A stretch of 64,000 bases of DNA from Oligoflexus sp. Its GTDB lineage: Bacteria > Bdellovibrionota_B > Oligoflexia > Oligoflexales > Oligoflexaceae. Where the stretch lies: positions 62,001 through 126,000 of the forward strand of contig NZ_DASTAT010000018.1 of NCBI RefSeq assembly GCF_035712445.1, given 5' to 3'. The notes below the pieces were generated by a model. That model made no database searches and was not told the origin of the DNA. It was given only the letters and a program-made list of their open reading frames with translations. Shown one piece after another: positions 1 through 64,000 of this stretch. The position numbers and the translations under genes were made by a program. Each line of letters begins with the position of its first letter. Within the stretch, counting starts at the first letter, position 1.

Positions 1-2
1 CT

Positions 3-50
3 CACGAGGCTCAGAAGCCCGTTGCTGCTCCCGCTCGACTTGTGAAGTAA
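3..50 (+). CDS. rplM: 50S ribosomal protein L13, C-terminal end (partial)
   Basis: Only the last 15 codons are in the window, ending at a TAA at 48-50. The frame reads [15 protein letters not shown], which matches the usual C-terminal HEAQKP region of L13, a 23S rRNA-binding protein of the large subunit. It sits 13 nt upstream of rpsI, the standard rplM-rpsI pair, so the two are almost certainly cotranscribed. The identification rests on this short tail plus the neighbour. Confidence 0.85.
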
Positions 51-63
51 GGAAGGACCGACC

Positions 64-456
64 ATGGCAACGAAAGCTATTCATGCTGTTGGCAAGCGTA
101 AGACATCGATCGCTCGCGTTTACCTGAAACCAGGCAAAGGCAAGATCACGATCAACAAGCGCGACATCGAAGATTACTACCTGCGCGCCACTTCGAAGAT
201 GGTTGTTCGTCAACCACTCGAACTCACGGGCAACGTAGGCAAGTGGGATATTCTCGTGAACGTTATGGGTGGCGGCCTTTCCGGTCAAGCCGGTGCCATC
301 CGTCACGCTCTGAGCAAGGCTCTGTCCGACATGGATCCCGAATACCGCAAGGTGCTGAAGGCTCAAGGCCTGATCACTCGCGATTCGCGGAAGAAGGAAC
401 GTAAAATGTACGGTCTTAAGTCGGCACGTGCACGCTTCCAGTTCTCGAAACGCTGA
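64..456 (+). CDS. rpsI: 30S ribosomal protein S9
   Basis: 130 aa, the normal length for S9, which contacts P-site tRNA through its C-terminal tail. The N-terminus carries the family sequence [20 protein letters not shown]. The [18 protein letters not shown] segment and the basic [11 protein letters not shown] end (final KR, as in most S9 proteins) are all present. An AAGGA ribosome-binding site precedes the ATG. It is the second gene of the rplM-rpsI operon. Confidence 0.98.
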
Positions 457-542
457 TTTTGGCCGTTCGAGTTTTGTGGGTTTCGTTTCGGCGCTCAAGC
501 GATGCTTAGCGCCGTTGCTCTTGCGCGAAGGACCGTGCTCTT

Positions 543-863
543 ATGGCTGAAACCATTGACGCTATAGATATTGAGTACACAGAAGACGATAAGGTTGTCG
601 TCAAGCAGTTGGATAAAAATATCCTGACTCGCGGTAGCTGGACCACCATCATGTTCCTCTACCAGGAATTGGATAAAAATACTGACGCTTATGGACCACC
701 CAAAGTTTCCATACGTCGTTACCAGAAGCGTAACGGGGTCTATCGCCAGCAGAGTAAATTCAACATTTCGAGCGCAAAACAGGCTCACGAAATGATTGAG
801 ACCCTGCTTAAGTGGTACCCAAAGGATGGCTCAGCTTTCGAAGTACCGGAAGCTCAGGCCTGA
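543..863 (+). CDS. Small conserved protein, possibly PC4-like
   Basis: 106 aa with no signal peptide or membrane segment. The middle (about residues 50-95) reads KVSIRRYQKRNGVYRQQSKF followed by a predicted amphipathic helix ending in LLKWY. This strand-turn-strand-helix pattern resembles the PC4/YdbC single-stranded DNA-binding fold, but the similarity is only by eye. It begins 86 nt after rpsI with a GAAGGA motif 11 nt before ATG and is closed by a strong terminator at 885-923. Function is not established. Confidence 0.6.
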   Translation: MAETIDAIDIEYTEDDKVVVKQLDKNILTRGSWTTIMFLYQELDKNTDAYGPPKVSIRRYQKRNGVYRQQSKFNISSAKQAHEMIETLLKWYPKDGSAFEVPEAQA

Positions 864-884
864 TAGAAAATCCAGCAATCCATT

Positions 885-923
885 AAAGCCGGCGAGACGT
901 TATGGTCTGCGCTGGCTTTTTTG
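885..923 (+). terminator. Rho-independent terminator
   Basis: AAAGCCGGC (885-893) pairs with GCTGGCTTT (911-919) and a run of six T follows within 917-922. It closes the rplM-rpsI-orf106 unit. Confidence 0.8.
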
Positions 924-942
924 TTGCCCCGCCCCTGCCTCT

Positions 943-1650
943 TCAAAATAGCGAATCATCCACCTTCGGCTTGAACAGCCGCACCAGAAACGGCCTTTTC
1001 TTCCGTTTTTTAGGCTTACTCTGATCGAGCCGCTCCAGACGCTCCATCCGCATCTCAATGTGCTTCATCGAACGCATGGCCTCCTGCAGAGCCACACAGT
1101 TGCGCCAGCTGCTGCGGTCGACTTCGAGGCTGTAAAAGCTGATGAGAGGCCCAGAGCGGGGATGCCAGGCGTGTAGGGGGAGGCTATGCAGAGTTTCCAA
1201 AGTACCCGTGTAGTGGGACAGGGCGTCCAGCAGAGCGCGATCAGGATGCGCGGGAATAAGATGCAGATGATCGTTCCGGCTTAACGTGAAAATGAGGCTG
1301 GTCAAGGAAACCAAAGCTTCCTGCCCGCGTTCGTCGCCGGTTCCATCCAGTGAGAAAAAGACAAAGCCCTTTCCATAATGCTTGCTGGGAAATGACTGCA
1401 GCTCCGCCCAGCCAAGCGGAGGACCATTTTCCTCGGCTTTATAAATCCAGCATGCATCCAAGGTCGGATTCTTGCGACGGCGGTGGCGATAGAGTTTCGG
1501 TCTTGCGAATATTTGCTGAGGACAGGACTGCCTCTCCCTCACGAAATAGTCGAAATCTGTAGGCTCCCAGCGACTCTGGTGCTGCCAAAGGCCTTGAGAG
1601 AGGCGCAGAGGAAAATCTTCATAACTCGGCTGGTGAAGGAAACTCGGCAT
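943..1650 (-). CDS. Unknown protein, possible GNAT-like acetyltransferase
   Basis: 235 aa, cytoplasmic by composition. Residues about 80-185 show an order that recalls GNAT enzymes: GWAELQSF strand, then SLDGTGDERGQEALVSLTSL, which could be the acetyl-CoA loop and helix, and a final ISFYSLEVDRSSW strand. No family was recognised with confidence. The C-terminal 30 residues are very basic (KPKKRKKRPF), which could bind nucleic acid or membrane. It is divergent from the bactofilin gene at 1728. Confidence 0.55.
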   Translation of the reverse strand: MPSFLHQPSYEDFPLRLSQGLWQHQSRWEPTDFDYFVRERQSCPQQIFARPKLYRHRRRKNPTLDACWIYKAEENGPPLGWAELQSFPSKHYGKGFVFFSLDGTGDERGQEALVSLTSLIFTLSRNDHLHLIPAHPDRALLDALSHYTGTLETLHSLPLHAWHPRSGPLISFYSLEVDRSSWRNCVALQEAMRSMKHIEMRMERLERLDQSKPKKRKKRPFLVRLFKPKVDDSLF

Positions 1651-1683
1651 TTTTTTCTCTCATTGCTGGGAATTCTTCTTTGC

Positions 1684-1689
1684 TATTAT
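1684..1689 (+). promoter_or_regulatory. Possible -10 box upstream of the bactofilin gene
   Basis: TATTAT lies 38 nt before the GTG start of the bactofilin gene in the 77-nt divergent spacer. A TTGCTG at 1663-1668 could be the -35, but the 15-nt spacer is short, so this is a weak call. Confidence 0.3.
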
Positions 1690-1727
1690 GAACAAGTCTC
1701 GATGGAAACTGAATAGGAGACTCAGCC

Positions 1728-2237
1728 GTGTTCAATCCGCAGAAAAAAGGGGGCACTGGCCCTGGGAAAAAGGATCATCCGAAAGACTATGCGGTGACTA
1801 TCATCACCAGCGGCTGTCACTTCTCGGGCAAGCTTTACTGCAAAGGCGCCACGCGCATCGGCGGCAAAGTCGATGGTGAAATCGTCTCTGAAGGTCTTTT
1901 GATCATCGAAGAGGAAGCCATCATTTCCGCGGAAGTGAAAGCTGAAGACATCGTCATTCAGGGTCATCTGCGTGGAACAGTCGAAGCACACGGCAAAGTC
2001 GAGTTGAGCCCGACCTGTGTTTTCGAAGGTGACATCATCACCCCGGTTTTGGTTGTCCAGGAAGGTGCCCAGTTCAACGGCCGCACGACCATGGATCCGA
2101 ACCGCATTATGGATCGCCAGGCCAATCATGATCATACAGCCTACTCGACGCCAGTTTTGGGTGGCACGATTCGCCCTGAAGAACTGTCCAAAGTCGATAT
2201 GAGCATGAACGGTCCCGAAATTAACGCCAATCTTTGA
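1728..2237 (+). CDS. Bactofilin (polymer-forming cytoskeletal protein)
   Basis: 169 aa. The central domain (about residues 22-115) is the bactofilin right-handed beta-helix, with hydrophobic/glycine spacing such as CKGATRIGGKVDGEIVSEG, EEEAIISAEVKAEDIVIQG and LRGTVEAHGKVEL. Flanking tails are short and disordered. Bactofilins form nucleotide-free filaments that act in cell shape, polarity and wall-enzyme placement. The start is GTG, set by AGGAGA 8 nt upstream. No peptidase M23 partner is adjacent, unlike many bactofilin loci. Confidence 0.92.
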   Translation: MFNPQKKGGTGPGKKDHPKDYAVTIITSGCHFSGKLYCKGATRIGGKVDGEIVSEGLLIIEEEAIISAEVKAEDIVIQGHLRGTVEAHGKVELSPTCVFEGDIITPVLVVQEGAQFNGRTTMDPNRIMDRQANHDHTAYSTPVLGGTIRPEELSKVDMSMNGPEINANL

Positions 2238-2260
2238 TCATACACGGCAACCCGGTTTTT

Positions 2261-2283
2261 CCAGGCTTCCCACGGAAGCCTGG
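2261..2283 (+). terminator. Hairpin after the bactofilin gene, probable terminator
   Basis: Perfect 10-bp stem CCAGGCTTCC / GGAAGCCTGG with a CACG... type short loop, followed by ATTTCGGTATTTT. The T-tract is interrupted, so termination may be weak. Confidence 0.6.
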
Positions 2284-2378
2284 ATTTCGGTATTTTCTGG
2301 ACGCGAAACCTTCCCCTCGGCATTATCGGACTATGACCCTTCAAGGTCTTTGGTTTTGCATTGTGGTGGAAGGATGCC

Positions 2379-2723
2379 ATGAAAAGGCTTGTGACTTTAA
2401 GCGTGCTCGCACTCAGCTTCAGCGGATGTACTCAGGAATTTCAGAATAAAATTTCCCGGAGCGTTCAGAACTGGACCGGTACCAACGGCGTTTTGGATAT
2501 CATCAGCGACGGGAAAGTGATGTATCGCTTCATAAATATTGATAAATTAACCACGGCAACGGCAACAGGCCAGGGCATTCAGGGCGAATCCCGTGCCTAT
2601 CGCTTTGGCTATGGCGTAATGGACAAGAATTTCAACCTGGTCGCCGACGAGGACGAAAAGAAGGTTTATTTCGAAATTAGCGATTTCGCCACGAATTATG
2701 TGTTCTATGAGAACCCGAATTAA
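2379..2723 (+). CDS. Small putative lipoprotein
   Basis: 114 aa from the ATG that follows GGAAGG; an in-frame TTG further upstream has no ribosome-binding site. The N-terminus MKRLVTLSVLALSFSGC is a lipoprotein signal peptide with Cys17 as the probable lipidation site (FSGC lipobox). The mature part is a small mixed alpha/beta domain with no recognised family. It lies 9 nt before the next lipoprotein gene and is probably cotranscribed with it. Confidence 0.75.
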   Translation: MKRLVTLSVLALSFSGCTQEFQNKISRSVQNWTGTNGVLDIISDGKVMYRFINIDKLTTATATGQGIQGESRAYRFGYGVMDKNFNLVADEDEKKVYFEISDFATNYVFYENPN

Positions 2724-2732
2724 GGATGCCGC

Positions 2733-3560
2733 ATGCGACTTCATCTTCTCGCGCTCTTTGGTTCCCTGCATTTCATGGCCTGTGCCAGTAACGAAGCCGT
2801 ATTTTCGGATAAGGTCGTCGTCGATCCCATTACCGGCCAGGACGGTCTTCCGAAGTATGTCCAGGCCCAGGGTCAGCAGGCTGTGAAGGGTGGCAAGATC
2901 AGCTGGTTCACCTGCACCCAAAGCACAGCGGCACCTTCCATGGTTTTGCTGAATCCCGGACCGAAGAGCTGGAGCAAGGAAGAAGTCTGTAAAACCCCGG
3001 CAGCCCTGGCTTTCCTGAATCATGGGCTCAATGTCATTGCCATCAATCGACCGGAAACGGAAACCCTGGGCGACGATGCCTCGCTGAATCAGGTCAAGGA
3101 AACCGTGGACTTTCTGCAGAAAGAGGATCGCCGGTTGGAAGGCCTTTGGTCGACGGGCGAGGGGAGTGTCATGGCTCTGCGCCTTGCACGCCAGTACCCC
3201 TGGAAGATTCTGATCATCGGCAACGGCATTTATGATATGGAGCTGGCCATGAAAGACAGCGCCGATCAGGACTTCGTGGCTCGTGTCAAAGCCATGCCGG
3301 GCAGCAGTGACCCGAACTTCGCTGAAAAGCGTTCAGCAGCTTGGGATCTGAGTGGCCTGCCTAAAGTGATATATCTTTATCATGGCGGCCAAAACTCCCA
3401 AATCCGCTCCGATCAAGCCACCCAATTTCGCAATTCTTTGGCCGCCAGCGAACACAGAGTCGAACTGTATATTCTCGAAGAGGATACGCAGAATCTTCGG
3501 CCCGACTACCACCGCGGCGTTCTCAGCAAGATCCTTGAGAATTATCAAAAACCCGAGTGA
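2733..3560 (+). CDS. Putative lipoprotein with alpha/beta-hydrolase-like fold, nucleophile apparently missing
   Basis: 275 aa. The signal peptide ends at FMAC, so Cys17 is the likely lipid site. Residues about 70-270 follow alpha/beta-hydrolase order: MVLLNPGP strand, GLNVIAINRPE, the elbow region STGEGSVMALRLA, IYLYHGGQNSQ, and a late histidine in RPDYHRGV. At the elbow, where the family has GxSxG, the aligned residues are STGEG, so a Gly stands where the catalytic Ser should be. It may be a non-catalytic relative or use another residue. An AAGGATG site lies upstream of ATG. Confidence 0.65.
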   Translation: MRLHLLALFGSLHFMACASNEAVFSDKVVVDPITGQDGLPKYVQAQGQQAVKGGKISWFTCTQSTAAPSMVLLNPGPKSWSKEEVCKTPAALAFLNHGLNVIAINRPETETLGDDASLNQVKETVDFLQKEDRRLEGLWSTGEGSVMALRLARQYPWKILIIGNGIYDMELAMKDSADQDFVARVKAMPGSSDPNFAEKRSAAWDLSGLPKVIYLYHGGQNSQIRSDQATQFRNSLAASEHRVELYILEEDTQNLRPDYHRGVLSKILENYQKPE

Positions 3561-3798
3561 TGAGCTCGCTCTTATGCATGAGTGGCCACCCTGTCGGTCG
3601 CGGCAGCCTCCGGCAGGAACTGCCGATTTCAGATGGGCGGGATCGCGGTAATATAGAAAGCGGACGGGTCTGTCTGTTTTGGCTTTTTTGTTTGGCTTAT
3701 AGTTGCTATTTCATTCTGCTGGCAGGGTCTGCTCAAGCCAACTTTTAGATATATGGCGAACAACTGCCGCCCAATACCCAAGCATGTAGGGAGACGAT

Positions 3799-5046
3799 AT
3801 GGCATTTGAGGTCCGTTTTCCGGTCGTAGGAGAATCCGTCCAAGAAGGACAGGTCTATAAATGGCGCAAAAAGACCGGCGAATTCGTCAAGCGTGACGAG
3901 GTTTTGGTGGAAGTCGAGACCGATAAGGCCACTGTCGAAATCGTTGCCGAAGCTGAAGGGACTTTGACCATTCAAAAGAACGAAGGCGAAACGATTGCCG
4001 TCGGTGAAGTTCTCGCTTCCATAGATACCGCTGCGAAAGCTCCGGCCGCCAGCGCCCCAGCCGCACCGGCCGCTGCAGCCAAACCTTCTGCACCTGCAGT
4101 GCCACCACCTCCTGCAGCCAAAGCCGCAGCGGGAACTGATCCACGTCCGCAAAGCCCAGCCGTCGCCCGTATGGCCGCTGAGCATCAAATTGATACCTCG
4201 GGCATCCCCGGCAGTGGCCGCGGTGGTCGCGTCACCAAGGATGATATGGTGGCTCATCTTGAGAGTCCCAAGCCTCCTGTGCCTTCTGCCGCTCCCGCTG
4301 CAGCGCCCAAGGCCCCAGCTCCGGCAGCAGCAGCTCCAAGCGGAGCACGCACGGAGCGTCGTGAGAAGATGACCCGTCTGCGCCAGCGCATTGCAGAGCG
4401 CCTCGTGGAAGCTCAGCACACAGCGGCCATGCTCACCACATTCAACGAAGTGGACATGAGCGCGATCATGGAGCTGCGCAAGCGTTATAAGGATCCTTTC
4501 AAGGAAACGCACGGCGTTGGCCTTGGTTTCATGAGCTTTTTCGTGAAAGCGGCTGTTCAGGCCTTAAAACAATTCCCCGCCATCAACGGTTACGTGGATG
4601 GAACGGATATCGTTTACCACGATTATTACGATATCGGCGTCGCGGTCTCGACTGATCGTGGTCTCATGGTTCCTGTGGTAAGAGACGTCGATAAGCTGAG
4701 CTTCGCTCAGATTGAAGGCGCGATTGCCGAGTACGCGAAAAAAGGCCGCGATGGCAAGATCTCGCTCGATGATCTGACCGGCGGTACCTTTACCATTTCC
4801 AATGGTGGAACCTTCGGCAGCTTGCTTTCGACGCCTATTCTGAACCCACCGCAAAGCGCGATCCTTGGCATGCACAAGATCGAAGAGCGTCCGGTGGTGG
4901 TGAACGGTCAGATCGTGGCAAGGCCCATGATGTACCTTGCGATGTCCTACGATCACCGTATCGTGGACGGCAAGGAAGCAGTCGGGTTCCTGGTGAAGAT
5001 CAAAGAAAACATTGAAGACCCAGCACGTTTGCTGCTTGGAGTATAA
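3799..5046 (+). CDS. sucB: Dihydrolipoyllysine-residue succinyltransferase (E2 of 2-oxoglutarate dehydrogenase)
   Basis: 415 aa. Domain order is lipoyl domain (residues 1-75, with the lipoylated Lys in [10 protein letters not shown]), a long Ala/Pro-rich linker, the peripheral subunit-binding domain (about 112-150, [15 protein letters not shown]), a second Ala/Pro linker, and the catalytic domain (about 190-415) ending with [14 protein letters not shown], which holds the active-site His and Asp. It transfers succinyl groups to CoA in the TCA cycle. GGGAGA precedes ATG. Five nt separate it from lpdA. Confidence 0.97.
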
Positions 5047-5051
5047 GGGCT

Positions 5052-6455
5052 ATGGCGGAAACTCAATTTGATTTGGTGGTGATCGGTGGTGGTGTGGCGG
5101 GTTATGTAGCCGCCATCCGCGCGGCGCAGTTGGGACTGAAATCCGCGGTGATCGAAAGCCGTGGGACCCTGGGCGGAACATGCCTCAACGTCGGCTGCAT
5201 TCCGAGCAAGGCGCTCCTGCAGTCGAGTGAAAATTATTCGCACGCGAAGCATAAGCTCAAAGACCACGGCGTCGTCGTGGAAAAAGTGGGCTTTGACCTT
5301 GGCGTCATGATGAAGCGCAAGGAAGGCATCGTCAAGAAGCTGACCACGGGCGTTGAATTCCTGATGAAGAAGAACAAGATCACCTACGTGAAGGGCTTCG
5401 GTTCCTTCGTCGACAAAAACACGATCAAGGTGGCTTTGAATGAAGGCGGTGAGCAAACCCTTCAGACGAAATACACCATCATCGCAACCGGCTCGGAACC
5501 AATCGAAATTCCGATCGCGCCTTTCGACGAAAAGCAGGTGCTCAGCTCGACCGGCGCGCTTGCCCTTGAAGCCGTGCCCGAGCACCTCGTGGTGATCGGC
5601 GGCGGCGTCATCGGTCTCGAAATGGGCAGCGTTTGGGCTCGTCTCGGTGCGAAAGTCACGGTGATCGAAGCCGCGGAAACCATCCTGCCGATGATGGACA
5701 AGGATGTGATCCGCACCATGAAAAAAACGCTCGGCGCGGAAGGCATGGAATTCCATGAAAAGACCCGCTTCACCGAGCTGAAGAAAAGCGGCAAGAAGCT
5801 TACCGTCGTCGCCGATAAAGGCGGCGAGGTCGTGAGCATCGACTGCGACAAGGTTCTGGTCGCCGTGGGCCGCCGCGCGTTCACTAAAAACCTCGGCCTC
5901 GATAAAGTCGGCATCACGCCCGAGAAAAACGGCAAGATCAAGACCGATGGCCACTACGGTACCGGCGTTCCCGGTATCTATGCGATCGGTGATGTGATCG
6001 ATGGCCCCATGCTGGCCCATAAAGCCGAAGAGGAAGGCGTCGCCTGTGCGGAAATGATCGCGGGCAAGCCTGGACATATGAATTACGAAGCGATTCCGAA
6101 CGTGGTCTACACCTGGCCGGAAGTCGCGGCGATCGGCATCAGCGAGCAGGATGCGCAGGCCAAAGGCCTGGAAGTGAATATCGGTAAATTCCCCTTCGCT
6201 CCGAATGGTCGCGCCATGGCCTATGGCGAAACCGAAGGCTTCGTGAAGCTGATTGCCGATAAGAAAACCGATCGTTTGCTCGGCGCGCATATCGTCGGTC
6301 CTTTTGCTTCTGAATTGATTGGCGAGCTGGCGATTGCCTTCGAATACTCGGCCAGCGCAGAAGATGTGGCCCGTTCGGTGCACGCGCACCCGACCCTGGC
6401 GGAAGTCATTAAAGAAGCAGCGTTGGCTGTGGACAAGAGATCATTACATAGTTAA
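5052..6455 (+). CDS. lpdA: Dihydrolipoyl dehydrogenase (E3)
   Basis: 467 aa, full length. FAD-binding GGGVAGYVAAIRAAQLG at the N-terminus, redox disulfide in GGTCLNVGCIPSKALL, an NAD-binding GGGVIGLEMGSVWARLG near residue 180, and the C-terminal catalytic HAHPTLAE. It reoxidises the dihydrolipoyl groups on SucB. It lies between sucB and sucA in one operon and may also serve pyruvate dehydrogenase, since no other E3 is visible here. Confidence 0.97.
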   Translation: MAETQFDLVVIGGGVAGYVAAIRAAQLGLKSAVIESRGTLGGTCLNVGCIPSKALLQSSENYSHAKHKLKDHGVVVEKVGFDLGVMMKRKEGIVKKLTTGVEFLMKKNKITYVKGFGSFVDKNTIKVALNEGGEQTLQTKYTIIATGSEPIEIPIAPFDEKQVLSSTGALALEAVPEHLVVIGGGVIGLEMGSVWARLGAKVTVIEAAETILPMMDKDVIRTMKKTLGAEGMEFHEKTRFTELKKSGKKLTVVADKGGEVVSIDCDKVLVAVGRRAFTKNLGLDKVGITPEKNGKIKTDGHYGTGVPGIYAIGDVIDGPMLAHKAEEEGVACAEMIAGKPGHMNYEAIPNVVYTWPEVAAIGISEQDAQAKGLEVNIGKFPFAPNGRAMAYGETEGFVKLIADKKTDRLLGAHIVGPFASELIGELAIAFEYSASAEDVARSVHAHPTLAEVIKEAALAVDKRSLHS

Positions 6456-6486
6456 CGGGTCATCCACCTAAAGAAGGATTCAAGAG

Positions 6487-9285
6487 ATGAAAGGTGTCAT
6501 CGACGGCGGGAAGTTCACCTATGCGAATGGTGCTAACGTAGCCTACCTGGAGAGCCTTTATAAGGAATACAAGAATAATCCGGATGCTGTGGACCCTCAG
6601 TGGAAGCTGTTTTTTGAAGGATATGAATTCGCCGCATCGAGTTCCAAGGGAGTCTCGGCCGGCGTCGGTGCCCAGGATGATTCGGAAGCCAGGGTTGAGC
6701 ACTTCATCAACCTTTTCCGCCGTCTTGGCCATCTCTCAGCAAACCTGAATCCTTTGGCCCCCAAGCCTCCTCTGGCCAGCGACCTTTTGCCAGCCAAGGC
6801 AGGTCTCGGTAACGTCACAGACAGCCAGACCTTTCATCCGGCGACGCTGCCGGTCAAAGGTCCTGTCAGCTTTGGTGAAGTGCACTCGCTCCTTCAGGAT
6901 ACTTACACGCGCACCATCGGTGCTGATTTCCGCGAACTTCCTGATAATGAAGCCCTGGAATGGCTGCAGCAGCAGATGGAAACCACCCGCAACCGTCCCG
7001 CGATCGACAATGCGACCAAGGTCCGCATTCTGAAAAAACTCACCCAGACCGAAGGCTTCGAGAAATTCCTTCAGGACCGCTACCTCGGTCAGAAGCGTTT
7101 TTCGATCGAAGGTCTCGACACCATGATGGTCCTCCTTGATGTCGTTGCCGATGAAGCAGCGAAATCCCAGGTGGAAGAGATCGAAATGGGTATGGCCCAC
7201 CGCGGCCGCCTCAACGTTCTCGCCAACTTCATGGGCAAGCCTTACGAACTCATGATCAAGGAATTCGAAGGCAGCGAGATCGAAACCTACGGCATCGACG
7301 GCGATGTGAAGTATCACAAGGGCTATGCGTCGCTGATCGAGACGATGAGCGGCGACAAGGTTCGCGCTTACCTGTCACCGAACCCTTCGCACCTTGAAGC
7401 TGTGAACCCTGTCGTGGAAGGCTTTGCCCGCGCCCGTCAGCGCATGCTGAACGATCCGCATGGTGACAAGGTGCTCCCGGTTTTGATTCACGGCGACGCG
7501 GCCTTTATCGGTCAGGGTCTGGTGGCTGAAACCTTGAACCTTTCCGAGCTGGCGTCTTACAAAACAGGTGGAACGGTTCACATCATTTCGAACAACCAGG
7601 TCGGCTTCACCACCGATCCGGAAGAAGGCCGCTCCTGCCGCTATTCTTCGGACATCGCCAAGATCGTGCGCGCCCCTGTGCTGCACGTGAATGCCGATGA
7701 CGCCGAAGCCGTGGTGTGGGCGGGCCGCATGGCAACCGCCTACCGTCAGAAATTCAAGAAAGACGTTGTGATCGATCTGATCGGTTACCGCCGTCATGGT
7801 CACAACGAAACCGATGAACCGAGCTTCACCCAGCCGGTCATGTATCAGATCATCCGCAATCATCCGACCGTCCTCACGCAGTTTGGCGAAAAACTGGTGA
7901 AAGAAGGCGTGATGACCCAGGATGCGATCGTCGCGGAAATGAAGAACTTCCGCGATATGCTGCAGACCGGAATGGAAAAGGTTCGCGCGGGTCAGGTGAA
8001 GATACTCCCGACCGTTCCCCGTGAGCTTGAAAACAGCACCAAGCATGTGAAGGCCACCGAAGAGGATCTCTTCCGTCCGGCTGAGACTGGAATCAAGGTC
8101 AACGTTGTAAAAGAGATCGTGGCCAACGCCACCAAGGTGCCCGCTGGATTCAAGCCGAATCCCAAGATCGAGCGTTTGCTGAAATCCCGCCAGGAAATGG
8201 TGGAAGGCGAAGGCAACATAGATTGGGGCCTTGCTGAAATGCTTGCGTACGGAAGCCTTGCGCTGGAGGGCAAGCATGTTCGCCTGTCCGGTCAGGACTG
8301 CAAACGCGGGACCTTCTCGCACCGTCACGCTGTGATTCGGGATTTTGAAACCGGCAAGCCCTTGGAACTTTTGAATCAGCTCGGCCAAGGACAGGCTCAG
8401 GTGGAAGTGATCAACAGCCCGCTCTCCGAGCAGGGCGTGATGGGCTTTGAATTTGGATACTCGGTAGCGGATCGTGATGCTCTCGTCCTTTGGGAAGCTC
8501 AGTTCGGTGACTTCTGCAACGGCGCTCAGATCATCATCGACCAGTTCCTCGCCGCTTCGGAAGCCAAGTGGAAACAGGCCTCGGGCCTTGTCCTCCTTCT
8601 GCCTCACGGTTATGAAGGCATGGGCCCTGAGCACTCCAGCGCGCGTCCTGAACGCTTCCTGCAGCTCTGCGGGGACAGCAATATTCAGGTCGCTAACCTG
8701 ACGACTCCGGCTCAGCTGTTCCACATCCTGCGCCGTCAGCTCCATCGTCCCTTCCGCAAACCCTTGGTGATCATGACACCGAAGAGTTTGCTCCGTCACC
8801 CGGCTGTGGTGTCGAAGACCAAGGAATTCGTCGATGGCCGCTTTGTGGAAGTCATTGATGATCTTTCGCAGAAGACCAAGAGCAAGGTTCGCCGCGTGGT
8901 CTTCTGTACGGGTAAAGTCTTCTTCGAACTCGACAAGGAGCGCAATGAGCTCGGCGTGGCCGAGCAGGTGGCCCTGGTTCGTATCGAGCAGCTTTATCCC
9001 TTCCCGGAAGAGCAGCTGAAGAAGATCATGGCCAGCTATCCTGAAGCCACAGAGATTCTGTGGGTGCAGGAAGAGCCTTCCAACATGGGCGCCTGGACGT
9101 TCATCCGTCATCGGCTTGAGGCTCTCTGCAACGAGACTCAGGAGCTCTACTACTGCGGTCGCCGCGATGCGGGTACCACGGCAGAAGGCTACACCAAGGT
9201 GCACGAGAAGGAGCAGAAGCGCATCCTCCAGGAAGCGCTGACGCTGCCAGAAAAGGCTGATAAAAAAGCCAAAAAGACCAAGTAA
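6487..9285 (+). CDS. sucA: 2-oxoglutarate dehydrogenase E1 component
   Basis: 932 aa, typical length. The N-terminal E2-docking segment (LYKEYKNNPDAVDPQWKLFF) is present, then the thiamine-diphosphate core with MGMAHRGRLNVL (about residue 235) and GHNETDEPSFTQP (about 437). The C-terminal transketolase-like domain carries EFGYSVADRDALVLWEAQFG. It decarboxylates 2-oxoglutarate and passes the succinyl group to SucB. The gene is last in the operon, after sucB and lpdA, rather than first as in enterobacteria. AGAAGGA lies upstream of ATG. Confidence 0.97.
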   Translation: MKGVIDGGKFTYANGANVAYLESLYKEYKNNPDAVDPQWKLFFEGYEFAASSSKGVSAGVGAQDDSEARVEHFINLFRRLGHLSANLNPLAPKPPLASDLLPAKAGLGNVTDSQTFHPATLPVKGPVSFGEVHSLLQDTYTRTIGADFRELPDNEALEWLQQQMETTRNRPAIDNATKVRILKKLTQTEGFEKFLQDRYLGQKRFSIEGLDTMMVLLDVVADEAAKSQVEEIEMGMAHRGRLNVLANFMGKPYELMIKEFEGSEIETYGIDGDVKYHKGYASLIETMSGDKVRAYLSPNPSHLEAVNPVVEGFARARQRMLNDPHGDKVLPVLIHGDAAFIGQGLVAETLNLSELASYKTGGTVHIISNNQVGFTTDPEEGRSCRYSSDIAKIVRAPVLHVNADDAEAVVWAGRMATAYRQKFKKDVVIDLIGYRRHGHNETDEPSFTQPVMYQIIRNHPTVLTQFGEKLVKEGVMTQDAIVAEMKNFRDMLQTGMEKVRAGQVKILPTVPRELENSTKHVKATEEDLFRPAETGIKVNVVKEIVANATKVPAGFKPNPKIERLLKSRQEMVEGEGNIDWGLAEMLAYGSLALEGKHVRLSGQDCKRGTFSHRHAVIRDFETGKPLELLNQLGQGQAQVEVINSPLSEQGVMGFEFGYSVADRDALVLWEAQFGDFCNGAQIIIDQFLAASEAKWKQASGLVLLLPHGYEGMGPEHSSARPERFLQLCGDSNIQVANLTTPAQLFHILRRQLHRPFRKPLVIMTPKSLLRHPAVVSKTKEFVDGRFVEVIDDLSQKTKSKVRRVVFCTGKVFFELDKERNELGVAEQVALVRIEQLYPFPEEQLKKIMASYPEATEILWVQEEPSNMGAWTFIRHRLEALCNETQELYYCGRRDAGTTAEGYTKVHEKEQKRILQEALTLPEKADKKAKKTK

Positions 9286-9293
9286 CGCATCCT

Positions 9294-9320
9294 GTCTCCG
9301 GTCACATTATGGCCGGAGAC
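9294..9320 (+). terminator. Hairpin after sucA, possible terminator
   Basis: GTCTCCGGTC (9294-9303) pairs with GGCCGGAGAC (9311-9320), one G-U pair, loop ACATTAT. Only CTGTTTCCC follows, so the T-tract is poor. Confidence 0.55.
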
Positions 9321-9427
9321 CTGTTTCCCTCATCCTTCCTGCCTTTGCCGTCCAAATACGCCTTGACTTCACTTCCCAAAATCATTAGCGTCTTTTCCAC
9401 TTCGCTGACGCAAGATTCGTCAGTTTA

Positions 9428-9517
9428 GGAGAGGTGGCCGAGTGGTTGAAGGCGCACGCCTGGAAAGCGTGTAGGTGGGAAACTGCCTCGGGGGTTCGAA
9501 TCCCCCTCTCTCCGCCA
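9428..9517 (+). tRNA. tRNA-Ser(GGA)
   Basis: 90 nt class II tRNA. The acceptor GGAGAGG pairs with TCTCTCC, anticodon GGA lies in the loop CTGGAAA, the long variable arm is GTAGGTGGGAAACTGCCTC, and the T-loop is GGTTCGAATCC. The 3' CCA is encoded. It ends 9 nt before the SRP RNA gene. Confidence 0.97.
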
Positions 9518-9526
9518 GTGTTTTGA

Positions 9527-9651
<125 letters not shown>

Positions 9652-9722
9652 GCATCTTGTTCTTCCGCTCCCAATCAGCGAAAAACATTCATCCAGAATT
9701 TTTTCTGCCGAGGGAGTTCCCC

Positions 9723-12560
9723 GTGTCTTACGTTTCTTTGGCCCGTAAATATCGCCCCCGTCGATTTGTGGATATGGTGGGTCAGGAATCCACAACCCTC
9801 GCGTTGACCAACGCCATTCGCCTCCGTCGTGAACCGCATAGCGTGATCTTTACCGGCGTTCGTGGAGTCGGCAAGACCACCAGTGCCCGGATTTATGCGA
9901 AAGCTCTCAATTGCGAGAATGGACCCACAGCGGAGCCCTGCGACGAGTGCGCGAGCTGCGTGGCGATTGCGTCCGGCAATCATGAGGACGTCCTGGAAAT
10001 CGACGGAGCGTCCAATACGGGCGTGGATGATGTGCGGGCTTTGCAGGAGACGCTGAGCTATGTTCCGCAGCGTTCGACCTATAAGATTTACATCATCGAC
10101 GAAGTGCACATGCTTTCGATCAGTGCCTTCAATGCGCTTTTGAAGACGCTTGAAGAGCCGCCGCAGCATGTCGTCTTTATTTTTGCGACGACCGAGCTGC
10201 ATAAGGTTCCGGAAACCATCCAGAGCCGTTGCCAGACTTTTCACCTGCAGAAGATCAGCCGGCCGGTGATTGCGGATCGCGTGCGTTCGATTCTGACAGC
10301 GGAAGGGATTCCGTTCGATGAAGGGGCGCTGGCGATTGTGGCCCGAGAGGGTCGTGGTTCGATGCGGGATGCCTTGACCATGCTCGATCAGGCGATTGCC
10401 GTGGGCGGTGGTCAGGTGAGCCTTGAGGCTCTGAAGAACATGGTGGGCAGCAGCAGCCAGGCCTTGCCGGTTCTGGAGCTGCTCGATGGTCTTTTGCGGA
10501 AGGATGCATCGCAGATTTTGGAAGTGATCGCGCGCTGGGATCAGGAAGGCCTCGCGATGAGCACTTTGGTCGAGGAAACGGCCAAGGCTTGTCGGAATGC
10601 CTTTATTTTAAGGGATTTGAAGGGTCAGGCGATCGATCTTCAGCTTTTGGAGCTGGAGGATCGGGAGCAGCAGATGCTGTTGGAGCTGGGTGAAAAAGCG
10701 GCGCCGATGGATTTGAATCGCCTTTTCCGTCAGCTTGCGAAATGTCTCGATGATCTGCGGCATGCGGATCTGGATCGTTTTATTTTGGAAAATTATTGTC
10801 TGGAGTGGTGCTTTGATCCGGGGCTCCCGGATCTGCAGACACTTATGAATATCATGGCCAGCGGTCAGCCGATGCCACAGATCGCCGCCGCACGTCCTGC
10901 GCCTCAGGCGGCGCCCGCGGAAGGTCCTGCGATTAATTTGCGGGAGCGTTGGAAGACTTCGGCACCGTCGGCGTCAGCACCAGCTGCACGTCCGGCCGCG
11001 GCACCGACATCAGCGCCTCAGCCTGCGCCTATGGCGAAGCCTGCGGCGCCTTCTGTGGGGAAAGGTTTAGGGCCTCAGGCCTCGCTTGATAAGCCTTTGG
11101 CTTCAACACCGATGAGTCAGACGGGAGTCAAATCACCACAGGTGGGTGTATCGCCGTCTCAGGCTGGCTTTGATAAGCCAGGGCCTCCAGTTTCAGGACC
11201 GTCGACAATTAGCCAGGCTTCGGCGCAGCCGATGGCAATATCTCAGCCGCCACTGCCTCCAACTTCAGCAGCGATCAGTCAGTCTTCGGCACAGCCGCTG
11301 GGTTCTGCCATGAGTCAGTCTTCAGCGCAGCCTGCTATCAGTCAATCTTCAGCGCAGCCGATGCCCCAGACCGGTGCGATGCCGTCATCTCTTGTACAGA
11401 AACTGGCCATGGCCCAAGCGGCTCAAGCCGCTCAGGTTGCTGCGGCAGCAGCACAGCCTACGTTAAATCCTTTGCGTGCAGCGAAGGAAGCCCAACTTTC
11501 GGCGATGGGAGCGCCCCACACGGCGAAATCCAATTCTCCCGGCGAGCCTGAGTCTGCGAAGACAGTCGCTCACACGCCAGCTGCTGAAGCTGCAAAACCT
11601 GAAGAAAATACCAGGCCAGCGTCATCGAACCCTGAAATTACGGCATTGCTTGAGAAAGCAAAGCCTGCAGCGGAACATACGCCACCATCTCAAATGGAAA
11701 GCGCGTCGCCACCTGCAGCCGAACCCGCACCAGCAGGCCCGGCTCCCAAATCACTGCGCTCGCTCCTGGACTCGGCCGCGCAGAACTCTGCTTCAGCGGC
11801 GAAGGCTCAGCCTGCGGCGCGCGCAGAAGCGAAACCTGCAGCACTTATTAAAACAGGCGGAACCACTCGCATGAATGGTCCGGCCATGCCTCCTGAACCG
11901 CCTCCCTTTGATTTAAGCGACGACGATGTCCCGCCCTGGGTTCTGCAGGAAGAAGCCGCCAGGCAAGGCGCCGTGGCCGCACCCATGGACGAGCCCGCGC
12001 CGCCCGAGCCTCCGAAGAACGAAAGCTTTCTGAAGCAGATGGCTCGCAGGGATGCGAATACTCCCGCGCCGCCTCCCGCGCCTCCGAAAGTCGAAGTTGC
12101 GCCGGCCCCGGTCGCCGAAGCGCCTTGGGAACCGTTCTGGCCCGAAAACTGGCGTGCATTCGTCGATGAATGGAAAAAACAAAAACCACTCCAGGGTCGC
12201 GTTCTCGAGGAAGCCTATCTTTTGGAATACACCCCGCAGCGGATCCGCCTAGCGGTCGAACCCACGAGCATGGCGGGCGGCAAGCTGCTTCAGCAGGACG
12301 TTCGCAAACGTCTTATGGAACAGTTCACGCAGCTTTTCGGCTTCAAAGGCATACTCGAAGCCGTGCCCAAAGCCGATGCGCATCCCGGGAAATCGGCAGC
12401 CGGCCAGGCGCCGGATCTAGGCGAAACGCTGTTGGACGTCAAAAACCGCGAACGCGAAGTCGCCCGTGAGCATCTGCGCGCGCGTTTGGAGGAACACCCC
12501 ATGACCCGTGAGGTAATTTCCCGTTTTGGTGGTACAATTGAACAAATCGAGCTTCAATAG
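9723..12560 (+). CDS. dnaX: DNA polymerase III subunits gamma and tau
   Basis: 945 aa from a GTG with GAGGGAG upstream; the family N-terminus YVSLARKYRPRRF starts here. AAA+ clamp-loader core: Walker A GVRGVGKTT (about residue 44), four zinc-binding Cys in CENG...CDECASC (64-79), Walker B DEVHML (about 125). A very long Ala/Pro/Gln/Ser-rich linker (about 380-800) contains a short peptide repeat. A C-terminal domain (about 800-945) matches the tau polymerase-binding region. It is larger than E. coli DnaX (643 aa) because of the linker. Confidence 0.95.
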   Translation: MSYVSLARKYRPRRFVDMVGQESTTLALTNAIRLRREPHSVIFTGVRGVGKTTSARIYAKALNCENGPTAEPCDECASCVAIASGNHEDVLEIDGASNTGVDDVRALQETLSYVPQRSTYKIYIIDEVHMLSISAFNALLKTLEEPPQHVVFIFATTELHKVPETIQSRCQTFHLQKISRPVIADRVRSILTAEGIPFDEGALAIVAREGRGSMRDALTMLDQAIAVGGGQVSLEALKNMVGSSSQALPVLELLDGLLRKDASQILEVIARWDQEGLAMSTLVEETAKACRNAFILRDLKGQAIDLQLLELEDREQQMLLELGEKAAPMDLNRLFRQLAKCLDDLRHADLDRFILENYCLEWCFDPGLPDLQTLMNIMASGQPMPQIAAARPAPQAAPAEGPAINLRERWKTSAPSASAPAARPAAAPTSAPQPAPMAKPAAPSVGKGLGPQASLDKPLASTPMSQTGVKSPQVGVSPSQAGFDKPGPPVSGPSTISQASAQPMAISQPPLPPTSAAISQSSAQPLGSAMSQSSAQPAISQSSAQPMPQTGAMPSSLVQKLAMAQAAQAAQVAAAAAQPTLNPLRAAKEAQLSAMGAPHTAKSNSPGEPESAKTVAHTPAAEAAKPEENTRPASSNPEITALLEKAKPAAEHTPPSQMESASPPAAEPAPAGPAPKSLRSLLDSAAQNSASAAKAQPAARAEAKPAALIKTGGTTRMNGPAMPPEPPPFDLSDDDVPPWVLQEEAARQGAVAAPMDEPAPPEPPKNESFLKQMARRDANTPAPPPAPPKVEVAPAPVAEAPWEPFWPENWRAFVDEWKKQKPLQGRVLEEAYLLEYTPQRIRLAVEPTSMAGGKLLQQDVRKRLMEQFTQLFGFKGILEAVPKADAHPGKSAAGQAPDLGETLLDVKNREREVAREHLRARLEEHPMTREVISRFGGTIEQIELQ
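11208..11360 (+). repeat. Four copies of a 24-nt coding repeat in the dnaX linker
   Basis: Copies at 11208-11231, 11274-11297, 11310-11333 and 11337-11360 encode the octapeptide [I/M]SQ[S/A]SAQP. Spacing between copies varies (42, 12, 3 nt). Third-position differences show that the copies are not very recent. The unit lies in a disordered linker. Confidence 0.85.
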
Positions 12561-12583
12561 TCCACAGAATGGGAAGAGCGCCG

Positions 12584-13159
12584 ATGGCCTATGCAAACTT
12601 CGAAACACGCGAAATCCATTGCAAAGTCCTTTATCTCGGCGCCCCGGGCGCAGGTAAGACCGCGAACCTTCGCTCCATCTACAGAAGAAGTTCCATCCGC
12701 CTGACCCGGGAGCCCGCAGAATTCATCGCCGATAACTTCGCGCCCTATGAATTCATCCCGCTCTCTTTGGGTCAGCTCAAGGATTTTCACGTCAAACTCC
12801 ATGTCTACACCATGCCCGAACACGGCCTCTATCCGACGTTCAACATGGTCCTCCTCAAGGGAATTGACGGCCTCGTGTTCGTCGTCGACAGCTGCCTCAG
12901 CGCTTTGCAGGAAAATCTGGATTCCTGGCAGCACACCAAAGAGCTTCTGACCCAGGAGGGCATTAACTTTTCCGCCCTGCCGCGGGTCATCCAGTACAAT
13001 AAGCGCGATCACGAAGAGGCCATTGCGCTGGATGTTTTGAAACAGGAGTTGAATCCCAACGGCCTCGCTGATATTGAAGCAGTGGCCACGCAGCACATCG
13101 GCACTTTGGAAACCATTCAAAAAATTTCAGGCCTCATCCTGGATGAGCTTGGGAAATAG
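12584..13159 (+). CDS. MglA-like small Ras-type GTPase with altered switch II
   Basis: 191 aa. The ATG at 12584 (GGGAAG upstream) gives MAYANFETREIHCKVLYLG, which matches the MglA N-terminus; an ATG 15 nt earlier lacks support. P-loop GAPGAGKT (about 22-29), base-recognition NKRD (about 141), and the MglA-typical PLSLGQL and VYTMPEHGLYP. MglA controls polarity and motility in Myxococcus and polarity in Bdellovibrio. Canonical MglA has TVPGQ in switch II; here it is TMPEH, so the conserved Gly and the Gln used for hydrolysis are replaced. No MglB (Roadblock) gene is adjacent. Confidence 0.85.
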   Translation: MAYANFETREIHCKVLYLGAPGAGKTANLRSIYRRSSIRLTREPAEFIADNFAPYEFIPLSLGQLKDFHVKLHVYTMPEHGLYPTFNMVLLKGIDGLVFVVDSCLSALQENLDSWQHTKELLTQEGINFSALPRVIQYNKRDHEEAIALDVLKQELNPNGLADIEAVATQHIGTLETIQKISGLILDELGK

Positions 13160-13167
13160 GATTCGGC

Positions 13168-13653
13168 ATGCAGCCTTTCAAAGCCCCCCGCATCACCGTC
13201 CTTCTGCAAACCTTCGACGCCAAAGGCATCATGCGCTTCCCGTCAGACCCGGAAGGATTTTTCGGACTGACCCGTTTCGTGGAACCGACGCTCGCCGTTT
13301 CCAAACAGGCGCAAATCATAGCCGCCAAGGCCCTGGGCCGGTCCGAGCTGGCCGATCGCATCGAACCCATCATCGTCGTGGAACCCCCACTAAAAGCCGA
13401 AGGCAAGGAGCCCTCGCTGCTTTACCTGATGAAAGTCGATCCCGCTGTCGCACAGGGAGCTTCCGATTGGCTGCGCATCGTCGATATTCTGCGCGCTCTG
13501 CCCCAGGGTTCCGTGCGCGTCGCTTACAACAAAGCCATGCAGGTCTTCGCAGGCACGCTCCATGATGAGTTCTCGATCCTGGAAATGGATGAGGAGGTTC
13601 AAAAGCGCCTGACTCAGCTCATGGCGGAAAACGGTCCGGATCTGGTAAAATAG
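13168..13653 (+). CDS. Unknown protein downstream of the mglA-like gene
   Basis: 161 aa, soluble, no signal peptide. It lies 8 nt after the MglA-like gene, so the two are probably cotranscribed and perhaps functionally linked. The opening PRITVLLQTFDAKGIMRFPS and LLYLMKVDP vaguely recall a degenerate Nudix fold, but the Nudix box (GX5EX7REUXEEXGU) is absent. It does not look like a Roadblock/MglB protein. Function unknown. Confidence 0.7.
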   Translation: MQPFKAPRITVLLQTFDAKGIMRFPSDPEGFFGLTRFVEPTLAVSKQAQIIAAKALGRSELADRIEPIIVVEPPLKAEGKEPSLLYLMKVDPAVAQGASDWLRIVDILRALPQGSVRVAYNKAMQVFAGTLHDEFSILEMDEEVQKRLTQLMAENGPDLVK

Positions 13654-13693
13654 ATTCCTGGACCTGAAACCGACTGTGGAGGAGCCTTCCCTC

Positions 13694-14512
13694 ATGCGCA
13701 TGCCATGGATCAGTAGTCTCCTGTGCCTTCTCGTGGCCGCTCCCGCGTTCGCCATGCCCTTCAAATGTGACAAGCAGCAGACGCTTTGTGAAGTTCAAAC
13801 CAAACGTCTGACCATCGGTGATAAGGTCGGCGTCTTTTCCGGTGACGGCCAGCTCGCAGCCGTCGGTGAAGTGGTGGAAATCCGCAACAAAAGCCGCATG
13901 ATCAAGATCACGCAGAGATGGGCTCCTCTTTACCGCTCCTATGAAATGGAAGTGATCGAGGACGAGAAAGCCCGCAATCCCGAAAAGCATTTCCGCATCA
14001 TCACTCCGCTTCCCGAACTGTCCTGGGGCGTGGGCCTTGGTGCGATCAACCTTGGAATCGGCGACAGCTTCGTGGGTACGAGCCTTGATGGTGGCATCTA
14101 CTGGCTTCTCTGGAGGGATTTATTCCTGACCGGCCGCCTGCATTACCTGACCGGTTCCGGCAAGGCCTCCGATAACCTGGGAGCCGGCGTTGCCGCCGCG
14201 AACGTTTCCGTGACCAGCGCCGGTTTAAGCGTCGGCGTCAGCGATCTGATCGCACCTTACGAAATGATAGCCCTGCGTTTGGATGCCGACCTTGGTCTCA
14301 GCAATGCGACTGTGACCCTGCCTGCCGGTCTGGATGAAGGCAAGGTCCTGAATGATCGCATTGATGATGGCGTCGGTCTTTATCTGCGCTTTGGAATTGC
14401 CGCCATCTGGCGCCGCGACGGACTGCAGCCGGAGCTGGGATTCACCTTCCTCCGCCTGCATTCATCGAACAATCCCGGCCTCTTCGTGGGTGTTTCCGCT
14501 CCCATGGATTAA
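13694..14512 (+). CDS. Secreted protein with probable outer-membrane beta-barrel part
   Basis: 272 aa from the ATG 10 nt after GGAGGAG. A signal peptide MRMPWISSLLCLLVAAPAFA is followed by a cysteine-containing 85-residue soluble part. From about residue 110 there are alternating hydrophobic strands rich in Gly and aromatic residues (LSWGVGLGAINLGIG, GIYWLLWRDLFLTGRLHY, YLRFGIAAIWRR), as in outer-membrane barrels. The end VGVSAPMD is not the usual terminal Phe. No family recognised. Its 3' end overlaps by 4 nt the 3' end of the convergent kinase gene. Confidence 0.7.
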   Translation: MRMPWISSLLCLLVAAPAFAMPFKCDKQQTLCEVQTKRLTIGDKVGVFSGDGQLAAVGEVVEIRNKSRMIKITQRWAPLYRSYEMEVIEDEKARNPEKHFRIITPLPELSWGVGLGAINLGIGDSFVGTSLDGGIYWLLWRDLFLTGRLHYLTGSGKASDNLGAGVAAANVSVTSAGLSVGVSDLIAPYEMIALRLDADLGLSNATVTLPAGLDEGKVLNDRIDDGVGLYLRFGIAAIWRRDGLQPELGFTFLRLHSSNNPGLFVGVSAPMD

Positions 14513-17253
14513 GCGGAAGCTGCCAGTGGTTTTAATGTTTTCAAGCGAACCGTCAGGCAGCAGCCCCCGCCGCTGGCATTCGGCATGATTTCCGCCGATC
14601 CTTGCCACTTCTCAGCAATCGCCCGGATCGCCGCGAGGCCGACGCCACGACCACTCGTGGCCGTGGCCTTTTCCGCTGTCGAAAGCCCATCCAAAAACAG
14701 CATAGGCGTGAGTTCGGCAAAGGTCTGACCGGACCAGGCTCTCTGCCGCGCAAGAGCTTTCAGAAGATCCAGATCCAAACCCTGGCCGTTATCTTTCACT
14801 TCGAGTCGGATCGTTCCTCCGTGTTCCAATTGAGCCCGGATGCGGAAACGGGCGGAAGAAACCTGAAGGCCGCGGACTTTGGGAAGATTGAAGCCATGAT
14901 CCACGCTGTTGGTCAGGCCATGCACCAGCACCTCACCCGTGGCCTGCAGAAGCTGCTCGGGCCAGTGCACCACCTCATCAATAACCTCGAAACTTTCACA
15001 GTCCACCTTCTGCCTTTTGAGCAGCTTCGCCACCATGTTCTGATGACGACCGACTTCACGCGCAAGGTTGCCGTCTTCCGCATGATTGATGACGTTCCCC
15101 TGTTCGATCTGCTGGACCAGCGTCTCGTAGTCCTGGACAATCGAACGGAATTGTCCAAGGTGCTGTTCCCAAAGGGAAACATCGACCGTCTCCTCGCCCC
15201 TTAAGTCCAGGAGTTTGCCTTCCAATTCATGACTGCCAAGGCTCATGGCCCGCATGCCGAGGGTTCGCGCCACGCCCTTGATCGTATGCAGATCACGGAA
15301 CGCATCCTGAATCTGCTCTTCCGTCAAAGACTTCTGCTCAAGGTTATCAATCACCCGATGCGCGTCCGCAAAGGCCTTGCGCAGGGCCGTGCGGTCGGCG
15401 CGCACGATTTCCAGAATGCGATGCTCACGCTCCTGACTCTTGCTCTTCTCGGCTTCGACAGCCGCAGCGAGGCGTCGTTCCTCGGTGGCGTCGTGTAGAT
15501 TGACAAGGAAGCCATGAATCTTTTTGTCCTTATCAAAAAGCGGAGTCCAATGCACCTGAACCGTGCGCGTGGACTGGCCATGGATCTGCAGCTCCTTCGG
15601 CAGGTGCGCCGCGTTCAGATCAAAGGCCACGGCATCTTCATGAATACAGGCGCGAAGAACCTCCCGCACCATGCTGCGCTCTTCAGCATTCAGCTGGCTC
15701 GGGCCCAGAAGTATATCCAGAGCATCATGTCCCGTCGGGGCTTCGTGCAGTTCAAAAATCTGCTGCAGATAGGCGGAGGATTCACCCTCGATATGCAGCT
15801 GGGCATTGATGGTGAATATCCCTTCCTCGATATGATCCAGGATTCGTTGCATCTTGAGCTTGCTCTCCTGAATCTGCAGCGAACCCTGATGCTTTTGAAT
15901 CAGAAGAAGAAGGATGCCTAAAGCGAGAACAGCAACCACGACCAGAGCCACACGAATCTTCCGCGCCGCCGAGATTTCCTGGGCCTGCAGTTCATTCTCC
16001 TTCTGCAGCCCCTTGTTGCGCTCGGCCTCGACTTTAAGTCCGGTGTTCACGAGCAGCTCGGCAATGCTCTTCTGATTTCTATCGTTCACATCCTTCTTGA
16101 ATTCCGCAACAAAGCCCTTCAGGAGATCCAGGGCCCGCTTCATATCGCCCATGCCCTCATAAAGTCGGGAGCGGGCCTCCATGATCCCCCGAATGCTTTC
16201 CCTGTAGTCGGTTTCCCTATATATTTTTTCGGCTCGATCCAGCTGGGTCATGGCCTCGCGCCACTGATGGTTTTCGATCGCAATCAAACCGAGGGTATTG
16301 GCGGCGTCGGCCACCCCGGGGCTATCATCATTGGATTTAAAGAGCGCTCCGGCTTTTTCCGCCAGAGCCTGGGCCTTGTCCCGCTCGCCGCGGTGCAGAT
16401 GAACCTGGGCCAGATTCAAAGACACAGTGGCCTCCAGCCATTCATTGCCTTGTTTTTTCGTAATCTGAAGGGCGTTCCGATAATGCATTTCCGCCTGTTC
16501 GAGCGAGGCCGCATCGTTTTTCGCGGCATGATAGTCACCCAGATGATTTTCCATGATGGAGCCGAGATAACTGAATCCCTCCCGTCGACACACAGCGGCG
16601 ATGGCCTCGTGAATGGCGGAAGCCTGTTCGTGCTGCCCCTGCTTGAGAAAGGAAATGGCCGATTGATTCTGAACGATGAGCCTGTCGACCAGATCGATTT
16701 CCGGATGGGCTTTGACGATATCATTCATCTCATTCAGCAGCGCCAGGGCCTGTCTGGTATCACCACGCTCCCGCATGTTATAGGAAAGGTCCATGCGGGT
16801 TTTGACCTGCGCGGCGGGAATCCGGTATCGGTCCGCGAGCGTCACGAGTTCTTTCAAAGAAGGCAGCTCCTCGCGGATTCTCCCTTCGAGGTTCGGAACG
16901 AAAATCCACACGTAGCGGAGAAGGATCAGCTCTTCGTAGAGTCCGAGTTTCTCCGCTTCCTGCATGGCCGCTTCCAGTTCGGCAAAACGCAAACGCAGGG
17001 GCTCCAGGGAACCGAGTTCATTGACCGCCAGTGTGTAGGCAACGAAAGCCTGCACCCAGACAACCCCGCGTGGTGCGGCGCTGTACTTTTGCAGACGACT
17101 TTCCGCCGACTGCTTCAAAGCCCGGGGATCGGTCTGCAGCGCGCGTTTGATGGCGGACAAGGAGTTGATTTCAAAATGCAGCTCTTGGGTAAAAACCCTC
17201 AAAGGGGAGAGCAGCAGGAGACAGAGCAGGATGGTGAGGGCCTGGTGATGCAT
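14509..17253 (-). CDS. TPR sensor kinase with CheA-type HPt and ATPase domains
   Basis: 914 aa from the ATG preceded by GAGGAGG. Order: signal peptide (MHHQALTILLCLLLLSP), a periplasmic TPR-like helical region (about 130-400), coiled coil, a transmembrane segment (about 432-452), a PAS-like region (470-590), coiled coil, an HPt domain with LHTIKGVARTLGM (His about 656), then a CheA-type ATPase with HGLTNSVDHGF (N box), KDNGQGLD (G1) and GRGVGLAAI (G2). It lacks the CheW-like P5 domain and any receiver, so its phosphoacceptor is elsewhere. TPRs suggest sensing of an envelope protein. Confidence 0.85.
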   Translation of the reverse strand: MHHQALTILLCLLLLSPLRVFTQELHFEINSLSAIKRALQTDPRALKQSAESRLQKYSAAPRGVVWVQAFVAYTLAVNELGSLEPLRLRFAELEAAMQEAEKLGLYEELILLRYVWIFVPNLEGRIREELPSLKELVTLADRYRIPAAQVKTRMDLSYNMRERGDTRQALALLNEMNDIVKAHPEIDLVDRLIVQNQSAISFLKQGQHEQASAIHEAIAAVCRREGFSYLGSIMENHLGDYHAAKNDAASLEQAEMHYRNALQITKKQGNEWLEATVSLNLAQVHLHRGERDKAQALAEKAGALFKSNDDSPGVADAANTLGLIAIENHQWREAMTQLDRAEKIYRETDYRESIRGIMEARSRLYEGMGDMKRALDLLKGFVAEFKKDVNDRNQKSIAELLVNTGLKVEAERNKGLQKENELQAQEISAARKIRVALVVVAVLALGILLLLIQKHQGSLQIQESKLKMQRILDHIEEGIFTINAQLHIEGESSAYLQQIFELHEAPTGHDALDILLGPSQLNAEERSMVREVLRACIHEDAVAFDLNAAHLPKELQIHGQSTRTVQVHWTPLFDKDKKIHGFLVNLHDATEERRLAAAVEAEKSKSQEREHRILEIVRADRTALRKAFADAHRVIDNLEQKSLTEEQIQDAFRDLHTIKGVARTLGMRAMSLGSHELEGKLLDLRGEETVDVSLWEQHLGQFRSIVQDYETLVQQIEQGNVINHAEDGNLAREVGRHQNMVAKLLKRQKVDCESFEVIDEVVHWPEQLLQATGEVLVHGLTNSVDHGFNLPKVRGLQVSSARFRIRAQLEHGGTIRLEVKDNGQGLDLDLLKALARQRAWSGQTFAELTPMLFLDGLSTAEKATATSGRGVGLAAIRAIAEKWQGSAEIMPNASGGGCCLTVRLKTLKPLAASA

Positions 17254-17310
17254 CGTAACCTCCTCAAGCTCCATTATCACAGAGGCTTCGAGGAGGGTCA
17301 AAGTTCACGT

Positions 17311-18510
17311 CTACAGAACAACCGCCTCAATCAAATCATGATGCAGAGCGCGCAGGCTCGCCTCCAGATTTTCCTGAGGGATAAGAAGATTCGCAAATGC
17401 GTTTTTACAGTCGAACAGCAAAGGCTTGCGGCCAAGGCTTTGCACCATGCGGGCCAGGAGTTCAGGCTGCTGCCAGAATCCATCGCCGACGAGCGTGATG
17501 CAGGCGAGGCCATGGCCGCGTTCGATGATCTTCGCAGCAGGTGCCTCCTTTTGCAAAAAGGCGGCGAGCTTGTCTTTGAATTTACTGCCGAGCACGAGGT
17601 CCATGGTGAAACCCTGATCCGTCTCCTGCTGCTGCACGAAAAGCGGATGTTCACCCAGAGTGTAGAGGTACGTAAGGACCGGACTGATCGTTCCGGCTTC
17701 GCAACCGAGAAGGCGGATCCAGCTCAGATCCTTGCGATGCGTGATGGCGTGAACAACGGCTTTTTCCACGGTCCTGCTCTCCCCTACCAGGGTTCCTGGG
17801 GTTTCCAGATTGAAACTCGAGCGAATCTCGAGCGGAATTTGAAATTTCTTGGCGAGGTGAACGCCGCGGTTATGCACCACACCGGACCCATACCAGGTCA
17901 GGTGGCTGAGGCTATCCCAGCTCATGGTCGGCATCACCTTCGCAGCCGGAACAAGGCGCGGATCCGCCGAGCAAACCCCATCCACATCCTTATAGATCTG
18001 GCAGCGATCGGCTTTCAGCGTATGGGCCAGAGCGATAGCAGTCAGATCCGATCCGCCGCGACCCAGCGTGGTGATCTCTTTGCCGGCCTCAGACATGCCC
18101 TGGAATCCCGCAACGATGACGAGTTTATTCGCATCGAGCGCTTTGCGAATGCGATCGCCGAGGATCCTTTGAATCTTGGCGTTGCCATGCGTATCATCGG
18201 TGAGGATGCCGCTCTGCGAACCCGTAAAGGAAACGGTCGGCACCTTCATGTCGTTCAAAGCAATGGCGAGCAGCGACATGCTGATGCGCTCACCAACCGA
18301 CAGCAGCATATCCACTTCCCGCTGCGGCGGCTCCGGGCTTAAAGCCAGAGCCATATCGAGAAGCTCGTCCGTTTGCTGACCCATGGCACTGACGACGATG
18401 ACCAGACGATGACCCTGACGATACGTGGCGGCAATGTGTTCAGCGACGCTGCGAATGCGCTCCAACGTGCCCACGGACGTGCCGCCATACTTTTGTATGA
18501 AAAGACTCAA
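17311..18510 (-). CDS. lysC: Aspartate kinase
   Basis: 399 aa from a TTG start with AAGGAT 7 nt upstream. The N-terminus IQKYGGTSVGTLERI is the kinase signature, with SVGERIS, TTLGRGGSDLTAIALA and KDVDGVCSADPR further along. It phosphorylates aspartate, the first step to lysine, threonine, methionine and diaminopimelate. C-terminal residues about 265-399 correspond to the paired ACT regulatory domains, but they are divergent, so allosteric control may differ from model enzymes. 57 nt separate it from the downstream kinase gene on the same strand. Confidence 0.93.
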   Translation of the reverse strand: MSLFIQKYGGTSVGTLERIRSVAEHIAATYRQGHRLVIVVSAMGQQTDELLDMALALSPEPPQREVDMLLSVGERISMSLLAIALNDMKVPTVSFTGSQSGILTDDTHGNAKIQRILGDRIRKALDANKLVIVAGFQGMSEAGKEITTLGRGGSDLTAIALAHTLKADRCQIYKDVDGVCSADPRLVPAAKVMPTMSWDSLSHLTWYGSGVVHNRGVHLAKKFQIPLEIRSSFNLETPGTLVGESRTVEKAVVHAITHRKDLSWIRLLGCEAGTISPVLTYLYTLGEHPLFVQQQETDQGFTMDLVLGSKFKDKLAAFLQKEAPAAKIIERGHGLACITLVGDGFWQQPELLARMVQSLGRKPLLFDCKNAFANLLIPQENLEASLRALHHDLIEAVVL

Positions 18511-18632
18511 GCTTTTGATCCTTCTCGCCTATTGCACAAACTTATGCAAAAATAGCAGCTATCTGTTACAAGATATACCCGGACTTGAAAAGCAAAGATT
18601 GCTGGGCCGGCATGGTCTCCGCAGGAAGCGCA

Positions 18633-20093
18633 ATGCACGAGAATATACTCCAGGCTGGAATCGCCTCGCCGGGTCGTCCTCTCTTCGAACAGATGGCCGC
18701 GCGCTTAGGTGTTCCTCGCCTTTATGACTATCAAGTGGAAGCCGTTACCGAAGTTTTGAACGGACACGATTGTTTCGTCGTCGTCCCGACCGGTGGCGGC
18801 AAAAGCTTTTGTTATCTCATTCCCGCTCTGGTTTCCCCTGGCCTTGTGCTGGTGGTGTCGCCGCTCATCGCCCTGATGCGCGATCAGCAGCGTCAGCTGC
18901 AGGAACTTTCCATTCCTTCATTGTCCTTCGACAGCATGATGTCGATGGATGAAAAACGCGAAGCGCGGGAGAAGATTCTCGCCCAGAAGCTGAAAGTCCT
19001 TTACGTATCACCGGAGCGTCTGGCTTTGCCTGGCTTCCGTGATCTTTTGAAGGATCTTCCTCTGGCTCTGATTGCCATTGATGAGGCGCACTGCGTGCAT
19101 CAATGGGGTATGGGCTTCCGCGCCGAGTATCGCCGCCTGGGCACCTATCTCGATGAGATCGGCCCCGCGCCGCGCATGGCTTTGACGGCCACCGTCACGG
19201 CGGATGAACGCCGCGAGATCATCCGCATCCTGGGCATGCGGGAACCCAAACAGATCTTGCGCGCGGCGCCACGCGATAACCTTGAACTCATCGTGCATCG
19301 ACACGATAAGGTGGATTCGCAGAAGCTGCGGGTCGTGGAAAGCCTGAAGGAAGCGGAAGGGCAGGGTATCGTCTATGCCGCGACCAGGAAGTCCGCCGAA
19401 GAGATGTTCCATAAGCTCAGGCAGGCGAAAATTCCGGTCGGCCTTTACCATGGCGGCATGCGGAATGATGAACGCATGCGGGCGCAGGAGGCTTTTTGCG
19501 AGCAGAAACTGCAGGTGATGGTCGCCACCAAAGCCTTCGGCATGGGCATCAACCTGCCTTCGATTCGCTATGTTTATCATGCAAACATGCCATGCTCGGT
19601 CGAGTCCTATACTCAGGAAATCGGCCGGGCCGGACGCGACGGTGCTCAGGCCCTCTGTCATCTGCATTATGGCCCGCGCGATTATTACATTCAAAAGTTC
19701 ATGATCGAGAAAAGCTATCCGACCGAGATGGATCTTTTGAAGGTCCACGGCATACTGCTCGATCTTTTTCAGCAGCGCAGCGGCTATCGCGAGACGGAAC
19801 TTTTGCAGAAGCTCGTTGTGCAAACCGATCTGGATCGCGATACGATTCGGACCGCTATGGATTTTCTGTATCGCGAGCAGGCCTTCTGCCTCACGGACCT
19901 GCCGCCCGAGAGCAGCATCTTCGGGGATTGGGAATCCTTTGTGACCGCAGGGGATGATGCCCATACTCTGGATAGCCTTTTACAAGCTCTCCGCAAGCAG
20001 GTAGCATGGAAATTCGATAAGCTCAACGCCATGCACAAACTTGTCAAGCAGGCGAGCTGCCCGCGACTTTACATCGAAGGTTACTTCCGCTGA
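18633..20093 (+). CDS. Short RecQ-family ATP-dependent DNA helicase
   Basis: 486 aa from the ATG with CAGGAAG upstream; earlier in-frame starts at 18585 and 18612 exist. Motifs: YQVEAV (motif 0), VVPTGGGKSFCYLIP (I), VVSPLIALMRDQ (Ia), DEAHCVHQWGMGFRAEYRR (II plus aromatic loop), ALTATVT (III), KAFGMGINLPSIRYV (V) and EIGRAGRDG (VI). It ends ASCPRLYIEGYFR, at the first Cys region of the RecQ zinc module, so the remaining Cys, the winged-helix RQC and HRDC are absent. It unwinds DNA 3'-5' by family; the loss of RQC could change substrate choice. Confidence 0.9.
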   Translation: MHENILQAGIASPGRPLFEQMAARLGVPRLYDYQVEAVTEVLNGHDCFVVVPTGGGKSFCYLIPALVSPGLVLVVSPLIALMRDQQRQLQELSIPSLSFDSMMSMDEKREAREKILAQKLKVLYVSPERLALPGFRDLLKDLPLALIAIDEAHCVHQWGMGFRAEYRRLGTYLDEIGPAPRMALTATVTADERREIIRILGMREPKQILRAAPRDNLELIVHRHDKVDSQKLRVVESLKEAEGQGIVYAATRKSAEEMFHKLRQAKIPVGLYHGGMRNDERMRAQEAFCEQKLQVMVATKAFGMGINLPSIRYVYHANMPCSVESYTQEIGRAGRDGAQALCHLHYGPRDYYIQKFMIEKSYPTEMDLLKVHGILLDLFQQRSGYRETELLQKLVVQTDLDRDTIRTAMDFLYREQAFCLTDLPPESSIFGDWESFVTAGDDAHTLDSLLQALRKQVAWKFDKLNAMHKLVKQASCPRLYIEGYFR

Positions 20094-20132
20094 AGAGACG
20101 CCCGAGGCAGCCCACAAGAGGGAGCGATTCTC

Positions 20133-20912
20133 GTGAAAATTACGATTTTGGGCTCGGGTACGTCCACAGGCGTGCCGGTCATTGGCTGTCCCTGTGCTGT
20201 CTGTAGGAGCCCGGATATTCGCAATAAGAGGACCCGTGCCTCGATAGCGGTGCAAGAGGGTTCCGAAACCCTGCTCATCGATACCTCTCCCGAAATGCGG
20301 CTGCAGGTCCTGGCGGCCGGCATCGTCGATATCTCCGCAGTTCTGTACACGCACACGCATGCCGATCACACGCAGGGCTTCGATGATCTGCGCGGCTTTT
20401 ACTTTCGCAGCCGCAAGGCTGTGGACTGCTATCTGATGGAAGAGTATCACGCCGAATTTCGGGAACGCTTCCGCTACGCATTTGAGGACACGGGCTATCA
20501 AGGCGCTACGCCCCAGGTCAACCTGAAAGCCATGCCGCTCAATCAGTTTAACCTGGGCAGCTTCGTCATTGAGCCGGTCCGCCTTCCGCATGGCCATGTC
20601 AACACCTGCGGGTTTCGCTTCGGAAACTTCGTCTATGCCACGGATTTCAAACGCTTCCCCGCGGATGTCATCGAAAAGTGGCGCGGACACATTCATACCA
20701 TGGTGGCCAGTGGAATTCATTTTGGCACCCATAAGGCTCACAGTGTCATCCCGGAAACCATTGAACTCTTTCGCCAACTCGGCGTGAAACGCGGCATCAT
20801 TTCCCATCTGGCCCATGATGTGGACTATGCCAAACATAACGCAGAAATGCCGCCGGGCGTGGAGCTGGCTTACGATGGAATGACGATTGACCTGGGGGCT
20901 ACCGTATCGTAA
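20133..20912 (+). CDS. Metallo-beta-lactamase-fold hydrolase, PhnP-like
   Basis: 259 aa from a GTG with GGGAGCG upstream. The N-terminus GSGTSTGVPVIGCPCAVCRS carries the Cys-rich zinc site seen in PhnP-type phosphodiesterases. The metal-binding THTHADHTQG, LPHGH, YATDF and SHLAHD follow in family order. PhnP cleaves cyclic ribosyl phosphates in phosphonate use; no phn genes are nearby, so the substrate here is uncertain. It starts 39 nt after the recQ-like gene. Confidence 0.85.
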   Translation: MKITILGSGTSTGVPVIGCPCAVCRSPDIRNKRTRASIAVQEGSETLLIDTSPEMRLQVLAAGIVDISAVLYTHTHADHTQGFDDLRGFYFRSRKAVDCYLMEEYHAEFRERFRYAFEDTGYQGATPQVNLKAMPLNQFNLGSFVIEPVRLPHGHVNTCGFRFGNFVYATDFKRFPADVIEKWRGHIHTMVASGIHFGTHKAHSVIPETIELFRQLGVKRGIISHLAHDVDYAKHNAEMPPGVELAYDGMTIDLGATVS

Positions 20913-20981
20913 GAACGTGCGGTGATCGCGAGGGGCAATCACAGCGTTTTTTGAGACATTTTAAGGCAAAGGTCAGCACGT

Positions 20982-22088
20982 ATGATCATCGGTGTTCCCA
21001 AGGAAATTAAGAACCGCGAGAATCGAGTGGCCATCGTTCCAGGTGGCGTAAAAATGTTGGTGGACGCAGGCCATCGAGTGTTGGTCGAAAAAAGTGCCGG
21101 TCTCGGCGCTGGGATCCCTGACGAAAAATATTTGGCCGCCGGGGCCACGATGATCGGATCCGCCGCAGAAATCTGGGGCAGCGCCGACATGATCATCAAA
21201 GTGAAAGAGCCGATCGCGCAGGAATTCGCCCTGATGCGCAAAGGCCAGATTCTTTATACCTACCTTCACCTCGCAGCGGCTCAGGAACTGGGTCATGAAC
21301 TGGTGAAGCGCGGCGTGAACTCGATCGCCTATGAAACCATTCAGCTCGCCAACGGCTCCTTGCCCTTGCTGACGCCGATGAGTGAAGTCGCCGGCCGCAT
21401 GTCGGTCCAGGTCGGTGCGCAGTGCCTCCAGAAGCATTCCGGTGGCAAAGGCCTTCTGCTCGGCGGCGTTCCCGGTGTGCGTCGCGGTCGCGTTTCGATC
21501 GTGGGCGGCGGCGTTGTCGGCGTGCATGCCGCGAAGATGGCGATCGGCCTGGGCGCTCGCGTCACCATCCTCGATGTGAATGCCGCGCGCCTTGCTTATC
21601 TTGATGATATCTTCGGCCATGACATCGACACCATGATGTCGAACCCTGAAAATATCGCCGACGCTGTTGCGGAATCTGACCTCGTCGTCGGTGCGGTTCT
21701 GATCGCCGGTGCGAAAGCCCCGCGCCTTGTGACCCGTGACATGGTTCGTACGATGGAGCCAGGTTCGGCTATCGTCGACGTTGCGATCGACCAGGGCGGC
21801 TGTATTGAAACGATTCGTCCCACCACGCACGACAATCCCGTGTTCGTGGAAGAAAACGTTCTGCACTACGGTGTGACGAACATTCCGGGTGACGTTCCCA
21901 AGACTTCGACCTATGCGCTCACCAACGTGACGCTGAAATATGCGATGGAACTCGCGAACAAAGGCCTCGAAAAGGCTCTGCGCGATTCGCCGGCTTTGAC
22001 TTTGGGACTCAACACCTATCAAGGCAAGGTCACGTACGGTGCGGTTGCGGAAGCCCTCGGTCTTCCCTATGAGCGCGTAACTTTCTAA
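20982..22088 (+). CDS. ald: Alanine dehydrogenase
   Basis: 368 aa, standard length. [20 protein letters not shown] start, substrate-binding Lys in MIIKVKEPI, catalytic His in YTYLHLAA, and the NAD-binding [17 protein letters not shown] (about residues 174-190). It interconverts alanine and pyruvate with NAD and ammonia. The similar transhydrogenase alpha subunit is excluded by the length and lack of membrane segments. It appears to be a single-gene unit. Confidence 0.95.
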
Positions 22089-22141
22089 TTTCCAGCCTCC
22101 AAGGGGCCTTTCGGGGCCCCCTGCACAAGGTTCCTCTTCCC

Positions 22142-23002
22142 ATGGATATGACCTACACACTGATCGACTCCGGAAACTTTCAAAAGCTTGAACAGGTTGG
22201 ACCTTATCGCATGGTGCGTCCCTCGCCCCAGGCCGTGTGGACCCCCAGGCTCGGTGAAGAACAATGGAACCGTGTGGATGCGCGCTATGCACGCTTCAGC
22301 GGTGGTGATGGCAAATGGACCTTCTTCAATAAGAAGATGAAGGATCAGTTTGTTATAGATTACGGTGGACTGAGGCTGCAGATGGACCTGACCGACTTTG
22401 GTCACCTTGGGCTGTTCGCCGAGCAGGCGAGCAACTGGCAGCGCATCCGTAAGCTTTGCTATGATGGCTCCCGCGAGGGTCGTGAATTTCACGTTCTGAA
22501 TCTTTTCGCCTATACCGGCGGTTCGACCCTGGCGGCCGCGCAGGGCGGAGCGAAGGTCGCTCATGTCGATGCCTCGAAAACTTCGGTCGCGTGGGCCCGG
22601 CAGAATGCGGAGCTGAACGAACTCGCTTCGGCGGAAATTCGCTGGCTCGTCGAGGATGTTCAAAAGTATGTCGCGCGCGAAGTGCGGCGCGAGAAAAAAT
22701 ATCACGGTATCATTCTTGATCCTCCCAGCTTTGGCCGCGGCACGAAGAATGAAGTCTGGAAGATCGAAGAGCACCTTGTGCCTTTGCTTGATGGGCTGAA
22801 AGAACTTTTGGCGCCGGATTTCAAATTCATTCTCTTGAGTTCGCACTCCAACGGCTATACGCCCGTGGCCATGCGGAATCTCCTTTTGCCGCTGATCGGC
22901 CCGGTTCCGGGACGTTTTATCGAAGAGGAAATGCTGGTTCGGGAAAAGGATTCCGGTCGGGCTTTGCCCAGCGGATCCAACACCTGGTTTATTCGGGATT
23001 AA
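22142..23002 (+). CDS. Class I SAM-dependent methyltransferase, RlmI/RlmK-like
   Basis: 286 aa. SAM site LNLFAYTGGSTLAAAQGGAKVAH (split here as FAYTGGSTLAAAQGGA) near residue 125, HVDASK, and the catalytic LDPPSFGRG at about 197. This set is typical of 23S rRNA cytosine-C5 methyltransferases of the RlmI/RlmK C-terminal type; the PUA and THUMP parts are missing. The upstream ribosome-binding site is weak and the ATG two codons later is an alternative. It is 1 nt from the next RNA methyltransferase gene. Confidence 0.85.
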   Translation: MDMTYTLIDSGNFQKLEQVGPYRMVRPSPQAVWTPRLGEEQWNRVDARYARFSGGDGKWTFFNKKMKDQFVIDYGGLRLQMDLTDFGHLGLFAEQASNWQRIRKLCYDGSREGREFHVLNLFAYTGGSTLAAAQGGAKVAHVDASKTSVAWARQNAELNELASAEIRWLVEDVQKYVAREVRREKKYHGIILDPPSFGRGTKNEVWKIEEHLVPLLDGLKELLAPDFKFILLSSHSNGYTPVAMRNLLLPLIGPVPGRFIEEEMLVREKDSGRALPSGSNTWFIRD

Positions 23003-23003
23003 C

Positions 23004-23795
23004 ATGATCACCATCACAAGCCCCCAGAATCAGAAGATCAAGGATGTCATCAAACTGCGGGAAAGCAAGGCGCGGAGGCAGACCGGGCTTTTCGTTCTGG
23101 AAGGCGCGCGGGAAATCGATCGCGCGCTGGCGAGTGCTTATGTTCTGAGATCCCTTTACGTCTGTCATGACGTTTTAAGCCCCGAGGCCCGGGACCTGAG
23201 CACCCGTATCGACGACAGGCTGAAGCTGAACATCACGAGCGAGGTCTTTGCCAAGCTCGCTGTGCGTGAAGGCAGTGATGGTCTGGTTGCGGTTTTGGAG
23301 CAGAAGACTTTTGATTTCACAAGCCTTCCGAATAAACCCGATCCCTGGCTCTTGGTGCTGGAAAACATCGAAAAACCCGGGAATTTCGGAGCGCTCGCGC
23401 GCAGCGCGGATGGGGCCGGCGTGGATGCCATCGTCGTGCTCGATCCCAAGGCCGATCCTTATAATCCAAATGCTTTGCGGGCCAGTGTGGGCGCTCTATT
23501 CACCCGGCCTTTGATCATCACCGATCATGAAACTTTCGCGGCCTACTGCGCGCAGAAGAAGATTCGGATTCTGACCGCATCCCCTTTTGCGGAAGCCTAT
23601 CATTTCCAGGCCGATCTGCGAGGTCCTTTGGCTATCGTACTCGGATCCGAGGCCTGGGGTCTTTCCCCGGCCTGGAGCAAGCTTGAAAATATTCCGGTGA
23701 AGATTCCGATGCAGGGCCTTGCCGACTCTTTGAATGTGTCGGTGGCGGGCGCCGTTATTCTCTATGAGGCCCTGCGGCAGCGTTGGACGCCGTAA
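23004..23795 (+). CDS. TrmH/SpoU-family RNA 2'-O-methyltransferase
   Basis: 263 aa. The N-terminal substrate-binding domain starts ITSPQNQKIKDVIKLRESKARR and FVLEGAREI. The three SpoU motifs are present: NIEKPGNFGALARSADG, IVLGSEAWGLS and MQGLADSLNVSVAGAVILYE, which form the trefoil knot that binds SAM. It likely methylates a ribose in rRNA. It overlaps functionally with its methyltransferase neighbour, with which it forms an operon; the stop codon directly abuts that of the convergent cytochrome gene. Confidence 0.92.
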   Translation: MITITSPQNQKIKDVIKLRESKARRQTGLFVLEGAREIDRALASAYVLRSLYVCHDVLSPEARDLSTRIDDRLKLNITSEVFAKLAVREGSDGLVAVLEQKTFDFTSLPNKPDPWLLVLENIEKPGNFGALARSADGAGVDAIVVLDPKADPYNPNALRASVGALFTRPLIITDHETFAAYCAQKKIRILTASPFAEAYHFQADLRGPLAIVLGSEAWGLSPAWSKLENIPVKIPMQGLADSLNVSVAGAVILYEALRQRWTP

Positions 23796-24227
23796 TCACT
23801 CGGCGGGCTTGCCTTTGCCCTTGCCAGGAGGCAGTTCGCTCAAGGCGGCGACGATGGCTTCCAGGTCCACTTCCTTGGTGTCTTTCAGACCCGCCATATC
23901 CGGAACTGAGGCAATCGCCATGTTCAGTTTATTCATCTGGGTTTTACCGATTTCAGACTCTTCGAATTTCCCGTGACAGCTCGCGCAGAGCTTCGCGTAA
24001 AGATCCTTGCCGGTCAAAGCCATCGCAGGATCCACAGGCGGCATGGTCGGATCCACGGGCGGCTTGGCCGCGGGGTCGCCTTCGTCCGCGACCGCATCGC
24101 CGGTGCCGGGTTGCGCCTCGGACGTCAGGTCCCTGTTCCGGCGGCCCTTGCTCTCGCTTTCCAAAAGTCCGCAGGACATCAACATCATGGAAAGACAGCC
24201 GATCATGCTCATGTACTTAACTTTCAT
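23796..24227 (-). CDS. Cytochrome c-type lipoprotein
   Basis: 143 aa. Signal peptide ends LMSC, with Cys19 the probable lipid site. An acidic, proline-rich linker (PPVDPTMPPVDPAM) leads to a small c-type domain with heme motif CASCHG at about residue 81-86. VPDM at about 108 could supply the axial Met. It is expected to be an outer-membrane or inner-membrane anchored periplasmic electron carrier, but no oxidase or reductase lies next to it. AGAGGGAC precedes ATG. It may be cotranscribed with the EF-hand lipoprotein gene. Confidence 0.85.
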   Translation of the reverse strand: MKVKYMSMIGCLSMMLMSCGLLESESKGRRNRDLTSEAQPGTGDAVADEGDPAAKPPVDPTMPPVDPAMALTGKDLYAKLCASCHGKFEESEIGKTQMNKLNMAIASVPDMAGLKDTKEVDLEAIVAALSELPPGKGKGKPAE

Positions 24228-24257
24228 GGTCCCTCTCCTATCGTGGTCACTCGATGG

Positions 24258-24923
24258 TTAAAGCGTTGCGGTCTGCGTTTCGACTGTCACAAGCAGGCCT
24301 TTCAGTTCTTCGATCTCAGCCTTCAAGGCTTCCAGGCTGTCTTTCAGAAGCGCATGAAGCTTCTCCCGCTCATCGGCAGCCACAGCGCGGCAGGCTTCCA
24401 GATCGGCCGCCAGGTCCTCGTCCGAACCCTGGCCACGCACCTGGGAGCAGGCGGCTTTAATCCGCTCACGAGCAGCCTGTCGTGCCGCCCGCAGTTCTTC
24501 ATGTTTGTCCTGGATGGCTTCCTTGATCTTCTGGCCCATGGATTCCAAGGCGGCTTTTTTCTCGTCATCGCTGACGGATCCATCCGCGTCCTTGTCCACT
24601 TCGCTTTTCAGTTCGGCCTTCATCTCATCCTTCAAGGATTTCAGCTCGGCGCGCAGACTGGCTTTCTCGGCCTCGCTCAGCTGACCGTCGCCATCCGCAT
24701 CCGCCTTGGCCAAAAGTTCCTTGCGCATGTCACTCGTGGATTTGATCTGGGTGCCCAGGACTTCGGTCTGAGCGTCTTTAGAGAGATTGAAGTAGACGGC
24801 TTCCACATCCGCAGGACCTTCCTCTTCGGACTCCGAAGAGGGTGGAGTATTACACGCGAGTAACAATACAATGGATCCATACACAAAGAGTGGCTGGATG
24901 ATGGACTGCGGTTTCATTTTCAT
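24258..24923 (-). CDS. EF-hand lipoprotein with coiled-coil helices
   Basis: 221 aa. Signal peptide with LLAC lipobox (Cys24). Two EF-hand calcium loops, DADGDGQLSEAE (about 75) and DKDADGSVSDDE (about 110), each with the Asp/Gly/Glu positions expected. The rest is long charged helices (LRAELKSLKDEMKAELKSEV, EEIEELKGL) likely to form coiled coil. Probable calcium-responsive envelope protein. It diverges from the regulator gene at 25202, sharing a 278-nt spacer with the paired element at 25039-25128. Confidence 0.85.
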   Translation of the reverse strand: MKMKPQSIIQPLFVYGSIVLLLACNTPPSSESEEEGPADVEAVYFNLSKDAQTEVLGTQIKSTSDMRKELLAKADADGDGQLSEAEKASLRAELKSLKDEMKAELKSEVDKDADGSVSDDEKKAALESMGQKIKEAIQDKHEELRAARQAARERIKAACSQVRGQGSDEDLAADLEACRAVAADEREKLHALLKDSLEALKAEIEELKGLLVTVETQTATL

Positions 24924-25038
24924 TGGTCCCTCCAGGAATTGAAAACCGTAGTGACACTATCGGACCTCGCTGGGAAAATTTTAAAGACGGCTCCCTTCGA
25001 AAGTCATAACAGGGCCTTGCCTGCCCTCATTTGACCCG

Positions 25039-25128
25039 TACACAAATTTTCAGGGTGTCATTTCCAATGATTTTGATAAGTGAAGCGAAAACAGTGGGTT
25101 GGAAAAATATTTTGTACACAAAAAGTGC
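25039..25128 (+). promoter_or_regulatory. Paired TACACA regulatory element upstream of the TIGR02147 regulator
   Basis: Distal half TACACAAATTTTCAGGGTG at 25039-25057 and proximal half TACACAAAAAGTGC at 25115-25128, 76 nt apart, 87 nt before the TTG start. Nearly the same two halves occur at 28900-29015 and 29776-29866 on the other strand. A GGTTGGAAAAA stretch between the halves also recurs in the second copy. I infer a protein-binding site; the bound factor is unknown. Confidence 0.6.
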
Positions 25129-25201
25129 TAAAGTTTTGAATAAAAAATCCGATAAGTACACCAGACCCTCGATTCATGCGTCAGAGTAATGGAGCTTTAG
25201 A

Positions 25202-26053
25202 TTGAAGAAGCCAGGACTAAAAGAGATCGTGAAGAAGGATGTGAAGCCGAGTGCCTATCTCGACTATCGCCTCTTCTTCAAGGCGCTCTATGAGCACAGA
25301 AAAGAGGCGGGCGAGTATTCCTATCAAAAATTTGCTGAGGACCTTGGTTTCAAAGCCACGACCGTCATGCACCAGATCGTTCATGGCTATCGTCCCCTGA
25401 CGGACAAGGCCGCAGTGAGCGTCATAGAAAAGCTGGACCTTGAAGCCGCTGAGGCTCATTATCTGAGCGCCCTCGTATCCTTCTGCAACGCGAAGACCTC
25501 GGTCAAGCGCGAGGAATACTTTCAAAAGCTGCAGACGCTCAAAAGGAAAACGCTGCCCGATGAGCTCGACAAGGATATGCTGGAATACTTCTCGGTCTGG
25601 TATAATCCTGTGATCTGGGAATTGATTGGCACTCAAGGCTTCCAAGCGGATGTGAACTGGATTGCCAAGCGCATCATCCCGAACCTGAAGCCGGCTCAGG
25701 TCAAGACCAGCCTGGAACTTCTGGAACGGCTCAACCTGATCGTCTTTGATCCGGAACTAAAAACCTATCGCCAGACCAAAGACCGCGTGAGCACGGGTCA
25801 CCGCATCAAAGGTATGGCGCTAGTCAGTTACCACAGCAGTATGATCGATCACGCCAAGGCAGCTTTGACTTCCATCAGCGGCCAGCGGCGTGACGTGAGT
25901 GCTGTGACTGTCAGTGTGAATGAAGAAACCGCGAAGAAATTGCGCGCGATGATCCACACGTTCCAACTGCAACTCCTGGATGAAGCGGATCGGGCCGGAG
26001 TCGGCGATGAGATCTATCAGATTAACATCCAACTCTTTCCCTTTACCGAGTGA
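25202..26053 (+). CDS. TIGR02147-family protein, putative transcriptional regulator
   Basis: 283 aa from a TTG start with GGAG 7 nt upstream. The family pattern is clear: YLDYRLFFKALYEHRK, then a helix-turn-helix-like SYQKFAEDLGFKATTVMHQI followed by VHGYRPLTDKA, then EAHYLSALVSF, and a C-terminal domain starting FSVWYNPVIWEL. This family is known mainly from Fibrobacter, Bdellovibrio and relatives as expanded paralog sets of unknown function. It is followed after 8 nt by a DUF4382 lipoprotein gene. Autoregulation through the upstream element is my inference. Confidence 0.85.
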   Translation: MKKPGLKEIVKKDVKPSAYLDYRLFFKALYEHRKEAGEYSYQKFAEDLGFKATTVMHQIVHGYRPLTDKAAVSVIEKLDLEAAEAHYLSALVSFCNAKTSVKREEYFQKLQTLKRKTLPDELDKDMLEYFSVWYNPVIWELIGTQGFQADVNWIAKRIIPNLKPAQVKTSLELLERLNLIVFDPELKTYRQTKDRVSTGHRIKGMALVSYHSSMIDHAKAALTSISGQRRDVSAVTVSVNEETAKKLRAMIHTFQLQLLDEADRAGVGDEIYQINIQLFPFTE

Positions 26054-26061
26054 GGGCACGA

Positions 26062-26928
26062 ATGCTGAAGGATATAGTCAACATCATGAAGGCCGCAGTG
26101 TGCGTGCTCGTTATCGACGCCTGTGGAGGAACCCTTGGCGGCAATCCCGAAATAACGGATCCTGATAGCCAGCAGCCTCCTGATCCTGCAAAGTCTCCGG
26201 CCCTGACCTTCTCGATCACCGATGCCCCGGTGGAAGAGGCGCGGCATGTGTATATCTCTGTGGAAAGCATTCAGGTTGCGCAGGCTGAAGGCAGCTGGAT
26301 CAGCATTCCTTTGGAAACTGATGCGGAAATCGACCTGCTGCAGCTGCAGAACGGAGCCACCGAGCTGCTGGCCTCCATCGAGGATCTACCGGCTGGAACC
26401 TATACCCAGACCCGTTTAATCCTGGCCGAGGAAGCCCCTGGACGCCTGGTTGATAACGAGGGCGTGGAACACTCGCTCGTGATTCCAAGCGGCTCGGAGT
26501 CGGGCTTGAAACTTATGACCAGCTTTACCAAGGTTGATGGCGAGCCCATGGCCTTCACGATCGACTTCGACCTGCGCAAGTCCATCAAGTCCGCCGGCAA
26601 CGGCAGCAAGAGCAAATATCTTCTGAAACCCGTCCTGCGCATGACCGACGACCGCAAGTCCGGCAGCGCCGCGGGTGAAGGTGAGAACGGTTCCGTGGTC
26701 TGCGTTTACGCCGATGGCGCGACCAAGGACAGCGATGACTCCTGTGAAAACGCCATCACCTCGACCACTGTTAAGAATGGTCAGTTCAAGCTCGCCTTCC
26801 TTGAGCCTGGAACCTATGACCTGCGAGTCTTCCGTAACAAGACTGCGGTCGGTGACGTCGATGACGTCGTGGTCAAAGCGGGAAGCAGCGATAATAATGA
26901 CGAGGATACAAAGGTCAAACTGCCTTAA
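26062..26928 (+). CDS. DUF4382 lipoprotein
   Basis: 288 aa from the ATG that follows TGAGGG; a GTG 12 nt earlier overlaps the previous stop. Signal peptide ends IDAC, so Cys18 is probably lipidated. Residues about 45-190 match DUF4382: LTFSITDAPVEEARHVYISV, SIEDLPAGTYTQTRL, and KYLLKPVLRM. Residues 200-288 look like a prealbumin-type beta sandwich (KLAFLEPGTYDLRVF), often used in surface proteins. It is the second gene of the regulator operon. Confidence 0.85.
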   Translation: MLKDIVNIMKAAVCVLVIDACGGTLGGNPEITDPDSQQPPDPAKSPALTFSITDAPVEEARHVYISVESIQVAQAEGSWISIPLETDAEIDLLQLQNGATELLASIEDLPAGTYTQTRLILAEEAPGRLVDNEGVEHSLVIPSGSESGLKLMTSFTKVDGEPMAFTIDFDLRKSIKSAGNGSKSKYLLKPVLRMTDDRKSGSAAGEGENGSVVCVYADGATKDSDDSCENAITSTTVKNGQFKLAFLEPGTYDLRVFRNKTAVGDVDDVVVKAGSSDNNDEDTKVKLP

Positions 26929-26972
26929 AAATAGATTCCAGCTCGTTCGCCTAAGACACATTGGAGAAAAAA

Positions 26973-27767
26973 ATGAAACCATGGCCAAACCTGGTTATTG
27001 GACTCGGGATGATTTTGTCCATCAGCTGCTCGAAGGGTAAGTTTTCGGAAGACAAGAATGCGGGTGACAACTACGACATCAAGATCGTGGATCCCAATGC
27101 AGACGCCACAGCCGCTCCTGGCACCACAACGGCCACGGTAGAGGGTCCGGACGCCGGTGTGGACAGCAAGGATTCAGGCGGCGGAGCAGGGACCGGCGCC
27201 GATGCCGGTGACAGCGGCAGCGGGAAGGGTGGAACCACCACCGGCACGGGGGGTGATGACAGCACGGATTCATCGGATGGCACCAGCGGCAAAGGTTCCG
27301 ATAAGGGCAGCGACAAGGGAAACGGCAAAGAAGCCGGGAAAGGCGGTGATGCTGATGCCGGAGAATGCGCCTCCGCGGCCGGTATCAATAAGAGTCGCGT
27401 CAAAGTCAGTGGCAATCAAAAGAGTCTGACCATGGCCCCTGGTGATGCCTTTGCCTTGAAGGTGACCGGCAATCAAAACGTCGTGAACCTGAAGATGACC
27501 GGCGACGCTCCCGGTGCACGCGTATCGGCCATCTGCCTTTTCCTGGCTGGAAATCAGAGTCATGTGACCATGGATATCGGCGTCTCGGTGGGCAGGATCT
27601 TTATCAAAGCTCGCGGCAACAAGGCTTTGGTCGAGGGTTCCATCAGCAAGGACGGCGTGATCGAAAATCTTCAGGTCGATGCCAATGGCAATCAGCCGAG
27701 CATTGTCATGAAAGGTGAGGGAACCTATCCCTGTGATCAGGCGGCTGTCTCGTGTCAGAAGCCTTGA
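26973..27767 (+). CDS. GNQ-repeat lipoprotein A
   Basis: 264 aa; ATG preceded by TTGGAG. Signal peptide ends SISC (Cys19). Residues about 45-135 are low complexity Gly/Ser/Asp/Lys (GSDKGSDKGNGKEAGKG), a probable surface spacer. Residues 140-260 are beta-rich with a repeated GNQ or GNK turn (SGNQKSL, TGNQNVV, AGNQSHV, RGNKALV, NGNQPSI) about every 20 residues, resembling a small beta-helix or DUF3060-like fold. Cys pairs may form disulfides. It is a clear paralog of the protein at 27848-28771 and the last gene of the regulator operon. Confidence 0.8.
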   Translation: MKPWPNLVIGLGMILSISCSKGKFSEDKNAGDNYDIKIVDPNADATAAPGTTTATVEGPDAGVDSKDSGGGAGTGADAGDSGSGKGGTTTGTGGDDSTDSSDGTSGKGSDKGSDKGNGKEAGKGGDADAGECASAAGINKSRVKVSGNQKSLTMAPGDAFALKVTGNQNVVNLKMTGDAPGARVSAICLFLAGNQSHVTMDIGVSVGRIFIKARGNKALVEGSISKDGVIENLQVDANGNQPSIVMKGEGTYPCDQAAVSCQKP

Positions 27768-27792
27768 TCCTTCTTTAGGCTCAAAGGAAGAA

Positions 27793-27821
27793 GCGGAATC
27801 CCGGTGGGGTTCCGCTTTTTT
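27793..27821 (+). terminator. Terminator of the regulator-lipoprotein operon
   Basis: GCGGAATCCC (27793-27802) pairs with GGGGTTCCGC (27806-27815), followed by TTTTTT. Preceded by AA-rich sequence, so it may work in both directions between the convergent paralogs. Confidence 0.85.
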
Positions 27822-27847
27822 CATACTGCATCGAGGGACTTCAGAGA

Positions 27848-28771
27848 TCAGGGATTACATTGAAACTGAGGATCGTTCCCCTTCAGGTTCGCACCTTGAC
27901 AGAGTTTGGAATCAAGACCGACCACATTCAGAGCAGCCTGGTTACCTTTGAGTTCGATATGCGAGCGAATAGGGCTTCCTCCAAGGAATTCGATCGCACC
28001 CGAAGACTGGTTACCTGCGGCTATGTAAGCGAGGCCGTTGATCTGCGAACCTGTCGTGAACTTCACTTCAGCTTTATTACCAGCCACGAAGAAGCAGACA
28101 CCTGGGACATCGTTACCTGCGGGCAGATAAAGATTCATGCTGGAATAGTTGCCAGTCAGCTTAAAGGCGAGCACAGTGCCAGGAGCCACCCGCAAATCGT
28201 TTGTAGCCGAGGGGTCGACCACTTTGATCTTCTGGCTCAGACCGCGGAAGTGGGGCAAGCAGGCTTTGGCGACGGCTTTGCTGTCAAAGCTGGAATCAGG
28301 CGTGCTGCCTGTGCTGCCACCTGTGGAACCCGAGCCTGTTCCTGTGCCCGAGTCAGGTGTGTTGCTGCCGCTAGCAGAATCAGGCGTGTTGGTCACAGGC
28401 ATGGCATCGGCTGATGATGCGGAGTCGGAGCTGTCGTTGCTGGCCACGTTGTTGCTGTTTTTGTTTTTGCCACGACCGTTCTTGCCTTTGGTGACGTCTT
28501 CCGCCGCATCCATGGCTTCCCCGGTTTCCGCCGCATCCATGGCTTCGCCTGTTTCAGAAAAGTCACCTGAGTAGGCGATGGCGTCGGCGCTTTCAGCGTC
28601 TTCACCCATCAATTCATCCATATCGAAGGAATCGTCATCGGTTGCGGATTTATCCAGAGTAAGAGTGATAATGCCTTCTGGCTTCTCGACGAAGGACGGT
28701 GTATCGCTACCACAAGCAGCCAGAACGAAAGGCAAACCAAGGCAGACTAAATGTTGAAATCCAAGTTTCAT
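27848..28771 (-). CDS. GNQ-repeat lipoprotein B
   Basis: 307 aa. Signal peptide ends LAAC (Cys20). An acidic stretch contains a perfect 9-residue duplication (ETGEAMDAA twice). A Gly/Ser/Thr/Pro spacer (SGSNTPDSGTGTGSGSTGG) follows. The C-terminal 130 residues align with lipoprotein A: VAPGTVLAFKLTGNYSSMNL, CFFVAGNKAEV, AAGNQSSGAIEF, LKGNQAALNVVG. The two genes converge, and the shared C-terminal domain beside different spacers suggests an inverted duplication with fast drift of the linkers. Confidence 0.8.
   Translation of the reverse strand: MKLGFQHLVCLGLPFVLAACGSDTPSFVEKPEGIITLTLDKSATDDDSFDMDELMGEDAESADAIAYSGDFSETGEAMDAAETGEAMDAAEDVTKGKNGRGKNKNSNNVASNDSSDSASSADAMPVTNTPDSASGSNTPDSGTGTGSGSTGGSTGSTPDSSFDSKAVAKACLPHFRGLSQKIKVVDPSATNDLRVAPGTVLAFKLTGNYSSMNLYLPAGNDVPGVCFFVAGNKAEVKFTTGSQINGLAYIAAGNQSSGAIEFLGGSPIRSHIELKGNQAALNVVGLDSKLCQGANLKGNDPQFQCNP
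28501..28554 (-). repeat. 27-bp tandem repeat, two copies, in lipoprotein B
   Basis: 28501-28527 and 28528-28554 differ at two positions and encode ETGEAMDAA twice. It keeps the reading frame. Confidence 0.9.
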
Positions 28772-28899
28772 GTTATCTCCTCCAAGAACTACATCCTACC
28801 CTTCGGAGCTGCCCCCCTCATTCCAAGCTACCCTGATTTTCCCCTTGCGATAAAGCCCCTTACCGCAGGCAATTACCGGCCGGTAAAAAAGTGATTTCT

Positions 28900-29015
28900 G
28901 CAGATTTTGTGTAGACCCTGATAGCATTGGGGTTTTTCCAATCCTTGGAAATCCTTAAAGGAAAATGAACAAGGCGCCTGCGGTGTTCAACCGAAGCGCC
29001 CTGAAAACTTGTGTA
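28900..29015 (-). promoter_or_regulatory. Paired TACACA element upstream of lipoprotein B
   Basis: On the minus strand: distal TACACAAGTTTTCAGGGCG at 29015-28997, identical at 17 of 19 positions to the copy at 25039; proximal TACACAAAATCTGC from 28913, identical at 12 of 14 to that at 25115. The halves are 102 nt apart, and the proximal one is 142 nt before the ATG. GGATTGGAAAAA lies between (28933-28944). Confidence 0.6.
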
Positions 29016-29056
29016 GATTGCGGAGAGTAACGCGTGTCAGAAGTGAAACGTAAGAA

Positions 29057-29656
29057 TCAGGGCGCAGCGGGACAGGGCTGCTGCCGTGTGATCATGAAGT
29101 TCTTATCGTTCTGGGCCTGCTTGGAAACAATCGCAACATGCGTATCGCAGGCGGCATTGATCACAAAATTATTGATGACCTTGGCTTTCACGTTGAAGCA
29201 ATACCAGCCTTTGGGATTCAGAAAAGCAAGCTGCCCGTTGTTACCAACGGTGATATTGAAATTGACAAGAAAGAGCGTGGGTTTGGTCGTAATCTTATCG
29301 TCGGTATAAATCACGCTATTGTTGTTCACCGTATCCGAGATGTCGACAAGCTTGGGCTGTGCGATTTCCTGCGGCGTGAAGGGCGAATTGCCCCACTGTT
29401 TGATGCATTCGTTCAGCGCTGTCTTATCCTCGGCGTTGACCAAAGGCGTCGCGGGAGGCGCTGCAGGGTCCATGGGATCTGAAGGCATCGTGCCAGGGAC
29501 CTGCTCCGCGGTGGAGTCGATGGTTTCCTGAGTGACGGCTTCCGGCGTTGCAGGGCTTTCTCCAGAAGATGTTGAGCCGGTTTTGAATTCGCTGCCCGAG
29601 CAGGCCGCGAGCATGCCACAGAACGCCAAAACCGAAATTGACGAAAACGTTCTCAC
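29057..29656 (-). CDS. Putative lipoprotein, distant relative of the GNQ pair
   Basis: 199 aa. Signal peptide ends LAAC (Cys19). Residues 20-75 are a Pro/Ser/Glu-rich spacer. The C-terminal part is beta-rich (VDISDTVNNNSVIYTDDK, NITVGNNGQLAFLNPKGWYC, FVINAACDTHVAIV) and has Asn-Gly turns and Cys residues like the GNQ lipoproteins, but the similarity is weaker and could be convergent. It is oriented with lipoprotein B and carries its own upstream paired element. No known family recognised. Confidence 0.75.
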   Translation of the reverse strand: MRTFSSISVLAFCGMLAACSGSEFKTGSTSSGESPATPEAVTQETIDSTAEQVPGTMPSDPMDPAAPPATPLVNAEDKTALNECIKQWGNSPFTPQEIAQPKLVDISDTVNNNSVIYTDDKITTKPTLFLVNFNITVGNNGQLAFLNPKGWYCFNVKAKVINNFVINAACDTHVAIVSKQAQNDKNFMITRQQPCPAAP

Positions 29657-29775
29657 GTTGCTCTCCCTTTTTGCACGATTATTGCTGAGTGTTATGTAAC
29701 TGTTCGGTCATTGGCGGGCGCGTCTTGATACACAAAAAAAAGGGGGCGATTTCCGCCAGGATCGCGCCGGTTTAC

Positions 29776-29866
29776 GGTCACTCTGTGTACGTTCAATTCA
29801 TCCAGAGACCGGAGATGACTGGAAAATAAAGGTGGGGTAGGGCCGAAAGGCTGAAATTTCTGTGTA
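29776..29866 (-). promoter_or_regulatory. Paired TACACA element upstream of the 29057-29656 lipoprotein
   Basis: Minus strand: distal TACACAGAAATTTCAG from 29866, which matches the other distal halves with one inserted base; proximal TACACAGAGTGACC from 29789. The halves are 77 nt apart, and the proximal one is 133 nt before the ATG. It lies close to the divergent CBS gene at 29889 and might affect that as well. Confidence 0.5.
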
Positions 29867-29888
29867 AATCACGAAGGAGGGAGAGTCC

Positions 29889-30278
29889 ATGGAAAAAAAC
29901 CGCGAACCCATCGCAAAATTCATGACCCGCACACCGCATTCCATCGAACCAGGTCAGCCGCTGGAAGAGGCCCGAAAAATTATGGGCCGGCATGATATTC
30001 GTCATCTGCCTGTGCTCTCGGGTGGTCGTATCGTGGGACTGCTCTCGGAACGGGATCTGACTTACATCCGCACGCTGCCGGGCGTAGGCCAGGATCTGAA
30101 GGTGAAGGATGCGATGGTCTATGATCCCGTCCTGGTGTCCGAATCGGAATCGCTTCGCGATGTGGCTCAAAAGATGGCCGCGGCCCATATCGGATCCGTC
30201 CTGGTGTGCGACAGTCGCAGCAGGCTCACCGGAATTTTCACCTACACGGATGCTTTGCGTGTGCTGGGGGAAAGTTGA
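29889..30278 (+). CDS. CBS-domain pair protein
   Basis: 129 aa made of two CBS motifs: MTRTPHSIEPGQPLEEARKI ... RHLPVLSGGRIVGLLSERDL, then VYDPVLVSESESLRDVAQKM ... IGSVLVCDSRSRLTGIFTYTD. Stand-alone CBS pairs bind adenine nucleotides and act as sensors; the partner is unknown. AAGGAGGGAG is a strong ribosome-binding site. It is monocistronic, ending in a terminator at 30288. Confidence 0.93.
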   Translation: MEKNREPIAKFMTRTPHSIEPGQPLEEARKIMGRHDIRHLPVLSGGRIVGLLSERDLTYIRTLPGVGQDLKVKDAMVYDPVLVSESESLRDVAQKMAAAHIGSVLVCDSRSRLTGIFTYTDALRVLGES

Positions 30279-30287
30279 GGAGGAGCG

Positions 30288-30322
30288 GGCGGCGAAGGAG
30301 TGTTCGCCGCCTGGGGCTTTTT
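30288..30322 (+). terminator. Bidirectional terminator between convergent genes
   Basis: GGCGGCGAA (30288-30296) pairs perfectly with TTCGCCGCC (30303-30311), followed by TGGGGCTTTTTATT. It lies between the CBS gene and the convergent methyltransferase gene. Confidence 0.7.
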
Positions 30323-31514
30323 ATTCTGCGTCCGCGTCCTGCTGGTCCTGATCGCTATATTTCTTGCCGGCATAAAGATTGAAAATCAAAAGCCGGCAGG
30401 GAATGCCGCCGTTGTCGATCGGAATCTTTCTGCGGGGGCGCAGGCCGATGAACTTATAGGGAGTGTCTTCTCCGACCAACAGCGCTGCGGTCCAGCCTGC
30501 GTATTTTTGCTTTAAGGTGTCACCCACCTTCTTATAAAAATTGATGAGCTCCTCTTCATCCCTCTTGCCGATACGCTCGCCATAAGGAAAGTTGCTGATC
30601 AAAAGACCGCTTTCAGCGGGTGCTTTCAGATCGAAGAAGGAACCGCTGCGGAACTGAATGTATTTTTCCACGCGCGCCCTCAGGGCGTTTTCACGCGCGG
30701 CGTCTATATAATTGCGGCTGATGTCGCTGGCGAAAAGCCCGGCTTTGGGCTCACTCAGACGCTGCTCACGGCAAGCGTCCTGAACCTTGCGCCACAGCTG
30801 TGCATCAAACTTCGCAAAATTTTCGAAGCCAAACTGGCCTTTTTTCCGGTGGATCAAAGGCGCCTTTTCCAAAGCCATGAACGCGCCTTCGATCACGATC
30901 GTGCCGCTGCCGCACATCGGGTCATAGAGGTTCTGCGAACCATCATAACCGGCGAGGCGCAGGAGTCCGGCGGCAAGGATTTCCTTGATCGGCGCCGGGT
31001 GACCTTCACCGCGATAGCCGCGCTTGTGCATGGATTTCCCCGAGGAATCGACGCTAATGGTTAATTCCCCGCCGAGCAAAAAGGCGACGACCTTGATTTT
31101 GGGATCTTTCAGATCGACCTTGGGCAAAGGCCGCTCCATCTTCTTGAACGCATCTTCGATGCCCAGGCGCACAGCTTTGCTAATCAGCGTTGCGGTGGGC
31201 GCTGTGGGGCCACGATCACCCGCAACCCCTTCAACGAGGTAGGTGCTGTCGGGACGGAAGTACTCTTCCCACTTGACCTTGCGAGCTTGATTCGTCACAA
31301 CTGCCAGACTTCCCGCTCCTCCACGGCGCACGACTTCCAGGATGCGACTGGGCGTTTGCAGCATGAGATGCAGGCGATACGCGAGCTCCTGATCGGCCTC
31401 GAAGTAGACGGCTTTATAGCCTTTTTCGACTTTGGTGGCACCATAGCTTTCGAGTTCCTGGACCGTGGCGTCGATGATGTCTTGCGAGCAGATTGCGATA
31501 TAGGAAGCGTTCAA
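30321..31514 (-). CDS. THUMP-domain class I RNA methyltransferase, RlmL-like
   Basis: 397 aa from a TTG with CGGGAG 8 nt upstream; longer in-frame starts would run into the divergent cyclophilin gene. The THUMP region (about 1-160) reads AICSQDIIDATVQELESYGA. The catalytic domain (165-385) has LYDPMCGSGTIVIEGA (SAM motif I), FASDIS and the catalytic NFPYGERIG, where most relatives have NPPYG. Family members methylate guanine N2 of 23S rRNA. C-terminal KKYSDQDQQDADAE is a charged tail. Confidence 0.88.
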   Translation of the reverse strand: MNASYIAICSQDIIDATVQELESYGATKVEKGYKAVYFEADQELAYRLHLMLQTPSRILEVVRRGGAGSLAVVTNQARKVKWEEYFRPDSTYLVEGVAGDRGPTAPTATLISKAVRLGIEDAFKKMERPLPKVDLKDPKIKVVAFLLGGELTISVDSSGKSMHKRGYRGEGHPAPIKEILAAGLLRLAGYDGSQNLYDPMCGSGTIVIEGAFMALEKAPLIHRKKGQFGFENFAKFDAQLWRKVQDACREQRLSEPKAGLFASDISRNYIDAARENALRARVEKYIQFRSGSFFDLKAPAESGLLISNFPYGERIGKRDEEELINFYKKVGDTLKQKYAGWTAALLVGEDTPYKFIGLRPRRKIPIDNGGIPCRLLIFNLYAGKKYSDQDQQDADAE

Positions 31515-31590
31515 GTTATTTACTCCCGCCCTGGATTCAGGTATTTCTGAACACCTCTTTGCAGAGGGCACTAGTATAAAGGAATGGCTT

Positions 31591-32124
31591 ATGACAGATG
31601 TGAAGCAGCAAGTCAAAGATATCGAGAAGACGATAGACTTTAACAAGAACCGATACCAAGTCAACCTGACAACCAACCATGGTCCCATCCATCTGGAATT
31701 CTTTCCTGACGTGGCTCCTGGCCATGTGAAGAATATGATTTCGCTGACCAAAGCCGGTTTTTACAACAACCTGAGCTTCCACCGGGTCATCAAAGGCTTC
31801 ATGATTCAGGGCGGCTGTCCCAAGGGTTCCGGCATCGGCGGCCCGGGCTACACCATTCCCGCTGAATTCAATAATCGCCCGCATGAGCCAGGCGTTCTTT
31901 CCATGGCACGAACCAACGATCCCAATTCTGCTGGTTCACAATTCTTCATCTGTTTGGAGCGCGTGCCCTATCTGGACGGCCAATACACCGTGTTTGGTCG
32001 CACAGCGGACAAAGAAAGTCTCGAAACCGTCAAGAAGATTGGCGAGGTGAAGACGGGTCCTCAGGATCGTCCTATCGACTCTGTGACGATCACCAAGGCT
32101 GAAGTGGTGGAAACCCCACTGTGA
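31591..32124 (+). CDS. Cyclophilin-type peptidyl-prolyl cis-trans isomerase
   Basis: 177 aa, no signal peptide, so cytoplasmic. Cyclophilin signatures: FHRVIKGFMIQGGCP (catalytic Arg), GPGYTIPAEF, LSMARTNDPNSAGSQFFICL and LDGQYTVFGR. Residues 1-20 are an extra charged helix before the core. It speeds proline isomerisation during folding. AAAGGA lies upstream of ATG, and a terminator follows at 32131. Confidence 0.96.
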   Translation: MTDVKQQVKDIEKTIDFNKNRYQVNLTTNHGPIHLEFFPDVAPGHVKNMISLTKAGFYNNLSFHRVIKGFMIQGGCPKGSGIGGPGYTIPAEFNNRPHEPGVLSMARTNDPNSAGSQFFICLERVPYLDGQYTVFGRTADKESLETVKKIGEVKTGPQDRPIDSVTITKAEVVETPL

Positions 32125-32130
32125 TATTGA

Positions 32131-32158
32131 AAGGGCCGTAGACGGCCCTTTTCTTTTT
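32131..32158 (+). terminator. Terminator after the cyclophilin gene
   Basis: AAGGGCCG / CGGCCCTT stem (32131-32138, 32143-32150) with TAGA loop and TTCTTTTT behind it. Confidence 0.85.
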
Positions 32159-32198
32159 CCCGCGGCTCCTTCTCTTTTTCCGGTGACTCCTTCTCTTT

Positions 32199-32561
32199 TC
32201 AGAAGGGTTTCACGCGAGCCAGGTAGGCTGCGACCATGCCCAGCGTAACCGTCAAGACCCACAGCATGCCCGCCAAGGAACGTTTGCGTGCCGCCAGAGC
32301 CCCGATGCCACCCAGGATCACCCAGATCACCAGCTTGGCAATGACCCATCCAGGGAAGCCCACGCCGAGTTTGGCCGAAAGACCGAAACCAGCCACCAGA
32401 ACCAGAAGAAGACCGATGCCGTGGAACATTCCCATCCAGCGTCGACCCGGCTGTTGCTTGGGATCACCGCCGTTGATAGCCTGGACGAACTGCCCGCCGA
32501 GCGCGGTGAAGAACATGAAGAGCCCTAGGAAGTGCATGACTTTGTAAAAATCGTAAGACAT
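32199..32561 (-). CDS. Small four-helix membrane protein
   Basis: 120 aa with four hydrophobic segments (about 7-27, 43-63, 67-88, 95-115). An N-terminal HFLGLFMFFTALGGQ and a histidine in MFHGIGLLLVL recall small heme-binding or CopD/SirB-like membrane proteins, but the family is not certain. AGGAGAAA precedes ATG. It is divergent from msrQ across an 87-nt spacer; a role in a common redox process is possible but not shown. Confidence 0.75.
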   Translation of the reverse strand: MSYDFYKVMHFLGLFMFFTALGGQFVQAINGGDPKQQPGRRWMGMFHGIGLLLVLVAGFGLSAKLGVGFPGWVIAKLVIWVILGGIGALAARKRSLAGMLWVLTVTLGMVAAYLARVKPF

Positions 32562-32648
32562 ATTTTCTCCTGACAGTGCAAGATCGAGGATGGAACTTCG
32601 GGAATCTATCAGTCTCAGGGAACCAGGTACAGCGGAAGGAGCGATTGC

Positions 32649-33230
32649 ATGCGATATTTCGGGTGGTCACTGGGACTCGTGCCTATTCTATGGCTGACTT
32701 ATGTTTTCACGGTCAAAGGCAGCGGTCCCAATCCCGTGACCGATGTTCTGCATCTGACTGGTCTTTGGGGTATGGGCTTTCTGCTGGGCAGTCTGGCTGT
32801 TCGTCCGCTTGTGCAGATTGGAAAGTTGCGCGCCTTCCAGCCCTGGAAAAAAATTCTGGGGCTCCTGGGTTTTTTCTATGGGCTGATTCACTCGCTGATT
32901 TACATGGCTTTGGATCAAGGCTGGGACTGGGGCGAGCTGGCCGATGATTTTACCAAGCGTGTGCATATTCGCTTTGGAATGATAGCGCTGGTGCTTTTGA
33001 TTCCTTTGGCTCTGACGTCGAGCCTCTGGGCGCAGAAAAAGTTGGGACGTAAATGGAAGACGCTGCATCAGCTCGTGTTCCCGGCTGTGCTCCTGATTGG
33101 TCTTCACTACATGCTGGCGCGGAAGGCGGGATATGGAGAGGCATCGTGGGCCCTGGCGCTTGCTGCGCTCTTCATCATACTCCGTTGGAAACCCCTGGCC
33201 CAGAAGGCCCAAAAGCTCCTTAAGCGCTGA
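32649..33230 (+). CDS. msrQ: Heme-binding membrane subunit of methionine sulfoxide reductase
   Basis: 193 aa with about five or six membrane helices. MsrQ/YedZ features: NPVTDVLHLTGLWGMGFLLG, GLLGFFYGLIHSLIYM (heme His), KRVHIRFGMIAL, LALTSSLWAQKKLGRKWKTL and LHQLVFPAVLLIGLHYMLAR (further heme His). It passes electrons from the quinone or flavin pool to periplasmic MsrP. No msrP is next to it in this window, so the partner must be elsewhere or absent. AAGGAG lies upstream of ATG. Confidence 0.88.
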   Translation: MRYFGWSLGLVPILWLTYVFTVKGSGPNPVTDVLHLTGLWGMGFLLGSLAVRPLVQIGKLRAFQPWKKILGLLGFFYGLIHSLIYMALDQGWDWGELADDFTKRVHIRFGMIALVLLIPLALTSSLWAQKKLGRKWKTLHQLVFPAVLLIGLHYMLARKAGYGEASWALALAALFIILRWKPLAQKAQKLLKR

Positions 33231-33279
33231 ATTGATACGGATCGTAGGCTTCCCTGCGTCCGCGGCATGTTCAGGTTGC

Positions 33280-33762
33280 CTAGGGTTTTTGAGCTTTCTG
33301 CTGCAGCCTTCGCGCCGCAAAAAACGCCGAAAGCTGGGCGCTGCATTCCGGCTGCAAAACCCCGCCGATCGCGGGGTAACGATGATTCAAACGCTGATCC
33401 TCGTTGATCTGATAAAGACTTCCGAGCGCGCCGCCTTTGGGATCGTAGGCCCCAAACACCACCCGCTTCAAACGCGACTGATGAATCAAGCCCGCACACA
33501 TAATGCAGGGCTCCAGGGTCACATAGAGTTCACAGTCGCTGAGGCGCCAGCTGTCCAGAATGCGACTGGCCTGCTGAATGGCCAGCAGCTCCGCATGAGC
33601 CGTCGCCTGCTTTGTGATCTCGCGCAGATTGAAGCCGGTGGCAATAATGCGATCATCCGCAACAATCACCGCTCCCACCGGCACCTCGCCCAAAGCCCCG
33701 GCATGAGCCGCCAGAGACTGCGCAAAGCGCATCCATTTTTCATCACGCTCGATTGGGGTCAT
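33280..33762 (-). CDS. tadA: tRNA-specific adenosine deaminase
   Basis: 160 aa from the ATG that overlaps the upstream stop as ATGA. Zinc deaminase motifs TAHAEL (His and catalytic Glu, about residue 53) and LEPCIMCAGL (two Cys, about 83-86). Further typical sequence is VPVGAVIV at the start and VVFGAYDPKGGALGS. It converts A34 to inosine in tRNA-Arg(ACG). The 4-nt overlap suggests translational coupling to the recombinase-like gene. Confidence 0.95.
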   Translation of the reverse strand: MTPIERDEKWMRFAQSLAAHAGALGEVPVGAVIVADDRIIATGFNLREITKQATAHAELLAIQQASRILDSWRLSDCELYVTLEPCIMCAGLIHQSRLKRVVFGAYDPKGGALGSLYQINEDQRLNHRYPAIGGVLQPECSAQLSAFFAARRLQQKAQKP

Positions 33763-34655
33763 GTGGGATTCCGGTACTGGGCCAGATGCTTGCCGATATT
33801 GCCCAGGCGACGAAGACCGAGATGCTGCATGACATCCTCGGGACCGCGGCCGATCGCGAGCTGATAGCACATCGCGTGATGGCGGAGGGTTTCGGTGTGA
33901 AGATGCTTAAGCCCCAATTTGATTCCCAGTTCATGCAGCATGAATTTAAGGCCGTGCCGGGTCATGCGCGGCAGGACCAAAGGCAGTTCCTTACCCTTGA
34001 ACGCCACAAACATCCAGGGATATCGATCGCGAGCCTCGGCGCTTTGATGCCGCAGCCAGGCTTGAAAGGTTTCCTGATATTCCGTCAGAGCCTGGCTGGT
34101 TTCTTCCTGCAGCTGAATCGTCCGACTTTTCAGGCCCGGAACTGAAAGGGTATGAAGGCGTTTGCTCTGAATGAGATCCCGCCACTGAAGGTCGATAATC
34201 TCGCTGGCCTTCAGCCCTTCGTAAGCCAAAAGATACAGGAGCGCCCGGTCACGACGATTTTTAATGCCGGGCTCCCCGACCAAAGCGAGCAGAGCCTTGA
34301 AGCGACTTTCGCTCAAGCCCTCGTCCAGGGAATCATCCCTTTCGGGAATCGGCATCATGTCAAAGGGCGAGGAAAGAATCTTTCTATCATCAGCCAGAAA
34401 ACGGAAAAACTGCCGAACGCCAATCACCTTGCGCCGCACGGAATTCTCCCGTTCACCACTGGCATCACGCAGATGGTCACGAAACCAAAGCAGGGTTTCC
34501 GGTTCGACCTTGTCGATGGTGAGGTGGCTTTTTTCTAAAAACCGCAGAAAATCCTGGGCGTCGCGACAATAGGATTCCACTGTCGCTGGCTGCCTGTTTT
34601 TGGCCTTCAGAGACGCACTGAACCGCTCGACGAGATCAGGATCATGTGAGGTCAT
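33759..34655 (-). CDS. Tyrosine recombinase-like protein, probably catalytically inactive
   Basis: 298 aa. The N-terminal SAM-like domain (VERFSASLKAKNRQPATVES, then YCRDAQDFLRFL) and C-terminal domain resemble XerC/XerD. Compared with XerD, the first catalytic Arg (GLRVSE) is Lys here (GLKASE), the HxLRH box reads ETLRHH so the first His is Glu, the LGH box is LGL, and at the place of the nucleophile Tyr there is His, with a Tyr four residues on. Lys in VPGLKSR and the second Arg remain. It may bind DNA without recombining. No att sites or other mobile genes are adjacent. Confidence 0.8.
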   Translation of the reverse strand: MTSHDPDLVERFSASLKAKNRQPATVESYCRDAQDFLRFLEKSHLTIDKVEPETLLWFRDHLRDASGERENSVRRKVIGVRQFFRFLADDRKILSSPFDMMPIPERDDSLDEGLSESRFKALLALVGEPGIKNRRDRALLYLLAYEGLKASEIIDLQWRDLIQSKRLHTLSVPGLKSRTIQLQEETSQALTEYQETFQAWLRHQSAEARDRYPWMFVAFKGKELPLVLPRMTRHGLKFMLHELGIKLGLKHLHTETLRHHAMCYQLAIGRGPEDVMQHLGLRRLGNIGKHLAQYRNPT

Positions 34656-34740
34656 GGGGACTTCGTATCCTGGCTATGTTAATCTACGGGTTAACGTTAC
34701 GGCATCCTCATTTAAACAGAGCGAGGGATTGTTGACAACC

Positions 34741-35382
34741 ATGAGACTTTGGCATCTTCTGCCCCTTCTGCTGCTTTCTGTCACCACCGCTCAGGCCGTC
34801 GTGACTCCCAAACTGGATCGCGTGAGAGTGCGCATAAACGGCATGGAAAAGGAAGTCAGTCGCAAGGATCGCCTCGAATTGATTCGCGGTGATGACCTGA
34901 CCCTTCTCTTTGCAGTGCTGGAAGGTCAGAGCAAAGGCGCGGAGATCATCAACTTCGTCGGTTACCGCGGTGAAGGCCCCCGGCGCTGGCAGGATGATGA
35001 TCGCGATATCCTGATTCCGACAAGCGTTTTGAAAAAGGGCTGGTCGCTCGATAAAGACGGCAAAACCTATAAAATTGAAACCCGCACGGGCCAAAAGGTC
35101 CACGGTGATATCCTGGTCTCGCTCCTGACCCCTGAGCTGGAGATCCTAACGCTCGATATCAAAGGCGTGGAGCATCATCTGCGCGATGGGGATGTCGTGG
35201 ACATGGGCGCCGATGATCCGATGAAAGTGGTCAATGTGAAGACCAATAGCAAGGTCGTGGATCAGAATGTCCGCGTGGAATTCAAGGAACTGAAAAACGA
35301 CGCGAACCGCCAGGTGGAATTGCGTCTTCTGTATCGATCCTATGCGTTTGCTTCGGTGTTTTTGCATACGGATGCGAAATAG
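34741..35382 (+). CDS. Secreted protein of unknown function
   Basis: 213 aa with signal peptide MRLWHLLPLLLLSVTTAQA. The mature part is rich in beta strands and charged residues (VRVRINGMEKEVSRKDRLEL, IKGVEHHLRDGDVVDMGADD) and has no recognised family. A TTG three codons upstream is an alternative start with better spacing to GAGGG. It ends 17 nt before the ntrY-like gene, so it may be cotranscribed and could be a periplasmic partner of that sensor; this is inference. Confidence 0.7.
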   Translation: MRLWHLLPLLLLSVTTAQAVVTPKLDRVRVRINGMEKEVSRKDRLELIRGDDLTLLFAVLEGQSKGAEIINFVGYRGEGPRRWQDDDRDILIPTSVLKKGWSLDKDGKTYKIETRTGQKVHGDILVSLLTPELEILTLDIKGVEHHLRDGDVVDMGADDPMKVVNVKTNSKVVDQNVRVEFKELKNDANRQVELRLLYRSYAFASVFLHTDAK

Positions 35383-35399
35383 GGAAGGGTGAGAAAGGC

Positions 35400-37697
35400 G
35401 TGGATCTTGGCTGGCTGAAACTGGTGGGAGTGGGATCCCGCGAAGAGCGGAAGCGGCTCTTTGAATTGATTGCCATGATACTGGTGACCGGGGCTTTCGT
35501 GGCCCTCTCGCGTCTTGAAGGAAGGCTTTTCGATCTGAGCCGCGACCTTTCGCGGCATCCGGAATTTTTGAATTCCCTCGTCTATTTCGGACTGATCAAT
35601 GTCAACGTCGTCCTGATCCTTATCCTGAGCTTCATGCTCTTTCGAAATATCGTCAAGCTCGTCCTGGATAGGCGGCGCGGCGTCATCGGCTCCAAGCTGC
35701 GCTCAAAGCTCGTCATTGCCCTCGTGTTTTTCGCGGTGGCTCCGACCGCCCTGCTTTTTTATATCTCAACCCGGTTTTTGACCGACAGCTTTGAAACCTG
35801 GTTTTCCACCCGCGTGGAAGCCACGATGCACAGAACCCGCGAAGCCGGAGCCATGGTCTACGATCGCGATCAAAGGCGCCTTGCGAGTCTCGCGCGCCTC
35901 GCTCTTCAAAGGATCGAGCCGGTGCGGCAGGACCTGGGCGATGATCCCTATCCCGATTATGAGATCAACGCGAGCCGCCTGCGGGGATTTTCCCGTGAAT
36001 TCCGTGTGGGTCATGTCCGCGTCTATGATAGGGACGGGCGCCTGATCTGGCATCATGAAACGGACAATGCACCGCTTTCCGCGCGGGAGCAGCGCTTTAC
36101 CATGCATGCGATCCAAAGGTTCCGGGATAATCCAGGCCTGACGGCCCGGGCCATCGTCGATGCGGATGAAGGCCACGATGTGGTGCGGGGCGTGGCTCCT
36201 GTCTTTGATCCGGAAGGCCGGGAGCTTCTCGGTATGGTCGTTCTGGAGGAACGCTTTGATACCCAGATCCTGCAGAGCGTCGAGACCATCATCGAGGAAT
36301 TCGCCAGCCTGAAGCCGAGCGCGGAACTCAATCGGCTCAGCTATGTGATCCTGCTCGTGCTGATGGTGGTCATCATTGTCTTCTCGGCGACATGGCTCGG
36401 ATTTTATGTAGCGCGCGGAATTATCGCGCCCATTCAAAGATTGGCCGATGCCACGCGCGAGGTCGCGGTCGGTAACTATTCGCTGGCCTTGGAAGTGCGG
36501 TCCGATGATGAAACCGGCCAGCTGTTCCGCGCCTTCAACAGCATGATCGCCGATCTTCGGGCGCATGAAAACAAGGTGCTCGACTTCACCCGGCAGCTCG
36601 AAAAAACCAACGAGGAACTGGATCGCCGCCGAAAGTATATGGAAGTTATTTTGAGTAACATCGGAGCCGGTGTCTTTGCGGTTGACGCCGAAGATCGCGT
36701 GACCTCCATGAACCGCGCAGCGGAAACGCTCTTGAATGTGCGTGCCGATAAAGCCCTGGGTGAGCCGATTGAAGATGTGCTGGGGCACAATCTGAGCGAA
36801 GCCCTCTGGAAACCGATCCGTGAGCGCGTGCAGTACGGATCCTTCAGCGGGGAAATCGATCTTTCCGACATTGGCCGGGATCTGACCCTGCTCGCGGATG
36901 GCACGCATATCCTGGATGAAAACGGTGATGACCTTGGTATCGTGGTTGTGATCGACGACGCCAGCGAGCAGGTCAAGGCCCAGCGCGTGGCGGCCTGGAG
37001 AGAGGTCGCGCGGCGCATTGCGCACGAGATTAAAAATCCGATCACGCCGATCAAGATCAGCGCGCAAAGACTCCTGCGCCGCTTCGGGGAACAGTTCCAG
37101 GGCCGCGATCAGGAAGTCTTCGTCACCTGCTGCGAAACCATAGTATCCGAGGTGGACGCCCTGCGGGATCTGGTGAACGAGTTCTCGAAATTTTCCCGCC
37201 TGCCATCCATCAAAACGAAGCCCGAGGATGTGAACGCCATACTTCGGGATGTGGTCGGACTCTACAGCATGAGCTACGCAACTGTGGAATTCGATACATC
37301 GGGTCTGTCGAACCAGCTGCCTTTGGTGCCTTTGGATCGTGAGCAGATGCTGCGGGTCTTTACGAATATCATTGCCAATTCCATAGCCTCGATACCCGAG
37401 GAACGGGAAAAAGGCTTAATTTTACTGCGCAGCCGGCTTTTGGAGGATTATAACACCATCCGGGTCGAGATCGCCGACAATGGCTGCGGCATACCGGAGC
37501 ATCTTAAACAGCGCGTTCTGGAACCTTATTTTTCCACGAAAAAGGAAGGAACGGGGCTGGGTCTGGCGATCGTCAACCAGATCGTATCCGATCACGGCGG
37601 TTACCTGCGGATTGCGGATAATCAGCCGCTGGGGACAGTTTTGATTATTGAGCTGCCCTGTCACGAGGCCAAGAACAAAAGGGGGCCAAATGTCTGA
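35400..37697 (+). CDS. NtrY-like sensor histidine kinase
   Basis: 765 aa from GTG. Two early transmembrane segments (about 19-36 and 60-85), a third around 100-120, a periplasmic region, a fourth near 315-340, HAMP (ARGIIAPIQRLADATREVAV), PAS (about 410-520), HisKA with ARRIAHEIKNPITPIKISA (His about 541) and HATPase with N box NIIANSIASI, DNGCGIPEH and GTGLGLAIV. This matches NtrY, which responds to nitrogen or envelope redox signals. It overlaps the response regulator gene by 8 nt. Confidence 0.93.
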   Translation: MDLGWLKLVGVGSREERKRLFELIAMILVTGAFVALSRLEGRLFDLSRDLSRHPEFLNSLVYFGLINVNVVLILILSFMLFRNIVKLVLDRRRGVIGSKLRSKLVIALVFFAVAPTALLFYISTRFLTDSFETWFSTRVEATMHRTREAGAMVYDRDQRRLASLARLALQRIEPVRQDLGDDPYPDYEINASRLRGFSREFRVGHVRVYDRDGRLIWHHETDNAPLSAREQRFTMHAIQRFRDNPGLTARAIVDADEGHDVVRGVAPVFDPEGRELLGMVVLEERFDTQILQSVETIIEEFASLKPSAELNRLSYVILLVLMVVIIVFSATWLGFYVARGIIAPIQRLADATREVAVGNYSLALEVRSDDETGQLFRAFNSMIADLRAHENKVLDFTRQLEKTNEELDRRRKYMEVILSNIGAGVFAVDAEDRVTSMNRAAETLLNVRADKALGEPIEDVLGHNLSEALWKPIRERVQYGSFSGEIDLSDIGRDLTLLADGTHILDENGDDLGIVVVIDDASEQVKAQRVAAWREVARRIAHEIKNPITPIKISAQRLLRRFGEQFQGRDQEVFVTCCETIVSEVDALRDLVNEFSKFSRLPSIKTKPEDVNAILRDVVGLYSMSYATVEFDTSGLSNQLPLVPLDREQMLRVFTNIIANSIASIPEEREKGLILLRSRLLEDYNTIRVEIADNGCGIPEHLKQRVLEPYFSTKKEGTGLGLAIVNQIVSDHGGYLRIADNQPLGTVLIIELPCHEAKNKRGPNV

Positions 37698-39075
37698 TGG
37701 TACAAAACACGGGGAATCCTGCCTCGCTTTGATTGTTGATGACGAAGAAAGTATTCGCAAGACGCTGGCTGATGTCTTTGAGGATGAAGGCTGGCAGTCG
37801 GTGACGGCCGAAAATGGCAAGGTGGGTCTGCAGCTCTTTACGCGGAGGCAGCCGGATCTGGTTTTGCTCGACGTATGGATGCCGGGCATGGATGGCATCG
37901 AAACCCTGCAGAAGATGCGGCAGCTGAATCCCAAAGCACCGATCGTCATCATGAGCGGCCACGGCACGATCGAAACCGCGGTGCGTGCCACCAAGCTCGG
38001 GGCCTTTGATTATCTGGAAAAGCCGCTTTCTTTGGATAAGCTGATACCCCTGCTCGATCATGCGCGGCAAATCCGTGCGCAGCAGGATGAAAAAAGCAAG
38101 CAGTCGACCGTGCCCGAGATGATCGGCAATTCGCCGCTGATTTCCCAGATCAAACGCCAGATCAATATGGTCGCGCCGCGCAATGCGTGGATTCTGATTA
38201 CCGGGGAAAATGGCACCGGCAAGGAAGTGGTGGCCCGCCATATTCATGAAAAAAGTTCGCGCGCGGCCAAGCCTTTCGTGGCGGTAAACTGCGCGGCGAT
38301 TCCCGAGGAACTGATCGAATCCGAGCTTTTCGGTCACACGAAGGGCGCTTTCACTAACGCCATTTCCCAGAAAAAAGGCAAGTTTGAGCTGGCCCATCAG
38401 GGCACGCTTTTTCTGGATGAGATCGGCGATATGTCCCTGCGTACCCAGGCGAAGATATTAAGAATTCTGCAGGAACAGGCCTTTGAAAGAGTCGGCAGTA
38501 CGGAAACCCTGACGGTGGATGTCCGGGTGGTGGCTGCGACCAATAAGGACCTGAAAGAACAGATCAAAAGCGGCCAGTTCCGCGAGGACCTTTACTACCG
38601 TTTGAACGTGGTGCCTTTCCACCTGCCACCGCTGCGCGAACGCGGAGATGATATCTTTGATTTGACTCAGTATTTTCTGACGAAAATGGCCCATGAACTC
38701 GGAGAAAAGCAGAAAATTTTGAGTCCGGAAGCCCAAAAAGTCATGCGTGAATACCCCTGGCCGGGCAATATCCGCGAGCTGAAAAACCTGCTGGAGAGAG
38801 CCTGCATCATGTCGGACGCCGAGGTGATCGAGGCTGATTTTCTGAGGGATCTTCTGGGGTCCAGTGAAAAAACCGGGGATCCCTTGAGCCAGGAGTTCCT
38901 CGCGGCCAGTACCTTGAAACAGGCAAAAACAGACTTTGAAAGAGCGTACATTCTAGGTAAGCTTGAAGAAAATCAATGGAATATCACCAAGACTGCCGAC
39001 GCCATCGGCCTGGAACGCAGCAACCTGCATCGCAAGATGAAACTTTACGGGATTGAGCCCAAAGCCAAAGGGTAA
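37690..39075 (+). CDS. NtrC/NtrX-family sigma-54 response regulator
   Basis: 461 aa; the ATG is preceded by AGGGGG and overlaps the kinase gene. Receiver domain with LIVDDEESIR and phospho-acceptor Asp in LLDVWMPGMDG (about 59). AAA+ domain with Walker A GENGTGKE (about 171), sigma-54 contact GAFTNA (about 219), and ELFGHTKG. A Fis-type HTH at the C-terminus (WNITKTADAIGLERSNLHRK). It activates sigma-54 promoters after phosphorylation by the neighbouring kinase. Confidence 0.95.
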   Translation: MSDGTKHGESCLALIVDDEESIRKTLADVFEDEGWQSVTAENGKVGLQLFTRRQPDLVLLDVWMPGMDGIETLQKMRQLNPKAPIVIMSGHGTIETAVRATKLGAFDYLEKPLSLDKLIPLLDHARQIRAQQDEKSKQSTVPEMIGNSPLISQIKRQINMVAPRNAWILITGENGTGKEVVARHIHEKSSRAAKPFVAVNCAAIPEELIESELFGHTKGAFTNAISQKKGKFELAHQGTLFLDEIGDMSLRTQAKILRILQEQAFERVGSTETLTVDVRVVAATNKDLKEQIKSGQFREDLYYRLNVVPFHLPPLRERGDDIFDLTQYFLTKMAHELGEKQKILSPEAQKVMREYPWPGNIRELKNLLERACIMSDAEVIEADFLRDLLGSSEKTGDPLSQEFLAASTLKQAKTDFERAYILGKLEENQWNITKTADAIGLERSNLHRKMKLYGIEPKAKG

Positions 39076-39080
39076 AGACT

Positions 39081-40322
39081 ATGCCGACCGATCAAAGAGT
39101 GACCGTCGAAGCAGCCTCCGGCCTTCTTCAGATTCAAAGTGCCGCCTTTACCGAAGGCCAGGCCTGGCAGGTGCGCGCCATCGGTCGGCAGCGGCTTATT
39201 GTGGAGAGTGAAGCGGCAGCTCTTGCCATGCGGGGTGATCAGGCGGGATCCGGACGTCTCAGCCACACGGTTTTCGTATCCTTGCTTCATGGGCTGGTGA
39301 CGCAAAAGTTCAGCGGACTCGTTTCGGTCGATCTTGGTGACAGCGTCAAGCGCCTCTATTTTCGAGCGGGTGAACTCGTCTTTGCCGCTTCCAATTTGAT
39401 CGATGATCGACTGGGCGAAGTCCTCTATCGGGCCGGGCAGATCACCCTGGATCAGCTGACGGAGGCGGCCGTGCAGGTGAATCGCACGACCAAGTTCGGA
39501 CGGGTGCTTTTGGAGAGTCGCGTCTTCAGCAGCTCGCAGCTTTGGGATGCATTAAAGTTGCAAGTCGTCAGCATCTTTCAATCGATCCTGCTCTATGATC
39601 ATGTCTATGTTCAGTTGGAGCCAGGCCAGCATCTTTCCCCGACCGCTGTGGCGATCGACATCCCGACGATGAATCTGATCGATGATTGTCTGGGCTATGC
39701 GGATATCTATCGACAGTTCCGGCAGCGGCTCGATAAGGGCTGTCAGATGGCGGGCGTGGATTTCGTGCTCGATCGCATCGGGGCCAAACCGGGTACCTTT
39801 GTGGGTGACACCGTGGAACTCGTCACGGCGCATCCGCAGATTGATGGCTTTTTGGAGCATTCCAAATTAACGGAGGCCAACAGCCTCTGTGCTCTCTTTG
39901 ATCTTCTGAATCACCACATCATCCGTATTGACGGCTATGACACATCGACTCGTGGACTGGACAACGGTCCGATGGCGAAAGAGCTCAAAGGTTTGATTGA
40001 TGCCTATCACCTCATTATTGATGGTGCCAAAAAAGCATTTACGGCAGAAGGGATTGAATTTCCCGTTCTGGACGTTGAACTCTTTTTGGATCAGCAGTAT
40101 AGCTTCAAGCATTCGCCGGTCTTTGTCCTGCAGGACGGCACGATAGCCCCGGAGGCGATCGTGAGCATCTATACCAAGGCACGAACGAGCGCGCGCCAGG
40201 CTGAAGTGATGGCCAATCAGATGCAAGGTCTTATCCTCTTCCTTTTGCAGGTGATCGGCGATCTCCTTCCCAGCGGCAAAGGCTGGGAGCTGAAGCGCTC
40301 CTTTCAGAATTTGGTCACGTGA
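39081..40322 (+). CDS. DUF4388-domain protein
   Basis: 413 aa, cytoplasmic. Residues about 60-170 match DUF4388 (PatA N-terminal-like): GRLSHTVFVSLLHGLVTQKF, SGLVSVDLGDSVKRLYFRAG, ELVFAASNLIDDRLGEVLYR, AGQITLDQLTEAA. The rest is helical without a recognised domain. DUF4388 proteins are frequent in myxobacteria and Bdellovibrio in two-component and polarity systems. It lies 5 nt after the response regulator gene and overlaps the next gene by 4 nt, so it belongs to the same operon. Confidence 0.85.
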   Translation: MPTDQRVTVEAASGLLQIQSAAFTEGQAWQVRAIGRQRLIVESEAAALAMRGDQAGSGRLSHTVFVSLLHGLVTQKFSGLVSVDLGDSVKRLYFRAGELVFAASNLIDDRLGEVLYRAGQITLDQLTEAAVQVNRTTKFGRVLLESRVFSSSQLWDALKLQVVSIFQSILLYDHVYVQLEPGQHLSPTAVAIDIPTMNLIDDCLGYADIYRQFRQRLDKGCQMAGVDFVLDRIGAKPGTFVGDTVELVTAHPQIDGFLEHSKLTEANSLCALFDLLNHHIIRIDGYDTSTRGLDNGPMAKELKGLIDAYHLIIDGAKKAFTAEGIEFPVLDVELFLDQQYSFKHSPVFVLQDGTIAPEAIVSIYTKARTSARQAEVMANQMQGLILFLLQVIGDLLPSGKGWELKRSFQNLVT

Positions 40323-41242
40323 AAAAAACACAGAAGAATCGTCCGGCCGCTCCGAAACCGAACTCGTCCCGAGAAGACACGCGGAGGGCGTCTCGCCCGC
40401 CGCAGGAAGATGCGCGTAAGGCGCCGCGTGCGCAGGATGGTGGTCGACCATCGCGTCCTCAGGACGAACGACGGCCCCCGCGCGAAGGTCAAAAGGCCCG
40501 ACGCTCCCATCAGACCGGGCGCGAGGGACTCTTCATCAACAATTGGTCCGCACTCGGCGAATATCTCCGTGTTCAGCCGGATGCTCTGCAAAAGATCTAT
40601 CATGCCTCGCGCGAGACCAAACGCATCCACCAGCTTCTGAGCGAGCACGGTGTCACCTTGTCCTGTGAAGAGGACCAGGAGATGGAGACCGGCTTCGCGG
40701 CGAAGGTCACGGTTCGTTATAAAGACGAAGAGCAGCTGCTCCGTGAAGCTGCCACTCGGACCGAAGATCTGATCATCGCCTGTGATCATGTGACGGACAC
40801 GAGAAATCTCGGAGCCATCGCACGAACGGCTGCTTTTTTCGGACTTTCAACGATCCTGATGCCGAAAGATCGCCAGGCACCCATCACGTCTGCGACTCTG
40901 GGCACGGCTCAGGGAGCTTTCGCGACGGTCGCGCCCACCGAAGTGACCAACCTCGGTCGCACGCTGCTGGCTCTTAAGGAATGCGGCTATTGGATTGCCG
41001 CGGCCGATATGGTGGGAACGCCGGTTGATAAAATGCCGACCCGTTATGAGAAGCTCGTGCTTGTGCTGGGCTCCGAAGACAAAGGCGTGGCCGCTCAGAT
41101 CTTGAACAAGAGTGACTTCACGCTTTCGATTCCTTCGTACGGTGGAAAGCTGGAGTCGCTGAATGTCTCGGTCGCTGCTGGTATTCTTATTCACGCGCTG
41201 CGCGCTGCCCATGCCTCAGGCAAAATTCTCCCGCAGGGGTAG
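40319..41242 (+). CDS. RlmB-like TrmH-family rRNA methyltransferase
   Basis: 307 aa from a GTG overlapping the previous stop (GTGA). The first 70 residues are basic and disordered (KKTQKNRPAAPKPNSS). A substrate-binding domain (about 75-145) is followed by the SpoU domain with NLGAIARTAAFFG, LVLGSEDKGVAAQ and SYGGKLESLNVSVAAGILIH. Likely 2'-O-methylation of 23S rRNA G2251. It is the third member of this family or fold in the window. Confidence 0.9.
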   Translation: MKKTQKNRPAAPKPNSSREDTRRASRPPQEDARKAPRAQDGGRPSRPQDERRPPREGQKARRSHQTGREGLFINNWSALGEYLRVQPDALQKIYHASRETKRIHQLLSEHGVTLSCEEDQEMETGFAAKVTVRYKDEEQLLREAATRTEDLIIACDHVTDTRNLGAIARTAAFFGLSTILMPKDRQAPITSATLGTAQGAFATVAPTEVTNLGRTLLALKECGYWIAAADMVGTPVDKMPTRYEKLVLVLGSEDKGVAAQILNKSDFTLSIPSYGGKLESLNVSVAAGILIHALRAAHASGKILPQG

Positions 41243-41249
41243 CTTTCAC

Positions 41250-41277
41250 TTGACAGAAAACTCGGGGAGAGTGTAAT
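41250..41277 (+). promoter_or_regulatory. Sigma-70 type promoter of the tRNA-tuf operon
   Basis: Perfect -35 TTGACA (41250-41255), 16-nt spacer, TGTAAT (41272-41277) as -10. TAATTC two nt further is an alternative with an 18-nt spacer. A GC-rich stretch CTCGAGGCGC follows the expected start, as in stringent promoters. It lies 60 nt before tRNA-Thr. Confidence 0.7.
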
Positions 41278-41337
41278 TCCTTCTAACGCTCGAGGCGCTA
41301 AACGAATTTTTTTGTTTATTGTTACGAGTTTCCAGTT

Positions 41338-41413
41338 GCTGGTGTAGCTCAATTGGTAGAGCAGCTGACTTGTAATCAGCAGGTTGCGGGTTCAAGTCCC
41401 ATCACCAGCTCCA
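41338..41413 (+). tRNA. tRNA-Thr(TGT)
   Basis: 76 nt. Acceptor GCTGGTG / CACCAGC, anticodon TGT in CTTGTAA, T-loop GGTTCAAGTCC, encoded CCA. Confidence 0.98.
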
Positions 41414-41441
41414 CTGGGAAGCTTAGAAGCAGGAAACGAGC

Positions 41442-41526
<85 letters not shown>

Positions 41527-41570
41527 GCCGCAAGGCCCTGTGACTAGGAATCGTGATCAGTCGGAATAAA

Positions 41571-41647
41571 GCGGGAGTAGCTCAGCTGGCTAGAGCATTA
41601 GCCTTCCAAGCTAAGGGTCGCGGGTTCGAATCCCGTTTCCCGCTCCA
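41571..41647 (+). tRNA. tRNA-Gly(TCC)
   Basis: 77 nt. Acceptor GCGGGAG / TTCCCGC, anticodon TCC in CTTCCAA, T-loop GGTTCGAATCC, encoded CCA. Confidence 0.98.
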
Positions 41648-41729
41648 TCCGTCTCTCTCGATGATGAGCAATTGACGAAGGCTTCGATAAAAGGGTACAA
41701 ACTACCGGTCGATTGCAGCCAATGTCCTA

Positions 41730-41829
41730 CCGCCAGACAGGCGGGAAGTTACGCCTATTGCTAATCTAAGATGTGCAGTGGGAAGTTCTGATGGGTCATC
41801 AGGACGTGTCAGCGATTTTTTTAATCGCT
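41730..41829 (+). other. Run of three hairpins in the tRNA-Gly to tRNA-Thr spacer
   Basis: CCGCC/GGCGG (41730-41744), TTCTGATG/CATCAGGA (41786-41804) and AGCGATT/AATCGCT (41811-41829). The other tRNA spacers here are 28-45 nt, but this one is 186 nt. The T-run falls in a loop, so the last hairpin is not a normal terminator. It may be a processing site or a relic. Confidence 0.5.
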
Positions 41830-41833
41830 ATCA

Positions 41834-41908
41834 GCCCAGGTAGCTCAGGGGTAGAGCACGTCCTTGGTAAGGACGAGGTCAGGGGTTCAAAGCCCCTTCT
41901 GGGCTCCA
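41834..41908 (+). tRNA. tRNA-Thr(GGT)
   Basis: 75 nt. Acceptor GCCCAGG / TCTGGGC, anticodon GGT in CTTGGTAA, T-loop GGTTCAAAGCC, encoded CCA. It is the second threonine isoacceptor of the cluster and the last tRNA before tuf. Confidence 0.97.
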
Positions 41909-42020
41909 CGCTTACCTCAAAGCGGGAGACCTAAAACAGTCTCTGCGATGAAAATCATAGACAAGAAGCTATTATATCGAAGAAATCAACTTCGCTTTCT
42001 GCCTTTAGCGGGAGGAAATC

Positions 42021-43214
42021 ATGGCAAAAGAAAAGTTCGAGCGTTCAAAACCCCACGTTAACATCGGTACCATTGGTCACGTTGACCACGGTAAAACAAC
42101 CCTGACAGCGGCCATCACTAAGGTTATGTCCTTGGCGTACGGCGGGGTGGCGAAAGCGTTTAACGAAATCGACAACGCTCCCGAAGAAAAGGCGCGCGGT
42201 ATTACTATTAATACCTCGCACGTCGAGTACACCTCGGCTAACCGCCACTATGCTCACGTTGACTGTCCTGGTCACGCTGACTATGTGAAGAACATGATCA
42301 CGGGTGCTGCTCAGATGGACGGCGCTATCCTCGTGGTTTCCGCTGCTGACGGCCCTATGCCTCAGACACGCGAGCACATCCTGCTTGCTCGTCAGGTCGG
42401 CGTGCCAAGCATCGTCGTGTTTATGAACAAGTGCGACATGGTTGATGACGCAGAGCTCCTCGAGCTCGTCGAAATGGAAGTGCGCGAACTCCTGAGTCTT
42501 TACAAATTCCCAGGCGACGACACTCCTATCATCAAGGGTTCGGCTCTGAAAGGTCTGGAAGCGGCTAACGCTCAAGACCAGTGGGCGCAGAAAATCGTTG
42601 ATCTGATCAACGCCTGTGATGAGTACATTCCTCTGCCAGAGCGTCCTATCGACCGTCCGTTCCTGATGCCGATCGAAGACGTGTTCTCGATCTCGGGTCG
42701 CGGTACTGTTGTTACCGGTCGTATTGAACGCGGTATCATCAAAGTCGGTGAAGATATGGAAATCGTCGGCCTTCAGCCCACGACCAAAACCACCTGTACT
42801 GGCGTTGAAATGTTCCGCAAGTTGCTGGACGAAGGTCGCGCTGGTGACAACGTGGGTATCCTTCTCCGTGGTACCAAGCGTGAAGAAGTTATGCGCGGTC
42901 AGGTCTTGTCCAAGCCGGGCTCGATCAAGCCTCACAAGAAGTTCAAAGCTTCTGTGTACGTGTTGACCAAAGAAGAAGGTGGCCGTCATACCCCATTCTT
43001 CAAAGGTTACCGTCCTCAGTTCTACTTCCGTACAACGGACGTAACTGGTAGTATCAAACTGCCAGACAACGTTGAGATGGTTATGCCAGGTGACAACATC
43101 GACATCGAAGTCGAGTTGATCCAGCCTATCGCCATGGACAAAGAGCTCCGCTTCGCTATCCGCGAAGGTGGCCGTACTGTTGGCGCCGGCGTTGTTGCTG
43201 AAATCGTCGAGTAA
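42021..43214 (+). CDS. tuf: Elongation factor Tu
   Basis: 397 aa. GTPase motifs [23 protein letters not shown] and NKCDMVD, the effector [12 protein letters not shown], and the conserved end [16 protein letters not shown]. It brings aminoacyl-tRNA to the ribosome. GGGAGG precedes ATG. The gene follows four tRNAs and precedes tRNA-Trp, secE and nusG, a conserved bacterial order. Codon use is biased to the highly expressed type. Confidence 0.99.
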
Positions 43215-43289
43215 TTGATAGTCTAGTAGTTCGCAGGCCGACCGTATCTTTGGATGCGGTCGGCTTCGAGCGACTCAAGTTTCTGATCT

Positions 43290-43362
43290 AGGCGAGTAGC
43301 TCCAATGGTAGAGCATCGGATTCCAAATCCGACTGTTGTGGGTTCGAGTCCCTCCTCGCCTG
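43290..43362 (+). tRNA. tRNA-Trp(CCA)
   Basis: 73 nt. Acceptor AGGCGAG / CTCGCCT, anticodon CCA in ATTCCAAA, T-loop GGTTCGAGTCC. The discriminator G73 is followed by CTC, so CCA is not encoded, unlike the other six tRNAs in the window, and must be added by nucleotidyltransferase. Confidence 0.97.
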
Positions 43363-43395
43363 CTCTGCCCCTCCAGCCCAGTCCGGAGAACACCC

Positions 43396-43773
43396 ATGAA
43401 TAAAGATGATTCCTATTGGCTCAAACTGGCTTACGTTGCCTTTGCTGCTTTGGTCGCGCTAGCGGTCTATAAAGCCTTTGGCACGGCGGGTGTACAAACG
43501 GGTTGGGCGGATCGATTTGACTGGTATCAGCCAGCGACAACCGCAGCCAGTTTGGCTCTTGGTGTGGCCGCTGCCTTCTATCTCGGATCGAATAAAGAGC
43601 GTCACGAGTACTTTTTGGCTTCCATTGGCGAACTGAGGAAAGTGACCTGGCCCAGCATGCCCGACACGCGGCGCATGACGGTGATTGTGTGTGTCGTTGT
43701 CGGCATCTTCGCAGTCATCCTGGCGATCTTTGACTTCATTTGGGCCAAGATGCTTGGTCTTCTCATCGCCTAA
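43396..43773 (+). CDS. secE: Preprotein translocase subunit SecE
   Basis: 125 aa from the ATG with CCGGAGAA upstream. Three membrane segments (about 7-26, 44-62, 92-120) as in E. coli SecE; the essential part is ELRKVTWPSMPDTRRMTVIV, the cytoplasmic amphipathic helix before the last span. It clamps SecY in the translocon. Located in the usual tuf-trpT-secE-nusG order. Confidence 0.95.
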   Translation: MNKDDSYWLKLAYVAFAALVALAVYKAFGTAGVQTGWADRFDWYQPATTAASLALGVAAAFYLGSNKERHEYFLASIGELRKVTWPSMPDTRRMTVIVCVVVGIFAVILAIFDFIWAKMLGLLIA

Positions 43774-43944
43774 GCACCTAAGATAGCAAGAAACCCCGGC
43801 AGGGTGTTACAATATGGCAAACGTTTGCGACCCCGCAGCGCTTGCCTTTGATGCAGTTCCTGGAAACTGTTGTTGTGCCATTGGGGCACGAGGTTCCGCT
43901 GTGGAATGATGCAGGGGAATCCATTGAAACACGAGGCAGATAGC

Positions 43945-44490
43945 ATGGCTTACGATTTGAAATGGTATGTCATACATACTTACTCAGGCTTTGAAGAGAA
44001 GGCCAAGTCTGGACTGATCGACCGCGCCAAAAGCGAAGGTCAGGCTGAGAAATTTGGAGATATCTACATCCCTCACACAGTCAGTGAGTCGGTGAATAAG
44101 GCAGGTAAGAAGAAGGCTGTCTCTCGTACTTCGTTCCCGGGTTATATCATCGTCCAGATGCACCTGGATGACGAGAGCATGCACGTGGTCAAGAGCACGC
44201 CAAAAATTACGGGATTTGTCGGCAATGCCCGCCATCCCAAGGCCCTGCCTGATCATGAAGTTCTGCGCCTGACCAACCCTGAGTTGGTGAAAGATCAGCG
44301 GAAGGAAGTTGTCCAGGAAGTCCGCTTTAGCAAGGGCGAAGCGGTTAAAGTTATGGATGGTCCATTCAGTAACTTTGACGGCGTTATTGATGAAGTTCGT
44401 CCTGATAAAGGTAAAGTGCGGGTACTCGTGAGTATCTTCGGGCGTGAAACCCCAGTGGAACTCGAGTTTGGACAGGTCGAAAAAATTTAA
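43945..44490 (+). CDS. nusG: Transcription termination/antitermination factor NusG
   Basis: 181 aa from the ATG with GAGGCAG upstream; the family start [15 protein letters not shown] fixes it. NGN domain with PGYIIVQM and TGFVG, and the C-terminal KOW domain with [20 protein letters not shown]. It binds RNA polymerase and couples it to Rho or the ribosome. 171 nt separate it from secE. Confidence 0.97.
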
Positions 44491-44500
44491 AACAGTTGGT

Positions 44501-44530
44501 ACGCACCTCTTCGACCAGGTGCGTTTTCTA
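44501..44530 (+). terminator. Terminator after nusG
   Basis: ACGCACCT (44501-44508) pairs with AGGTGCGT (44517-44524) and TTTCTATT follows. It separates secE-nusG from the rplK unit. Confidence 0.75.
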
Positions 44531-44538
44531 TTAGATGC

Positions 44539-44567
44539 TTGACGGGGCGTGTAAAATAGCGTAAACC
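44539..44567 (+). promoter_or_regulatory. Possible promoter of rplKAJL
   Basis: TTGACG (44539-44544) with 17 nt to TAAACC (44562-44567). The -35 is good, the -10 fair. It lies just after the nusG terminator and 61 nt before rplK. Confidence 0.5.
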
Positions 44568-44627
44568 CCGTCTTCCAAGTCTTGATTCAGATCGCTGCAC
44601 AGTGGCGAAAAAGAAGGAGCGAAGAAC

Positions 44628-45050
44628 GTGGCAAAGAAGGTTGTCGGATTTATCAAGCTGCAGATTCCGGCAGGTAAAGCGAACCCGGCTCCTCCCATTG
44701 GCCCTGCTCTCGGCCAGAGGGGCGTGAATATTATGGCCTTTTGTAAGGAATTCAACGCTAAGACTCAAAAGCAGGCTGGCTCGATTCTGCCAACTGTTAT
44801 TACCGTCTTTGCCGACAAGTCCTTCACCTTCATCACCAAAAGCCCTCCGGCTTCTGACTTGCTGAAGAAAGCTGCCAAGGTTGAGAAAGCTTCCCAGACT
44901 CCTGGTAAAGCTGTCGCCGGTTCTGTGACCATGGATCAAGTCCGTGAGATCGCAAAAACCAAGAAAGACGACCTGAACGCATACGATGAAGAAGCCGCTG
45001 TGAAGATCATCATGGGTTCGGCTCGCAGTATGGGTCTGGAAGTTAAATAA
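44628..45050 (+). CDS. rplK: 50S ribosomal protein L11
   Basis: 140 aa from GTG with AAGGAG upstream. Family sequence [39 protein letters not shown], and the end [14 protein letters not shown]11 forms the GTPase-associated centre with 23S rRNA and is needed for RelA activation. First gene of rplKAJL. Confidence 0.98.
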
Positions 45051-45127
45051 GTTCGATAGCGTCTGCATAAAGCAGGCACTGACATAGTAGGAGAGCCCTC
45101 GGGCTCGATTGGACTACGGAGAATATT

Positions 45128-45823
45128 ATGGCTAAGCGAGGTAAGAAGTATCGCGCAGCCCTCGCCAAAGTTGATCGTGAAAAAAATTACGATCTTCTCG
45201 AGGCCTGCAAACTCGTCAAGGAAACATCCTACTCCAAAATGGATGCCTCCGTCGACTTGGCTGTGAACCTGGGTGTAGACCCTCGTCACGCAGACCAAAA
45301 CCTTCGGGGTGCAACTGTCCTCCCCAACGGTCTTGGCAAGAAAGTTCGCATCGTTGTTTTCGCTAAAGGCGAAAAAGCTGCTGAAGCCAATGGACTTGGC
45401 GTCGATGCAGTGGGCGGTGATGACCTTGCCAAACGTATCACCGATGGCTGGCTCGACTTCGACCAGGTAATCGCAACCCCTGACATGATGGGCGTTGTCG
45501 GTAAGCTTGGTAAAGTTCTCGGTCCCCGCGGCCTGATGCCAAACCCAAAATTGGGCACAGTGACGTTTGAAGTTGAGAAAGCAGTTACTGAACTGCGCGC
45601 TGGTCGCGCCGAATACCGTGTGGACAAAGCCGGTATCGTGCACACCTCGATCGGTCGTTCCAACTTCACTCCTGAGGCGCTGGCAGAAAACGCCCGTACG
45701 ATCGTTGACACTTTGCTTCGCGCAAAGCCTTCGACCGCTAAGGGTACTTACCTGAAGAAGGTAACGCTGTCCGCAACGATGGGTCCTGGTGTTCGCGTCG
45801 ATACGACGCCCTTTAAGATTTAA
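45128..45823 (+). CDS. rplA: 50S ribosomal protein L1
   Basis: 231 aa. Signatures [37 protein letters not shown] and [17 protein letters not shown]1 forms the mobile stalk at the E site and often represses its own operon. It is 14 nt from rplJ, leaving no room for the usual L10 leader. Confidence 0.98.
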
Positions 45824-45837
45824 GGGGGAAATCACAC

Positions 45838-46362
45838 ATGGATCGTAAACAGAAACAAGTGCTCCGCGAATCAGCCACAGCCCGATTCAAAAAATCGAAT
45901 GCTGTGATCGTCGCTGAATACCGTGGTCTCACGGTAGAAGAGCTGACCCAGCTGCGCGTGTCCCTGCGGCAAGCCAGTGCTGAATTCCGCGTGATCAAGA
46001 ACCGCATTGCCAAGAAAGCCATTGGCCTGGAAGTCCAGGAAATGGAAGGTCTCTCGAAGGCTCTTGTTGGCCCAGTAGGCGTGATCTGCGCTTACGGCGA
46101 CTCGGCTCAGGCGACCAAAGCTGCACTGAACTTTGAAAAGGATCATCCGAACTTCAAAGTGACTGCCGGCTACATGGAAGATGCGGCTCTGAGCAAGGCT
46201 CAGTTGCAGTCGATCGCCGATCTGCCCAGCAAGGAAGTGCTCCTTGGTCAGCTCGTCGGGACGCTCATCGCGCCTCATAGAGGGATCCTGGGCGTCTTGA
46301 ACGGCGTCAACCGCAATTTGGTTCAGGTTATTAACGCAATTAAAGATAAGAAAACATCTTAA
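45838..46362 (+). CDS. rplJ: 50S ribosomal protein L10
   Basis: 174 aa. SNAVIVAEYRGLTVEELTQL and FRVIKNRIAKKAI are diagnostic; the C-terminal helix binds L7/L12 dimers. AAGGGGGAA upstream of ATG. Confidence 0.97.
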   Translation: MDRKQKQVLRESATARFKKSNAVIVAEYRGLTVEELTQLRVSLRQASAEFRVIKNRIAKKAIGLEVQEMEGLSKALVGPVGVICAYGDSAQATKAALNFEKDHPNFKVTAGYMEDAALSKAQLQSIADLPSKEVLLGQLVGTLIAPHRGILGVLNGVNRNLVQVINAIKDKKTS

Positions 46363-46421
46363 TCCTAGGGCTTTCGTTTAAGTTCGAAGCTAGCTGGATG
46401 TGATTTGGGAGGAGAATTTTC

Positions 46422-46799
46422 ATGGCTAACGTGACAAAAGAACAAGTCGTTACTTTTCTTGAGAACCTGACTCTGCTGGAAGCTGCTGAGCTGGTAAAAG
46501 AGCTGGAAGAAAAATTCGGTGTAAGCGCTGCTGCACCTGTTGCTTTCGCTGCCGCTCCTGCCGCCGCTGCTGCTCCTGCTGAAGAAAAAGACGAATTCAC
46601 CGTCATTCTGAAAGACTCGGGCGACAAGAAAATCAACGTGATCAAAGAAATCCGCGCGATCACTGGTCTTGGCTTGAAAGAAGCTAAAGACCTCGTTGAA
46701 GGTGCACCTAAGGAAGTTAAAGCTAACGTTCCTAAGGAAGAAGCTGCCAAAATCAAGGCTACCCTTGAAGCAGCTGGCGCCAAGGTTGAGCTCAAGTAA
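46422..46799 (+). CDS. rplL: 50S ribosomal protein L7/L12
   Basis: 125 aa. N-terminal dimerisation helices ([20 protein letters not shown]), an Ala/Pro hinge (about 38-55), and the C-terminal domain with [20 protein letters not shown] and VEGAPKEVK. It recruits translation factors. GGGAGGAG lies upstream of ATG. A terminator hairpin follows at 46809. Confidence 0.98.
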
Positions 46800-46808
46800 T
46801 ATACAGAT

Positions 46809-46864
46809 CGGAAAGATGCAGCCAGCTAGTGAAAATTGGCAGGGCTCATCTTTCCGCTTTTTTA
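46809..46864 (+). terminator. Terminator or attenuator between rplL and rpoB
   Basis: CGGAAAGATG (46809-46818) pairs perfectly with CATCTTTCCG (46847-46856), followed by CTTTTTTATT. It matches the place of the E. coli rplL-rpoB attenuator, which lets part of the transcripts read through. Confidence 0.85.
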
Positions 46865-47370
46865 TTGCTTTGATTCCATATATCCTAACTTCCTTGAGGA
46901 TATGTGAAGTTGACGAATTTACGACGAATGAATTGCCGGTAGTCGAGTTGATCGACGCGGCCTAAGTTCGTTCGGAGATTCCTCAGCCCGTTTCATCGGA
47001 CACTAAATGCAAAAGGCTACCGCAACGTACGTGGAGGGTGTCTGCCTTTCACCTTTTATTCTCTCCGACGAGGTTGAGGATAGGCGGTACTTTTTGCCTT
47101 TTTGAGCCTAAAGGTTCTGTGACGACGGTTACAGGACCCTTCAGCGTCTGATGAAGCGAGTGACGGCGGACAGCAAACATTTCTTCGCCAGAGACATTAT
47201 TCGTAATCGCCCGGCTGCGGGGTTTCTCTCCCGAATCCGGCGTATAGCAGAGACTCTGTTTCTGTTAGCGGCATCGATGGGATAGCGCGGTTGCGGTGCC
47301 ACGCGAGAAGCCGGAAGTGCGGCCGGTTATTGCGTGGAAGAAAACGGGATTCCTTTCATAGGAGTGCTAA
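46865..47370 (+). other. Long structured non-coding leader before rpoB
   Basis: No convincing gene fits in these 506 nt. GCAAAA...TACCGC (47009-47023) can pair with GCGGTA...TTTTGC (47084-47097) and is followed by CCTTTTTGAG. A second hairpin GGTTCTGT/ACAGGACC lies at 47113-47138. The region may hold an rpoB promoter and an mRNA control structure. I found no clear -35/-10 pair. ATAGGAGT at the end is the rpoB ribosome-binding site. Confidence 0.5.
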
Positions 47371-50300
47371 ATGACCTCCCTCGCTTCCAGTTTTACACGT
47401 CCTCGAAAACGCTTTGAAAAAATTACCCCGGCAATCGACATACCTTACCTGATCGAGCTGCAGAAGAACAGTTATAACATGTTCTTGCAGGCGACCGAAC
47501 TTCCGCAAAATAGGAAGGCTGTGGGTCTGGAAGCCGTGTTTAACTCGGTGTTCCCGATCACTCACTTTGCTGAGACAGCATCGGTTGAATTCGTCAGCTA
47601 TTCGTTTGAAGAGCCCAAGTACACCGTGGACGAGTGCCGTCAGCGTGGTATGAGCTTCGCAGCTCCTCTTAAAGTCGTGATCCGACTGGTTGTCTGGGAC
47701 CTCGACAAAGAAACCAATGTCAAGTCCATCCGCGACGTCAAAGAGCAGGAAGTTTACTTCGGTGAAATCCCGCTGATGACTGACGATGGTACCTTTATTA
47801 TCAACGGAACTGAACGCGTTGTCGTATCGCAGCTGCATCGTTCGTCTGGTGTATTTTTTGACCATGACAAGGGACGCAATAGTGCATCCGGAAAGCTGCT
47901 CTACACGGCTCGCGTGATTCCTTATCGCGGCAGCTGGCTCGACTTCGAGTTCGACTCCAAGGACATCCTTTATCTCCGTATCGACCGTCGTCGTAAGATG
48001 CACGGCACGATCCTTCTGAAAGCTCTCGGTTACACCGACCAGCAGCTTTTGGACCGTTTCTATAAGAAAGAACTGGTTCGTATTCGTGAAGGCAAGCTCG
48101 AGAAAAAACTGAACTACGAAATCCTTCGTGGTCAGAGAGCTTTGACCGACCTCGTGGATCCGGCGACCGGCAAAGTCCTGGTGAAAAAAGGTCGTCGTAT
48201 CTCCGTCGGCGCTATTCGCCAGATGGAGCAGGCCGGTATCGAGTACGTGGCCATGGAACAGGATGAACTCGTCGGAAAAATCACCGCCGAAGACATCCTC
48301 GACAAGTCTGACAAAGCTATCGTTCCTCTGAATACCGAACTCGGTCTTGAGCATCTGGAAAAGATGATCAAAGCCGGCGTGAAGGAATTCTCGGTTCTCT
48401 TCATCGACGGTGTGAACGCGGATGCTTCCTTCCGGAATACGCTCGTATCCGACAAGATCGAGACCAAGGAAGACGCCATCCTCGAAATTTACAAGCGTAT
48501 GCGTCCGGGCGATCCCCCAACGATCGAACCAGCGACTTCGCTGTTTGATAACCTCTTCTTCAACCCCGACCGCTACGATTTGAGCGCCGTGGGTCGTATG
48601 AAGCTGAATCAGAAACTCGGCCTGGATATTCCTTTGGAAACCAGAACGCTGACCAAGGAAGACATTCTGCGGACAGTCGAGTATCTGATCGGTCTGAAAA
48701 ATGAAAAAGGCCAGATCGATGATATTGATAACCTGAGTAACCGCCGCGTCCGCGCTGTCGGTGAGCTTTTGGAAAACCAATACCGCATCGGTCTCCTTCG
48801 TATTGAACGCGCTATCCGCGAACGCCTCCAACTGGGCGACGTGGATACGCTTCTGCCCCACGATTTCGTGAACAATAAGCCGGCTTCGGCTGTTGTGAAG
48901 GAATTCTTCGGCAGTTCGCAGCTCAGCCAGTTCATGGACCAGACCAACCCCCTCTCGGAAGTCACGCACAAGCGTCGTCTTTCCGCTCTGGGGCCGGGCG
49001 GTTTGAGCCGTGAGCGCGCTGGCTTCGAAGTCCGCGACGTTCACCCGACTCACTACGGCCGTATCTGTCCGATCGAGACGCCTGAAGGTCCGAACATCGG
49101 TCTGATTTCATCCCTCGCTTCGTATGCGAAAGTGAATGATTACGGCTTTATCGAAACCCCGTTCCGCAGTCTGACTGAGGAAAGCGGTGGCAAGAATAAG
49201 GTTCGCTATTATTCCGCAGCCGAAGAGCATCAGGACCATGTGATCGCCCAGGCGAGTAACATCCAGTCCGAGGAAGAGTTCGTTTATGCGCGCCGCGCCG
49301 GTGAATCCGAGATCGTGCGTGCGGAAGAAGCCGACCTGATGGACGTGTCCACCAGCCAGCTCGTATCGGTCGCTGCAAACCTGATTCCGTTCCTGCAGAA
49401 TGACGATGCGAACCGCGCTTTGATGGGTTCGAACATGCAGCGGCAGGCCGTGCCTCTCCTGAAGACCCGTGCGCCACTCGTTGGTACCGGGATGGAGCGG
49501 ATCGTTGCCCGTGACTCCGGTGCCACCATCGTTGCAAAACGTGATGGTCTGGTCGTGGCGGTTGACGCTGAACGTATCGTCATCAAAACCGAGGACAACA
49601 GCGGCAACCTTACGGAAGTCGGTGCCGAGGTTGATATTTACAAGCTTGAGAAAAACAAGCGTTCGAACGTCGATACCTGTATCAACCAGAAGCCGATCGT
49701 CGTCAAAGGCGAGACGGTGAAGAAGGGTGATATCATCGCCGACGGTTTCGCCACCGAAATGGGTGAGCTGGCTCTGGGCCAAAACGTGGTCGTAGCCTTC
49801 ATGCCCTGGAGTGGTTACAACTTTGAGGACTCCATCCTCATCTCCGAGCGCGTTGTTAAGGAAGACCTTTATACTTCGATCCACATTCAGGAATTCGAAT
49901 GTATCTCCCGCGACACCAAACTGGGTCAGGAAGAGATCACCTCCGATATCCCGAACGTCGGTGAAGAAGCTCTCAGAAACCTGGATGAAGCCGGTATCAT
50001 CCGCATCGGTGCTGATGTGAAGCCGAACGACCTGCTCGTCGGTAAAATCACGCCGAAAGGTGAGACCCAGCTGACGCCGGAAGAAAAACTTCTCCGCGCG
50101 ATCTTCGGTGAAAAAGCCGGTGACGTCCGTGATACCTCGCTGCGCGTGCCACCCGGTGTGGTCGGTACTGTGATCGGTGCGAAAGTCTATGCCCGTGAAG
50201 GTGCTGTGAAAGACGCCCGCTCGCTGCAGATCGAGGAAGAAGAAATTTCCCGTTTGCGGAAGGACGAAAGCGACCGTATCTCCATCATCAAGGACTCGGC

Positions 50301-51498
50301 AGCCCGTAAGATCGTGAAGATCGTGGCTGGTGAGACTTTGGCTGGTGAAATCCGCGGCCGTGATGGTGGAACCATCGCGACGTCGGGAACGGTTCTGACT
50401 GCCGACTTCCTCAATAACCTTGACTACATCTACTGGGAACATCTGGCTGTTAAAGACGCCCAGAAGAACTCCACCCTGACGAAAGTCGTGGAGAGCCTGC
50501 GCGAGAAGATCAACCTCATCCGTTTCATGACGGAAGAGCAGATCAAGAAAGTTCGCAAGGGCGACGAGCTGCCTCCTGGCGTGATCAAGATGGTGAAGGT
50601 CTATGTCGCGATCAAGCGTAAGCTTCAGGTCGGTGATAAGATGGCCGGTCGCCACGGTAACAAAGGTGTGGTGTCCCGTATTCTGCCTGAAGAAGACATG
50701 CCCTTCCTGACTGATGGCCGCCCTGTTGATATCGTGTTGAACCCGCTTGGTGTTCCTTCGCGTATGAACGTCGGTCAGATTCTGGAAACCCACTTGGGTT
50801 GGGCTGCCAAAGGCTTGGGCGAGAAGCTCCAGACCTTTATCGAGCAGAGCATCAATCGTCCTGAAATCGAGAAGTTCATCTTCTCCATCTGGGACGATGC
50901 CGAGACTCGCGAATTCGTGAAGTCCTGCTCGGATGAAGAACTCATGACCTTCGTGCGGAAATACCGCGAAGGTGTCCATCTCGCGAATCCCGTCTTTGAC
51001 GGTGCTGGCGAAGAAGACATCAAGCGTTACCTGGAACTGGCCGGTCTCGACGCCGATGGCCAGAGCGACCTTTACGATGGTCGTACCGGTAACAAGTTTG
51101 ATAACCGCGTGACGGTTGGCGTGATGTACGTGTTGAAACTCCACCACTTGGTTGACGAGAAGATCCACGCACGTTCGATTGGTCCATACTCTCTCGTTAC
51201 TCAGCAGCCCCTCGGCGGTAAAGCGCAGTTCGGTGGTCAGCGTCTGGGTGAGATGGAAGTGTGGGCGATGGAAGCTTACGGTGCAGCGAATACTCTGCAA
51301 GAGTTCCTGACAGTGAAGTCCGATGACGTGCTGGGCCGGACCCGTATGTACGAGTCCATCGTGAAAGGCCAGAACATGATGATGCCAGGTCTCCCCGAGA
51401 GCTTTAACGTTCTCGTGAAAGAACTTCAGTCCTTGGCGCTTGATGTGAACCTGATCCGCGATGATCAGGAAATTGGTCTTGAGAGCTTCACCCAGTAA
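47371..51498 (+). CDS. rpoB: RNA polymerase beta subunit
   Basis: 1375 aa. The rifampicin region (about 510-560) reads [20 protein letters not shown] then [20 protein letters not shown], the wild-type sensitive form. Later motifs include [35 protein letters not shown] and the end [20 protein letters not shown]. It forms with beta' the active-site cleft. ATAGGAGTG lies upstream of ATG. Confidence 0.99.
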
Positions 51499-51563
51499 TC
51501 ACCGAACATGGTACTCCAGGTCATTGACCTGGGGTTTCGTCCGTCCTCATGGAGGTAACTCAC

Positions 51564-55693
<4,130 letters not shown>

Positions 55694-55697
<4 letters not shown>

Positions 55698-55800
55698 TGT
55701 AACCGCGTCCCCCTTCGGGGATGACGGAGTGGAAGGGTCGCCTCTTAGGGGGTGACCCTTTGCTACGTCATCTCCCCACATCACGTCAGCCCCGAAGGGG
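55694..55800 (+). other. Complex inverted-repeat structure overlapping the rpoC stop
   Basis: GTGATGT (55694-55700, including the stop codon) pairs with ACATCAC (55778-55784). Inside it GGGGATGACG (55717-55726) pairs with CGTCATCTCCCC (55766-55777) and AAGGGTC (55733-55739) with GACCCTT (55754-55760). A competing pairing joins CCCCTTCGGGG (55710-55720) with CCCCGAAGGGG (55790-55800). No T-run follows until 55825, so it looks like an mRNA-processing or control element rather than a plain terminator. Confidence 0.55.
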
Positions 55801-56069
55801 CCCGACGCAGGATCGTGGATCTCCCCTTTTGTTTTTCCTTAAAACCAGCAATAACTCTTGCCTTCCGGCCTCCAGATTGGTACTGATACTAGCCTCGCGT
55901 GTGGTTAAATCCAGCGAATGCCGCAGTGCATTCAAAGGGCGCCGTGAGATCCGGTGCTGACGGATGAGCAGATTTAGCGAGGTCAGAGCGTCAGAGTAGC
56001 AACGCAAGGCCCCGCAGCGATCAATCAAATTAGTTCGCAATCAGGCGAAAGCAGTAAGGATAAGAAAGC

Positions 56070-56444
56070 ATGCCAACGATCAATCAGATCATCGCCAAAG
56101 GAAGAACGGTTCAGAAGAACCGGACGAAAGCTCCTGCGTTGAAGGGTTGCCCCCAGAAGCGTGGCGTTTGCACCCGCGTTTACACCACAACTCCCAAGAA
56201 GCCTAACTCCGCTCTTCGGAAAGTTGCTCGTGTACGCTTGACCAACGGCGTTGAAGTCACTTCTTACATCGGTGGTGAAGGCCACAACCTCCAGGAGCAC
56301 AGTGTGGTTCTGGTCCGCGGTGGTAAAGTGAAAGACTTGCCTGGTGTGCGTTATCACATCGTACGCGGCTCCCTCGACTGCTCGGGCGTGAACGCTCGTC
56401 GTCAAGGTCGCTCGAAGTACGGCGCGAAAAGACCAAAAGCCTAA
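56070..56444 (+). CDS. rpsL: 30S ribosomal protein S12
   Basis: 124 aa. [20 protein letters not shown] and [18 protein letters not shown] contain the Lys residues whose change gives streptomycin resistance; they are wild type here. S12 monitors decoding. 372 nt of non-coding sequence, including the 55.7 kb structure, separate it from rpoC. A GATAAGA-type weak site precedes ATG. Confidence 0.99.
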
Positions 56445-56483
56445 TTAACCACATCAGCTGTATCAGCATTGGAGTGAAGTAGT

Positions 56484-56951
56484 ATGGCACGTCGCCACAC
56501 CGCAGAGAAACGGGCGGTCCTTCCGGATCCCGTTTTTAAAGATGAAGTCGTTACAAAATTCATCAACAGCATGATGAAGCATGGCAAGAAAGCTGCCGCT
56601 GAGAAAGCTTTCTACGGCGCCATGGAAGAAATTACTAAGCAAGGCAACGATCCTATCGAGACCTTCAAGACGGCTCTCGATAACGCCAAGCCTATGCTGG
56701 AAGTTAAGTCCCGCCGCGTCGGTGGTTCGAACTACCAGGTACCAGTCGAGATTCGCCCTGAGCGCCGTCAGGCCCTGGCGATCCGTTGGCTGATCGAATT
56801 TGCACGTGGTCGTAGCGGTCGCAGCATGCGCGAGCGCCTCGCCGGTGAAATTCTGGATGCCGCCAACAAGCGTGGCGCAACCATCAAGCGTCGTGAAGAC
56901 GTTCATAAGATGGCTGAAGCGAACAAGGCGTTCGCGCATTATCGCTGGTAA
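56484..56951 (+). CDS. rpsG: 30S ribosomal protein S7
   Basis: 155 aa. Typical [16 protein letters not shown] start, [40 protein letters not shown] and the end AHYRW. It nucleates assembly of the 30S head. GGAGTGAAG lies upstream of ATG. 39 nt from rpsL; a strong terminator follows. Confidence 0.99.
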
Positions 56952-56971
56952 GAAACGAAAAAAGTTGATTA

Positions 56972-57023
56972 AACTGTTCGCAAGTTTTGGCCCCGCTTTG
57001 GGGGCCAGCGAACAGTTTTTTTA
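56972..57023 (+). terminator. Strong terminator between rpsG and fusA
   Basis: AACTGTTCGC (56972-56981) pairs perfectly with GCGAACAGTT (57008-57017). An inner GGCCCC/GGGGCC stem (56989-57006) lies inside and seven T follow. fusA therefore needs read-through or its own promoter, unlike the E. coli str operon. Confidence 0.85.
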
Positions 57024-57055
57024 TTTCCAGAATCCAAGCCGAGCCGAGAAAACTT

Positions 57056-59131
<2,076 letters not shown>

Positions 59132-59135
59132 GAGA

Positions 59136-59164
59136 TTGACAACCCGGTCCGCTCCCGATAGAAA
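59136..59164 (+). promoter_or_regulatory. Promoter of tRNA-Val
   Basis: TTGACA (59136-59141), 17-nt spacer, TAGAAA (59159-59164). It starts 5 nt after the fusA stop and would initiate about 8 nt before the tRNA. Confidence 0.65.
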
Positions 59165-59178
59165 AGGTGCTCCTGCGA

Positions 59179-59255
59179 GGGATTGTAGCTCAGTTGGTTA
59201 GAGCGCTACGTTGACATCGTAGAGGTCCCCAGTTCGAGTCTGGGCAGTCCCACCA
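59179..59255 (+). tRNA. tRNA-Val(GAC)
   Basis: 77 nt. Acceptor GGGATTG / CAGTCCC, anticodon GAC in GTTGACAT, T-loop AGTTCGAGTCT, encoded CCA. Confidence 0.98.
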
Positions 59256-59282
59256 TCAGGATCTCTCTTGAAAAAGAGAAAC

Positions 59283-59317
59283 AAAAAAAGCGAAGCCATG
59301 AGTGCTTCGCTTTTTTG
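59283..59317 (+). terminator. Bidirectional terminator of tRNA-Val and ftsY
   Basis: AAAAAAAGCGAAGC pairs with GCTTCGCTTTTTT across the loop CATGAGT. A-run on one side and T-run on the other let it serve both converging genes. Confidence 0.85.
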
Positions 59318-59360
59318 TTTGGGCCTTGAAACAAGGCCCAGACGACGAGGACAACAAGGC

Positions 59361-60551
59361 TTATGCGAAAAGGGATTCCGCAAAATCCTGAGCCGAAAAT
59401 TCCTTCAGGTCCTTGGCCTTCTCACCGACACCGATATAGCGAATGGGCAGTTTAAACTTCTGTTTGATGCCGATAATCACGCCGCCCTTGGCCGTTCCAT
59501 CGAGTTTGGTCACCACGAGTCCGGTCAGCTTCACGAGCTCACCAAAAGCCTTCACCTGCTGCACCGCGTTCTGTCCCGTGGTGGCATCAATCACGAGCCA
59601 GGTTTCATGCGGGGCGTCCGGCATTTCCTTGGCAATCACGCGCTTGACCTTGGCCAGTTCGTCCATGAGTTCGGTCTTGCTATGCAGACGGCCGGCGGTA
59701 TCAATCAAAAGGACATCGACGCCGCGGGCCTTGGCGGCCTTGACAGCATCAAAGGCCACGGATGCAGGATCGGCGCCTTGCTGATGCTTGATGACGGGAA
59801 CGCCGATGCGATCGCCCCAGACCTGCAGCTGCTCAATGGCCGCCGCACGGAAAGTATCCGCTGCACACAGGAGGACGGACTTGCCTTCCGCCACATAACG
59901 GGCCGCCAATTTCCCAATGCTGGTGGTTTTGCCGACACCGTTCACGCCGACCACCAGAATGACAAAAGGTCCTTCTGTAGGTTTATTGAGAGCCGTGTCC
60001 TCTGTGCCCTGCATGGATTCGGTGATGGCCTGCTTCAGTTCAGTTGAGATGACAGCCCAATCCGGTGCCGTGCTCTGCCCGCCGAAGCGTTTGCGGAGCC
60101 TATCCACAAGATGATCGGCAGTTTCCACGCCCAAATCGCTGCGAAACAGGACTTCGTGGACCTGCTCCAGCGTCTGGTCGTCCAGCTTCTGCCCACCGAG
60201 CAATCGGGAAAGGTTATCTTTCAAATGGGAACGGGTTTTGCTTAGACCTTCTCGGAGTCGCTCAAGCCAGGATGCCTGATTATCCCTCCGAATCTCCGCC
60301 AGTTCTTCTGCTTCCCTCTCAACCTCAATGACCTCTTCCTTCCTGGCTTCGGGAACGACCGGCACCTCTTCGGTGCGTGGACGTTCTTCCGCGCGAGGTG
60401 GCGTGGGTTTTTCCATGAAACGACGCAGGAAGAAGAAAGCAATCAGGAGCGTGACGAGTATGACGGCCGACGCGATCATGTCCCAGGGCAATCCCTCGGG
60501 GACTTCAGTCGGAACGGTTTGCGCGTAAAGTGTCGGAATAATGTTCAGCAT
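59361..60551 (-). CDS. ftsY: Signal recognition particle receptor FtsY
   Basis: 396 aa from ATG; a GTG one codon earlier is possible. An N-terminal membrane segment (about 24-43, MIASAVILVTLLIAFFFL) is followed by an acidic linker of about 45 residues. NG domain: helices LRKRFGG, G1 GVNGVGKTTSIGKLA, CAADTFRAAAIEQL, DTAGRLHSKTELM, and TKLDGTAKGGVIIGI. It docks the SRP-ribosome complex on SecYEG. The membrane anchor is common in delta-type bacteria, while E. coli FtsY has none of this form. Confidence 0.96.
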   Translation of the reverse strand: MLNIIPTLYAQTVPTEVPEGLPWDMIASAVILVTLLIAFFFLRRFMEKPTPPRAEERPRTEEVPVVPEARKEEVIEVEREAEELAEIRRDNQASWLERLREGLSKTRSHLKDNLSRLLGGQKLDDQTLEQVHEVLFRSDLGVETADHLVDRLRKRFGGQSTAPDWAVISTELKQAITESMQGTEDTALNKPTEGPFVILVVGVNGVGKTTSIGKLAARYVAEGKSVLLCAADTFRAAAIEQLQVWGDRIGVPVIKHQQGADPASVAFDAVKAAKARGVDVLLIDTAGRLHSKTELMDELAKVKRVIAKEMPDAPHETWLVIDATTGQNAVQQVKAFGELVKLTGLVVTKLDGTAKGGVIIGIKQKFKLPIRYIGVGEKAKDLKEFSAQDFAESLFA

Positions 60552-60687
60552 CACTCGAAATCCTATCCTTCCATTTTTGTTTCCGCGGACGGCCCAACGT
60601 GTTTCCCAAGGCCGCCGGCGAATGGGCGTTTCATACTAGCGGGATTTGGGTTAAAACTATAGCGAGAATCAAGTTTCCGGAGCATCC

Positions 60688-61362
60688 ATGACCAGGGTCT
60701 TGTCCATACTGCTCATCCTTGGCTGCGCGCTCATTTCTCATGGTTTGCATGCGCAGGAAGTTACTGAGCCTTTGATACGCCCTGAGCTGCCCCGCGAATG
60801 GAGCCGGGCTGTCCGCGGTTTTCGCCGCGAGCATAATTTCTCTGTCAGTTACGGCTATGTCGTCAGCCGCTGGAAGGGTCACCTGACCGACAGCACGGAC
60901 ATCTTTTCCTTTGCGAACGAAGGGCATCAGGCGCGGATATCGTACGCCTTTCATCTGCCGCTTGTGGGTGGCCTCGGATATTACCTGGGAACGCAGACCA
61001 GCGCGCTGATGTCCCAAAGCTCACGCGAGAGCGAGGGCGGCGAGATCAGCTATGGACTTCCCGGACTCAATGTCGGTCTGATCGTGAATCTGTCGGATCG
61101 CGTTCGCCTCGCATCCGGCCTAGAGCTTGGCTGGCATCGGATTGAGAAACTTGGACTGCCGGAAAGGTTTGAACGAAAAAGGATCAGCGTCACCGGAGAA
61201 ACGCAGACCTGGAACGGGCAGATTGATTACTTCTATGAGTTATCCTGGGCCGTCCAGCTTACTTACGAATCGTCAGAACTTACTTACAATTCGAAAGAAA
61301 GCCTGGCGCTCCGTAAACTCTCCCGCAGCTGGAGCCTGGGAATTCTTAAACATCTGATCTAA
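60688..61362 (+). CDS. Putative outer-membrane beta-barrel protein
   Basis: 224 aa with signal peptide MTRVLSILLILGCALISHGL (cleaved after HAQ or nearby). Alternating strands such as NFSVSYGYVVSRWKG, GYYLGTQTSALM, NVGLIVNLSDRVRLASGLEL and WAVQLTYESSELTY fit an 8-stranded barrel. No family recognised. It diverges from ftsY across a 136-nt spacer. Confidence 0.7.
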   Translation: MTRVLSILLILGCALISHGLHAQEVTEPLIRPELPREWSRAVRGFRREHNFSVSYGYVVSRWKGHLTDSTDIFSFANEGHQARISYAFHLPLVGGLGYYLGTQTSALMSQSSRESEGGEISYGLPGLNVGLIVNLSDRVRLASGLELGWHRIEKLGLPERFERKRISVTGETQTWNGQIDYFYELSWAVQLTYESSELTYNSKESLALRKLSRSWSLGILKHLI

Positions 61363-61504
61363 ACCTCCCTAAGGCTGCAAAAGTCGTGTATATTTGGTCG
61401 ATCGCAGAAGCAGCTCATTTTGGGCCAGGAGGGGCCGAAGGTATGTGTATCTTCTTTTTAGTGGCAAGAATCCAGCTAGAGAAATTCATGCTGGGAGGCC
61501 CCAA

Positions 61505-62194
61505 GTGCGAGCCCTGATTGCCACAACACTGAGTCTGAACCTGCTAGCCTGTGGCGCAGCTCAAAACAAGCGTTCGATCGATGAGAATCGAAGCCAGAAC
61601 GCAAACGTCATCCAGTCCGCCGAAGGCCCTTTTCACAGCCTTACCGGATGGACGGAAAAAGTAAATTACTACATTGATGATACGGCTCCCGATGCCGTGG
61701 TCGAAGCCGGCATCAAGGCGGCTGAAACCTGGAACGATGCCATGGGTCGCGAAGTTTTAACCTTCACCGGCGTTGCCAGGATGCCCCGCGGTGACGAACT
61801 TTATTCCAGTCTCGATGATACCTACACCATGGTTTACTTCGAGAAAAACTGGAAGAACACCACAGGCAAAGCCGACACCACCCTGGCCACCACGGTCTGG
61901 GAAAATGCCAACGGCTCTGATCGCATCATCAAAGGCGATGTGATCCTGAACGGTGAGACCTATCATTTCTGCGATGCCATGGACGTGACGCGGAATATCG
62001 GTGAAAACCTTGATATCGTCGATGCGCAAACAGTCCTCGTCCATGAGTTCGGTCATCTGCTGGGCCTCGATCATGTGGACGTCGATGAAGATCCTGAATC
62101 GGTGATGCACGCGAAAACCTATATCGGTCCCAACATGAGCTTCCGTTCCCTGAGCAATGGTGACGTCAGCAACATTCGTCAGGTTTACGATTAA
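61505..62194 (+). CDS. Matrixin-like zinc metalloprotease lipoprotein
   Basis: 229 aa from a GTG with GGGAGG 6 nt upstream. Signal peptide ends LLAC (Cys15). Residues about 45-229 resemble M10-type metzincins: VNYYIDD strand, the zinc site VHEFGHLLGLDHVDV (three His and catalytic Glu, about 180-192), and VMHAKTY with the Met-turn (about 203). No propeptide cysteine switch is seen. Expected to cleave proteins at the cell surface or in the periplasm. Confidence 0.88.
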   Translation: MRALIATTLSLNLLACGAAQNKRSIDENRSQNANVIQSAEGPFHSLTGWTEKVNYYIDDTAPDAVVEAGIKAAETWNDAMGREVLTFTGVARMPRGDELYSSLDDTYTMVYFEKNWKNTTGKADTTLATTVWENANGSDRIIKGDVILNGETYHFCDAMDVTRNIGENLDIVDAQTVLVHEFGHLLGLDHVDVDEDPESVMHAKTYIGPNMSFRSLSNGDVSNIRQVYD

Positions 62195-62253
62195 CGGACC
62201 TCCGGCTCTACCTTCACCTCGAATCTGCCGACAAGTCGGGAGGAGGACAGCCC

Positions 62254-62463
62254 ATGTCAAAGCCAGGCAAGCCCAAAGAGCGCGGATCTGCAGACGAACT
62301 TGAAATCATGCGCGAAATTATCAAGAATGATCCTTTCCTGCTCGAAAAGGTCCTGACCAAAATCAGGGATATTCGAGGAGGTGGACAAAACATGGCCGAT
62401 GCTGTGGCCGAGAAAAAAGGCGCGAAGCGTGAAGAGGAGCGCCGTAAAGGATCAGGGACTTGA
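62254..62463 (+). CDS. Small charged protein of unknown function
   Basis: 69 aa, strong ribosome-binding site GGGAGGAGGA before ATG. Mostly helical and charged (ADELEIMREIIKNDPFLLEK, VLTKIRDIRGGG); the C-terminus is basic (EKKGAKREEERRKGSG). It overlaps the next gene by 4 nt (TTGA), which argues that it is translated. Confidence 0.75.
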   Translation: MSKPGKPKERGSADELEIMREIIKNDPFLLEKVLTKIRDIRGGGQNMADAVAEKKGAKREEERRKGSGT

Positions 62464-63044
62464 GGTTTTTTTCGATTTTTTGCGGTCTTATCCTGATGGT
62501 GGTCAGCTGTCGTCAGGCCGCGTCTCATAGTGAAGCCCGCGTCGTGGAGCAAAGCCGTCGCGAGCGCCCCGACTGGGTCGGCCCGGATCAGTCCAAGCTC
62601 GTCAAATCCGGCGAGATTATCGAATATCATAGCGTGAAAACCAAAGTCGTCGACCTGCCGCTCGGTCTGAAACAGGCCGAAGCCTCGGCTTTGAATGATA
62701 CAAGGCTCCAGATCCAAAATGAAATCGTGCTGTTCTGGAAGAAGGATAAACTTTTCCTCGAACTTGAGGCCCCCGATCGGGCCCTTGTGACCCAGCAGCT
62801 GGAAAAACTTTTGGAAACCCGCGTCACGAGCGATCTAATCAAGGACATCTACTACGAAAAGATTTTCGACCCAAATGCCGTAGCGGCTCTTCAGGACACG
62901 TACAGCATTCACGTCCTCATCCAGCTCAAACGCTCCAGCTTACAAGGTCTTTTGACCGATCTACAGAAGTACTGCCGCAACAGTCTGCGCCAGGGTTTGA
63001 TCAAGCTCGCTCAGAGTGATCAGGTCTTTTCTACTCAGCCATGA
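62460..63044 (+). CDS. Putative lipoprotein, possibly LPP20-like
   Basis: 194 aa from a TTG overlapping the previous stop. Signal peptide MRFFSIFCGLILMVVSC (Cys17). The mature part RERPDWVG followed by GLKQAEASALNDTRLQIQNE, and a later VTQQLEKLLETRV helix, resemble LPP20-like lipoproteins that have a PxWV start and Ala-rich helix. The resemblance is by eye. Coupling to the 69-aa gene suggests joint function. Confidence 0.7.
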   Translation: MRFFSIFCGLILMVVSCRQAASHSEARVVEQSRRERPDWVGPDQSKLVKSGEIIEYHSVKTKVVDLPLGLKQAEASALNDTRLQIQNEIVLFWKKDKLFLELEAPDRALVTQQLEKLLETRVTSDLIKDIYYEKIFDPNAVAALQDTYSIHVLIQLKRSSLQGLLTDLQKYCRNSLRQGLIKLAQSDQVFSTQP

Positions 63045-63181
63045 AATCTGCATATCCCCTGAGCGCCGGCCCCGGAACGGCTTGGGATAAGCGCTTGCGT
63101 TTCCGGCTGGGCCTCTGCAGAATGTTTTCCACTCGCGTCCCCGAACGGCGTTGGTAGGATTATCAGGCTGGATTTCATTGC

Positions 63182-64000
63182 ATGGCCGAACATAGCATCA
63201 TGTCCACTTTCATGGCGCCTTTATGGTGGATCCAAGCCTTTGAGCTGGCCTTGCAGCTGCGCCGATTGGAAGCTGACCCGTATAGCATGAGCATGGCGGC
63301 CGGTCTGAGTCCTGCACTCACCGATGCCGAGCTCAGCGCTCTGCTCGTCCTTATGCAGCAGGCGCAACAGCAGATTCTTCAAGGCCAAAAATGGCTGCAC
63401 CTGAGCCCCGACAATCTTCAGAAAAACCTCGCAGGACACGGCCGCACCCGGGCCTTTATGTTTCTGCGCGTGCTTCAGCTCCTGCGCAGCATGCAGGTTT
63501 ATCCAGCCGCGACCCAGGAGGCCTTTGAGCCCGTTCCCCTGTTTGATCGGGAAGAACGTCGTCGCGATGCGCAGGGAGCCTGGAAAACAGTTTTCCGTCC
63601 GGCGCCGATGGCGGCAGAGTTATTGCTTGGCTATGGGGAGCCTTACGCCGAACTGGCTCGATTGCTGGATGGCAAGCCGCGCGTGCATCGTCTGCTCGGC
63701 CGCAGTCAGCCTTTGCCTTTACGGCCTTCGGTCTGGCTCGACCTCGTCCAGCTTGAACAGTACGTGTTTCTGCAGCTGCAGAAGGCCACGATCTGGGAAA
63801 AAAGCGGCTTTCGCTGGGATGCCGTCTTCGGGCGATCCTTTGAGAATATGTTTAACGGTTTAACGCTGCCCGTTCCGCGCGAAGTGCCGGAAAATTGGAG
63901 CCCATTTAGGCAAAAGATGCGGCTGCTCACCAAAGTCGGCAGAAAGCTGATGGATCACGGCGTTCTGAAAAATCCGCAGGAACTTGATTACCTCGCGGTG
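63182..64000 (+). CDS. Large unknown protein, 3' end beyond the window
   Basis: An open frame of 273 codons from ATG runs to the last base without a stop. It reads MAEHSIMSTFMAPLWWIQAF at the start; ATGs at codons 7 and 11 are alternatives. It is rich in Leu, Gln and Arg and mostly helical (LLVLMQQAQQQILQGQKWL), with a late LLTKVGRKLMDHGVL that looks like part of a winged-helix or DNA-binding helix. No signal peptide or membrane segment. No family recognised. The ribosome-binding site is weak, and a 137-nt spacer separates it from the preceding lipoprotein gene. Confidence 0.75.
   Translation, partial: MAEHSIMSTFMAPLWWIQAFELALQLRRLEADPYSMSMAAGLSPALTDAELSALLVLMQQAQQQILQGQKWLHLSPDNLQKNLAGHGRTRAFMFLRVLQLLRSMQVYPAATQEAFEPVPLFDREERRRDAQGAWKTVFRPAPMAAELLLGYGEPYAELARLLDGKPRVHRLLGRSQPLPLRPSVWLDLVQLEQYVFLQLQKATIWEKSGFRWDAVFGRSFENMFNGLTLPVPREVPENWSPFRQKMRLLTKVGRKLMDHGVLKNPQELDYLAV

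Follow-up and report, generated by a model that had tools for sequence, protein, structure and literature searches.

Repressors that bridge two operators, such as LacI (O1-O3) and GalR, use two copies of a box lying tens of bp apart, one of them at the start site, and among XRE-family autoregulators with divergent promoters the regulator gene and its divergent target share a spacer with likely operators. With regard to FliA (sigma-28), the closest described system is the attack-phase regulon of Bdellovibrio bacteriovorus, for which a promoter of the form TTAAG-N16-CCGATA is given and in which FliA has been proposed to drive many non-flagellar genes, including cell-surface genes and two regulators (PMC3627812). 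No operator or target has been described for the TIGR02147/DUF4423 family in the literature searched. One DUF4423 protein, Bd3700, is listed as upregulated during growth in prey.

A locus of Oligoflexus sp., contained in a 64-kb window (the whole stretch of 64,000 nucleotides that was analysed), resembles each of these systems in part. As with LacI and GalR, two copies of one box lie tens of bp apart, in relatives and at two unlinked loci with one at a predicted start site, but the boxes are direct instead of palindromic, their spacing is 76-102 bp and bridging is putative. As with the XRE-family autoregulators, the regulator and a divergent target share a spacer with likely operators, whereas a C-terminal DUF4423 domain, lipoprotein partners and FliA-type promoters set the present case apart. 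The promoter type is like that described in the Bdellovibrio study (PMC3627812), but the lineage is another one and the promoters occur together with box pairs and a gene of the TIGR02147 family. The paired TACACAA boxes are probably the operators of the adjacent regulator, the first pair lying between two divergent predicted FliA promoters; this explanation, in which the regulator would repress by bridging, is the one we favour, with a probability of about 0.58. It builds on the boxes and the way they are paired, the matches to FliA-type promoters, the FliA gene and the tracking of one regulator clade by the pair, all of which are present in the sequence and from which we infer binding, bridging and repression by the regulator. 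For a widespread family whose function is unknown, such a system would supply, within the literature searched, a first candidate operator together with a set of targets and a link to a sigma factor.

Box pairs and the genes behind them

The regulator gene (25202..26053, + strand, TTG start) encodes a 283-aa protein that matches NCBIfam TIGR02147 with 229.7 bits (cut-off 50) over residues 18-282 and, in its C-terminal part, Pfam DUF4423 with 114.3 bits (cut-off 30), a domain present in all 82 aligned sequences. A Pfam-type domain search found no HTH model match in the window regulator, and HTH_3 was matched in 8 of the 82 relatives; the weak PDB profile matches, an antidote protein and C.BclI (E 0.4-0.5), fall at positions 44-80 and 36-83, where a poor five-sequence model predicts helices at low confidence. 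That model (pLDDT 64) was set aside as too poor for use. Downstream lies a DUF4382 lipoprotein gene (26050..26928, +; mature start CGGTLGGNP), the longest ORF of which overlaps the regulator stop, followed in a probable operon by a lipoprotein gene with GNQ motifs and no Pfam match (26973..27767, +). A divergent gene (24258..24923, -) encodes a lipoprotein with EF-hand-like repeats that score below Pfam cut-offs.

The first box pair, common to the regulator gene and the divergent lipoprotein gene, consists of a distal copy at 25039..25053 (+), in which a conserved TACACAA is followed by a TTTTCAG that is not conserved, and a proximal TACACAA at 25115..25121 (+). The second pair, TACACAA at 28907..28913 (-) and TACACAAGTTTTCAG at 29001..29015 (-), precedes another lipoprotein gene with GNQ motifs (27848..28771, -). 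The third, TACACAG at 29783..29789 (-) and TACACAGAAATTTCAG at 29851..29866 (-), precedes the lipoprotein gene at 29057..29656 (-), with a CBS-domain protein encoded divergently at 29889..30278 (+); its distal copy reads TACACAG-AAATTTCAG, with one base extra. An additional TACACAA in opposed orientation occupies 29729..29735 (+), and the orientation of the box relative to the gene varies.

Every copy of the three pairs reported by the sequence-only reading was recovered (distal 25039, 29015 and 29866; proximal 25115, 28913 and 29789); its match counts (17/19 distal, 12/14 proximal) agreed with a recount by eye, and its spacings of 76, 102 and 77 nt were correct. These spacings had been regarded as close to whole helical turns, which they are not: at 10.5 bp per turn, 76, 77 and 102 nt amount to 7.2, 7.3 and 9.7 turns. 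Over 11 pairs that are not independent, clustering by phase at this period is weak (R 0.54, p ~0.03), and spacings of 99-102 are out of phase with those of 76 and 87. From the proposed two-block motif, TACACAA is retained as invariant in relatives, whereas TTTTCAG is replaced there by TTTTCGG, CTTTCGA or TCTTCGG. Since this half changes, TACACAANTTTTCAG was dropped as a whole motif unit. The TTTTCAG of the window may be a remnant of a divergent FliA-type -10, because TTTTCGG of the relatives is CCGAAAA on the other strand, the -10 of their divergent promoter; in the window that promoter sits elsewhere (24983-24957).

FliA-type promoters and a candidate mode of repression

The sequence-only reading overlooked both the FliA-type promoters on either side of the first pair and the divergent gene that shares it. 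With a consensus of TAAAGTTT (-35) and CCGATAA (-10) separated by 12 nt, the regulator's predicted promoter, TAAAGTTT-N12-CCGATAA at 25129..25155 (+), is the only site in the genome to match it exactly; a weaker site with two mismatches precedes the divergent lipoprotein gene (24957..24983, -). These two rank first and second in the window under a matrix built without both, and the whole genome contains 37 matches with at most two mismatches vs 23 for the control. The genome has a FliA gene (G000:C140:91165; 287.8 bits vs a cut-off of 189.6) within a cluster of flagellar-type genes; FliA scores above the cut-off in 53 of 57 genomes, this one included. No FliA-type promoter was found at the pairs of 28.9 and 29.8 kb. 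Five sigma-70 promoters were found in 24900-29960 vs 2.9 in shuffles; two weak ones (9/12) lie in the first spacer at ~24.95-25.01 kb and none in the other two spacers.

Two unlinked lipoprotein loci, on contigs C99 and C145, display the order box, FliA-type -10, box, lipoprotein, and the reading frame at C145 is open across the promoter. In both, as in relatives, a box follows the -10 at a distance of 3-8 nt and has its partner 86-102 nt farther upstream, which fits a repressor bridging two operators. They represent two of the five matches in this genome for a FliA-type -10 followed by TGTGTA; the control gave 12, so that this arrangement is not a general genome-wide rule. FliA-type sites near lipoprotein genes are not significantly enriched in this genome (9/37 sites vs 13/102 control ORFs, p 0.12, with lipoproteins called by a rough lipobox rule).

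Under bridging repression, FliA would open the locus at the regulator promoter and the divergent lipoprotein promoter, and the regulator would use a predicted XRE-like HTH to occupy two boxes 76-102 bp apart. A box over a predicted start site would block transcription, assisted by bridging to its partner; start-covering boxes of this kind are predicted at the divergent promoter in Oligoflexus relatives, at both promoters in a Pseudobacteriovorax relative, and at the two unlinked lipoprotein promoters. Whereas relatives have a box over the start predicted for the divergent promoter, the window has none there. The window's proximal box stops 7 bp short of the regulator's -35 on the upstream side, from where it would instead modulate expression of the regulator itself. 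Through the pairs in front of them, the lipoprotein genes at 28771 and 29656 would join this regulon with promoters of another type.

Occurrence, conservation and rival explanations

The box observation is real and exceeds chance. TACACA/TGTGTA occurs six times in the ~58.9 kb of the window outside 24.8-29.9 kb, and 2, 2 and 3 times in the three spacers, where ~0.03 would be expected in each. The long motif is unremarkable in the window alone (4 matches with at most three mismatches vs 3.87 expected), and with up to two mismatches TACACAANTTTTCAG yields 28 matches in the 7.27-Mb genome vs 34 for the reversed-pattern control; two exact copies exist genome-wide, both in the present cluster, and none with one mismatch. 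For TACACA-N68..98-TACACA (spacing 74-104 nt) there are six matches in the genome vs three for the reversed control, comprising three in this cluster, two at the unlinked lipoprotein promoters and one on contig C93, and the anticipated location upstream of lipoprotein or TIGR02147 genes is confirmed for five of the six. The C93 pair lies in and behind an adenylate-kinase-like gene and looks like chance. Such pairs number 34 vs 19 for the control over eight genomes (G000-G007). The genome-wide count of box pairs over 57 genomes gave 23 vs 35 for the reversed control, with no excess beyond the described loci, to which 7 of the 23 belong.

Conservation of the boxes in related genomes, proposed earlier as a check, is also borne out in the orthologous spacers. 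An alignment of five spacers leaves CCC-N-TACACAAA, TACACAA and CCGATAAG invariant, so that both boxes of the first pair persist amid mostly changed sequence; spacings in the relatives are 86, 88, 88, 89 and 87/86. The suggested tie of the element to the TIGR02147 regulator and lipoprotein genes gains from the family score and the genome-wide pair positions, but its extension to TIGR02147 paralogs is not supported: of the 18 other TIGR02147 hits in the genome, not one is preceded by a TACACA pair in the 350 nt before the match. Among 37 of the 82 TIGR02147 matches in the eight genomes, the pair occurs in 6/6 members of the regulator's clade vs 0/31 other proteins examined, and all six fall to the same side of a branch supported at 95/90. 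Repeated 13-mers in 37 upstream regions gave nothing clear vs shuffles, the TACACAA clade itself being not significant there. Shared 7-mers number 5 at offset 76 vs a mean of 0.94 per offset, and likewise 5 at offset 57; TCATGTGCRNAAA has 8 matches in this genome and none in the control, of which only two, at regulators, fit.

These data bear unequally on four other explanations. It seems unlikely that the regulator is an activator whose proximal box recruits FliA polymerase from upstream of the -35 with the distal box as auxiliary; a position 7-8 nt upstream of the -35, found in the window, G001, G003 and G004, is usual for activators, yet a box 3-8 nt behind the -10 (G007, C99, C145 and the relatives' divergent promoters) would put a bound protein in a blocking position, and the regulator promoter is already an exact consensus. 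Rather improbable is another, unlinked transcription factor for which the TIGR02147 regulator is merely one target. The two unlinked loci and the two local targets without a FliA-type promoter speak for such a factor, but the target set is small and the pair follows one clade; moreover, G006, in which no clade member was found (8 of 21 matches in the tree), has six pairs, of which none outside genes has a FliA-type site of at least 12 bits, one intergenic pair reaching 11.4.

That the window copies are functionless remnants of upstream regions duplicated with lipoprotein genes is very doubtful. Lipoprotein genes do lie behind pairs two and three, the former of the same GNQ type as 26973..27767, and the copies have TTTTCAG in common, but the three spacers are dissimilar by eye around the boxes and the invariance of the first pair over five spacers argues against it. 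Chance matches, to which a short motif and the lack of pair enrichment over all genomes might point, are hardly credible because the boxes are conserved in orthologous spacers; clade tracking, spacer counts vs expectation and genome-wide pair positions speak against them as well.

The TIGR02147 family at large

FliA-type sites occur at 26 of 74 TIGR02147 genes vs 6 of 156 control ORFs, and 34 of 60 TIGR02147 genes precede CGxxxGNP lipoproteins vs 2 of 199 controls. A tentative wider reading is that the paralogs are class-wide switches of surface lipoproteins, each FliA-gated, heading a CGxxxGNP two-gene module, in some instances opposite a divergent lipoprotein gene, and possessing its own clade-specific box in copies preferably ~76 or ~87 bp apart. 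FliA would then be the common gate, with one private repressor per lipoprotein locus, and a gated promoter plus a private box for each paralog would allow the bacterium to choose its coat upon a change of lifestyle. Through the predicted FliA promoters, surface lipoproteins would be tied to the motility programme. The role of FliA as a lifestyle gate for surface genes, proposed for the attack phase of Bdellovibrio, may also apply to relatives of Oligoflexus, with private regulators there as an added second layer.

Paired TACACAA boxes at a lipoprotein-rich locus

The paired-box finding relates to 24.2-30.3 kb of the window (G000:C18:62001-126000), which comes from a 7.27-Mb genome. This segment encodes a TIGR02147/DUF4423 regulator (25202-26053, plus strand), a CBS-domain protein (29889-30278, plus) and five genes that we read as lipoproteins from their N-termini: one divergent from the regulator and bearing EF-hand-like repeats (24258-24923, minus), a DUF4382 protein for which the longest ORF overlaps the regulator stop (26050-26928, plus), two with GNQ motifs (26973-27767, plus; 27848-28771, minus) and a further one after them (29057-29656, minus). 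GNQ-like lipoproteins recur beside the orthologous regulator in the related genome G003 (locus L080, 7945-8805 and 12137-12781), each with a FliA-type site (15.4 and 12.2 bits, respectively), and scanning 12137-12781, one of these two, gave no Pfam match.

The sequence-only reading had described a distal TACACAA-N-TTTTCAG and a proximal TACACA box in three spacers, near 25.0, 28.9 and 29.8 kb. This observation is real: all listed copies are present, and their match counts and spacings are correct. TACACA/TGTGTA occurs 2, 2 and 3 times in these spacers versus ~0.03 expected in each at the rate of the rest of the window. Across the genome, the long distal motif has two exact matches, both at this locus, none at one mismatch, and only a background level at two mismatches (28 matches in all versus 34 in the control). 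The pattern TACACA-N68..98-TACACA yields six matches versus three in the reversed control, comprising the three window pairs, two pairs with lipoprotein genes downstream (C99:29462-29566 and C145:114596-114703), and one lying in and behind an adenylate-kinase-like gene (C93:39990-40096), which looks like a chance match. An opposed-orientation TACACAA also stands at 29729-29735, 60 nt from the third pair.

Conservation with one regulator clade

Orthologs of the regulator were found in G001, G003 and G004 (66-71% identity) and in G007 (43%), and all four carry the box pair upstream in unchanged orientation, with spacings of 86, 88, 89 and 87 nt, respectively. G007 has four boxes, two forward spaced 87 nt and two reverse spaced 86 nt. 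A second G001 locus (C112) couples a regulator fragment with a pair spaced 88 nt; there (L195) the regulator frame spans only ~100 aa, and the two boxes are retained together with the two FliA-type promoters. Among 37 of the 82 TIGR02147 matches in eight genomes (G000-G007), mostly the stronger ones, the pair is present in six clade members and absent from the remaining 31, a solitary TACACA being seen in two of these. All six pair-bearing regulators fall on one side of a branch with support 95/90, and in 92% of bootstrap trees the distribution of the pair takes a single change (tree drawn with a midpoint root). In an alignment of five spacers (own genome, both G001 loci, G003 and G004), longer invariant runs are few, namely CCC-N-TACACAAA, TACACAA, part of the -35 and CCGATAAG; the TTTTCAG half of the originally described motif is not among them. 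The TACACAA boxes are likely operators of the TIGR02147 regulator.

FliA-type promoters and a proposed direction of control

A sigma-28 (FliA) type promoter, CTAAAGTTT-N11-TCCGATAA, lies behind the proximal box of the regulator. The single perfect genomic match of TAAAGTTT-N12-CCGATAA is the regulator promoter, and a copy with two mismatches points towards the divergent lipoprotein gene; allowing up to two mismatches gives 37 genomic matches, compared with 23 for the reversed control. When the 64-kb window is scored with a matrix derived from 17 other genomic matches, the regulator and divergent promoters are its two best sites (27.6 and 20.3, with 15.7 for the next independent one); no FliA-type promoter was found at the 28.9- and 29.8-kb pairs. 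FliA-type promoters of both divergent genes also occur in G001 (both loci), G003 and G004, at 14.5 to 22.9 bits. The interpretation that accompanied the original observation is partly right; the boxes are better described as likely operators of the TIGR02147 regulator, with the main pair flanked by two FliA-type promoters, the regulator's and that of a lipoprotein gene.

The FliA gene is located at C140:91165, clustered with flhB-, flhA- and flhF-like genes (names from our reading of translations), and FliA scores above the cut-off in 53 of 57 genomes, including this one. The promoter type is already known from Bdellovibrio, where FliA has been proposed as a global attack-phase regulator acting at TTAAG-N16-CCGATA (PMC3627812; also PMC12622784). 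Oligoflexus tunisiensis is described as non-motile (PMC5154148).

Box-promoter distances, read by eye, place the start of the regulator -35 at 7-8 nt downstream of the proximal box end. On the opposite strand, at both G001 loci and in G003 and G004, the -10 of the divergent promoter is followed after 3-4 nt by the distal box, which therefore covers the predicted start. Predicted starts are likewise covered in G007, where a box follows the -10 of both promoters at 4 and 6 nt (the promoter matches there are weak, scoring 7.4 bits or recognised by eye), and at the C99 and C145 pairs, at 6 and 8 nt. Because a box covers the predicted start and a partner box lies 86-102 nt upstream, repression by one protein holding two boxes is the preferred reading; binding to the boxes, bridging between them and the sign of the regulation are all inferred. 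Such overlap of box and start is not seen in the window, since the divergent gene differs from that of the relatives and its promoter lies beyond the distal box.

Promoters and partners of other TIGR02147 genes

Within the 250 nt upstream, a FliA-type site scoring 14 bits or more was detected in 26 of 74 TIGR02147 regions versus 6 of 156 control ORFs (Fisher p 9e-10), four of these six being lipoprotein genes beside TIGR02147 genes; outside the TACACAA clade the count is 21/68. By our count from the table, 19 of 48 real upstream regions score above all 60 of their own mononucleotide shuffles. An ORF with C-[GSAT]-x2..4-G-N-[PG] near the N-terminus, counted by motif alone, lies directly downstream at 34 of 60 TIGR02147 loci versus 2 of 199 controls; the regulator's own partner (26050-26928), reading CGGTLGGNP, is one of the 34. 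The CGxxxGNP/G motif sits where the mature end of a lipoprotein would be. Under a rough lipobox rule, lipoproteins are downstream at 17/59 loci and divergent at 10/59, versus 7/122 controls in each case. In the literature searched, no paper was found for TIGR02147 or for the GNP motif strings tried, and the single one found for DUF4423 reports upregulation of Bd3700 during growth in prey.

In three members of a sister clade (G000:C53:8443, G000:C53:14242 and G002:C388:2589), a TCATGTGC / TCATGTGCRNAAA sequence occupies the expected -35 place, just upstream of CCGATA. Before another TIGR02147 gene, upstream of 9466 in G007:C102 (L185/L217), two mirrored GTGCA pairs, each spaced 76 nt, resemble in layout the four TACACAA boxes of G007:C56 with a different box sequence. 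These cases are no more than suggestive.
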